Origin: a virus
IMG/VR virus record: IMGVR_UViG_3300021440_000091
Coordinates: 1 to 30,189 of that record
Direction: 5' to 3' (one strand)
Length of the DNA: 30,189 bases
In this document: positions 1 through 30,189 of the stretch, in pieces
Position numbering within the stretch: the first letter of the stretch is position 1
How the letters are laid out: every line of letters begins with the position of its first letter
Made by a program: the position numbers and the translations under genes
Notes under the pieces: generated by a model
Seen by the model: only the letters and a program-made list of their open reading frames with translations
Database searches by the model: none
What the model was told of the DNA's origin: nothing

Positions 1-89
1 GTCCAAACACCCCCACCATCCTTATATGCTTTTAAACAAACACCCTCAACATCTTCTAGAAACTCTAGTCCATTATCAGAAGTATTCAT
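1..89 (-). CDS. Endolysin, GH24 (T4/P22-type) muramidase, N-terminal part only
   Basis: Only the first 29 codons lie in the window; the gene continues beyond position 1. The peptide begins MNTSDNGLEFLEDVEG and continues CLKAYKDGGGVWT, which matches the N-terminus of phage lysozymes of glycoside hydrolase family 24. In that family the Glu of the EG..L.AY motif is the catalytic acid and GVWTIGYGHT follows. Here the Glu is residue 15. The enzyme cleaves the MurNAc-GlcNAc bond of peptidoglycan at lysis. No signal or SAR segment is visible, so release would need the holin at 9671-10027. Its ATG overlaps the stop of the large upstream gene (ATGA), so translation is probably coupled. The family call is confident despite the truncation, because the motif is very characteristic. 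Confidence 0.85.
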   Translation of the reverse strand, partial: MNTSDNGLEFLEDVEGVCLKAYKDGGGVW

Positions 90-3000
90 TTTTGATCCAC
101 ATTCTGTTTAAAAGTATTTTTCAAATCCATAACCTCTGTGTTACCACGAGTGTATCCCTTAGAGGGTACAGCACGATCTAACGGACTTTGGTTGTAAGCT
201 TTAACTAGATTTTTACCTAGGCTTTGAGCATCACCCCCCAATTTTACATACTTATCAAATAGTTCTTGATAAGCAATAGTATTTTGTTTACCATCTAGAG
301 AAAGTCTCTCCAGACGATTCAAAATATCTTTCTTTTGAGTGTTCTGTGCTTGTTGTAACAGTCGTGCTTCAAAAGCACTAGATGATTCTCTAGTTTCTCT
401 TAACGGAGAAAACCCTAAACTCTTAATAATATTTCTATCGAAGGATTGATCGGCAGGAATTTGGGTTCTAACATTAACTCCATCTTTACTAGGTGAATAC
501 ACAGTATTTCCTTTAGTATTGAAGTATAAATCAGCAACACCTTGAGCTACCCCTTGTGGGAGAATAGCTTTAGCCAATTGTCCTTTATCAAGAGAGGTTA
601 GGTCACCTTCCTTGAGTAAAGTTTTAGCAGCTCTAGTAGACTCTACTCCAACGTCAATGATCTTTCCAGCAATAGGATTAACTGCGGCCAGCATATCCAT
701 AATACCAGTAGACTTCATATCAGGAGCAAATCTAGACGAAGACACAGTAGAACTTAAATCAGCGCCTGCCCATGCAGAAGGTAATCCATAAGTTACAAAA
801 TCAGTAAAGGTTTTGTTCCCTTGCATTTCCAAAAGCATTCTTTTAAGGCTAAGCTTTCCATCAGAAACAATCTTAAGAAATTTATCCGCATCATCAAAAG
901 CGTACATACCTGTAGCACCAGCAACAGTTACCTTCATGATTAAAGACATTGCCATAGGAGCAAAAGCTTTATTTTGAAGAGCCTCTTTAGTGTATAAAGC
1001 AAGTTGACCGTAATCGTTATGCTTAAAGGTTTGTAGACCAGATGCTAAATTACCAAACAATCCAAGGTTATGGTAAATCATTGCTCGTTCACCGGGACGA
1101 TAATTTACCAAAGCTACGTCAGTTAAGTTGGCGGCAGTCTTGTACACAATGTCTCTAGGAATAGATTCACCATCTACTTTAACTGTTCTAAGAGCATTTG
1201 CTAATGTCATATAAACAATAGCTCTACCACGCTCTTCAAACTTAACCACCATATCCTCACCTGTCACCTTTGTAAAGAATCCTTTGGTATGTTCCGAAAG
1301 ATTTTCAAAGTCAGACTCAATCAAACCATTCTTTTTAGCATAATCAAAAGCTTCTCTATTAAAAGAATTTAAATTCTCTTTAGAAGGAGTTAAAAAGATT
1401 TCTGCTGATCTAGCCATAGCTAGAGAAAGGTTTGCTTCTGGAAATCTAGCTTTTACAAAAGAAAGCATAGGAGCGATAGCAGTGTAAGGCTGAATAAACT
1501 GAGAGTATAGGAATTTAGGATTAACCCAATTCAACATACTTCTAGTGATAAGGTTTTTTGCTCCTTGAATGTCTTGACGAACACCAGCAGCTCCCTTCTC
1601 ACCAAACCCCAATTTGTTGCTAATGTAGGAATACATTTCAGTAATTCCTTCATCTACCTTAGATGCTTTATTTATAGCTTCTTGACCATTTAAGTTTAAC
1701 TTAATGTAGTCGTCCACATATCGCATAAGAGTAGGATTAGCCGAACGTAGTTTGGAGTTGTTAGTTACTTTCTGAATATCAGTATTAAGTGCTTGAAACT
1801 CTACCCATTTAGCTGCTTGGTTGATATAAAGTTCCAATGCCTTTGACATTTTATTAATGTCTAGCTGTCCCTCTTTATCTAAATAGGCTCCTTCAATCCC
1901 TTTCTTTTGGTTAAAGTGCCTATCAAAACCACCCTTTTTGTAGAACTGTTCTTTAGAATATTGTTCTATTAAAGCAGAAATTTTAGCAGCTTCTTCTCCT
2001 TCGGCCATATTCTTTAGAATATCCATACCATCGTAGACACTGGTATCGTTTCGACGAGTTTTACGTTGCTCTATTTCTCCGTATTTGTACTTAGGATTTT
2101 CAATTTTTAAACGGTCTACTAAAAGTTTTAAGTCTTGCTTATTATTTGAATCTACTAGTTTAACCAAGTCCCCATCTTTGTTTAAAATTTTAATGTAAAA
2201 ATCCCCTCTCCAACGAGAAGGAAAATATCCGGGTCTAGGTTGTAATGCTTCCATTCCAGCCGCGACACGAGTATCATTAATCTTTTTAAACCAGTCTTGA
2301 AAGACTCGCTGAGTCTCTAGATAAAACCCACGTTGTTGTTCACTAAAACCAAGTTCTCTAAGTTCAGCATCAGTAAGGTAACGTTTACCTTCATTCTGTT
2401 GCATTACTTCCATGATTTGACGAGCATCTGTTTTAGGCATTTCATGGAAACGCTTTGACAGATTAAGTGTCCAATCACGGTATACAGCAGCAGAAGAAAG
2501 TCTTTCTGCACCATTAAAGCGATCTGCTAAAGCACGAAGTAATGGATTGTTTTTCAACAACCCCAACATCTGTCCACCGCCCACTAATTTCTTTGTAACA
2601 CCAGTTACAGAGTTTTGAGTATCTGAAAGAGTTTTTTGGATTGCGTCTTCAATACGTTGATTAGAAATATCAAGAATACCTCTATCACCAAATTTACTTA
2701 GAAACTCACTAGAAAGATTATCTTTCTTTTTGAGTTCTGTAAGAACTAACTGTTCCTTTTCTTGAGGAGTAATGTCTTTAAGTTCTTTAGGAAGAGTGTT
2801 TCCTAAAACATCTGTCCAGAGTTCATTTGCTTTATGTAAGTATTCAGGAGGAAGTCTATTAGAAAAATCTTCAAAAGATTGGAATAAAGGTTTACCACGG
2901 CTTTCCATTTCTTGTTGAATAGCAGACAAAGCTTCTTTCATCGTAGCTTTGTAATTATCAGCAAAAGTTTTAGTTGCCGTAACAGTGTCTTTAGCTTGAA

Positions 3001-4411
3001 CTAATTCTGGTTCTGGAGAAATCTTTTTGAATTGTGCATTAAACAACTCAGGAAAATCTTCTTCTAACCTACTTAAAGTCCTAGCAGCACGTTCTTGATC
3101 TGCCTTGGTAAGATTAGCAGCATTTTCTTCAATGCTCTTTTTTACTTCTCCTAGAACTTCTTGGTAGTCTTGTTTGTCTTGAATCCATTTCTGAAACTCT
3201 TCTTGTGTCTTTTTGGATACTTTAGGAGAAAGTTTGTTAGGAGCAGCATTCCAAAGTTCTGTCAACTTTGCATTTGCCTCTTCTACTTTACTCTTTAAAT
3301 CATCAGCTAAAGAACGAGCACCAGTTTCGTCAGACTTAAACTCACTTTCTCTACCAGCAATCTGATTACCAATTCTTTCAAAAAACGAAGCAACTCGTTT
3401 TTCAAACATTCCTTGATAGCCTTCTTCCAATCGTTCTTGAGCAGTCTTAGTTTTGATTAGTCCCTCTGGAGCAATATCTAAATGCTGACGAGTAGCTTCT
3501 TCATTTACAAGAGCTTCCCGAACACTTTGCTCTGCCAGCATATGTTGTGTAACAAGTTCCCCAATAAAAGCTTCTTTATCAGTGTCTTTGATTTTGTCTA
3601 AGTTTTCAGGACGGATAACATCTTGTAAAACATTTCTTCCAACTTGAGGAGAAGTAGATTTAATCTTAATTCCAAAGAGAGCCCCAATTGCTGCATCAAC
3701 CGCACGGTTACTTAAATCAGTGGGATTAAATTGTTTGGCTTGCTCTTCATATCCAGCGCGTTGTAATGCTATTTGAGAAGCTGAATCAGCAATACCACCA
3801 GCAATAGCATTTGCAGCAGCACCTGCAGGAATGGAGTACAGATTTTTAGCCAGTACCCCAATAGAAGGAACTGTACCAAATACCATGTTGGCTCCTGCTT
3901 GAACAGCAGCAACTTTTCCTGCCGTAGAAGCATCTACCCCCTGATTAACTAAATCAGCACCAGTAGGAATAGCCTGCATACCGGCAGTGGCTGCAAGTAG
4001 AGGGGCACCCCCTAGCATAGAAGCTGCTACAACAGGTACAGTACTACCAATCCCACTTACAATCTTACCAGCTAATCCTTGTTCACCACTAGGAGCAGTG
4101 TCTTTAAGTAATTGTTGATAATCAGCATCAGATTGGCTATAAATTTTATCCGCAGAATCAATATTACCAAAAGCAGTTGCTAAACCACCAGCAGCAATAT
4201 CTAAACCACGGCGAACAGAACCAACCCCTCTTTGAAGACCTTTGGTTAAGTCTTCTGCAAAAGAAGTTGTTTTAGGCTGACCTTTTAATTGGTCTTTGTA
4301 CTTGTACAGTACTTCTACCTGTGGGTCAGATAAAGCGTCAACTCCCTTTGTTTTAAAAGTGTATAAAGCATCTGCTTCATCATCAGATAGATTGTCAATC
4401 CAATCAGCCAT
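86..4411 (-). CDS. Very large virion protein, probable internal/DNA-ejection protein
   Basis: This 1441-residue protein is the largest in the window. Residues about 95-250 are rich in Ala and Gly with long apolar stretches that could enter a membrane. Residues about 270-620 are highly charged and look like coiled coil. A globular part follows, with the segment RPGYFPSRWRGDF near residue 720, of a kind I associate with large multi-domain phage proteins. No lytic transglycosylase motif or other catalytic site is obvious. Size, position at the end of the structural operon and two smaller partner genes directly upstream resemble the ejection-protein sets of podoviruses (T7 gp14/gp15/gp16 type; T7 gp16 is of similar length). 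The RBS AAGGA lies 5 nt before the ATG. The ejection role is inferred from context and composition; a virion location is more secure than the exact function. Confidence 0.6.
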   Translation of the reverse strand: MADWIDNLSDDEADALYTFKTKGVDALSDPQVEVLYKYKDQLKGQPKTTSFAEDLTKGLQRGVGSVRRGLDIAAGGLATAFGNIDSADKIYSQSDADYQQLLKDTAPSGEQGLAGKIVSGIGSTVPVVAASMLGGAPLLAATAGMQAIPTGADLVNQGVDASTAGKVAAVQAGANMVFGTVPSIGVLAKNLYSIPAGAAANAIAGGIADSASQIALQRAGYEEQAKQFNPTDLSNRAVDAAIGALFGIKIKSTSPQVGRNVLQDVIRPENLDKIKDTDKEAFIGELVTQHMLAEQSVREALVNEEATRQHLDIAPEGLIKTKTAQERLEEGYQGMFEKRVASFFERIGNQIAGRESEFKSDETGARSLADDLKSKVEEANAKLTELWNAAPNKLSPKVSKKTQEEFQKWIQDKQDYQEVLGEVKKSIEENAANLTKADQERAARTLSRLEEDFPELFNAQFKKISPEPELVQAKDTVTATKTFADNYKATMKEALSAIQQEMESRGKPLFQSFEDFSNRLPPEYLHKANELWTDVLGNTLPKELKDITPQEKEQLVLTELKKKDNLSSEFLSKFGDRGILDISNQRIEDAIQKTLSDTQNSVTGVTKKLVGGGQMLGLLKNNPLLRALADRFNGAERLSSAAVYRDWTLNLSKRFHEMPKTDARQIMEVMQQNEGKRYLTDAELRELGFSEQQRGFYLETQRVFQDWFKKINDTRVAAGMEALQPRPGYFPSRWRGDFYIKILNKDGDLVKLVDSNNKQDLKLLVDRLKIENPKYKYGEIEQRKTRRNDTSVYDGMDILKNMAEGEEAAKISALIEQYSKEQFYKKGGFDRHFNQKKGIEGAYLDKEGQLDINKMSKALELYINQAAKWVEFQALNTDIQKVTNNSKLRSANPTLMRYVDDYIKLNLNGQEAINKASKVDEGITEMYSYISNKLGFGEKGAAGVRQDIQGAKNLITRSMLNWVNPKFLYSQFIQPYTAIAPMLSFVKARFPEANLSLAMARSAEIFLTPSKENLNSFNREAFDYAKKNGLIESDFENLSEHTKGFFTKVTGEDMVVKFEERGRAIVYMTLANALRTVKVDGESIPRDIVYKTAANLTDVALVNYRPGERAMIYHNLGLFGNLASGLQTFKHNDYGQLALYTKEALQNKAFAPMAMSLIMKVTVAGATGMYAFDDADKFLKIVSDGKLSLKRMLLEMQGNKTFTDFVTYGLPSAWAGADLSSTVSSSRFAPDMKSTGIMDMLAAVNPIAGKIIDVGVESTRAAKTLLKEGDLTSLDKGQLAKAILPQGVAQGVADLYFNTKGNTVYSPSKDGVNVRTQIPADQSFDRNIIKSLGFSPLRETRESSSAFEARLLQQAQNTQKKDILNRLERLSLDGKQNTIAYQELFDKYVKLGGDAQSLGKNLVKAYNQSPLDRAVPSKGYTRGNTEVMDLKNTFKQNVDQK

Positions 4412-4419
4412 AAAAGTCC

Positions 4420-5391
4420 TTATTTAAGTAATTCTCTAAGTGCTGCCCGTTTATCTGAAACACTTAAAGTAGGTAACGCTCCACCAGAGTTTTGAGGAGG
4501 AGTAATCGGAACTACAGGAGTCATTTGCCCTCTTGCATCAGGTTTACCAGCCGTAGCTTTATTTTGCATTACTTGTGTTGCATAGTTAGCTAATGCTGCA
4601 GCTTGCTGTTCTTCTGGAAGCTTTTTGATTTGTTCAATCATAGCCGCATCTATTGTAGTGGGTGCTTTAGGTGTTTTTACACTTACTCCAGAACCCTTCA
4701 TTGCTGCACGTTTATTAGCTCCTTCTTGTTTTACTGCTTCAACAGCTTTCTTTGCATTAGCTGCTATTTGAGCTGCTTTTTCTTGTCTAGTTTCATAGGC
4801 ACTAGAAAAGGCATCAAACAAAGTTTTAACTGTTTCCGAAGGATTAGAACTAGAAGCAATCCCTTTAAAAAATGGATGGTCTTGCCCTATTTGATGATCT
4901 GTTAAAATTTGAGCGATTGCTTGTTTTGCTACATCAGGAGGAAGATTTTTAGATACTTCTGCGGCTATTTGAAGCATTGGAATAGCTTTCTTTAATTGAC
5001 CATCAGTAATATCTTGAGATTCAATTAAAGCTTTTGTGTAACTATTTTGTGCCTCAATAGGTTGTCTAATAAGAGAATCTGAGGCCTGTGAAGCCGCTAA
5101 ACGATTCTTATATAGGGTAGCCTCTCTACTAGCCGCTTGAGCTTTTACAGCTTGATCTATAGCCTCTGGAGAGGCATCAGCACCATATAAAGCATTCTTG
5201 GCTTTAATTTGATCTAACAACCCCGGTTGAGAAGCAACAAGTTGGTCTAGTTCCAATTGATTCTTTTGTCTAGCAATATCCGCAAGATTATTATTCTTAG
5301 GAATATTTTCCAGCATATTATTAAACTGAATACCGGAAACCAACCCTTGTAGACCGGGGTTTGGGTTTTGTACGTTTGTTGCGTAATCCAT
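4420..5391 (-). CDS. Probable internal virion (ejection) protein, helical, Ala/Gln-rich
   Basis: A 323-residue protein dominated by Ala, Gln, Lys and Glu, with long predicted helices and no membrane segment, Cys cluster or catalytic motif. Residues about 195-235 (many A, K, E, R) look like coiled coil, and about 235-310 is low in complexity (T, P, Q, A). It sits between a Gly/Ala-rich 334-residue protein and the 1441-residue giant, separated from each by only a few bases, which is the usual place for the middle ejection protein of a podovirus. An RBS (GGAAG) precedes the ATG. I do not recognise the sequence itself; the role is inferred from neighbours. Confidence 0.5.
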   Translation of the reverse strand: MDYATNVQNPNPGLQGLVSGIQFNNMLENIPKNNNLADIARQKNQLELDQLVASQPGLLDQIKAKNALYGADASPEAIDQAVKAQAASREATLYKNRLAASQASDSLIRQPIEAQNSYTKALIESQDITDGQLKKAIPMLQIAAEVSKNLPPDVAKQAIAQILTDHQIGQDHPFFKGIASSSNPSETVKTLFDAFSSAYETRQEKAAQIAANAKKAVEAVKQEGANKRAAMKGSGVSVKTPKAPTTIDAAMIEQIKKLPEEQQAAALANYATQVMQNKATAGKPDARGQMTPVVPITPPQNSGGALPTLSVSDKRAALRELLK

Positions 5392-5392
5392 A

Positions 5393-6397
5393 TTACTTCC
5401 AAAGATCAGTTAAAGTCTTTAATCCAGTGGCAATACCAGCAGCAGTACCAATAGGATTAGTGTAATTGGTTTGCACTTGGTTTGTACCATAGTTTCCAAT
5501 AACACTAGGAGAAGCCCCACCAGTAGAATATGCTTTTAAAAGGTTTGACTTGTAACTAGTACCCCAATCTGCCATTGCTCTTGTAAGAGCTGCTTGACGA
5601 TTAATTGGGTTACTTACTCTACCACCAACAGCGTCTTCTCTCAATAGTTTGTTATACACAGAATCCATTACATTATTGTAATCAGGAGTTTTAGTTACAT
5701 CTAGATTAGTGTATGCGTCAATAGCTTTTTGTCGATTTGCATTCTCATTATTAATGTAATTAGAAATCAAACTATTACGTTGGTCATTGGCTGCTTGTTG
5801 TCTATTTGCATTAGACCTATTTTCAAGTAATTGAAGGCCTTGAACACCTAAACCTGCATACTTAGCAAAATTAGGATTATTTACTAAAGAACTAAGGCCA
5901 GTACCACTAGTAGAACTAGGAACAACACCAGACCCCATAGAAGGTGCAGCAGCATTTCCTATTGTACCAGTATCCATACCTAGATCAGCACCCCAACCGG
6001 CTTCCCCAATAGAAGGAACAGACGGAGCTACACCTGCGCTGCCAGCACCAGCGGCACCTAAAGCACCACCAATACCTTGAGCACCTAGGTAAGTTCCACC
6101 AATCATCATACCAATGTTAGCCAAATCTCCTAAAGCACTTCCACCAGAAGTATCTACTACTTGTCCTGTGTATGGATGCAAGTATTGCCCTTGAGCATTT
6201 TTCCAATTAGTAACTAGATTGCCATCTTGGTCAGTATAGGAATTACTTGTTACACCGGGAGAAGACTGCCAGCTAAGGTCTGCTTGCGGGCCACCGGGAG
6301 TACCATATCCACCAGTATATCCAGCATCCCCTTGTTGATAAAATTGAGCTACTGTAGGATGTGCTAAAAAATCCCATCCATCCATTGTGTCTGCCAT
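5393..6397 (-). CDS. Gly/Ala-rich probable internal virion protein
   Basis: A 334-residue protein. Residues 1-85 are Gly, Tyr and Gln rich, about 88-170 form an apolar Gly/Ala stretch able to insert in a membrane, and about 190-270 are polar, rich in Asn, Arg and Gln, and helical. This layout (flexible N-terminus, glycine-rich hydrophobic centre, polar helical part) is common in small podoviral ejection proteins such as T7 gp14 or P22 gp7, which are thought to help form the channel across the host envelope. The RBS AAAGGA precedes the ATG. It is the first of three consecutive candidate ejection genes. No specific homologue is recognised. Confidence 0.5.
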   Translation of the reverse strand: MADTMDGWDFLAHPTVAQFYQQGDAGYTGGYGTPGGPQADLSWQSSPGVTSNSYTDQDGNLVTNWKNAQGQYLHPYTGQVVDTSGGSALGDLANIGMMIGGTYLGAQGIGGALGAAGAGSAGVAPSVPSIGEAGWGADLGMDTGTIGNAAAPSMGSGVVPSSTSGTGLSSLVNNPNFAKYAGLGVQGLQLLENRSNANRQQAANDQRNSLISNYINNENANRQKAIDAYTNLDVTKTPDYNNVMDSVYNKLLREDAVGGRVSNPINRQAALTRAMADWGTSYKSNLLKAYSTGGASPSVIGNYGTNQVQTNYTNPIGTAAGIATGLKTLTDLWK

Positions 6398-6410
6398 AAA
6401 TATCCTTTGA

Positions 6411-6848
6411 TTATGCTGCTGTGTACAGCCCGGTTAAAACAATCGTATTGCTTGTTGGACCCCACGAAGGAGGATACATTTTCTGTGTACTGGAACTTAG
6501 AGTAGCTCCCCCAATATAGATATTAGCTGTGGAATCTGACACGCTACCAGCATCTATAAACGCTGCTGTAATAGGAAGATTCATTGTAGTAACACCAGCG
6601 TTTGATTGAGAAGTACCACCACCAGAGGTAGTAATAGTTACATAAAACTTTACAATAGAGCCCACTCTATAGTACCAACCTTTAGTAGTAACACTTCCAG
6701 CAGTGGTTAAATTAGTAAATACTGGAGTAAATACTTGGGGTTCCCCTGCTAAATAATCATTTACAAAACGACTAAAGGCACTATACCATTGTGCCCAAAT
6801 AGAAGGTTCTGCCCCCATAGGGGGCGGGAGTAATATTTTTGCAGACAT
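6411..6848 (-). CDS. Small beta-rich virion protein, possibly a fibre or tail-tip head domain
   Basis: A 145-residue protein. The first 40 residues include a Trp-rich helical stretch (IWAQWYSAFSRFVNDYL) that could anchor it to the tail. The rest is Thr, Ser and Gly rich with alternating apolar residues, typical of a beta-sandwich. The segment GWYYRVGSIVKFYVTIT resembles the start of C-terminal domains of phage tail fibres, where a similar phrase reporting a strand-turn-strand is common. Its ATG overlaps the stop of the upstream DNA-stabilisation gene (TAATG). A receptor-binding or tail-decoration role is inferred. It could also be a minor structural protein. Confidence 0.45.
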   Translation of the reverse strand: MSAKILLPPPMGAEPSIWAQWYSAFSRFVNDYLAGEPQVFTPVFTNLTTAGSVTTKGWYYRVGSIVKFYVTITTSGGGTSQSNAGVTTMNLPITAAFIDAGSVSDSTANIYIGGATLSSSTQKMYPPSWGPTSNTIVLTGLYTAA

Positions 6849-8431
6849 TATTCAGTTCCAGTAATTACAGATACAGACACTTCTTTAATAAATACTCGTG
6901 TTGCATTTGTAGTAGAACCACTAAAGCTGATACTAAGTTTAGGATTCATCCAAGAACCTAATTTTCTAGTGTAAAAATAAGAGTATCTTGGGCTATAACT
7001 TAAAGTTCTAGTGATTGTTCTAGTTGTAGAATCCCCATCTACAAGACTAATGTTATAAGTGATATTAGTAGTTGGGGCTGCATACCCATTGTAAGAAGTA
7101 TCTGGAACAAGGTCAATCTCCTTAATTACTTTGAGTTTTTGCTCACCTAAATCAATATTAGTGTGGCTTACAGAAGTTGTAAAATAATTATTGCCTGTGG
7201 TAGTTTCGTCCCAACCACCTTGAGTAGTCAGTATATTAAATTTACGAAGGCGAATTCTAGATACCCCAGAGTCCACATAACCCATAATACCTGTTCTAGA
7301 AATACTTTGTACTCTACCTGCAAAGATAGCTCTAGTATAACTAAAATTAAATCCAGACCAAATATACCAAATATCTTCTGTAATATCGTATACCCACATA
7401 GAAGAGGTATCTTTAATAATACTGTAAAAGGCCTTATCAGCTACAGAAAATCCTTGAGCATATAGGTAAACAGAATTTAAAGTTCCTTGTACAGAAGCAT
7501 TAAACCCAATACTAGAAATAGAGGATAGTTTAAATCCCTCTACTTTGTAAAACCCATCCCTAGTAGCAAAAAAGATTACATCATTGATAATCGCCACAGA
7601 ACCACGAAGAATAGGACTGTCTGATGTAATTACATATTCTTTAGCAGGAGCTAAAGGACTTCCTGTTACTTGAGTAGTAGTATAAAAAAACTCAATACTA
7701 TTTGTGCTTACAGCAACAAGATAGTTTTTAATTCTACCAAGAAAAATAGCAGTATCAGCAAACGACTCTGGAGTGATATAATCTGTAGAGAGTACTGTTT
7801 GGTATACTCCGGGGGTAGAATTATAAATTCTATTATCGGTGTTTAAATAAAAAGCATACCCATCTAATTCTGTTGTACCAACAAGTTTAACTCCGGGGTC
7901 AAAAGAAGTGTATGCCACAGTACTTAATGTAAGGGCTCCAATATCAATTTTAACCAAATACCCAGAACTACCTAAAGTAACATACACATATTGATTATCA
8001 AATGGATAATCTAAAAGATCAATAGATTCTACATTAGCCCCCGGAGCAGTAGTAGGAGTACTGCCTATATAAGTAATAGTGGCATCAGTTAAACTTAAAG
8101 AAGTACTAGAAGTTAGTATGTAATACCTAGCTATATTACCAGTATCTCTAGTAACAATAAGGGTAAGTTTTTGAACAGCAGAGCTAGTGCTCTGTGTTTT
8201 CTTTATATCTTGACAAAGTAAAATTAGTTCTGTAGAACTAACCCAAGGATTAATAGTACCTGTAAATAAACCAAGAGAAGGTCGTTGCGTCAAAGACTTA
8301 AACTCTTGTTTAAGAGTTTTGTTTTGATCTGAAACAACCATCCCATTAGTAATACTAGAAGACACACTATACATAGTCCCAACAGGATATGTAAATGTTC
8401 TTTCATATTGTTGGACTTGTTGTTGTGCCAT
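6848..8431 (-). CDS. DNA-stabilisation / tail hub protein (P22 gp10-like)
   Basis: A 527-residue protein made almost wholly of beta strands with many Ser, Thr, Tyr and Val residues and repeated segments that look like propeller blades. Examples are KLVGTTELDGYAFYLNTDNR, IIFFATRDGFYKVEG and MWVYDITEDIWYIWSGF. Length and composition resemble P22 gp10 (about 470 residues), which assembles below gp4 to close the packaged head and carry the needle. The gene lies directly after the gp4-like adaptor, as in P22, with a TAATG coupling. The family assignment rests on length, strand-rich composition and gene order, not on a recognised motif. Confidence 0.55.
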   Translation of the reverse strand: MAQQQVQQYERTFTYPVGTMYSVSSSITNGMVVSDQNKTLKQEFKSLTQRPSLGLFTGTINPWVSSTELILLCQDIKKTQSTSSAVQKLTLIVTRDTGNIARYYILTSSTSLSLTDATITYIGSTPTTAPGANVESIDLLDYPFDNQYVYVTLGSSGYLVKIDIGALTLSTVAYTSFDPGVKLVGTTELDGYAFYLNTDNRIYNSTPGVYQTVLSTDYITPESFADTAIFLGRIKNYLVAVSTNSIEFFYTTTQVTGSPLAPAKEYVITSDSPILRGSVAIINDVIFFATRDGFYKVEGFKLSSISSIGFNASVQGTLNSVYLYAQGFSVADKAFYSIIKDTSSMWVYDITEDIWYIWSGFNFSYTRAIFAGRVQSISRTGIMGYVDSGVSRIRLRKFNILTTQGGWDETTTGNNYFTTSVSHTNIDLGEQKLKVIKEIDLVPDTSYNGYAAPTTNITYNISLVDGDSTTRTITRTLSYSPRYSYFYTRKLGSWMNPKLSISFSGSTTNATRVFIKEVSVSVITGTE

Positions 8432-9195
8432 TATCTATTTCTTAATTCTGGTTGAAAGTATAAAGAAGTACCTTCATTATTTGCATTTAAAGCCTCAGAG
8501 TAAATGAAATTAAAATCTTGTTTTAATGCCATTCTATCATTAGGATTTAAACTATATTCTGCCGCTAGTCGCACAGCTAACCCATACTTGATTGCTTCAT
8601 GCCATTCAGAAGGAAAGTCTGGAATGTCCGAGGAAGTCAATAGGTCTTCTATAGGACGCTTGTACCACATAATTACAGACTTATTTGCAATTGTATCGGC
8701 ACTAGGTCTAGGAAATGCTTGAAGAACACTAAAAGTATTGTAGTTGTACAACGTATATTGATTAGGCTCACCAGCAGCAGTTGCTGTTTGATTTAAAGAT
8801 TGAAAATCTTTATTAGGGATCAGATTAACTTCATACTGTGTTCCATTAATATTATCCCTAGCAAACATATTATAGATTTGTAAAGGACGGCCAATTGGAA
8901 CATATACATAATCAGTAGATTGTAAATCTGATTTGTAGTATGTTTGAAGAGTACTTAAACTAGGGGCGGATTCAGCAAAAACCCATCTTCCTGCTGTATT
9001 ATGAGTTAAAGCATAAAATTTACGGGCAGACAATTGATCCCCAATTCCTTGCCAACCTTTAAGCATCAAATTCAAAGCATCTGCTGCTTCTGTAATTTGT
9101 CCGGCTGTAGGAGTCTCATCCTGAGCAAGTCCTTTAACTAGTCTTAATGCACCAGCAATAATGGTATCTCTAGTAGCAGTGTATGTTGAACTCAT
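8431..9195 (-). CDS. Head-to-tail adaptor / tail accessory factor (P22 gp4-like)
   Basis: A 254-residue protein with the usual features of this family. An N-terminal helical part (TRDTIIAGALRLVKGL, then EAADALNLMLKGWQ) is followed by a beta-rich middle and a C-terminal helical part with FPSEWHEAIKYGLAVRLAAEY. This pattern is typical of P22 gp4-like proteins, which bind the portal after packaging and form the platform for the tail. Length is in the expected range. The start overlaps the stop of Rz1 (ATGA), so a virion protein is translated right after the spanins. The downstream gene is the P22 gp10-like protein, in the same order as in P22. Confidence 0.75.
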   Translation of the reverse strand: MSSTYTATRDTIIAGALRLVKGLAQDETPTAGQITEAADALNLMLKGWQGIGDQLSARKFYALTHNTAGRWVFAESAPSLSTLQTYYKSDLQSTDYVYVPIGRPLQIYNMFARDNINGTQYEVNLIPNKDFQSLNQTATAAGEPNQYTLYNYNTFSVLQAFPRPSADTIANKSVIMWYKRPIEDLLTSSDIPDFPSEWHEAIKYGLAVRLAAEYSLNPNDRMALKQDFNFIYSEALNANNEGTSLYFQPELRNR

Positions 9196-9443
9196 TTTTG
9201 TTTCCTTATAAAATCTACTAAAGCATTATGTCGTTTTGCACAGATAATATACTGGTCAGTAACTTCATCCAGTTTTAACCATACGCCACCAAAAGTACTT
9301 AAATCTCCATCTTTAGAAATTTTAACACATTCCGTAAGTAAATCTTCTTGTGGTTTACTGACTATCGAGTTTACGTTGGTACTGCTGCACGATGCCATCA
9401 GTAGACTTACAGTCAGTATAAACGTGATTAGTAAAAACCTCAT
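9192..9443 (-). CDS. Rz1: Outer-membrane spanin lipoprotein (Rz1-like)
   Basis: An 83-residue protein with a hydrophobic signal peptide (residues 3-17) ending in a lipobox LMASC, Cys19 being the predicted lipidated residue. The mature part is short and polar. Its first 89 nt lie inside the 3' end of the Rz-like gene in another frame, the classic nested Rz/Rz1 arrangement. O-spanins join inner-membrane Rz through their C-termini to fuse the membranes in the last step of lysis of Gram-negative cells. Unlike many Rz1 proteins it is not proline rich. The +2 residue is Ser, consistent with outer-membrane sorting. No strong RBS is visible, which fits translational coupling to Rz. Confidence 0.75.
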   Translation of the reverse strand: MRFLLITFILTVSLLMASCSSTNVNSIVSKPQEDLLTECVKISKDGDLSTFGGVWLKLDEVTDQYIICAKRHNALVDFIRKQK

Positions 9444-9687
9444 GTTGAATTTCTTTCGTAATTGTCTTTGATTTAGACATATATGTGTTAATAGATTCTT
9501 CTACTAATTTAGATACGTCTGCAGCAATTTTATCATTATCTATTTTAGTGTCTAGTACTTGGGTAACTATATCCAGCTTTTCTTTAGTGTATTTATAATC
9601 AACTACACGATTAGTTACCCAAATAACACCTAAAGTGTATAGAATAAATGATACGAGAATTAGGCCATACTTAAGATTTAAGTTCAT
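9355..9687 (-). CDS. Rz: Inner-membrane spanin (Rz-like)
   Basis: A 110-residue protein with one N-terminal membrane segment (about residues 6-25), then a charged helical ectodomain likely to be periplasmic coiled coil, with a single Cys near residue 93 that could form the intermolecular disulfide seen in some Rz proteins. This is the usual type II inner-membrane topology of i-spanins. The start lies 17 nt inside the holin gene and the 3' end contains the start of Rz1, so holin, Rz and Rz1 form one coupled lysis unit. The endolysin is absent from this unit and sits about 9 kb further on at the left edge of the window. Confidence 0.75.
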   Translation of the reverse strand: MNLNLKYGLILVSFILYTLGVIWVTNRVVDYKYTKEKLDIVTQVLDTKIDNDKIAADVSKLVEESINTYMSKSKTITKEIQHEVFTNHVYTDCKSTDGIVQQYQRKLDSQ

Positions 9688-10027
9688 CTTTAATAGTTTC
9701 GTCTATAGGTTTTGCTCCGAGTTTATCTCTAAATGCAGCCAAACCTCCGAAACCTCCCCAAGACAATGCTCCCACTAAACCATGAATAGCAATAGCATTT
9801 ACCCCGTTTTGGATATAACTTGCCACCAATTGTACAGCAGCATCCCCAAACAAAAAAGAACATCCAAGAGCAACGGCTCCTTGATAGAACATTTCTTTTC
9901 TAGTTTTCGGTGGTCTAAAAATAGCCATCAAAAAGGCTCCTGTAAGAGCCGAACCCAACGTAAAAAGCTTACCAATTCCAAAAGTATAGGCAGCAAATCC
10001 TGCACTACCTGATTCAAATGCTGCCAT
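9671..10027 (-). CDS. Holin, class I type with three membrane segments
   Basis: A 118-residue protein with three apolar segments: residues about 8-36, 49-74 and 77-99 (AIAIHGLVGALSWGGFGGLAAF). The end is charged and hydrophilic (AKPIDETIKDELKS), as in holins. I place the start at 10027 because GGAG stands 6 nt before this ATG. A second in-frame ATG four codons upstream at 10039 has no RBS, but could give a longer form starting MEHLM, reminiscent of the dual-start holin/antiholin of lambda S. The protein would form the hole that lets the endolysin reach the wall. It overlaps the upstream fibre-related gene and the downstream spanin gene. The function is supported by topology and by the adjacent spanins. 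Confidence 0.65.
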   Translation of the reverse strand: MAAFESGSAGFAAYTFGIGKLFTLGSALTGAFLMAIFRPPKTRKEMFYQGAVALGCSFLFGDAAVQLVASYIQNGVNAIAIHGLVGALSWGGFGGLAAFRDKLGAKPIDETIKDELKS

Positions 10028-10226
10028 AAGATGCTCCATTTACAATTACAATTTCCCCTGTTAAAATAGGAAATCCATTATTATCTGCATTTACTATCTG
10101 CCCCTTTTCTATACCACGAAGGATAGTTTGATATAGTTCATTAGAAATTTGAACAGCGTCTTGGGGAAGATTAGTATTAATCTCAGGGTCATAAAACCCT
10201 TTTGTAGTTTTAGAAAAATAAATCAT
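10014..10226 (-). CDS. Tail-fibre-associated small protein (N-terminal part of a fibre-assembly-type chaperone)
   Basis: A 70-residue protein that begins MIYFSKTTKGFYDPEINTN and continues DAVQISNELYQTILRG. This is the typical opening of phage tail-fibre assembly/chaperone proteins (FS..T.GFYD....P.DAV.IS...Y..L). Those proteins are usually much longer; here only the N-terminal module remains, so it may be a minimal or truncated version. It follows the tail-fibre gene with an ATGA overlap, the normal position for such a chaperone, and overlaps the start of the holin gene. It probably helps fold or trimerise the fibre, or may be a structural cap. The module resemblance is clear, the function less so. 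Confidence 0.6.
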   Translation of the reverse strand: MIYFSKTTKGFYDPEINTNLPQDAVQISNELYQTILRGIEKGQIVNADNNGFPILTGEIVIVNGASYGSI

Positions 10227-10906
10227 TTTCCTACCATTTCGTAAGTTCCAGAAACAGATGTAGAAGCCCCAACTCCATAAGTAAAAGTAGCAGAACTTAA
10301 TCCCCTACTACCAGAAGTTGAGTACATAGGACTACTTGGAGGTCCTGTATTAAAATCATGCCATTGGCAAGAAACATGATAAATGGCAGTTGGAAAAGTA
10401 ATTGGATAAGTTACTGATGCAGAACCACCAGAACCAGTAAAAGTACCCCAAATTCTAATTAAACCATTAGGAAGTTTCTGATATCCAGAAGTAGCTAAAT
10501 TACTTTGAAACTCATTTGTAAACATTGCTGTAGTAGCAACTAAAGTAGACCTATCTCCTGTAGCGGGAGTAGTTGCCGTAGCTGCCCCTAATGCCGGAGC
10601 ATTTAATGAGGTAATATCTGTATTAGTTCCAGAAGCTGCCGCAGCAATAGTTGTTCTAGCATTAGCAGCACTAGAAGCTATAAACAAAGCATCCCCTACT
10701 GTGGTAGAACCCAAGGCAGTACGCCCTGCTGCTGCATTAATAGCTGTTAAAACACTTTGCCCTACTGTAGTAGCACCTAATGCAGTAAGAGCTTGTGTAG
10801 GCGTTGTAGCCCCATTAAATAGAGTATTTACAAATACGTCTACTTGATTTAACCATGTAGAAAGTACTTTACTAGTACCATCCACAAAATTTGATAAAGC
10901 CGCCAT
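10223..10906 (-). CDS. Tail fibre protein
   Basis: A 227-residue protein. Residues 1-35 form a helical, probably virion-attaching N-terminus. Residues about 36-128 carry repeated Ala/Thr/Gly units of the type LGATTVGQSVL, LGSTTVGDALF and ALGAATATTPATGD, as in many trimeric fibre shafts. Residues 141-227 form a beta-rich C-terminal domain that starts GYQKLPNGLIRIWG, the signature opening of a common phage fibre tip domain (gp53-like C-terminus). It therefore probably mediates host recognition. It is short for a fibre, so either another adhesin is present or the shaft is stubby. It is coupled by TAATG to the upstream zinc-ribbon gene and by ATGA to its putative chaperone. Confidence 0.75.
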   Translation of the reverse strand: MAALSNFVDGTSKVLSTWLNQVDVFVNTLFNGATTPTQALTALGATTVGQSVLTAINAAAGRTALGSTTVGDALFIASSAANARTTIAAAASGTNTDITSLNAPALGAATATTPATGDRSTLVATTAMFTNEFQSNLATSGYQKLPNGLIRIWGTFTGSGGSASVTYPITFPTAIYHVSCQWHDFNTGPPSSPMYSTSGSRGLSSATFTYGVGASTSVSGTYEMVGK

Positions 10907-11202
10907 TATCTATATCCTTGATCTAATCCTGCTACCATACAACCAGCAGTCCCTACTCCTGCCACAGCCTGCCTAGTAATAAAAGTACAAGAAGCTGGAA
11001 TAATGATATCAGCGTTAACCCAATTAGTTACATTTCGTTCTATAACAGTATATTTTTGAAATGCTTCTGGTTTAGGTTCCCAACATTTTGCACAAACTTT
11101 ATAGTTATCCCATCGCCTTTGTAATTGAGAATACTTAAATTGCCTATTACAAGATTGACAAATAGCATTCCAATCCCCATTTATCCATTTAGTATGTCTC
11201 AT
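10906..11202 (-). CDS. Small zinc-ribbon protein in the tail gene cluster
   Basis: A 98-residue protein with two CxxC knuckles, C15/C18 and C37/C40, in the context NGDWNAICQSCNRQFKYSQ and YKVCAKCWEPKPEAFQ. This arrangement would bind one zinc ion. Small proteins of this type occur in many phage tail regions and their function is not known to me. The C-terminal 45 residues are apolar and beta-like with no further Cys pair, only single Cys residues. The start overlaps the upstream stop (ATGA). DNA or RNA binding is possible, but its position inside the fibre cassette is also compatible with a structural role. Confidence 0.65.
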   Translation of the reverse strand: MRHTKWINGDWNAICQSCNRQFKYSQLQRRWDNYKVCAKCWEPKPEAFQKYTVIERNVTNWVNADIIIPASCTFITRQAVAGVGTAGCMVAGLDQGYR

Positions 11203-11456
11203 GGTAAATGCACCGGAAGTTCTGGTTTTTCTTTAAGAGCAACTAAATCAGCAAGAGAATATAAAGAGAGTCCTTTAGAAATTTCTTCTTTAGAAATTCC
11301 TCTAAAATCCTCTACTACACAGATAAAATGTCCTAAAAGAGTAGGTTCTATTGTTGTATAAGTAGATGTTTGATTCTCGTCTGGAAGATTAAAAAGAGTG
11401 TTACAAGCATCCACAAAAGCAGATGCTTCTTGTAAAGTATTAAATAATACGTACAT
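11199..11456 (-). CDS. Conserved-type hypothetical protein, about 85 residues
   Basis: I set the start at 11456 because this ATG forms a TAATG overlap with the stop of the upstream LamG-like gene, the pattern used throughout the operon. An in-frame start five codons earlier lacks this support. The product (MYVLFNTLQEASAFVDACNT...) is a small alpha/beta protein with no membrane segment or metal motif. I do not recognise it. It lies between a probable LamG structural protein and a zinc-ribbon protein, so it may be a minor tail or assembly factor. Confidence 0.55.
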   Translation of the reverse strand: MYVLFNTLQEASAFVDACNTLFNLPDENQTSTYTTIEPTLLGHFICVVEDFRGISKEEISKGLSLYSLADLVALKEKPELPVHLP

Positions 11457-12214
11457 TATGGAGTACCCCATCTTTTTAAGTAGGCTCTAACTTGAGCATC
11501 TTCTGTGTCACTTAAAGGCCGATTGTAAACAATAATTTCTCCAATAGCAGCAGAACCATCAGGATTTGGATTAATAACAGAAATAGTTGCAGGAGAATTT
11601 AGTGCTTGATCTAAATCTCTTGTTAATTCTGTACCATCCTGACGTAAATGAGTTGCTGTAGCGCCATAAGTAGCCACACAAGAAAGTACATGCTTACCAG
11701 AAGCAGTTGCAGAAACTGAACGAACTCTACCTGTACCTGTAGGACTAAAAGCTAATAGTGTAGTACCTACCAAGCCAAAATACTGGTCTGCAATTGTATA
11801 TTGAGACACACCAAACGTGGCTGAGCCTGTACCATACATATTTAAAGCCATGTAAATAGATACACCAGTACCAGTCACATTAAAAGAAGTTGCTGACATT
11901 GTTTTGGCAGCATCAAACTTTAAAGTAGTAAAAGCCAATCCAGAAGGATCACCGGGACTTAACACGTTAGGTTGAGAAACCCCTACCGCTTGTGTAAAAT
12001 TACGACCATTTCCAGATAAATCATTGATTTGGGAAGCAGTTCCAGAAGCTTGTGTAATACTAGCAGCATTACTAGCATCCAACCAAAGGGATAATCCAGA
12101 CAGTTGACTCGGCGTAAAAGAATTTGCGTTTGATTTTAGCTCTACACTAGAAGTAAGGTAGTTTAAAAAAACACTATTATTTGGAGAAACGGATACCCCT
12201 AGGTTGATTGGCAT
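11456..12214 (-). CDS. LamG/concanavalin-like virion protein
   Basis: A 252-residue protein with the hallmarks of phage LamG-type (concanavalin A-like jelly-roll) domains. These are LSGLSLWLDASN at residues 39-49, INDLSGNGRNF at 63-73, and the closing IGEIIVYNRPLSDTE at 224-238 followed by a helix ending KRWG. Such domains bind sugars or decorate virions and are frequent in tail-associated proteins. It is therefore probably an adhesin or decoration protein that binds host surface glycans or environmental polysaccharide. The first 35 residues are unlike the domain and may attach it to the particle. It follows a 104-residue structural protein and is coupled to the next gene. Confidence 0.7.
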   Translation of the reverse strand: MPINLGVSVSPNNSVFLNYLTSSVELKSNANSFTPSQLSGLSLWLDASNAASITQASGTASQINDLSGNGRNFTQAVGVSQPNVLSPGDPSGLAFTTLKFDAAKTMSATSFNVTGTGVSIYMALNMYGTGSATFGVSQYTIADQYFGLVGTTLLAFSPTGTGRVRSVSATASGKHVLSCVATYGATATHLRQDGTELTRDLDQALNSPATISVINPNPDGSAAIGEIIVYNRPLSDTEDAQVRAYLKRWGTP

Positions 12215-12215
12215 T

Positions 12216-12530
12216 TTAATGATTTCCTTGGAGGATAGTCAATGTGACGTTAGGAGAAGCTCCTGCAGTAACATTCAAACGAATCGCACGTACAGGAAAA
12301 GCATAGTTACCATCAGCATTAGCCGTAGCTGCAGCGACAGTAGGATGATTAAACGCTACAGGAGTAACTGTAGGGTCTAATACATTATCAAATGTATGTT
12401 GCACGGTATAAGTAGCCGTACCACTATTAATCTTTGCTCCAAATCCAATAGAAAAGGGAGCTTGTCTATAGTCCACTGGAATCCATTGGGAAGCGGCTAT
12501 AGAACTTACAGTAATTGAAACGGGACGCAT
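12216..12530 (-). CDS. Small beta-rich structural protein
   Basis: A 104-residue protein rich in Val, Thr, Ala and Asn, with alternating apolar residues typical of a beta sandwich. It opens MRPVSITVSSIAASQWIPVD and includes a segment TATYTVQHTFDNV. Proteins like this (a short domain that begins with a statement of position or noise and ends in LTILQG) are common next to capsid or fibre genes. I cannot assign a precise role. It is the first gene after the terminator at 12553-12580 and is followed without a gap by the LamG protein. A minor virion or decoration function is likely. Confidence 0.5.
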   Translation of the reverse strand: MRPVSITVSSIAASQWIPVDYRQAPFSIGFGAKINSGTATYTVQHTFDNVLDPTVTPVAFNHPTVAAATANADGNYAFPVRAIRLNVTAGASPNVTLTILQGNH

Positions 12531-12552
12531 AAGGTTCCTTTAAATAAAAGCC

Positions 12553-12580
12553 AAAAAAAGGGGAAGCAAGTTCCCCTTTT
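12553..12580 (-). terminator. Rho-independent terminator after the capsid-side genes
   Basis: On the minus strand a perfect 10-bp stem (12571-12580 with 12556-12565) encloses the loop CTTGC and runs into T residues (seven T in all at 12559-12553). It lies 4 nt after the stop of the 146-residue gene and before the tail genes. It would end or attenuate transcription from the head genes, giving more head than tail mRNA unless read-through or antitermination occurs. No strong promoter is seen in the short spacer 12531-12552. Confidence 0.85.
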
Positions 12581-12584
12581 CACA

Positions 12585-13025
12585 TTACTGAACCACTAAA
12601 CCAGTGGAAGTATTGTATTCACCCGGCCCAAGCCGTGTATATTCAATCACGATAGTCCAAGGCCCACCAGTGCTTGAAACTGTGCCGGACTCGGCATAAC
12701 CTGCTGTAATAACAGTATCTGCTGTCAAAGCTTTACCACAATTTGTCAACGAAGTGGGTGTAATTTGACCTACACCAGCCGCACCAAGAACACTAACCCC
12801 ATTAAGAAAGTAAGTGTTATTAGCAGCAGTACCCAGACTCAATGTAGCTGTAGTACCAGCATTACTGCCAGTGCTACCATTAATTGTGACATACAGAGGC
12901 ATAGCCCCTTTAGGCATTGTTGCACGAACTGTAGAAATAGCTTCACCACGGGCAATATTAAAAACTAAACAATGCGTGTCCCGACGACCCGGTACACCCG
13001 TTGCAAGTTTTGGAATTTGTGCCAT
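12585..13025 (-). CDS. Small structural protein downstream of the major capsid gene
   Basis: A 146-residue protein rich in Gly, Thr, Ala and Val, strand-rich and without membrane segments or Cys pairs (single Cys at about 19 and 95). It begins MAQIPKLATGVPGRRDTH and contains the acidic/Trp segment GGPWTIVIEYTRLGPG near its end. It is placed directly after the major capsid gene and before a strong terminator, and its base composition is richer in G+C, like the capsid genes, which suggests high expression. A decoration or head-completion role is inferred. I do not recognise the family. Confidence 0.5.
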   Translation of the reverse strand: MAQIPKLATGVPGRRDTHCLVFNIARGEAISTVRATMPKGAMPLYVTINGSTGSNAGTTATLSLGTAANNTYFLNGVSVLGAAGVGQITPTSLTNCGKALTADTVITAGYAESGTVSSTGGPWTIVIEYTRLGPGEYNTSTGLVVQ

Positions 13026-13051
13026 AATTAATTTCCTTTATAAAGATAGGT

Positions 13052-13074
13052 GGGTAGTGCGTTCAACTCTACCC
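13052..13074 (-). promoter_or_regulatory. Hairpin in the spacer after the major capsid gene
   Basis: The 78-nt spacer 13026-13103 contains a 6-bp stem (GGGTAG with CTACCC) around an 11-nt loop on the minus strand. No T-run follows, so it is not a classic terminator. It may protect the 3' end of the abundant capsid mRNA or mark a processing site. Confidence 0.35.
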
Positions 13075-13103
13075 GTTACATCTACCGCGATACCTAAAAT
13101 TAA

Positions 13104-14018
13104 TTAGACGCCCGGAGTACCGTAAACAGAACGCCAGTCAGTCCAACCGAAGCTGTAACGACCTTGCGCTTTAAATTTAGCCACATCCGAATCAAAATCA
13201 TTGTCTTCCGCAAACGTATCAGCCATACGTTCAAAGTACTTCATACCATCAGGGGTATTTGTACGAATGAACCAAGCGGTAGCAGACGACAGATAGTGAT
13301 TAACTGCAACACCCTTCGGGAAAAGACCCATACCCTTAAGGATATTGGCATCGTTATTGGCAGTACCAACACGTCCATCAGATTGCAGAATACGCTTAAC
13401 TTCAAACTCAAGTTCCGGAGGAATAATGAGCGACTGAGGAATCACTTGAATCAACAGACCGCGATCATTCTTGAAACGCTGAATATCAATAAAAGCTTGT
13501 TCCAATGCAGCTTCCGACACGTTAATGTCAGTAGCAGGACGATTCGATTGCGTACCACCCATCACATTAGGATGAGCCGTATTAATCATCGAAACACCAT
13601 CACCACCAACATACGAAGAGTTGAAAGCACGGTTGTAAACGTTAGCGCCTACCGTTTCTTTGGTCTGACGCATAGAATAGGCCAGTGCGCGAGCACGTTG
13701 GCGACCCACTACGTCATACTGGTCATCATCCACCATTTCACGAGTAATCATGAATCCCAGACCATACTTCACGTGCGTGTAGCGAGTCAAGAACCCTTGA
13801 GTCATCGTATCATAGTTGATAGACTGACCTTCACCAAAAGTCTGAGCCAGACCCAGACCAGAAACACCCATATCCTCTTCAAAAGCTTTACGAGAGCTAT
13901 AGGTATCAAACAAAGCCGTATATTCTACGGGGTACTCTTTATAAGCATCACCATACCAAGCGTTAACGCCGGGCATGAGTGCTTTGGAAAAGCTACCAGT
14001 ATTAATTGTACTAGACAT
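13104..14018 (-). CDS. Major capsid protein (HK97 fold, inferred)
   Basis: A 304-residue protein with the features of a major capsid family common in short- and long-tailed phages. It has a helical N-arm, TREMVDDDQYDVVGRQRARAL (spine-like helix), SMINTAHPNVMGGTQSNRP, VIPQSLIIPPELEFEVKRIL and the closing FSFGWTDWR-like segment (here YSFGWTDWRSVYGTPGV). Gene order (portal, scaffold, chaperonin, decoration, this gene) supports it. A strong RBS (AAGGAG, 7 nt spacing) and G+C-richer codons than its neighbours suggest very high expression. The open reading frame on the opposite strand over the same region is a shadow. The HK97 fold is inferred from family knowledge; no protease-domain fusion is present. 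Confidence 0.85.
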   Translation of the reverse strand: MSSTINTGSFSKALMPGVNAWYGDAYKEYPVEYTALFDTYSSRKAFEEDMGVSGLGLAQTFGEGQSINYDTMTQGFLTRYTHVKYGLGFMITREMVDDDQYDVVGRQRARALAYSMRQTKETVGANVYNRAFNSSYVGGDGVSMINTAHPNVMGGTQSNRPATDINVSEAALEQAFIDIQRFKNDRGLLIQVIPQSLIIPPELEFEVKRILQSDGRVGTANNDANILKGMGLFPKGVAVNHYLSSATAWFIRTNTPDGMKYFERMADTFAEDNDFDSDVAKFKAQGRYSFGWTDWRSVYGTPGV

Positions 14019-14029
14019 TAGTTATCTCC

Positions 14030-14641
14030 TTACAGGCCAGTGGAATTCTTCAAATCAGACGTGTTAAGCAACACATCCCATTTGGCATACTGACCAATTT
14101 CATTACCAATCCGCTGGCTGTAGCGATACAGTCGCAGAGGCAAAGTGGCAGTCGTAGCAGAAGCTGCGTTAGCCAGAGTGCTTTGAGAAACACCCACGTT
14201 AACGTTACCAGCCACTACAGCAATATCCATATTCTTACCAATGTCAGATACAGACTTTGTAGAAGAAGCGTGTTCTTCAATTTCAAAAACCACATTGGGA
14301 TCAACCACCACCAAAGCGTAACGCTCAGTCGAAGCCACACGATACTTACGCATCAAAGTAGCAAACGCATTTTGGTTAAACTCAGGTTCCGGCAGGAAAC
14401 CAATAACTACCCCACGAGCATTCGTCTGACCTGCAGCATACTGCTTAATTGCCGGAAGACCCGGAAATTGTGCAGTAGATGCAGAACCACGATTTGTCGT
14501 GTCAAACTGTACCAAATCGCCCACATAAATAGCAGTGGCATCAGATGCGGATACGTAATGAAGCTCAGCTTCACCAGACCACGATGCACCACTAATAAAA
14601 CGGACGGCCTTCAAGCCAGAAGGACGAGAAATATTAGGCAT
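14030..14641 (-). CDS. Head decoration / structural protein next to the major capsid gene
   Basis: A 203-residue beta-rich protein beginning MPNISRPSGLKAVRFISGAS and continuing ELHYVSASDATAIYVGDLV. Phage proteins with this type of opening (RP.GL.PV....G..W.G....Y...A.D....GD.V) sit beside the major capsid gene in many podoviruses and are taken as head stabilising or decoration proteins. Later it contains GVVIGFLPEP and ALVVVDPNVVFEIEE, consistent with a compact beta domain. It lies 11 nt upstream of the major capsid gene, shares its G+C-rich codon use and has a good RBS. Decoration is inferred; virion location is likely. Confidence 0.65.
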   Translation of the reverse strand: MPNISRPSGLKAVRFISGASWSGEAELHYVSASDATAIYVGDLVQFDTTNRGSASTAQFPGLPAIKQYAAGQTNARGVVIGFLPEPEFNQNAFATLMRKYRVASTERYALVVVDPNVVFEIEEHASSTKSVSDIGKNMDIAVVAGNVNVGVSQSTLANAASATTATLPLRLYRYSQRIGNEIGQYAKWDVLLNTSDLKNSTGL

Positions 14642-14684
14642 TAATTATCTCCAAATATTAAAGTTTTCTGGCTGTAAGTATAGA

Positions 14685-15095
14685 TTACTTTCTTTCGATT
14701 GAAACTCCACCATACATCCCAGAATTTTTGTTAGCCTGTCGCATTAGTTGTTCGCGTTCAGCGACAGCATCTTGAAGTTCTTTTTGATCTTCTAAGTAGT
14801 ATTCCATAGGAATTTGCATGAGGAAAGCAGTAACATTGTTACCGACTGCCTTACTAACTCTAGAACCCACTTGCGATGCCCGATTAGCGGTATCTTCACC
14901 AACAGACTTAACTTGTTCAACAAAAGAATAACCACTTCGCGTATATTTATGCACGTTATAGTCATTCACCCAACAGTAATGGAAATCAGGATTCAACTCC
15001 ATATCCACTGTCAGAATATCCCGCAAGCCATTAATTGAAACTCGCTTAACGCGCTCTTCGCGCTTCTCTACATCTTTAAGTGTTCTTTCTCTCAT
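14685..15095 (-). CDS. Unrecognised head-region protein, 136 residues
   Basis: I set the start at the ATG ending at 15095 because GGAG lies 6 nt upstream. An in-frame TTG four codons earlier has less support. The product begins MRERTLKDVEKREERVKRV, highly charged, followed by a folded part with HYCWVNDYNVHKYTRSGY and a C-terminal helix with YYLEDQKELQDAVAEREQLM. No metal or catalytic motif is seen. Gene order (between the chaperonin/small gene and the decoration gene) suggests a minor head or assembly protein. The first 20 nt overlap the previous gene. Confidence 0.55.
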   Translation of the reverse strand: MRERTLKDVEKREERVKRVSINGLRDILTVDMELNPDFHYCWVNDYNVHKYTRSGYSFVEQVKSVGEDTANRASQVGSRVSKAVGNNVTAFLMQIPMEYYLEDQKELQDAVAEREQLMRQANKNSGMYGGVSIERK

Positions 15096-15360
15096 TATTT
15101 TCTCCAATAGAAAAGAATTTGTCTATACCTGTATATCTGGTAAAATCTTGGGCAGCCTCTTTGCCATACTCTTGTTCAATTGTTGTTACATAGCTTTGAA
15201 GAGCTTTGGAACAAGCTAGAACTGTATCTTCATAAGGTGTGTTCCGACGATTCATAACATCGGAAACCCATTCGTAAAACTGCCGGTCACTCGAACTAAA
15301 ATGACGGTAACCTTGAGCAGTTTGTTGTAATTCGTTAGGCAGCTTCTGTAGCAGACTCAT
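15076..15360 (-). CDS. Small helical head-region protein, 94 residues
   Basis: A 94-residue, mostly helical protein with aromatic residues (RQFYEWVSDVMNRR, CSKALQSYVTTIEQEYG) and no recognised motif. AGGAG stands before the ATG, and its first 26 nt overlap the end of the chaperonin gene. I do not recognise it. It is placed between the co-chaperonin and a charged 136-residue protein in the head-assembly part of the operon, so an assembly role is possible. Confidence 0.5.
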   Translation of the reverse strand: MSLLQKLPNELQQTAQGYRHFSSSDRQFYEWVSDVMNRRNTPYEDTVLACSKALQSYVTTIEQEYGKEAAQDFTRYTGIDKFFSIGENNERKNT

Positions 15361-15661
15361 TAATTACTCCTAAAATATCTGAATCATTCAAAAGAATGTA
15401 AATTCCTTCGGGGTCTGCGGGATTAAAAATTTGCTTTCCAGCATATTTTGCCCATACAACAGTATCCCCTACTTTAACCGAGTTACTCCATTGAAGATCA
15501 GGATGTTGTCCTGCTGTAGAGCCTAAAGAAACGATAGTTCCTTTGTCTTTAGCTCCAGCCTCCATTTTTTCATCGGCAGCCAGAATAATTCCAGATTTTG
15601 TTTTCTTTTCCAATGTACTTTTAACTAGTACACGGTATCCAATAGGAATAATCTCAAACAT
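15335..15661 (-). CDS. Phage GroES-like co-chaperonin (Cpn10)
   Basis: A 108-residue protein with clear GroES features. The N-terminal strand IPIGYRVLVK is followed by the mobile loop TKSGIILAADE (residues 21-31) with the GroEL-binding tripeptide I25-I26-L27, matching GGIVL of E. coli GroES at nearly the same numbering. Then come KGTIVSLGS, VKVGDTVVWAKYAGKQI and the closing YILLNDSDILGVI. GroES forms a heptameric lid on GroEL. A phage version would retune host GroEL for phage proteins, as T4 gp31 does for capsid folding. Its place between scaffold and capsid genes, with a TAATG coupling to the scaffold stop, strongly suggests a role in capsid protein folding. The RBS GGAG lies 8 nt upstream. 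Confidence 0.9.
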   Translation of the reverse strand: MFEIIPIGYRVLVKSTLEKKTKSGIILAADEKMEAGAKDKGTIVSLGSTAGQHPDLQWSNSVKVGDTVVWAKYAGKQIFNPADPEGIYILLNDSDILGVINESATEAA

Positions 15662-16476
15662 TAACGACTCTCCTTAATCATACGGAGATATTCGTCACGA
15701 GAGCTGACTACTTTGTTTCGCGCCATATCACTAGCAATTTTAAGTTCTAGTTCTGAAAATTCGGAATAATCCAAACGATCAGTCTTTTTATTTACACCAT
15801 TACTAGTACGGGAATTACCTAAAACCTGTGGGGCAGGTTTACGATTAGGGTCTAATTCTTTAAACAGCTTTTTAGTTTTTGTTTCCACATAGTTTAACAT
15901 ATCTTGAAAACTAGTGTTAGGATTTTTGGCTTTAAACAACTGTCCCTGTTCATCAGCATATTCTTTTGCTTCCGGGTTTGTTTCATACCAAGCATTCTTA
16001 CTAACAAACGACTTAAAAACGGTTTCAATATCTTCTGCAGAGTCAATCTCAGAAGTTACTTTAGACACATTTTCAACTTCTTTATTAAGTTGAATTTGAG
16101 TTTCATCAATCTCACGAGAGACTGCTTCAAACTCATCACGATCTGCATTTTCAACAGCAACTGCTTGTCGAGCTTTCAAATCTTTTAGTGCCTTATTGTA
16201 GGCAGTAATACTTACTGTTTTATGTAGTTCTGCAAAATGTTTAAGGGCATTTTCCAGTTGCTTTACCTTACGGTTTGCACCATGAATGGTATCAAGCAAT
16301 TCCCCACGATCCAAAAATTCACGGGCATCACGCCATTCAGCGGGATCACCTTCAAATTGATCTTTTGGTTTCCAACCCTTTTCCAAAGCCTTTGCTTCAT
16401 AAGGATTAACAGTTTCTTTTTGATCTGTATTTTGGGTTTCTGTCGGGTCTACATTAATATTAAGTTCTTCACTCAT
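15661..16476 (-). CDS. Capsid scaffolding protein
   Basis: I place the start at the ATG ending at 16476, preceded by GAGGA, giving 271 residues (MSEELNINVDPTETQN...). An upstream in-frame TTG is less likely. The protein is highly charged (Glu, Lys, Asp, Gln), strongly helical with long coiled coil at about residues 70-155, and ends in a basic/helical tail (SDMARNKVVSSRDEYLRMIKESR). This composition and its place between portal and capsid genes are typical of scaffolding proteins, which direct procapsid assembly and then leave. N-terminal acidic region plus the segment WRDAREFLDRGELL near residue 50 are often seen in phage scaffolds of this kind. No protease is fused. Confidence 0.75.
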   Translation of the reverse strand: MSEELNINVDPTETQNTDQKETVNPYEAKALEKGWKPKDQFEGDPAEWRDAREFLDRGELLDTIHGANRKVKQLENALKHFAELHKTVSITAYNKALKDLKARQAVAVENADRDEFEAVSREIDETQIQLNKEVENVSKVTSEIDSAEDIETVFKSFVSKNAWYETNPEAKEYADEQGQLFKAKNPNTSFQDMLNYVETKTKKLFKELDPNRKPAPQVLGNSRTSNGVNKKTDRLDYSEFSELELKIASDMARNKVVSSRDEYLRMIKESR

Positions 16477-16675
16477 CGAATTCCTCGTCTGTATCAAGGT
16501 TAATTATTTCGGTGTAAGCTTGTATAAGGCCCACCAATCGTCTATCATGCAAAGGATATTCCCCTGCGTTAGAAGCCAAAATTTCTTTGGCCTCTTCACG
16601 TCTGCGCTTAAATACGTCAAGCACTTCCTGTGTTATTTCGTTGTGCATCCACTCGTGAATTTGCTGTTTGAGCAT
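16469..16675 (-). CDS. Small conserved protein between portal and scaffold
   Basis: A 68-residue charged helical protein (MLKQQIHEWMHNEITQEVLDVF...RREEAKEILA...) whose first 59 nt overlap the 3' end of the portal gene in another frame, and whose end overlaps the start of the scaffold gene by 8 nt. Short proteins with a similar opening (EHWM..EITQEVF..L..RR.EA) occur at this position in other podoviruses; their function is unknown to me. A role in portal or procapsid assembly is inferred from the position only. Confidence 0.55.
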   Translation of the reverse strand: MLKQQIHEWMHNEITQEVLDVFKRRREEAKEILASNAGEYPLHDRRLVGLIQAYTEIINLDTDEEFDE

Positions 16676-18509
16676 TAGTCATTGCCTCCAATACGGATAC
16701 GATATGAGAAAGTTGATTTTTAGTGGCTTCAATTTCTAAAGCCATTGTGTCTCTCCAATGAGAAAAATCTTGATCTTCTTTTTGAAGAGCTAGTTTTGCT
16801 TGTTTTTCTTGCCCTTCTATTTGCAATTTAACCATTTCAGGAGAAGGTGCAGGAGGAGCAGTATTTAGCAATTTTTCAGGATCAGGTTGTTCTTGAGCTT
16901 CAACAATACGTCGAATAACTTCTTGTTTGTTTAAATCAGGGCCAGCAATTTGGAGCAACTGAATAAGTTGATCTGCTTTCATTGCTTTTACACTGATAGA
17001 AACTGCATTAGGATCAGCAGCAGGAACAATATCTTTGTAATCTACCATATTATAAGCGGTATCAAACTCAGGATTATCTAAAACTTCTGCAATATCTGTG
17101 CCATTAAGTTTATTAATAGTAAAGATTTTTTGAAATTCTTTATCCATTGCTCGATACACACGCTTATAAATAGCAGTAAATACTTTCATCCCTTGTTCAA
17201 TAGTAGCCATTGTAGTTGTTGCAGGAGTATTTTGTCCGGGCATTTTCCCAACAAAAATCTCAGCAACAGAAGCCACTTCTTTACCAGATTGAACTAATTG
17301 ACCTAACAATTGGAAAAGAACATTACTAGGTTCTTTGGTAGGTAATGGGAACAATCCTTTTTTAATATCATCTACAGTAGTAGAAACAGATTTCCATTCA
17401 CCGGGAGAAAAGCGAGTTTCGCCTTGTTTAATCCGCAAGCCTTTAGATATAAAGCCCCCTTGCATATTAGCAAGAGTACCAGCATCAATTAATTGATTAA
17501 TAACAGTGTTAATAGAATCATTAATAGGGCCAAGTAGTGCGCCAAATCCAATATCGTAAAAACCTCCATCTGGATTAGGAATAAACGAGTATTTTGTAAA
17601 ATATTCTAAAGGTTTAATCTTTAGAATTTTATTTTTTGCATCTACTGTGATACCATCTTTAGCCCATCTAGAAACAATACGAACAACTTTTTTCAAGTTG
17701 TAATCTACCGTAATTACATAAGGCTCTTCATACCCATCTTCATCTAAATCAAGATAAGTATGTTGTTCTAAAAACTCATAAGGGGTAGAATTATCTAAAT
17801 GGCCAGCTTCTGTAAGGTCTAAACGTTCCTTTTTTAACAGTTGAGGGTCACTATTATTCCAATCCAAATCCAAATAAAACCCTGCGTTTACATTTTCAAG
17901 AATTTCATTTTTAGTAATCGAAATAATTTCTGTTTTACGATAACAACGTTCTAAAGAACTAGACCAATAGTTAACTACTAAAGAGCTAGGAAGAATTAAT
18001 TTACTACAAGGTTGCTTAGTATCTTCATCATAATACGTCTTTTTAAACGTAGTACCGACAATAGCCAAAAGCATTAGATTTTTATCTTGCTCTTCTTCCC
18101 AATCTTGCATTTCATTAAAGATTTGATAACTCATGTGTGTGGAAATAGCATCCACAAACTTCATTTTTTCTTCTTTAATGGGTAGTCCGACAGCCTTTGC
18201 TTTAACAATTCGTTGGTCAGAAGGTACTAATGTAGGGTAAGCTCTTGCAGAAAATTGCATTGCCGCTGTAGTAAGCAATGGAAATTTAATATTAGAGGCA
18301 TTAGGCCAAGGAAAATTCTTCTTTTCTTGGATTTGAAGAGCTAGTTTTAAATAGTCTTCATGCTTATCTCTCCATTCTGTACAAGAATCAAGGTCTAATT
18401 CAAAACCATCTAAAACTTGTTTAGCAATAAAATCTAAATCAGAGTCTTCCAAACTCAAAGCAATATTTTTTTGGTAGATAAGGTCTTGTGTGGCTATCTT
18501 TGTCTTCAT
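16617..18509 (-). CDS. Portal protein (P22-like family)
   Basis: A 630-residue protein with segments typical of this portal family. These are FPWPNASNIKFPLLTTAAMQF near residue 70, a helical stem region around residues 330-400 with IGFGALLGPINDSINTVINQL, and a C-terminal helical barrel rich in Gln and Glu (residues about 560-615). Portals form the dodecameric ring through which DNA enters and leaves, and bind terminase and the gp4-like adaptor. It lies directly after the large terminase gene (TAA then ATG), the common head-gene order. RBS AGGA, 6 nt spacing. No Mu-type fusion or protease is seen. Confidence 0.85.
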   Translation of the reverse strand: MKTKIATQDLIYQKNIALSLEDSDLDFIAKQVLDGFELDLDSCTEWRDKHEDYLKLALQIQEKKNFPWPNASNIKFPLLTTAAMQFSARAYPTLVPSDQRIVKAKAVGLPIKEEKMKFVDAISTHMSYQIFNEMQDWEEEQDKNLMLLAIVGTTFKKTYYDEDTKQPCSKLILPSSLVVNYWSSSLERCYRKTEIISITKNEILENVNAGFYLDLDWNNSDPQLLKKERLDLTEAGHLDNSTPYEFLEQHTYLDLDEDGYEEPYVITVDYNLKKVVRIVSRWAKDGITVDAKNKILKIKPLEYFTKYSFIPNPDGGFYDIGFGALLGPINDSINTVINQLIDAGTLANMQGGFISKGLRIKQGETRFSPGEWKSVSTTVDDIKKGLFPLPTKEPSNVLFQLLGQLVQSGKEVASVAEIFVGKMPGQNTPATTTMATIEQGMKVFTAIYKRVYRAMDKEFQKIFTINKLNGTDIAEVLDNPEFDTAYNMVDYKDIVPAADPNAVSISVKAMKADQLIQLLQIAGPDLNKQEVIRRIVEAQEQPDPEKLLNTAPPAPSPEMVKLQIEGQEKQAKLALQKEDQDFSHWRDTMALEIEATKNQLSHIVSVLEAMTNAQTANSRVDAQRNNTGSA

Positions 18510-20027
18510 TTAGTATCCTGTAATTTCTGATCTACCAGAAGAGTAGTCCAAAGTTTCTAGATATTCTTCATAATCTTCCTCTTCTTCCACTTCTTTTTTG
18601 GAAGAACCTTCTTGAAGTTTATCAATAATCAAACCAATATAAGAAAGAGCATCTACTTGGTCATCGTGTTTTCCACGAGGAAACAATAAACATTCTTCTT
18701 CTAAATTAAAGTAATTGTCATCCCGTTTATCAAATTTAATCCCACCAGCTCGCATTCTAGCTTGTATAGAACGTGCTCTAGTTACTTTGTCAGAACTAGG
18801 AGAAATGGGAAGTAAATTTAAAAACGTATTTGTTTCTAACATTTGTTGACGTAAAAAAGGTCCAATTGCTTTTTCAATTTGGCCTTTTTCAATAGATATT
18901 GCTGTAGGATTGTACACTCGTTGCAATCCAAGAAGAGTGGTTACAATTTGTTGAGAGTCCATTCGTTCTCGTATAGTTTTAATAATGTACAGCATACCTG
19001 TTTCATCCATTGCAGCAACCACAAATACAGACCAGTCTGCTGTGTCTTTAGTAGACACGGCTAAATCTGTACCAATATAAAAATTGTAATATTTCTTCCA
19101 ATTTTGTTGGTTAAAGTTTTTAATGTCTATTTCAGAAAGCTCTTTAAAATCGGACCTTCTAAAATAAGAAACAGACTCGTCAATAGGAATATTTAAGTAT
19201 TCTTGCGAATAACCATCAGGCATCCCTTGGTCAATATATTCAGCACGTTTATTAATAAAGTACTCTTTAGTATACCTTTGGGGCCACAAAAGAGCACTAA
19301 AATCAGGGTTATGTGCTTTATATTTTACTGAGAGCCATTTGGCTTTTTTGTTTGTATTATATGTTTTAAGTTCTGTTTGTTCCGTGTATTTGTCGGACAA
19401 TTTAGGCATAAGGGATTCAAGCAAACTGTCGGAATGGAGAATAGTACCAACATACCGCACAATTCCCCTGTACGATTTACAGGGCAATAACGCTGAATAG
19501 AACCATCTTTTGAATTTAAGGCGGCGTTCTTTGTTAAGTACGATTTCATCATTTTCCAAATCGTCACAGACAATTAAATCTGGTCTACGATTATCCCATT
19601 TTAAACCACGAACCTTTTGCTCAGAACCTTTGGCAGAAATCCGAAATTCCCACCCATCTTCACATAAAACAATTACATCATCTTCGGTTTCTTTTGTAAA
19701 CCCTTTAATTTTAAATAGATTACGTAATTGTTCATTTTCAGCCAATTCCTTTTTAATATCCCCAAGGAACTGTACTGCTTGTGAAATAGTGTCTGAAACA
19801 ATTAACACATACTGCCGTTCACGAAAACAAACAGCAGCTAAAGTATAAGTGTGTGATAAAGCAGTTGTTTTAGCATGTCCACGAGGAGCAGCAATAGCTA
19901 CTTGCTCATGCAAACTACAAAAATATGTCCACCATTCATAGTGGCATTCTGGAGATTCAACTGCACCATCAAAGTTCTTTTGTAGGAGAGAACTAGCAAA
20001 ACCTTGAATTACATCTGCTGTAAGCAT
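18510..20027 (-). CDS. terL: Terminase large subunit
   Basis: A 505-residue packaging motor with both expected domains. The ATPase has a Walker A-type loop APRGHAKTT (residues 47-55) and a Walker B segment LIVCDD (151-156) with the catalytic Glu at 159. The RNase H-like nuclease has Asp321 in FYIGTDLAVS, Glu380 in ISIEKG and the acidic pair in HDDQVDA (455-459). It cuts concatemers and pumps DNA into the portal. The start is unusual: there is no good RBS close to the ATG, and the tRNA-Trp gene ends only 5 nt upstream, so the leader is formed by tRNA sequence. Small terminase lies upstream but is separated by two HNH genes, a lysine-rich ORF and the tRNA. Confidence 0.95.
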   Translation of the reverse strand: MLTADVIQGFASSLLQKNFDGAVESPECHYEWWTYFCSLHEQVAIAAPRGHAKTTALSHTYTLAAVCFRERQYVLIVSDTISQAVQFLGDIKKELAENEQLRNLFKIKGFTKETEDDVIVLCEDGWEFRISAKGSEQKVRGLKWDNRRPDLIVCDDLENDEIVLNKERRLKFKRWFYSALLPCKSYRGIVRYVGTILHSDSLLESLMPKLSDKYTEQTELKTYNTNKKAKWLSVKYKAHNPDFSALLWPQRYTKEYFINKRAEYIDQGMPDGYSQEYLNIPIDESVSYFRRSDFKELSEIDIKNFNQQNWKKYYNFYIGTDLAVSTKDTADWSVFVVAAMDETGMLYIIKTIRERMDSQQIVTTLLGLQRVYNPTAISIEKGQIEKAIGPFLRQQMLETNTFLNLLPISPSSDKVTRARSIQARMRAGGIKFDKRDDNYFNLEEECLLFPRGKHDDQVDALSYIGLIIDKLQEGSSKKEVEEEEDYEEYLETLDYSSGRSEITGY

Positions 20028-20032
20028 TTTAT

Positions 20033-20106
20033 TGGCAAACCCTTAAGGAATCGAACCTCAACCAAAAATTTTGGAGATTTTTGTGCTACCACTACACCAA
20101 GGGTCT
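20033..20106 (-). tRNA. trnW: tRNA-Trp (CCA anticodon)
   Basis: I folded this by hand on the minus strand. Acceptor AGACCCT/AGGGTTT (one G-T pair), D-stem GTGT/GCAC, anticodon stem AAAAT/ATTTT with loop CTCCAAA (anticodon CCA, reads UGG), a 4-nt variable region, T-stem TGAGG/CCTTA with loop TTCGATT, discriminator G and an encoded CCA end. The anticodon loop and the G73 discriminator match E. coli tRNA-Trp. The anticodon stem is all A-T and the T-stem has a G-T pair, so it is weaker than a host tRNA but complete. It lies inside the late operon, 5 nt before terL, so it should be released by processing of the operon transcript. Confidence 0.9.
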
Positions 20107-20123
20107 AATAAAGGTTATTAAAT

Positions 20124-20258
20124 TTATTTAGATTTCTTTTTCATTTGCTTTTTATCAAAAGCAATTTCTTTTTTAGAACCTTCCTTCATCCCCTTTTTTT
20201 CTTTATCTTTAGGGGATTTTTCAAAAATTTTCTTTGAATTATGTTTACGAGTAGCCAT
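20124..20258 (-). CDS. Lysine-rich mini-protein, 44 residues
   Basis: An ATG at 20258 overlaps the stop of the upstream HNH gene (TAATG), the coupling used across this operon. The product begins MATRKHNSKKIFEKSPKDKE and ends KKQMKKKSK; more than a third of residues are Lys. There is no hydrophobic core, so it is probably disordered and able to bind nucleic acid. It ends 18 nt before the tRNA-Trp gene. Function unknown; possible roles are DNA binding or a by-product of an AT-rich spacer. The coupling favours a real gene. Confidence 0.45.
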   Translation of the reverse strand: MATRKHNSKKIFEKSPKDKEKKGMKEGSKKEIAFDKKQMKKKSK

Positions 20259-20560
20259 TACTTACGTTCCTTTTTGGAAGTTTGAGATTTAAGAGAGCCG
20301 TTTTTATTCCGGCTAAAGCTTCTATTTTGACTAGCAGGAACTGCACGAAGGTTAGATTTAGTAGTAGAACCACCTTTAGACATAGGTGTTTTATGGTCTA
20401 CATCTAATCCATCACCTTTATGGACTTTCCCCTCTTTCTCCAGAATCGACCTCGCTTTGTTCCTCTCCGCCCGATCCTTCAACCTCTTCCCATTCTGATG
20501 GCTGTGATCCCACGCCTTCTCCTTCTGGTAGTCCCGTTTCCCATTTTTCATAAAAGGCAT
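20258..20560 (-). CDS. Small HNH endonuclease, possibly packaging-linked
   Basis: A 100-residue basic protein (MPFMKNGKRDYQKEKAW...) with an HNH core. D55-H56 is in LDVDHKTPMSKGG, N70 in KSNLRAV and N79 in ASQNRSF. This short form is frequent next to phage terminase genes, where HNH proteins can assist the terminase nuclease at cohesive-end or concatemer cutting; it could equally be a homing enzyme. The first 143 nt overlap the upstream HNH gene in another frame. GGAG stands 7 nt before the ATG. The N-terminal half (about 20430-20545) is clearly richer in G+C than its AT-rich surroundings and than its own C-terminal half, a sign of mosaic origin. Confidence 0.8.
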   Translation of the reverse strand: MPFMKNGKRDYQKEKAWDHSHQNGKRLKDRAERNKARSILEKEGKVHKGDGLDVDHKTPMSKGGSTTKSNLRAVPASQNRSFSRNKNGSLKSQTSKKERK

Positions 20561-20942
20561 TTGATTTCTCCAAATTTAATTTTGCTGGAATAACTTGGAG
20601 ATTATTCCAAATATGTAACCCACAAACATGTCTATGTTTTAATGGAATAATATGATCTACATGCCAAATTATTCCGGTTAACTGATTACGTAATTTTCTA
20701 AGGGCATGAGCTTCTTTAAAAACTAAAGTACTTAGCTCATCTGTAAAGCGTGCATGTTTAGCGCGAGTTGCTCGTAGATTTGCCTTTTCTCGATAAAGTT
20801 GTTTACGTTGTTCTTCAGTTCGAGGAGTCCTCACCAAGACCCCTACTTTCTTTAAATAGTACTTCTTGTTCTTTTCCCTCATGTATGCCAGTTGTTCTGG
20901 ACGAGTCAGATTCTTGTACGACACGTTCTTCATAAATGGCAT
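20418..20942 (-). CDS. HNH endonuclease, probable homing enzyme, with overprinted C-terminus
   Basis: A 174-residue protein with the motif HVDH (94-97) in IIWHVDHIIPLKH, NNLQ at 113-116 and a later Asn at 123, the ββα-metal HNH core common to free-standing homing endonucleases. The N-terminal part (RPEQLAYMREKNKKYYLKK) is basic. From residue about 135 the protein becomes a Glu/Gly/Ser-rich tail that is simply the shifted reading of the next HNH gene, so it is probably not part of the original fold. Its first six residues (MPFMKN) are identical to those of the next HNH protein, and its start lies 128 nt inside terS. This looks like an insertion between terS and the next gene. Confidence 0.75.
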   Translation of the reverse strand: MPFMKNVSYKNLTRPEQLAYMREKNKKYYLKKVGVLVRTPRTEEQRKQLYREKANLRATRAKHARFTDELSTLVFKEAHALRKLRNQLTGIIWHVDHIIPLKHRHVCGLHIWNNLQVIPAKLNLEKSNAFYEKWETGLPEGEGVGSQPSEWEEVEGSGGEEQSEVDSGERGESP

Positions 20943-21507
20943 CGTTAGTTACCTCTTTAAACTCAATGTCAATTGCTTCCGATTTGTTGGGTTTATTAGC
21001 CCATTTAGCAAATTCTTGTGCAAGTGTTTTTAATTGTTCAGTTACAGAAACCTGACTAGTTTCTTTCTTTTCAGTGATGCCATCACGAATTAACTCACGC
21101 TTAGTCAGCAATTCTTTTGAGGCACTTACAGCATCCCGCATTGAAATAGGCTTTCTTTTTACTTTTCCAGTTTTCTGGTCATAAAAGAAATCTCCATTTT
21201 CTAACCTGTCCATAACCGCATCCAGCGATTTATCAACAATCTTGGTTAGTTTATTATCCATTTCAATGTTTTGAGTGGCACGAATTTCATTTTCAAAATC
21301 CTTCCACCACGGCTGGAGTTTCCATTGTCTTAACAATGCATAGTCAATTCCAGTAATTCCTGAAACCAACTTCATGTTTCCAATAGTTAAGTACTGGACA
21401 ACAGCTTCCAGCTTTTTTTCAGTTGGCCACGTATGATTCTTTTTGTGACCTTTGGCAAGATTTTTGAGCTTTAAGCCGTTCAATTGCTTGTTCAAGAGTT
21501 GCGACAT
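20815..21507 (-). CDS. terS: Terminase small subunit
   Basis: A 230-residue protein with a helix-turn-helix-like N-terminal part (residues about 28-62: EKKLEAVVQYL, SGITGIDYALLRQW) that would recognise the packaging site. A helical oligomerisation part follows with NKLTKIVDKSLDAVMDRLENG and KVKRKPISMRDAVSASKELL. These segments are typical of a small-terminase family found with this portal and TerL type. The last about 40 residues are low in conserved look and are encoded where the inserted HNH gene begins, so the natural C-terminus may have been changed. The start lies 89 nt inside the upstream signal-peptide gene and has only a weak RBS, suggesting coupled translation. Confidence 0.75.
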   Translation of the reverse strand: MSQLLNKQLNGLKLKNLAKGHKKNHTWPTEKKLEAVVQYLTIGNMKLVSGITGIDYALLRQWKLQPWWKDFENEIRATQNIEMDNKLTKIVDKSLDAVMDRLENGDFFYDQKTGKVKRKPISMRDAVSASKELLTKRELIRDGITEKKETSQVSVTEQLKTLAQEFAKWANKPNKSEAIDIEFKEVTNDAIYEERVVQESDSSRTTGIHEGKEQEVLFKESRGLGEDSSN

Positions 21508-21640
21508 ATTTCAGTAAAGCCTCGAATTGTTCGGTAGACAGTATGGTTACAGGAACCTGAGTTTGCACAATATCTTGTGCTTTTGCAGGATAAGATACAA
21601 GTAGCATAGCTACTGTAAGCAGGATAAGTATATATTTCAT
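21419..21640 (-). CDS. Small exported protein at the head of the late operon
   Basis: A 73-residue protein with a clear Sec signal peptide: MK, an apolar core ILILLTVAMLLVS and a cleavage site PAKA/QD after residue 21. The mature 52 residues contain a helix (STEQFEALLKYVATLEQAIERLKAQK) that looks like coiled coil. AGGAG stands 6 nt before the ATG. It is the first gene after the leftward promoter and overlaps terS by 89 nt. There is no lipobox, although a Cys sits late in the sequence. A periplasmic function such as exclusion or lysis control is possible, but I do not recognise it. Confidence 0.6.
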   Translation of the reverse strand: MKYILILLTVAMLLVSYPAKAQDIVQTQVPVTILSTEQFEALLKYVATLEQAIERLKAQKSCQRSQKESYVAN

Positions 21641-21691
21641 GGTATTCTCCTAGTTGCGGAGAGTATGTAATACTCGCAGCATATACTATAT

Positions 21692-21720
21692 ATTATATCA
21701 TAAATAAAATAAAAAGTCAA
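21692..21720 (-). promoter_or_regulatory. Leftward sigma70 promoter for the late operon
   Basis: On the minus strand TTGACT and TATAAT are separated by exactly 17 nt, one mismatch from full consensus. Transcription would start near 21685, and the 45-nt leader contains a small hairpin (GAGTA/TACTC) before the RBS of the exported-protein gene. It should be read by host RNA polymerase. The sequence around the -10 (TTATGATATAATATA) is shared with the promoter of the HNH gene at 27268-27296. Confidence 0.8.
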
Positions 21721-21767
21721 TAGTTTTATTAATTATTTTAAAAATATTTTATTATCTATTGACTTTT
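21712..21767. repeat. 12-bp inverted repeat carrying back-to-back -35 boxes
   Basis: AAAAGTCAATAG (21712-21723) is the exact reverse complement of CTATTGACTTTT (21756-21767). Each arm holds TTGACT, one facing left (the late promoter) and one facing right. The rightward box has only a poor partner (TATAAT after 15 nt at 21780-21785). The repeat could let one regulator control both directions. Confidence 0.6.
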
Positions 21768-21779
21768 AATATAATATAG

Positions 21780-21881
21780 TATAATTAATATAATATATAT
21801 ATATATATTAATATAATATATATTATTAATATTATATATTATAATATATATTAATAATATAATATAATATAATATAATAAT
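21780..21881. repeat. 102-bp pure A/T tract of TA/TAATA repeats
   Basis: Every base from 21780 to 21881 is A or T, mostly runs of TA, TAATA and ATTAATA that are self-complementary. Such DNA melts or extrudes cruciforms easily and is a good candidate for a DNA-unwinding element, given the DnaA boxes about 400 bp to the right. It is also a likely site of length variation or assembly error. Confidence 0.8.
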
Positions 21882-22113
21882 GGCACACCTAATGGTATGC
21901 CGTGGGAGCGTCAGCGACCTAGACTATAATTAATAAATAATAACCCCCTCCCTATAAACTAAATAAATACACCCTTTTATTTTTAACCTACAAAAATTAA
22001 TCAAGTATGGTAATCCAAGTTTCTAAGCCAACAGCTTTTCCCCCTCCCCCCCATCATTTTAAAGATTTCTGCCTGAAATTATATAAGGGTTTTCCCCTAT
22101 TGACAAATTATTT

Positions 22114-22131
22114 TTTGATATCCCTATCAAA
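22114..22131. repeat. Perfect palindrome, possible operator
   Basis: TTTGATA, four bases, TATCAAA: a perfect 7-bp dyad. A TTGACA box stands just before it at 22100-22105, although no good -10 follows. This resembles an operator placed on a promoter spacer. Confidence 0.45.
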
Positions 22132-22199
22132 TATTTATTTAATGTTTTAAATCCTCCTTCAATATCAATAGCTTACGACTATCCTCCCTGCTATTCCAC

Positions 22200-22215
22200 G
22201 TTAGTATTTACTAAC
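22200..22215. repeat. Perfect 16-bp palindrome GTTAGTA-TT-TACTAAC
   Basis: A perfect 7-bp dyad with a 2-bp centre in the non-coding region, about 50 bp before the first DnaA box. Its symmetry and size fit a dimeric repressor or initiator site. Confidence 0.45.
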
Positions 22216-22266
22216 ATATTCCCCCCATCATTGGCACAATTCTTGCTAGGGAAAATCCCCTGTCTT

Positions 22267-22320
22267 TGTGGATAACTTGTGAACAACCCCTGTGAATAAC
22301 TCATTTTCGGCTGTGGATAA
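22267..22320. other. Three DnaA boxes, candidate replication origin
   Basis: TGTGGATAA at 22267-22275, TGTGAATAA at 22291-22299 and TGTGGATAA at 22312-22320 are, read on the minus strand, TTATCCACA, TTATTCACA and TTATCCACA. All match the bacterial consensus TTATNCACA. They share one orientation and are 24 and 21 bp apart, about two helical turns. With the adjacent A/T tract and palindromes this is the normal build of an origin opened by host DnaA. Confidence 0.65.
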
Positions 22321-22524
22321 CCGCATTTCACATTATGAGGAATGCCCTAGGTGACGTCAAAACTTTTTTCTAGGGGTAAGGTATGTCCCAAAATTGTCGA
22401 GCTTTCTAGGAGGGTTTTAACGCATTCTAGCGGTATGTATGGAAACACAGTATTACCCCATTTTCAGGGGCTGGCACGATATTTGCTATTCGCGCGCGGG
22501 CGCGTATTTGATATTTGTTTGCCA

Positions 22525-22554
22525 TTGAATGACCGACCATTCCCATGATGTAAT
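22525..22554 (+). promoter_or_regulatory. Possible rightward promoter
   Basis: TTGAAT (22525-22530) and TGTAAT (22549-22554) are 18 nt apart, the same spacing and -10 hexamer as the two promoter modules just downstream. It lacks their inverted repeat. It would read into the 56-residue gene at 22670. Confidence 0.4.
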
Positions 22555-22566
22555 ACTAAAGTACTC

Positions 22567-22609
22567 AATAACCCTATGCTTTACTTGGGTATTAGTTTTG
22601 TGGTGTAAT
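22567..22609 (+). promoter_or_regulatory. Rightward promoter/operator module A
   Basis: TTTACT (22580-22585), 18 nt, then an extended -10 TGGTGTAAT (22601-22609). An imperfect inverted repeat AATAACCC...GGGTATT surrounds the -35 box. The same layout recurs as module B at 22865. The gene at 22670 starts 60 nt downstream of the -10. Confidence 0.6.
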
Positions 22610-22669
22610 TCGGTTTCCTAGATTTTTATCTAGTGAATAGTTCATTTAACAGTTTTTAAAGGATGCATT

Positions 22670-22840
22670 GTGAAAACCTCTGAAAAAGCTATGCGACAAG
22701 CTAGCATTCTTAATGTTCTTTTCAGTGAAGCAAAATTTATGGGGCTTTGTGTCAACACAAAGAAAGTCACCCAAAAAGAACTGCAAGAATTGAAAATGCT
22801 TGCTTATGAGATAATCTACGCGAAGGACAAGCAAAAGTAA
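22670..22840 (+). CDS. Small helical protein, 56 residues (GTG start)
   Basis: AAAGGA stands 6 nt before a GTG start. The product (MKTSEKAMRQASILNVLFSE...TQKELQELKMLAYEIIYAKDKQK) is short, charged and helical, with a central Cys. I do not recognise it. It lies between two related promoter/operator modules, which suggests tight control and a regulatory or early take-over role. The opposite-strand open frame over the same bases is rejected as a shadow because it has no RBS and no coding context. Confidence 0.65.
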   Translation: MKTSEKAMRQASILNVLFSEAKFMGLCVNTKKVTQKELQELKMLAYEIIYAKDKQK

Positions 22841-22864
22841 TTGTTGTTTTTACACAACATCTTG

Positions 22865-22907
22865 AATAACCCTACACTTGACAGGGTTATTTGAAATGTG
22901 GTGTAAT
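22865..22907 (+). promoter_or_regulatory. Rightward promoter/operator module B
   Basis: Consensus TTGACA (22878-22883), 18 nt, then an extended -10 TGGTGTAAT (TGTAAT at 22902-22907). A perfect 9-bp inverted repeat AATAACCCT/AGGGTTATT (22865-22873 and 22883-22891) encloses the -35 box in its 9-nt centre. No T-run follows, so it is more likely an operator than a terminator. It drives the 236-residue gene at 22965. Confidence 0.75.
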
Positions 22908-22964
22908 GTGTTTCCGGGTTAGTTAAATGCCCTTCTCATTTAACATTTTAAATGGAGTTTGAAA

Positions 22965-23675
22965 ATGGATCTTGCAAACATGAAACCCGCCGGAAAGTCT
23001 AAGAAAGCGGCAACCAATGGGGCATTGGCCAAAGGCCATGCAATGGGTTTGCTCATGCTGCGCGATGCTGATAAAAAGGCAGATGCGGAAGCAAAGGCAC
23101 GCGAAAGCATGAAAGATACCCTGAAACGCCTACAAGGTCTGGAGCGCGATGGCCATCTTGAATTCAGGAAAGTACTCGAAGGGCGCAAAGCGGAAATTCA
23201 AGAACGCGCCACGATTGCCAATGTCAACCTCCAGACGTGGTTTACCATGGAATCAAAAGATGGTAGTGTCTATGCTACTATCAGCCTTTGGCTGAAAATG
23301 TCAAAGGCACTGGAGACTGGTTGGATTCCTGATTACTCCATGGCATGGGGCATTATCAGCATGGCTGCAACCGATGCACTTGCAGCTAAGGCCAGCGATG
23401 GAACAGACAAGCCCCAGACTGCTGCGCCCACTACTCGCCGTGGTCGCAAAGCAAAAGCCACTACGGTGGAAGATGATGGGGATGATGATGGGGATGACAA
23501 GCCCACGAATCAGGAGAAAACCGCATCCCTGCTGTTTGGCTGGCTCAAACAAATGAAGGACATGCCCTTGCAAACCTTGGAAGAATTTCATAAAGCATTG
23601 GGCAACATGATCGATCAACGCAAGCGCCCCGCGCCAGTGGTTGCCCCTGCCAAGACAGAACCCGCACCATTCTGA
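22965..23675 (+). CDS. Early protein of unknown function, 236 residues, acidic linker
   Basis: The start is the ATG at 22965, with GGAG 7 nt upstream. The N-terminus is basic and Ala/Lys-rich, residues about 30-85 form charged helix or coiled coil, and 88-140 a folded part with NVNLQTWFTMESKDGSVYATISLWLKM-like composition. Residues 155-185 form a flexible linker with a basic RRGRKAK patch and the acidic run DDGDDDGDD, and a C-terminal helical domain includes FGWLKQMKDM. It is clearly richer in G+C than its neighbours, suggesting different origin or high expression. It has its own consensus promoter before it and a terminator after it. A DNA- or host-protein-binding role is possible; I do not recognise the family. 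Confidence 0.7.
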   Translation: MDLANMKPAGKSKKAATNGALAKGHAMGLLMLRDADKKADAEAKARESMKDTLKRLQGLERDGHLEFRKVLEGRKAEIQERATIANVNLQTWFTMESKDGSVYATISLWLKMSKALETGWIPDYSMAWGIISMAATDALAAKASDGTDKPQTAAPTTRRGRKAKATTVEDDGDDDGDDKPTNQEKTASLLFGWLKQMKDMPLQTLEEFHKALGNMIDQRKRPAPVVAPAKTEPAPF

Positions 23676-23678
23676 GGG

Positions 23679-23692
23679 TTTAAACTTTTAAA
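23679..23692. repeat. TTTAAA-spacer-TTTAAA motif copy
   Basis: TTTAAACTTTTAAA lies between the stop of the 236-residue gene and its terminator. It is identical to the copy at 27350-27363 and related to those listed under 24215-24228. Confidence 0.7.
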
Positions 23693-23693
23693 T

Positions 23694-23716
23694 GCCCGGC
23701 TAGTCCGGGCTTTTTT
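23694..23716 (+). terminator. Rho-independent terminator
   Basis: Stem GCCCGG (23694-23699) with CCGGGC (23705-23710), loop CTAGT, then six T. It ends the single-gene unit of the 236-residue protein and separates it from the small genes downstream. Confidence 0.9.
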
Positions 23717-23766
23717 GTGCCCATTATTTTAGTGGTTACAAAAAAGGTTTTCAACAGGAGCTTTTA

Positions 23767-23991
23767 ATGACCGACCTTATGCGAAAGCGTTTTATTGTGT
23801 TTGGTGTTTGGAAAGATCATTTGATCGAGCGTGAATGCTCTCACTACCATATGGCAATGTCCTATGGGTTTCTTTTCAGCAATGCTGAATTCAAGGCAAG
23901 GGTGTGGGATAGGAAACTTAATCGGTTTATTCCAATTAAAAGTTTTAAATCCACTGTTTGCTTCCGTCAAACCGCGTTTGTTTACGCTTAA
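23767..23991 (+). CDS. Small unrecognised protein, 74 residues
   Basis: AGGAG precedes the ATG by about 6 nt. The product (MTDLMRKRFIVFGVWKDHLIERECSHYHMAMSYG...) is basic and rich in aromatic residues, probably a small alpha/beta fold. No motif is recognised. It stands first after the terminator at 23694-23716 and 10 nt before the next gene, so both probably form one unit. No clear promoter was found in the 50 nt upstream. Confidence 0.6.
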   Translation: MTDLMRKRFIVFGVWKDHLIERECSHYHMAMSYGFLFSNAEFKARVWDRKLNRFIPIKSFKSTVCFRQTAFVYA

Positions 23992-24001
23992 AGGAACTAA
24001 C

Positions 24002-24190
24002 ATGAAAAAGATTGTTCACTATCGTGCATTAGCCTCTGACATTCGTTTTGGGGCTCCTGTGTTGCTTTACCCGATAGATCATCCCTCTGATCTTGTGTCT
24101 AACACAAAAATGGCAAGAACATCCCCTGTCGAATTGATAGAGGAAGATGGTGTGTTTGAAACACGTAACACACGTTACGTTCCTGCCTGA
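24002..24190 (+). CDS. Small unrecognised protein, 62 residues
   Basis: AAAGGA stands 6 nt before the ATG at 24002, so I use this start and not a longer frame that runs through the upstream gene. The product starts MKKIVHYRALASDIRFGAPV and is a small, probably beta-rich protein with the segment RTSPVELIEEDGVFETRNT. The end has the form of short phage proteins that bind a partner through a strand. Function unknown. Confidence 0.6.
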   Translation: MKKIVHYRALASDIRFGAPVLLYPIDHPSDLVSNTKMARTSPVELIEEDGVFETRNTRYVPA

Positions 24191-24214
24191 CTGTATCTCC
24201 TAGTCCTTTAAGCA

Positions 24215-24228
24215 TTTAAAAGTTTAAA
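24215..24228. repeat. TTTAAA-spacer-TTTAAA motif (main entry)
   Basis: TTTAAAAGTTTAAA lies in the spacer before the gene at 24276. Copies of the form TTTAA(A/C), one to three bases, TTTAAA recur between rightward genes at 22644-22660, 22939-22952, 23679-23692, 24505-24518, 25058-25071 and 27350-27363. Two follow tRNA-type CCA ends without a gap. Copies are often followed by GG, which could serve as part of an RBS. Looser versions occur inside genes at 25332-25347 and 28503-28517. Confidence 0.65.
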
Positions 24229-24275
24229 GGGCTACAGGATGCATGTCACATCGTTTAACTTAGTTAGGAAACATC

Positions 24276-24509
24276 ATGCCCCAAATCCAAACCCAATCTG
24301 CCATGTCTGCTGCTCTGATTGCTGCTACGCACACGGCCATTCGCAAGGGTATTAACACTGGCCGCCTTGGTGGTCAAGTGCTTACCAATGAAGCCAAGGG
24401 TACCGGGAAAAAGTACCGGCCTGATGTTTCTGTCCATGCTCGTCGTGATACCTATCATTACTGCATGGCACAGTTGAACCCTGTTGCGTCTGCTCCAGAG
24501 TCTGTTTAA
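24276..24509 (+). CDS. Small basic protein, 77 residues
   Basis: AGGA stands before the ATG. The product (MPQIQTQSAMSAALIAATHTAIRKGINTGRLGGQVLTNEAKGTGKKYRP...) is basic, with an Ala-rich helix first and a Gly/Lys-rich part later, and is richer in G+C than the genes around it. It could bind nucleic acid. No family is recognised. Confidence 0.6.
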   Translation: MPQIQTQSAMSAALIAATHTAIRKGINTGRLGGQVLTNEAKGTGKKYRPDVSVHARRDTYHYCMAQLNPVASAPESV

Positions 24510-24518
24510 AAGTTTAAA
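24505..24518. repeat. TTTAAA-spacer-TTTAAA motif copy
   Basis: TTTAAAAGTTTAAA, identical to the copy at 24215-24228, overlaps the last codons of the upstream gene and precedes the RBS of the gene at 24546. Confidence 0.65.
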
Positions 24519-24545
24519 GGTGACCGATCTTTAGGAGAACACATT

Positions 24546-24959
24546 ATGCGCTTTTTTATTTTGATGCAACAGCCCAACGGGGCATTGATTGAAGTTGGGT
24601 ATCGTTTTGAGTCTTATGAGAAGGCTAAAGAACATCTTCAATGGGTACAAAAAAAGGTAGAGGGCGGTGCCCTTCTTGAGCTTTTCAAATTGGGTACCTA
24701 CTTCATACTTGAGGAACGCGCCAGTCTTTCCTTCAAAAATGTGGCGGACTTTAAGGAACACCCCGTCAAGAAAGAGGCTGCTGAATGGATTGATTGGAAT
24801 GGTGGTATCATCCCTGTCCACCTTGCAAGCTTGGTATGTGCCACATTTAGGGATGGGACTATCCATACAAGGAGTGGCCGCCAGTTTCGTTGGAATCATT
24901 TTCAGCCTCACATATATGGGCACATGCACGACATTGTTAAATATAAGGTGATTCAATAA
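24546..24959 (+). CDS. Unrecognised protein, 137 residues
   Basis: AGGAG lies about 8 nt before the ATG. The protein begins MRFFILMQQPNGALIEVGYRF, followed by a helix ESYEKAKEHLQWVQKKVEGG. The later part is rich in aromatic residues and His (EWIDWNGGIIPVHLASLVC, WNHFQPHIYGHMHDI). The His-rich end (HFQPHIYGHMH) could bind metal, but no known motif fits. It ends 6 nt before the tRNA-Leu gene. Several open frames over the same bases in other frames are shadows. Confidence 0.6.
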   Translation: MRFFILMQQPNGALIEVGYRFESYEKAKEHLQWVQKKVEGGALLELFKLGTYFILEERASLSFKNVADFKEHPVKKEAAEWIDWNGGIIPVHLASLVCATFRDGTIHTRSGRQFRWNHFQPHIYGHMHDIVKYKVIQ

Positions 24960-24965
24960 ATCACA

Positions 24966-25057
24966 GCGGGCATGGTGGAAATGGTAGACACAGCGGACTT
25001 AAAATCCGCCGCTTGCTTAAAGGCAGCATCCCGGTTCGACTCCGGGTGCCCGCACCA
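24966..25057 (+). tRNA. trnL: tRNA-Leu (UAA anticodon)
   Basis: Acceptor GCGGGCA/TGCCCGC, anticodon stem GCGGA/TCCGC with loop CTTAAAA (anticodon TAA, reads UUA), a long class II variable arm, T-stem CCCGG/CCGGG with loop TTCGACT, discriminator A and an encoded CCA. All stems fold without mismatches that I can see. UUA is frequent in AT-rich genes, so it probably supplements the host pool. Confidence 0.95.
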
Positions 25058-25071
25058 TTTAAAGTTTTAAA
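25058..25071. repeat. TTTAAA-spacer-TTTAAA motif copy next to tRNA-Leu
   Basis: TTTAAAGTTTTAAA begins at the first base after the tRNA CCA end and runs into GGG, part of the RBS of the gene at 25080. Confidence 0.65.
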
Positions 25072-25079
25072 GGGATTTT

Positions 25080-25313
25080 ATGAAGCCTTTTGAGTTTGTT
25101 TTGTTTGATGGGGATAGCTCTCCAGACACGCCCATTCTTGAAATTAATGAGGCTATGCATAAGGAATTAGTTATTCGTAGTGATGAAGATGAATGGGAAG
25201 TTTTATCCTATTACTACGATGATGATGCCACACGCATGGTTATTGACATACAAAAAAGGAAATCAAATGTTCTTTGTAAGCAAAATGGTTCGTCAACAGG
25301 GAATGTTAATTGA
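25080..25313 (+). CDS. Small acidic protein, 77 residues
   Basis: AAAGGG stands before the ATG. The product (MKPFEFVLFDGDSSPDTPILEINEAMHKELVIRSDEDEWEVLSYYYDDDATRM...) is acidic for about 55 residues, with a compact alpha/beta look. The last about 20 residues turn basic and polar and overlap the next gene, so they may be unimportant. Small acidic early proteins often mimic DNA or bind host enzymes; this is only a suggestion. Confidence 0.55.
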   Translation: MKPFEFVLFDGDSSPDTPILEINEAMHKELVIRSDEDEWEVLSYYYDDDATRMVIDIQKRKSNVLCKQNGSSTGNVN

Positions 25314-25452
25314 AACACGACATGGACGCCCTTTAAAATATTTTAAATCCGCCGCAAAACTTTGCAAAAAAGTGGGTGGGTTTATTCGTGATGATACTCG
25401 GGACATTGTTGGACAATCTTTCAATTCCAAGTATCCTCGTTACATAACCTGA
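25267..25452 (+). CDS. Small basic protein, 61 residues
   Basis: I start at the ATG at 25267 because AAGGA precedes it; the longer frame from 25180 has no RBS. The product (MFFVSKMVRQQGMLIETRHG...KYFKSAAKLCKKVGGFIRDD...) is basic and contains a helix that looks like a small binding domain. It overlaps the acidic upstream protein by 47 nt; the opposite charges make a partnership conceivable. No family is recognised. Confidence 0.55.
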   Translation: MFFVSKMVRQQGMLIETRHGRPLKYFKSAAKLCKKVGGFIRDDTRDIVGQSFNSKYPRYIT

Positions 25453-25461
25453 TGTTGATTG

Positions 25462-25528
25462 TAGTCTAGTGACAGTAGACTATGACCAGCAAAATGTAGC
25501 TGGAGTCCTGCTCGGAAAGAGCTTTTTT
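25462..25528 (+). ncRNA. Structured leader or small RNA with three hairpins and a T-run
   Basis: Hairpin 1 is a perfect 7-bp stem TAGTCTA/TAGACTA (25462-25468, 25476-25482). Hairpin 2 is CCAGC/GCTGG (25486-25490, 25499-25503). Hairpin 3 is GCTC/GAGC with loop GGAAA (25510-25522), followed by six T. The block fills the 90-nt gap between two genes. The last hairpin and T-run resemble a weak terminator, so the element may be an attenuator, a terminated small RNA or a plain terminator. No known RNA family is recognised. Confidence 0.4.
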
Positions 25529-25542
25529 CAAAGGGTATTCAA

Positions 25543-25860
25543 ATGACTTCTGTTGTTCGCTATTTTCATCTGCGTCCTTATGGCGCTGTGGGACGCGGTG
25601 GTGTTACTGTTCGTGTTACTGGAAACACCGAGTCTCCGACTCAAGTGGATGTTCAAGCTGCTTTCTGTTCCAAGAAAGACATGTACTGCAAGGCCACAGG
25701 CCGTGCTGAGTCTGCTAAAGCACCTGTCAAGGTGGTTCAATTGCGGTATCTCCCGCAAGAACTCTCTCGACTGACTGCACAAGCGCAAAGCAAAACCAAA
25801 CAGAACTATCTGTTGGGTGATATGTCCTTTGCAATGAAGTACTTTCTGCCGAAGGAGTAA
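25543..25860 (+). CDS. Unrecognised protein, 105 residues
   Basis: AAAGGG stands 7 nt before the ATG. The product is basic and G+C-richer than its neighbours. A beta-rich first half includes VGRGGVTVRVTGNTESPTQV and a Cys-containing segment FCSKKDMYCKATGR, and the second half is helical (PQELSRLTAQAQSKTKQNYL). No catalytic motif is seen. It is followed 3 nt later by the 213-residue gene, whose RBS (AAGGAG) overlaps its stop, so the two are co-translated. Confidence 0.6.
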   Translation: MTSVVRYFHLRPYGAVGRGGVTVRVTGNTESPTQVDVQAAFCSKKDMYCKATGRAESAKAPVKVVQLRYLPQELSRLTAQAQSKTKQNYLLGDMSFAMKYFLPKE

Positions 25861-25863
25861 GTG

Positions 25864-26505
25864 ATGAAATACATACCAACAAACTTCCGTAAAGGAAAAG
25901 GAATGCTTGCTTCTACCGTTTCTAAGTTGGGAGAGGTTTCTTTTCCTACTTGGACAGGGCTACAAATCTACATGACTCCTATACGAAAAGGAGTTCCATT
26001 GCCAAACCAAATTCAAGGATACACTGATACTGTAAATCAAATCCTTGCTAATGTTGATACAGATGAAGAAATGTATCTCATGATAGATGAAAAGTTTGTA
26101 AAGGCAGGGGACTATCATCGCCGTCCGGGAAAGCATGTGGATGGGTATTGGATTCCTTCTATGCAAATGCATGGCGGTGGTGGCCCAAAGCACTCACCTT
26201 TTCCATCACCCGGAAGACACTCACCGGGAAGACATACTGGTGTGGGTAGTATGGAGGGATTACTTCTTGCTTCCAATACTGGTGACGCCATGTCTTATGT
26301 GGGAGAGTATTCCCGTGATTTTGTAAAAGATTGGCGGGGAGGTGATTGTTCTTCCATTGACACGGCATCCTTGATGCCTGTGTATATGGAACCCAATCTT
26401 GTCTATGCGGCAAATGTCATGACAGTCCACGAGTCTCTTCCTGTGAAAAAAGATTGCTTTCGCTCTCTTGTTCGTATCAACATTCCTAATTGGAGTAACC
26501 AATGA
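25864..26505 (+). CDS. Possible 2OG-Fe(II)-type oxygenase, 213 residues
   Basis: I use the ATG at 25864 with GGAG 6 nt upstream. The in-frame GTG just before it is too close to that RBS. The sequence contains H91-x-D93 in KHVDGYWIP, H189 in MTVHESLPV and R200 followed by Ser in DCFRSLVRINIP. An HxD, a distant His about 100 residues later and an Arg about 11 residues beyond are the iron and 2-oxoglutarate ligands of 2OG-Fe(II) dioxygenases on a double-stranded beta-helix. Length and strand content fit. Residues 102-130 are an odd Gly/His/Pro insert (GGGGPKHSPFPSPGRHSPGR). Substrate unknown. The pattern is suggestive only; it could be another jelly-roll protein. Confidence 0.4.
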   Translation: MKYIPTNFRKGKGMLASTVSKLGEVSFPTWTGLQIYMTPIRKGVPLPNQIQGYTDTVNQILANVDTDEEMYLMIDEKFVKAGDYHRRPGKHVDGYWIPSMQMHGGGGPKHSPFPSPGRHSPGRHTGVGSMEGLLLASNTGDAMSYVGEYSRDFVKDWRGGDCSSIDTASLMPVYMEPNLVYAANVMTVHESLPVKKDCFRSLVRINIPNWSNQ

Positions 26506-26879
26506 AAAAATTGTATTTTCTTTTGATCGCTACAGCCCTTACTTTGACTGCTTGTGGTGGGGGTAGTTCAACTCCTGCTCCAGCATTTGAATCTGGTGTG
26601 TCCTCTGCTCCTCCTGTTACATCAGGACCTAGTGCTGGAGAAACCATGATGGCAGCGGGTGCTGGTGCAGCCCTTGGTACATTGGCAACTGGTTTGTTAA
26701 CTCGGCCAAGCCCTTCTGTACCTGCTCCTGCACCTGTTACAGTGGTACGGCAAACCGTGGTGCATAATCGTACCGTGGTTATCAACAAACCCACTCCTCC
26801 AGAGAAAAAGATGACCGTCCCTCCTCCTGTACAGCGACCAACATCACGACCTGTTTCCAGTCCCCCTCGTCGTAAGTAA
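26502..26879 (+). CDS. Proline-rich lipoprotein
   Basis: A 125-residue protein with a lipoprotein signal peptide: KK, an apolar core and lipobox LTAC with Cys18, followed by GGG, which favours outer-membrane sorting. Residues about 46-66 form an Ala/Gly-rich apolar stretch (AGETMMAAGAGAALGTLATG). The last 60 residues are rich in Pro, Val, Thr and Arg, flexible and basic. It overlaps the previous stop (ATGA), so both are co-translated. Phage lipoproteins expressed early can block receptors and exclude other phages (T5 Llp type); a role in lysis is less likely because spanins are present in the late operon. The function is inferred. Confidence 0.65.
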   Translation: MKKLYFLLIATALTLTACGGGSSTPAPAFESGVSSAPPVTSGPSAGETMMAAGAGAALGTLATGLLTRPSPSVPAPAPVTVVRQTVVHNRTVVINKPTPPEKKMTVPPPVQRPTSRPVSSPPRRK

Positions 26880-26883
26880 TTTT

Positions 26884-26901
26884 CTGCCCGTAGCTCAATC
26901 G
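26884..26901 (+). pseudogene. 5' fragment of a disrupted tRNA-Arg gene
   Basis: CTGCCCGTAGCTCAATCG has the acceptor strand CTGCCCG, TA at positions 8-9 and a D-arm start typical of tRNA-Arg. The acceptor pairs perfectly (7 of 7) with CGGGCAG at 27339-27345. After this point the sequence leaves the tRNA pattern. The stop codon of the HNH gene (minus strand) lies inside this fragment. Confidence 0.65.
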
Positions 26902-27179
26902 TATTTAGATTGGGTGTGTTGTACAGCGTGACAGTTGGCACAGAGGAGCTGACATTTCTCTAGCTCAAGTAAAATTCTAGACCAAGAACGAAGTCTTAGT
27001 TTGTTCCAATTACAGTCCTTTTCCTCTGGATTTGTATGATGAAAATGAAAGGCAGCAGGATGACCAGTAAAGTTACAGAGAGTACATTTACCTCCCATGT
27101 AAGTAACTGCTTTTTCTTTTACCTTTCTCCAACGAAAGATTTGATTTTTGTATTGGTCTTGTTTATTTATATATGACAT
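26895..27179 (-). CDS. HNH endonuclease inserted in a tRNA gene
   Basis: The start is the ATG ending at 27179, with GGAG 6 nt upstream, giving 94 residues; a longer in-frame start lies inside the tRNA-Arg gene and is unlikely. Zinc-type Cys pairs C32/C35 (KCTLCNF) and C80/C83 (LLCANCH) surround the HNH core H45-x-H47-H48 (FHFHHTNPEEK), N82, H84 and H88. This is the usual form of small free-standing HNH homing enzymes, which make DNA breaks in one target gene and spread by repair. It is the only minus-strand gene in the right arm, has its own consensus promoter at 27268-27296, and lies between the two halves of a broken tRNA-Arg gene. Confidence 0.8.
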   Translation of the reverse strand: MSYINKQDQYKNQIFRWRKVKEKAVTYMGGKCTLCNFTGHPAAFHFHHTNPEEKDCNWNKLRLRSWSRILLELEKCQLLCANCHAVQHTQSKYD

Positions 27180-27188
27180 GATATTCTC

Positions 27189-27263
27189 CAGTCTATCGTA
27201 TAATGGATAATACAACAGCCTTCTAAGCTGTGAATCTAGGTTCGATTCCTAGTAGATTGACCA
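27189..27263 (+). tRNA. trnR: tRNA-Arg (UCU anticodon), intact copy
   Basis: Acceptor CAGTCTA/TAGATTG (one G-T), D-stem GTAT/ATAC, anticodon stem ACAGC/GCTGT with loop CTTCTAA (anticodon TCT, reads AGA), 4-nt variable region, T-stem CTAGG/CCTAG with loop TTCGATT, discriminator A and an encoded CCA; 75 nt. The first base is C, as in the broken copy. The segment from the last stem base through the anticodon loop and 3' stem strand is identical to the broken copy at 27304-27316, but the rest of the molecule differs. It lies within the inserted cassette. Confidence 0.93.
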
Positions 27264-27267
27264 CTAT

Positions 27268-27296
27268 ATTATATCATAAAAGAGTAGAATTGTCAA
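27268..27296 (-). promoter_or_regulatory. Perfect consensus promoter for the HNH gene
   Basis: On the minus strand TTGACA (27291-27296), exactly 17 nt, TATAAT (27268-27273). The start point would be near 27261, so the HNH mRNA leader is the antisense of tRNA-Arg over almost its whole length. Confidence 0.85.
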
Positions 27297-27303
27297 GTCT
27301 AAT

Positions 27304-27349
27304 CCTTCTAAGCTGTAGGTTGGGGGTTCGAGTCCCTCCGGGCAGGCCA
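27304..27349 (+). pseudogene. 3' fragment of a disrupted tRNA-Arg(UCU) gene
   Basis: It begins with the last base of the anticodon stem and loop CTTCTAA. Then follow stem strand GCTGT, variable AGGTT, T-arm GGGGG/CCCTC with loop TTCGAGT, acceptor strand CGGGCAG, discriminator G and CCA. The bases just upstream (AAT at 27301-27303) cannot form the missing stem strand ACAG, so this half cannot fold alone. It pairs with the 5' fragment at 26884-26901. Confidence 0.75.
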
Positions 27350-27363
27350 TTTAAACTTTTAAA
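27350..27363. repeat. TTTAAA-spacer-TTTAAA motif copy next to the broken tRNA
   Basis: TTTAAACTTTTAAA starts at the base after the CCA end of the broken tRNA-Arg and is identical to the copy at 23679-23692. The 123 nt from here to 27486 hold no gene that I can support. Confidence 0.65.
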
Positions 27364-27486
27364 TGAATCTCATGAGTTCTGTAGAGTTTATGAGTTGAAG
27401 GAAGTAGCGGCAGTGCAAGCGGAAGTGGAACTAAGGATTATCCCTGTTCCTCTTCAAAAGAGTAGTAACTAACTTTTGGAGTGTTT

Positions 27487-27651
27487 ATGTTTATCAAGCA
27501 AAAAGAAAAGCATGTGTTTGATGTGTTTGTTGGTAATGGATGGGATAATTGGACTCGCGTTCAACGATTCCATTGGGGATGTAAAGTAGTGGCCGGAAAC
27601 CACTTGCCCCGTAACGTAATTCACGAACTGAACAAAAGGCTGGTGAAGTAA
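27487..27651 (+). CDS. Small protein, 54 residues
   Basis: GGAG stands 5 nt before the ATG. The product starts MFIKQKEKHVFDVFVGNGWDNWTRVQRFHWG and has a compact beta-hairpin look with two Trp pairs, ending in a basic helix (VIHELNKRLVK). The stop overlaps the next ATG (TAATG), so it is co-translated with the zinc-binding protein. Function unknown. Confidence 0.65.
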   Translation: MFIKQKEKHVFDVFVGNGWDNWTRVQRFHWGCKVVAGNHLPRNVIHELNKRLVK

Positions 27652-27869
27652 TGATCTGTCCTATTTGTACCAAACAAGAGAAGTGTGCTTCATGCAGCCA
27701 TTTCTTTTCTTTGATTCATTCTGGAAATATTCAACCAAAGAAACCTCCTCCGGTTGCCCCGAAGAAAGTTTTTATTGGTAGTGGTGAAGATGTTCCCTTT
27801 GACACGGATGACTATGCTTACTTTTCAAATCAAGAAACCAACCCCAATTCCTCAGAATTTCGGGTCTAG
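27651..27869 (+). CDS. Small zinc-binding protein, 72 residues
   Basis: Two CxxC pairs, C3/C6 and C12/C15, in MICPICTKQEKCASC form a compact zinc site at the very N-terminus. The middle is Pro/Lys-rich and the end acidic and disordered (GSGEDVPFDTDDYAYF). It starts on the TAATG of the previous gene. Such short zinc proteins of phages often bind host RNA polymerase or nucleic acid; that is only an analogy. Confidence 0.65.
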   Translation: MICPICTKQEKCASCSHFFSLIHSGNIQPKKPPPVAPKKVFIGSGEDVPFDTDDYAYFSNQETNPNSSEFRV

Positions 27870-28377
27870 GCTACAGAGGTTTATTGGTGGGCGTTGGTTA
27901 ACTGGAGACGAGCCCGATGCTCCGCCTCCTAGTTGGCCAGCTACCTCTCCTTTAGCTCTTCCTCCTGTGAGTAGAACTCCTGTACAGACGGTGACCCGTC
28001 CTACATGGGATAAGATCATCTACTCTCGATGGATAGAGTCTATCAAGGCGGAGTTTATTAAAGGTCAATATCTTGCCCTCTCTTCTGTGCCAGCAAAGAC
28101 GGGTGAACTTCCTTACCTTTACATATTGGAGGATATTACTGAGATTCATCACATGGCTCCCATTGATGAAGATCAAGGTATTTTTCAACCTAAGTGTCTT
28201 GTTGTCAAGTGTCCTAAATTTGGAAGGCATGAGAAGGATAAGGCAGAAGAGTTTGTCATCATCCATATGGCCCCGAAAAGGGTACGTCATTTAACCTTGG
28301 AGGAGTCACATCTTGTTAACCTTCGTAATCAACAAGCCAAAGAAAACGGGCAAAACATTATCCTTGGCACTGAGTAA
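27790..28377 (+). CDS. Unrecognised protein, about 195 residues (start uncertain)
   Basis: The end is clear, but the start is not: in-frame ATGs at 27754, 27790, 27808 and 27814 all lie inside the previous gene and none has a strong RBS. I take 27790 as a compromise. The N-terminal part up to about residue 75 is rich in Pro and Thr. A folded domain follows with SRWIESIKAEFIKGQYLALSS-like composition, ELPYLYILEDITEIHHMAPIDEDQG and VVKCPKFGRHEKDKAEEFVIIHM. It may bind metal through His and Cys residues, but no family is recognised. Confidence 0.55.
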   Translation: MFPLTRMTMLTFQIKKPTPIPQNFGSRLQRFIGGRWLTGDEPDAPPPSWPATSPLALPPVSRTPVQTVTRPTWDKIIYSRWIESIKAEFIKGQYLALSSVPAKTGELPYLYILEDITEIHHMAPIDEDQGIFQPKCLVVKCPKFGRHEKDKAEEFVIIHMAPKRVRHLTLEESHLVNLRNQQAKENGQNIILGTE

Positions 28378-28645
28378 ACCTTCTGGTGTACCCGGCAGTA
28401 AGGAAAACATTTTTCAACGTCATCTTAACCGATGCTTTTTCAAGGAAGGAGAAGAAGTTTGCTTTAAGAAACCAAGGCGTAATCCCACTAGAGGGATTGT
28501 CCTTAAAATTTTAAAGGACTTTTCACAGGTAACTTGGACTCAAGGTGGGGCTATTCCCAACTATATCCAATTGGCTGTGGAAGATAAGAAAACTGGAAAC
28601 ACACTCCATGTGTGGACTTGTGAAAATAAGTTGAGGAAAACATGA
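28313..28645 (+). CDS. Unrecognised basic protein, 110 residues, TTG start
   Basis: The start is a TTG at 28313, preceded by GGAGGAG at the right distance; no ATG or GTG in frame has such support. It lies 65 nt inside the upstream gene. The product is basic with a middle part EGEEVCFKKPRRNPTRGIVLKI and then FSQVTWTQGGAIPNYIQLAVEDKK, the look of a small beta-barrel domain of the SH3/KOW type. That likeness is weak and gives no function. The stop overlaps the next start (ATGA). Confidence 0.55.
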   Translation: MLTFVINKPKKTGKTLSLALSKPSGVPGSKENIFQRHLNRCFFKEGEEVCFKKPRRNPTRGIVLKILKDFSQVTWTQGGAIPNYIQLAVEDKKTGNTLHVWTCENKLRKT

Positions 28646-28950
28646 TGAAATTTATTTTTGTAGACCGCCGGCAACAAGAGAAGGTACAGTTCCATGTAGA
28701 TGGCTTGCGTCAAATGGAGCCTTATGCTTTGGCAATCAAGGCGTTTGACTCTAATAGTATTGAACCTGCTATCCAAGGTGGGACATGCTTCATGGCGCAT
28801 GAGCGTGATGTTGATGTGGTTGTATTGGCTTTGGCCAAGGCACACCCCGGTAAAGAAGTAACTGTATGGAGTATGGAATCCGCTGGTGTTTGCCCTCCTG
28901 CAGAATTTGTTCAAAAGAAAGTGACCAAAGATGGTATCCTCCCTGTCTAA
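28642..28950 (+). CDS. Unrecognised protein, 102 residues, upstream of the amidotransferase
   Basis: GAGG precedes a double ATG; I use the first, which overlaps the previous stop (ATGA). The protein begins MMKFIFVDRRQQEKVQFHVDG. It has an alpha/beta pattern with CFMAHERDVDVVVLALAKAHPGKE and a C-terminal stretch PAEFVQKKVTKDGILPV. It overlaps the amidotransferase gene by 20 nt, so the two are probably made together. I do not recognise the family. Confidence 0.6.
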   Translation: MMKFIFVDRRQQEKVQFHVDGLRQMEPYALAIKAFDSNSIEPAIQGGTCFMAHERDVDVVVLALAKAHPGKEVTVWSMESAGVCPPAEFVQKKVTKDGILPV

Positions 28951-29611
28951 TCGACTGAAAGTTAGTACCCTATACTCAGGGTTTTATGGTGATAACGGCT
29001 ATCCTTTTGCCAATTTTGCTGAGCGTGTAGTCAGGGCTGATGGCCCAGAGGACATACAAGACAAGGACTCTATGCTTATTCTTTGGGGGGGTACTGATAT
29101 CAACCCCAAATTGTATGGGCATGAAGAATCCAAGTACACGTATGCAGGTGCTCCTCGTCGTGATTTGGTGGAATGGAAGCTTCTTCATAAAGCGGTTGCC
29201 CTTGGTATCCCCATTATTGGTATTTGTCGTGGTGCTCAAATGCTGTGTGCAGCAGCAGGTGGGTTTCTTCTGCAAGATGTACCCAATCATGCAGGATATG
29301 GTCACATGGTTACCACAAAGGATAACACCGAGTTTTACACCAATACAATACATCACCAAATGATGTGTGGTTTGGAAAAGACAGATCATGAGTTGGTTGC
29401 TTGGACTACTCCCAAAGACCCCAACAAACACTACACTTATCAGAAAGATCAACGGTATATTCTTCCCGAAGGGTTTGTTGAGCCGGAGTTTGTGTTCTTT
29501 AAAAAGATTAAAGGATACGCTATCCAATGGCATCCAGAAGCGATGGACTTGGACTCTCCCGCCACAAAATACATTCACGAATATCTGGAGAAAACCTATG
29601 ACAAAGGATGA
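28931..29611 (+). CDS. Class I glutamine amidotransferase / PuuD-like hydrolase
   Basis: A 226-residue protein with the full catalytic set: nucleophile C99 in GIPIIGICRGAQML, and H201 and E203 in IQWHPEAMD. The motif LILWGGTDINPKLYG (49-63) matches the peptidase C26 / gamma-glutamyl-GABA hydrolase branch (LLPGGGDVNPALYG type), which supplies ammonia from glutamine or hydrolyses gamma-glutamyl amides. No synthetase domain is fused. Known phage members often sit beside ATP-grasp or amidoligase genes that make isopeptide-like bonds; none is visible here, but the window ends about 580 bases later. The start at 28931 has a weak RBS and overlaps the upstream gene by 20 nt, so it is less certain than the fold. 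Confidence 0.88.
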   Translation: MVSSLSNRLKVSTLYSGFYGDNGYPFANFAERVVRADGPEDIQDKDSMLILWGGTDINPKLYGHEESKYTYAGAPRRDLVEWKLLHKAVALGIPIIGICRGAQMLCAAAGGFLLQDVPNHAGYGHMVTTKDNTEFYTNTIHHQMMCGLEKTDHELVAWTTPKDPNKHYTYQKDQRYILPEGFVEPEFVFFKKIKGYAIQWHPEAMDLDSPATKYIHEYLEKTYDKG

Positions 29612-29897
29612 AGCTGGATTCGCCTATGCCTTTTTGAAAGCACACGCTTGTGTGCAGCGACACACAGGAGAAATTAAAATGGCTGGTGGATGTTGTGGGC
29701 AAGTAGAAAGTTCTTTGTCCTTACTCCCTTATGATGCTTTTCCAAAGCAAAATCCACCGAGGGCTCCCCGTAACTTTTACGCAGGGTATAGGCCTTTTAA
29801 ACTGGAGCATTACACTTCATTTTATGTTTCAGAAGAGAATACTCCTTTTGTGTTTCAGTTCTATGAGCATCAACCTAATGATGGGTACAAGACATGA
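29598..29897 (+). CDS. Unrecognised protein, 99 residues
   Basis: The ATG at 29598 has GGAG 7 nt upstream and lies 14 nt inside the amidotransferase gene; a longer frame from 29367 is a shadow. The product starts MTKDEAGFAYAFLKAHACVQRHTG, then has KMAGGCCGQVES with a CC pair, and is rich in aromatic residues to the end (NFYAGYRPFKLEHYTSFY). It could be a partner of the amidotransferase, with which it is co-translated. No family is recognised. Confidence 0.6.
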   Translation: MTKDEAGFAYAFLKAHACVQRHTGEIKMAGGCCGQVESSLSLLPYDAFPKQNPPRAPRNFYAGYRPFKLEHYTSFYVSEENTPFVFQFYEHQPNDGYKT

Positions 29898-30189
29898 TAT
29901 ATTCTATTTACTATGGTGACGGTAAAGGGTATAAAGACCCAACTCGTTGGAAAGGGCATTTTGTATCTTTAGAGATACGAGACAATTACAACAAGATTAA
30001 TGAAGGAAGGGGGTTTAGTGTTCTTGACTTTGTTCGTACTCATCTTGACCATAATCAAAAAGATACCTTCTATTTTTTGATTACCAAGATAGGGGGGCAG
30101 TACGATACCTTTACTGCGGAAGTAGAAGAACAGGGAGTAAAGGACTATATTGTGTTGGAAACCAAGAATGGTATTTGGAATTCTAACTA
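29894..30189 (+). CDS. Unrecognised protein, N-terminal part, runs off the window
   Basis: The ATG overlaps the previous stop (ATGA). About 98 residues are visible without a stop: MIYSIYYGDGKGYKDPTRWKG first, then FSVLDFVRTHLDHNQKDTFYF and IGGQYDTFTAEVEEQGVKDY. It looks like a compact alpha/beta or beta-rich protein. The final two bases are TA, so the stop may be the next codon or the gene may continue. No family is recognised. Confidence 0.55.
   Translation, partial: MIYSIYYGDGKGYKDPTRWKGHFVSLEIRDNYNKINEGRGFSVLDFVRTHLDHNQKDTFYFLITKIGGQYDTFTAEVEEQGVKDYIVLETKNGIWNSN

Follow-up and report, generated by a model that had tools for sequence, protein, structure and literature searches.

How the large terminase gene of this phage is translated is not obvious from its start, since a tRNA gene on the same strand ends almost at the ATG and occupies the place where a ribosome-binding site would be sought. 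To answer this, we analyzed the window (the whole stretch of viral DNA, 30,189 nt) and compared the junction between the tRNA and terL with the corresponding region of related phages.

A tRNA-Trp gene ends five nucleotides before terL

The features of the junction are the following.

20033–20106, minus strand: tRNA-Trp, anticodon CCA (ARAGORN; Rfam tRNA, 59.1 bits)
20028–20032, minus strand: 5-nt spacer ATAAA between the tRNA CCA and the terL start (sequence)
18510–20027, minus strand: terL, large terminase subunit, 505 aa, ATG at 20027 (PHROG 38, Pfam, N-terminus alignment)
20043–20045, minus strand: in-frame TAA inside the tRNA (sequence; ORF list)
20040–20044, minus strand: AAGGG, the sole SD-like motif before terL, in the T-stem/acceptor 3′ strand of the tRNA (sequence)

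The preliminary description had reported a complete tRNA-Trp with an encoded CCA 5 nt before the terL ATG, and ARAGORN, Rfam and the sequence itself agree on this. The interval that it gave, 20027–20106 with no strand, needs correction: the tRNA itself occupies 20033–20106 on the minus strand, and 20027 is the first letter of the terL ATG. The Rfam match (59.1 bits, E 1.5e-10) is full-length (1–71 of 71). The acceptor stem, AGACCCT/AGGGTTT, forms seven pairs, the discriminator is G and the 3′ CCA is encoded in the DNA at 20035–20033; the gene has the cloverleaf, CCA anticodon, G73 and encoded CCA of a tRNA-Trp. An Rfam scan of the tRNA-Trp/terL junction returned no ribozyme family, and a theta ribozyme (HDV-like) trailer at the tRNA 3′ end was rejected on this ground. 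A whole tRNA inside a packaging operon also differs from the usual attP pattern, so that a role as an integration site seems unlikely. The tRNA leader UUUAUU could form six pairs with AAUAAA of the spacer (shuffle p 0.03, uncorrected); because the p value is uncorrected and the pairing is absent from the cloverleaf-constrained fold, we treated it as chance.

terL lacks a ribosome-binding site of its own

The terL product matches PHROG 38 at 2e-83 and Pfam Terminase_6C. An earlier start is impossible because of the in-frame TAA at 20045–20043 within the tRNA, and the TerL N-terminus (M-LTADV...) aligns with those of relatives from residue 1–2. The start assigned in the preliminary description is therefore correct, and an alternative start with its own ribosome-binding site, which we looked for, is excluded by the TAA and the homologous N-termini. 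That terL has no separate ribosome-binding site was likewise borne out: no SD-like site lies 5–10 nt upstream of its ATG, unlike most other genes of the window, which carry a GGA/AGG/GAG SD-like motif at that distance (43 ORFs inspected, some of them doubtful). Since these other genes mostly use SD sites, the missing SD is specific to terL, which is an exception in a phage with SD-dependent starts. AAGGG is indeed the only SD-like motif before terL and lies in the tRNA acceptor/T-arm, but its distance from the ATG is 12 nt and not 13 nt as first given. Its pairing with the aSD amounts to about −5 kcal/mol, and it could serve as a weak, distant SD for terL.

The tRNA and terL are likely to share a transcript

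On the minus strand, the order is HNH gene, 44-aa ORF, tRNA-Trp, ATAAA, terL and then the portal gene. The upstream features are listed below.

20258–20560, minus strand: HNH endonuclease-like gene (PHROG 4590, Pfam HNH)
20124–20258, minus strand: 44-aa lysine-rich ORF, its ATG overlapping the HNH stop (TAATG) (ORF list)
21692–21720, minus strand: promoter-like site, the best one ahead of the packaging operon, TTGACT-17-TATAAT with TG before the second hexamer (consensus scan)

The consensus scan detected no promoter-like site near the tRNA on the minus strand, and neither a promoter (by that scan) nor a terminator was found between the tRNA and terL. Because the two genes lie on one strand with no promoter-like site detected between them, a shared transcript is likely. 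Its probable source, judged from the promoter scan, is the site at 21720–21692, in a scan whose total count of promoter-like sites was not above that of shuffled sequences. Same strand, a 5-nt spacer and no intervening promoter-like site constitute the geometry of tRNA punctuation.

Two further tRNA genes, Leu(TAA) at 24966–25057 and Arg(TCT) at 27189–27263, lie on the plus strand, probably the early strand. The tRNA-Leu shows the usual arrangement: a leader of 22 nt that contains AAAGGG separates it from the next ATG. The plus strand also carries a class-I glutamine amidotransferase/Peptidase C26-like gene (28931–29611). In the head-gene region, a small minus-strand ORF (15335–15661) resembles a GroES-like co-chaperonin, and the annotation of a relative from Manatee Spring (L009) gives a "chaperonin 10 kd subunit" close to the equivalent place.

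tRNA genes before terL are rare and differ in spacing

We compared 127 distinct terL loci, taken from viral contig scans, for which the N-terminus and upstream DNA were available. A tRNA (Trp, Gly, Thr or Asn) ended ≤25 nt from terL in 8 of these 127 loci, the window included.

Window: tRNA-Trp, 5-nt spacer without SD
L001/L130 (one contig): tRNA-Gly, 10-nt spacer with AGGAG
L138: tRNA-Gly, 12-nt spacer with AGGAG
L017: tRNA-Gly, 8-nt spacer with AGGAG
L038: tRNA-Trp, 13-nt spacer, GAGG
L030: tRNA, Asn by visual reading (not called by ARAGORN, below the Rfam cut-off), 24-nt spacer, AAGG
L028 and L029: tRNA-Thr (missed by ARAGORN, matched by Rfam), 1-nt spacer without SD, terL start GTG

The placement of a tRNA immediately ahead of terL is genuine but rare. 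The comparison of spacing in related phages that the preliminary description had proposed indicates that the 5-nt spacer is not conserved, most of these loci having 8–24 nt with an SD of their own. The spacers of the window and of L028/L029 are too short to hold one; in L028/L029, GAGGG lies in the tRNA-Thr acceptor strand, 6 nt from the terL GTG. A single-sequence search of bacterial genomes gave no match, and a profile search gave four MAG contigs only.

A junction apparently shaped by repeated tRNA insertion

Four of the closest relatives had a readable upstream gene (L011, L012, L014 and L015; TerL 64–69% identical). In these, the stop of an HNH-type ORF overlaps the terL start, the ORF ending at +1 or +4. 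The HNH gene of the window has the same tail as in those relatives (SLKSQTSKKER...), here overlapping the start of the 44-aa ORF instead of terL. The 44-aa ORF and the tRNA are extra DNA between HNH and terL in the window, and no relative of the 44-aa ORF was found among the fetched terL loci. Since these two elements occupy the HNH/terL junction, the inherited HNH–terL coupling is, to judge from gene order, lost in the window. In L001 and L138, a tRNA-Gly is placed directly between HNH and terL. A stop/start-overlap motif was present in 77 of the 127 loci, which is an upper bound, as ATGA alone is no proof of overlap and the ORF check covered only the four relatives named above.

In the TerL tree, the window belongs to a fully supported clade with L011–L015, five relatives that all lack an abutting tRNA. 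At least five changes are required on this tree to account for the abutting tRNAs, so the slot before terL was filled by tRNA genes repeatedly. It would seem that tRNA genes have been inserted again and again at a start that was once coupled. This picture, like the lack of conservation of the short spacer, gives no support to the earlier suggestion that the level of the packaging motor is tied to tRNA processing.

Several loci showed other peculiarities around terL. In L024 (2517–3020), an ORF with a TTG start lies 2 nt behind a tRNA-Thr; its N-terminus is terL-like (LELTADKI) and the remainder of HNH type, and terL proper starts ~400 nt later. It looks as if an HNH gene was inserted at the terL start and part of the start duplicated. 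In L022 (2318–2720), an HNH-type ORF starts with TTG 1 nt after a tRNA-Thr CCA. Two distant relatives (L009, 3901–3967; L048, 2922–2988) have an int-alpA RNA (Rfam, 40.3 bits, above the gathering threshold) in the leader immediately before terL, where the family name would not lead one to expect it. Finally, in L071 (2635–4797) and L236 (3308–5470), a ~600-nt insert splits terL near Walker A, at about residue 43–50. A LAGLIDADG-like stretch (AGFFDGEG) in the L071 insert hints at an intron that carries a homing endonuclease; neither of the two inserts matched an intron family of Rfam.

Translation of terL behind the tRNA

We give about an even chance to the view that terL is made mostly, and at a low level, from a processed, near-leaderless 5′-monophosphate message, an arrangement that would be tolerated; we do not think that the junction has evolved as a regulatory switch. 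The tRNA-Trp and the 44-aa ORF would have been gained where close relatives have the HNH/terL stop/start overlap, and the tRNA, on the same strand with no promoter found in between, would be co-transcribed with terL. RNase P and host 3′-end nucleases would then cut out the tRNA, leaving a terL leader of ≤5 nt, AUAAAAUG, and the processed message would begin at AUAAAAUG or closer to the start codon. That the leader would be this short if the tRNA is excised had been anticipated in the preliminary description and follows from the geometry of the 5-nt spacer. In a tRNA-deletion design, the stretch retained is ATAAAATG. On the intact precursor, the folded tRNA would place its CCA end 6 nt ahead of the start codon, within the region that the 30S subunit needs, and therefore standard SD initiation should be poor. 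Unfolded or unprocessed transcripts would add some terL translation, and weak initiation would be tolerable for a low-copy protein of which few molecules are needed.

RNase E, which processes tRNA precursors, prefers a U as the second base behind its cleavage site (PMC5222698, PMC3985628). This preference fits CCA^AU and A^AUG at the window junction, the motif being a weak one and the use of RNase E an assumption. Leaderless messages need a 5′-phosphorylated AUG and may use 70S ribosomes, and GUG is no substitute for AUG (PMC4611024); in P. acnes, GUG is used in leaderless initiation (PMC3848588). Five extra bases before the AUG may lower leaderless translation, and expression or processing of the tRNA may itself be inefficient. 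In L028/L029, some route other than leaderless initiation must, on the evidence of the start codon, be at work, because their terL starts with GTG, which leaderless initiation did not accept in the studies reviewed in PMC4611024. Because of this GTG and the well-placed GAGGG inside the tRNA, these two loci are the best candidates, as far as their sequences tell, for the opposite route, translation from uncut RNA.

On that opposite route, the 3′ strand of the acceptor would double as the SD, so that each transcript would become either a tRNA or a terL message and terL would be made only from unfolded or uncut RNA. The AAGGG 12 nt before the window terL ATG and, in L028/L029, the GAGGG at 6 nt from a GTG that follows the tRNA-Thr after 1 nt are what one would expect, as are the acceptor motifs AAGGG or GGGGG of the tRNA-Thr genes 1–2 nt before the HNH ORFs of L022/L024. 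The 12-nt spacing of the window, however, exceeds the usual 4–9 nt (PMC4611024), and the folded cloverleaf pairs the entire AAGGG motif. We also surveyed tRNA 3′ ends ≤6 nt from an ATG, with ORF checks, among the matches listed. There, tRNAs abut other phage genes that start 0–6 nt after the CCA, for instance a tRNA-Val 6 nt before a heptose adenylyltransferase-like gene (L304) and a tRNA-Gly 6 nt before a 2OG-Fe(II) oxygenase-like gene that lacks an SD-like motif (L270). Among those matches, SD-like acceptor strands occurred in 6 of 13 abutting cases, several of whose ORFs are doubtful, not clearly above the ~32% seen in tRNAs without a nearby ORF. A general rule that abutting genes use an acceptor-strand SD, suggestive in the terL set, was not demonstrated in the wider set; abutting genes without such a motif, as in L270, also count against this route. 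For the window, we hold it to be somewhere between improbable and simply unlikely; among the relatives, use of the acceptor strand as a ribosome-binding site appears most plausible in L028/L029.

The same survey bears on a plainer reading, namely that the tRNA placement is a neutral accident of compact packing and that it is AU-rich and coding-region features which govern terL translation, as the existence, among the matches listed, of other genes 0–6 nt behind a CCA (L304, L270) would allow. Against it, release of the tRNA must cut the transcript beside the start codon, so that some effect on the message is expected, and the strong SD in the spacers of the tRNA-Gly relatives suggests that the start needed one; we regard this reading as unlikely. 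We consider still less probable that the ancestral mode is kept, with ribosomes from the 44-aa ORF reinitiating at the terL ATG or entering, assisted by S1, at the AT-rich leader. Close relatives do have a stop/start overlap at the HNH/terL junction, and a further overlap joins the HNH stop to the 44-aa ORF, but the stop of this ORF is separated from the terL ATG by 96 nt that include the folded tRNA, and reinitiation normally requires much shorter distances.

Comparison with known systems

Mixed tRNA–mRNA transcripts and tRNA punctuation are already known, and the window represents a rare variant; we found no published case of leaderless translation of a terL directly behind a tRNA. If excision does make the terL 5′ end, the junction would be a case of mitochondria-like tRNA punctuation by a phage in a bacterium, and of near-leaderless translation of an essential late gene. 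If it reflects only compact packing, it would still be a good example of tRNA gene entry into phage operons. Its interest lies mainly in the natural series of spacers in the relatives (1, 5, 8, 10, 12, 13 and 24 nt, with and without SD), which could be used for testing translation behind a tRNA.

As in animal mitochondria, the tRNA abuts the coding sequence, and its excision would define a 5′ end with little or no leader. By contrast with mitochondria, the window has a single such junction among genes that mostly carry an SD, bacterial nucleases and ribosomes would be involved, and excision is a prediction. In bacterial mixed operons, as in the window, a tRNA precedes a protein gene within one transcript. 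A normal leader and ribosome-binding site serve the protein gene of the E. coli thrU-tyrU-glyT-thrT-tufB operon, whereas the spacer of the window is only 5 nt and lacks an SD. Phage tRNAs with theta ribozymes at their 3′ end have been described (PMC10879173). They resemble the window in that formation of the tRNA 3′ end within a phage transcript is a possible control point, but the 5-nt spacer leaves no room for a ribozyme before terL. Lastly, HNH–terminase packaging modules have, like the window, an HNH gene near terL, joined in the closest relatives by a stop/start overlap, whereas in the window this coupling is broken by the 44-aa ORF and the tRNA.
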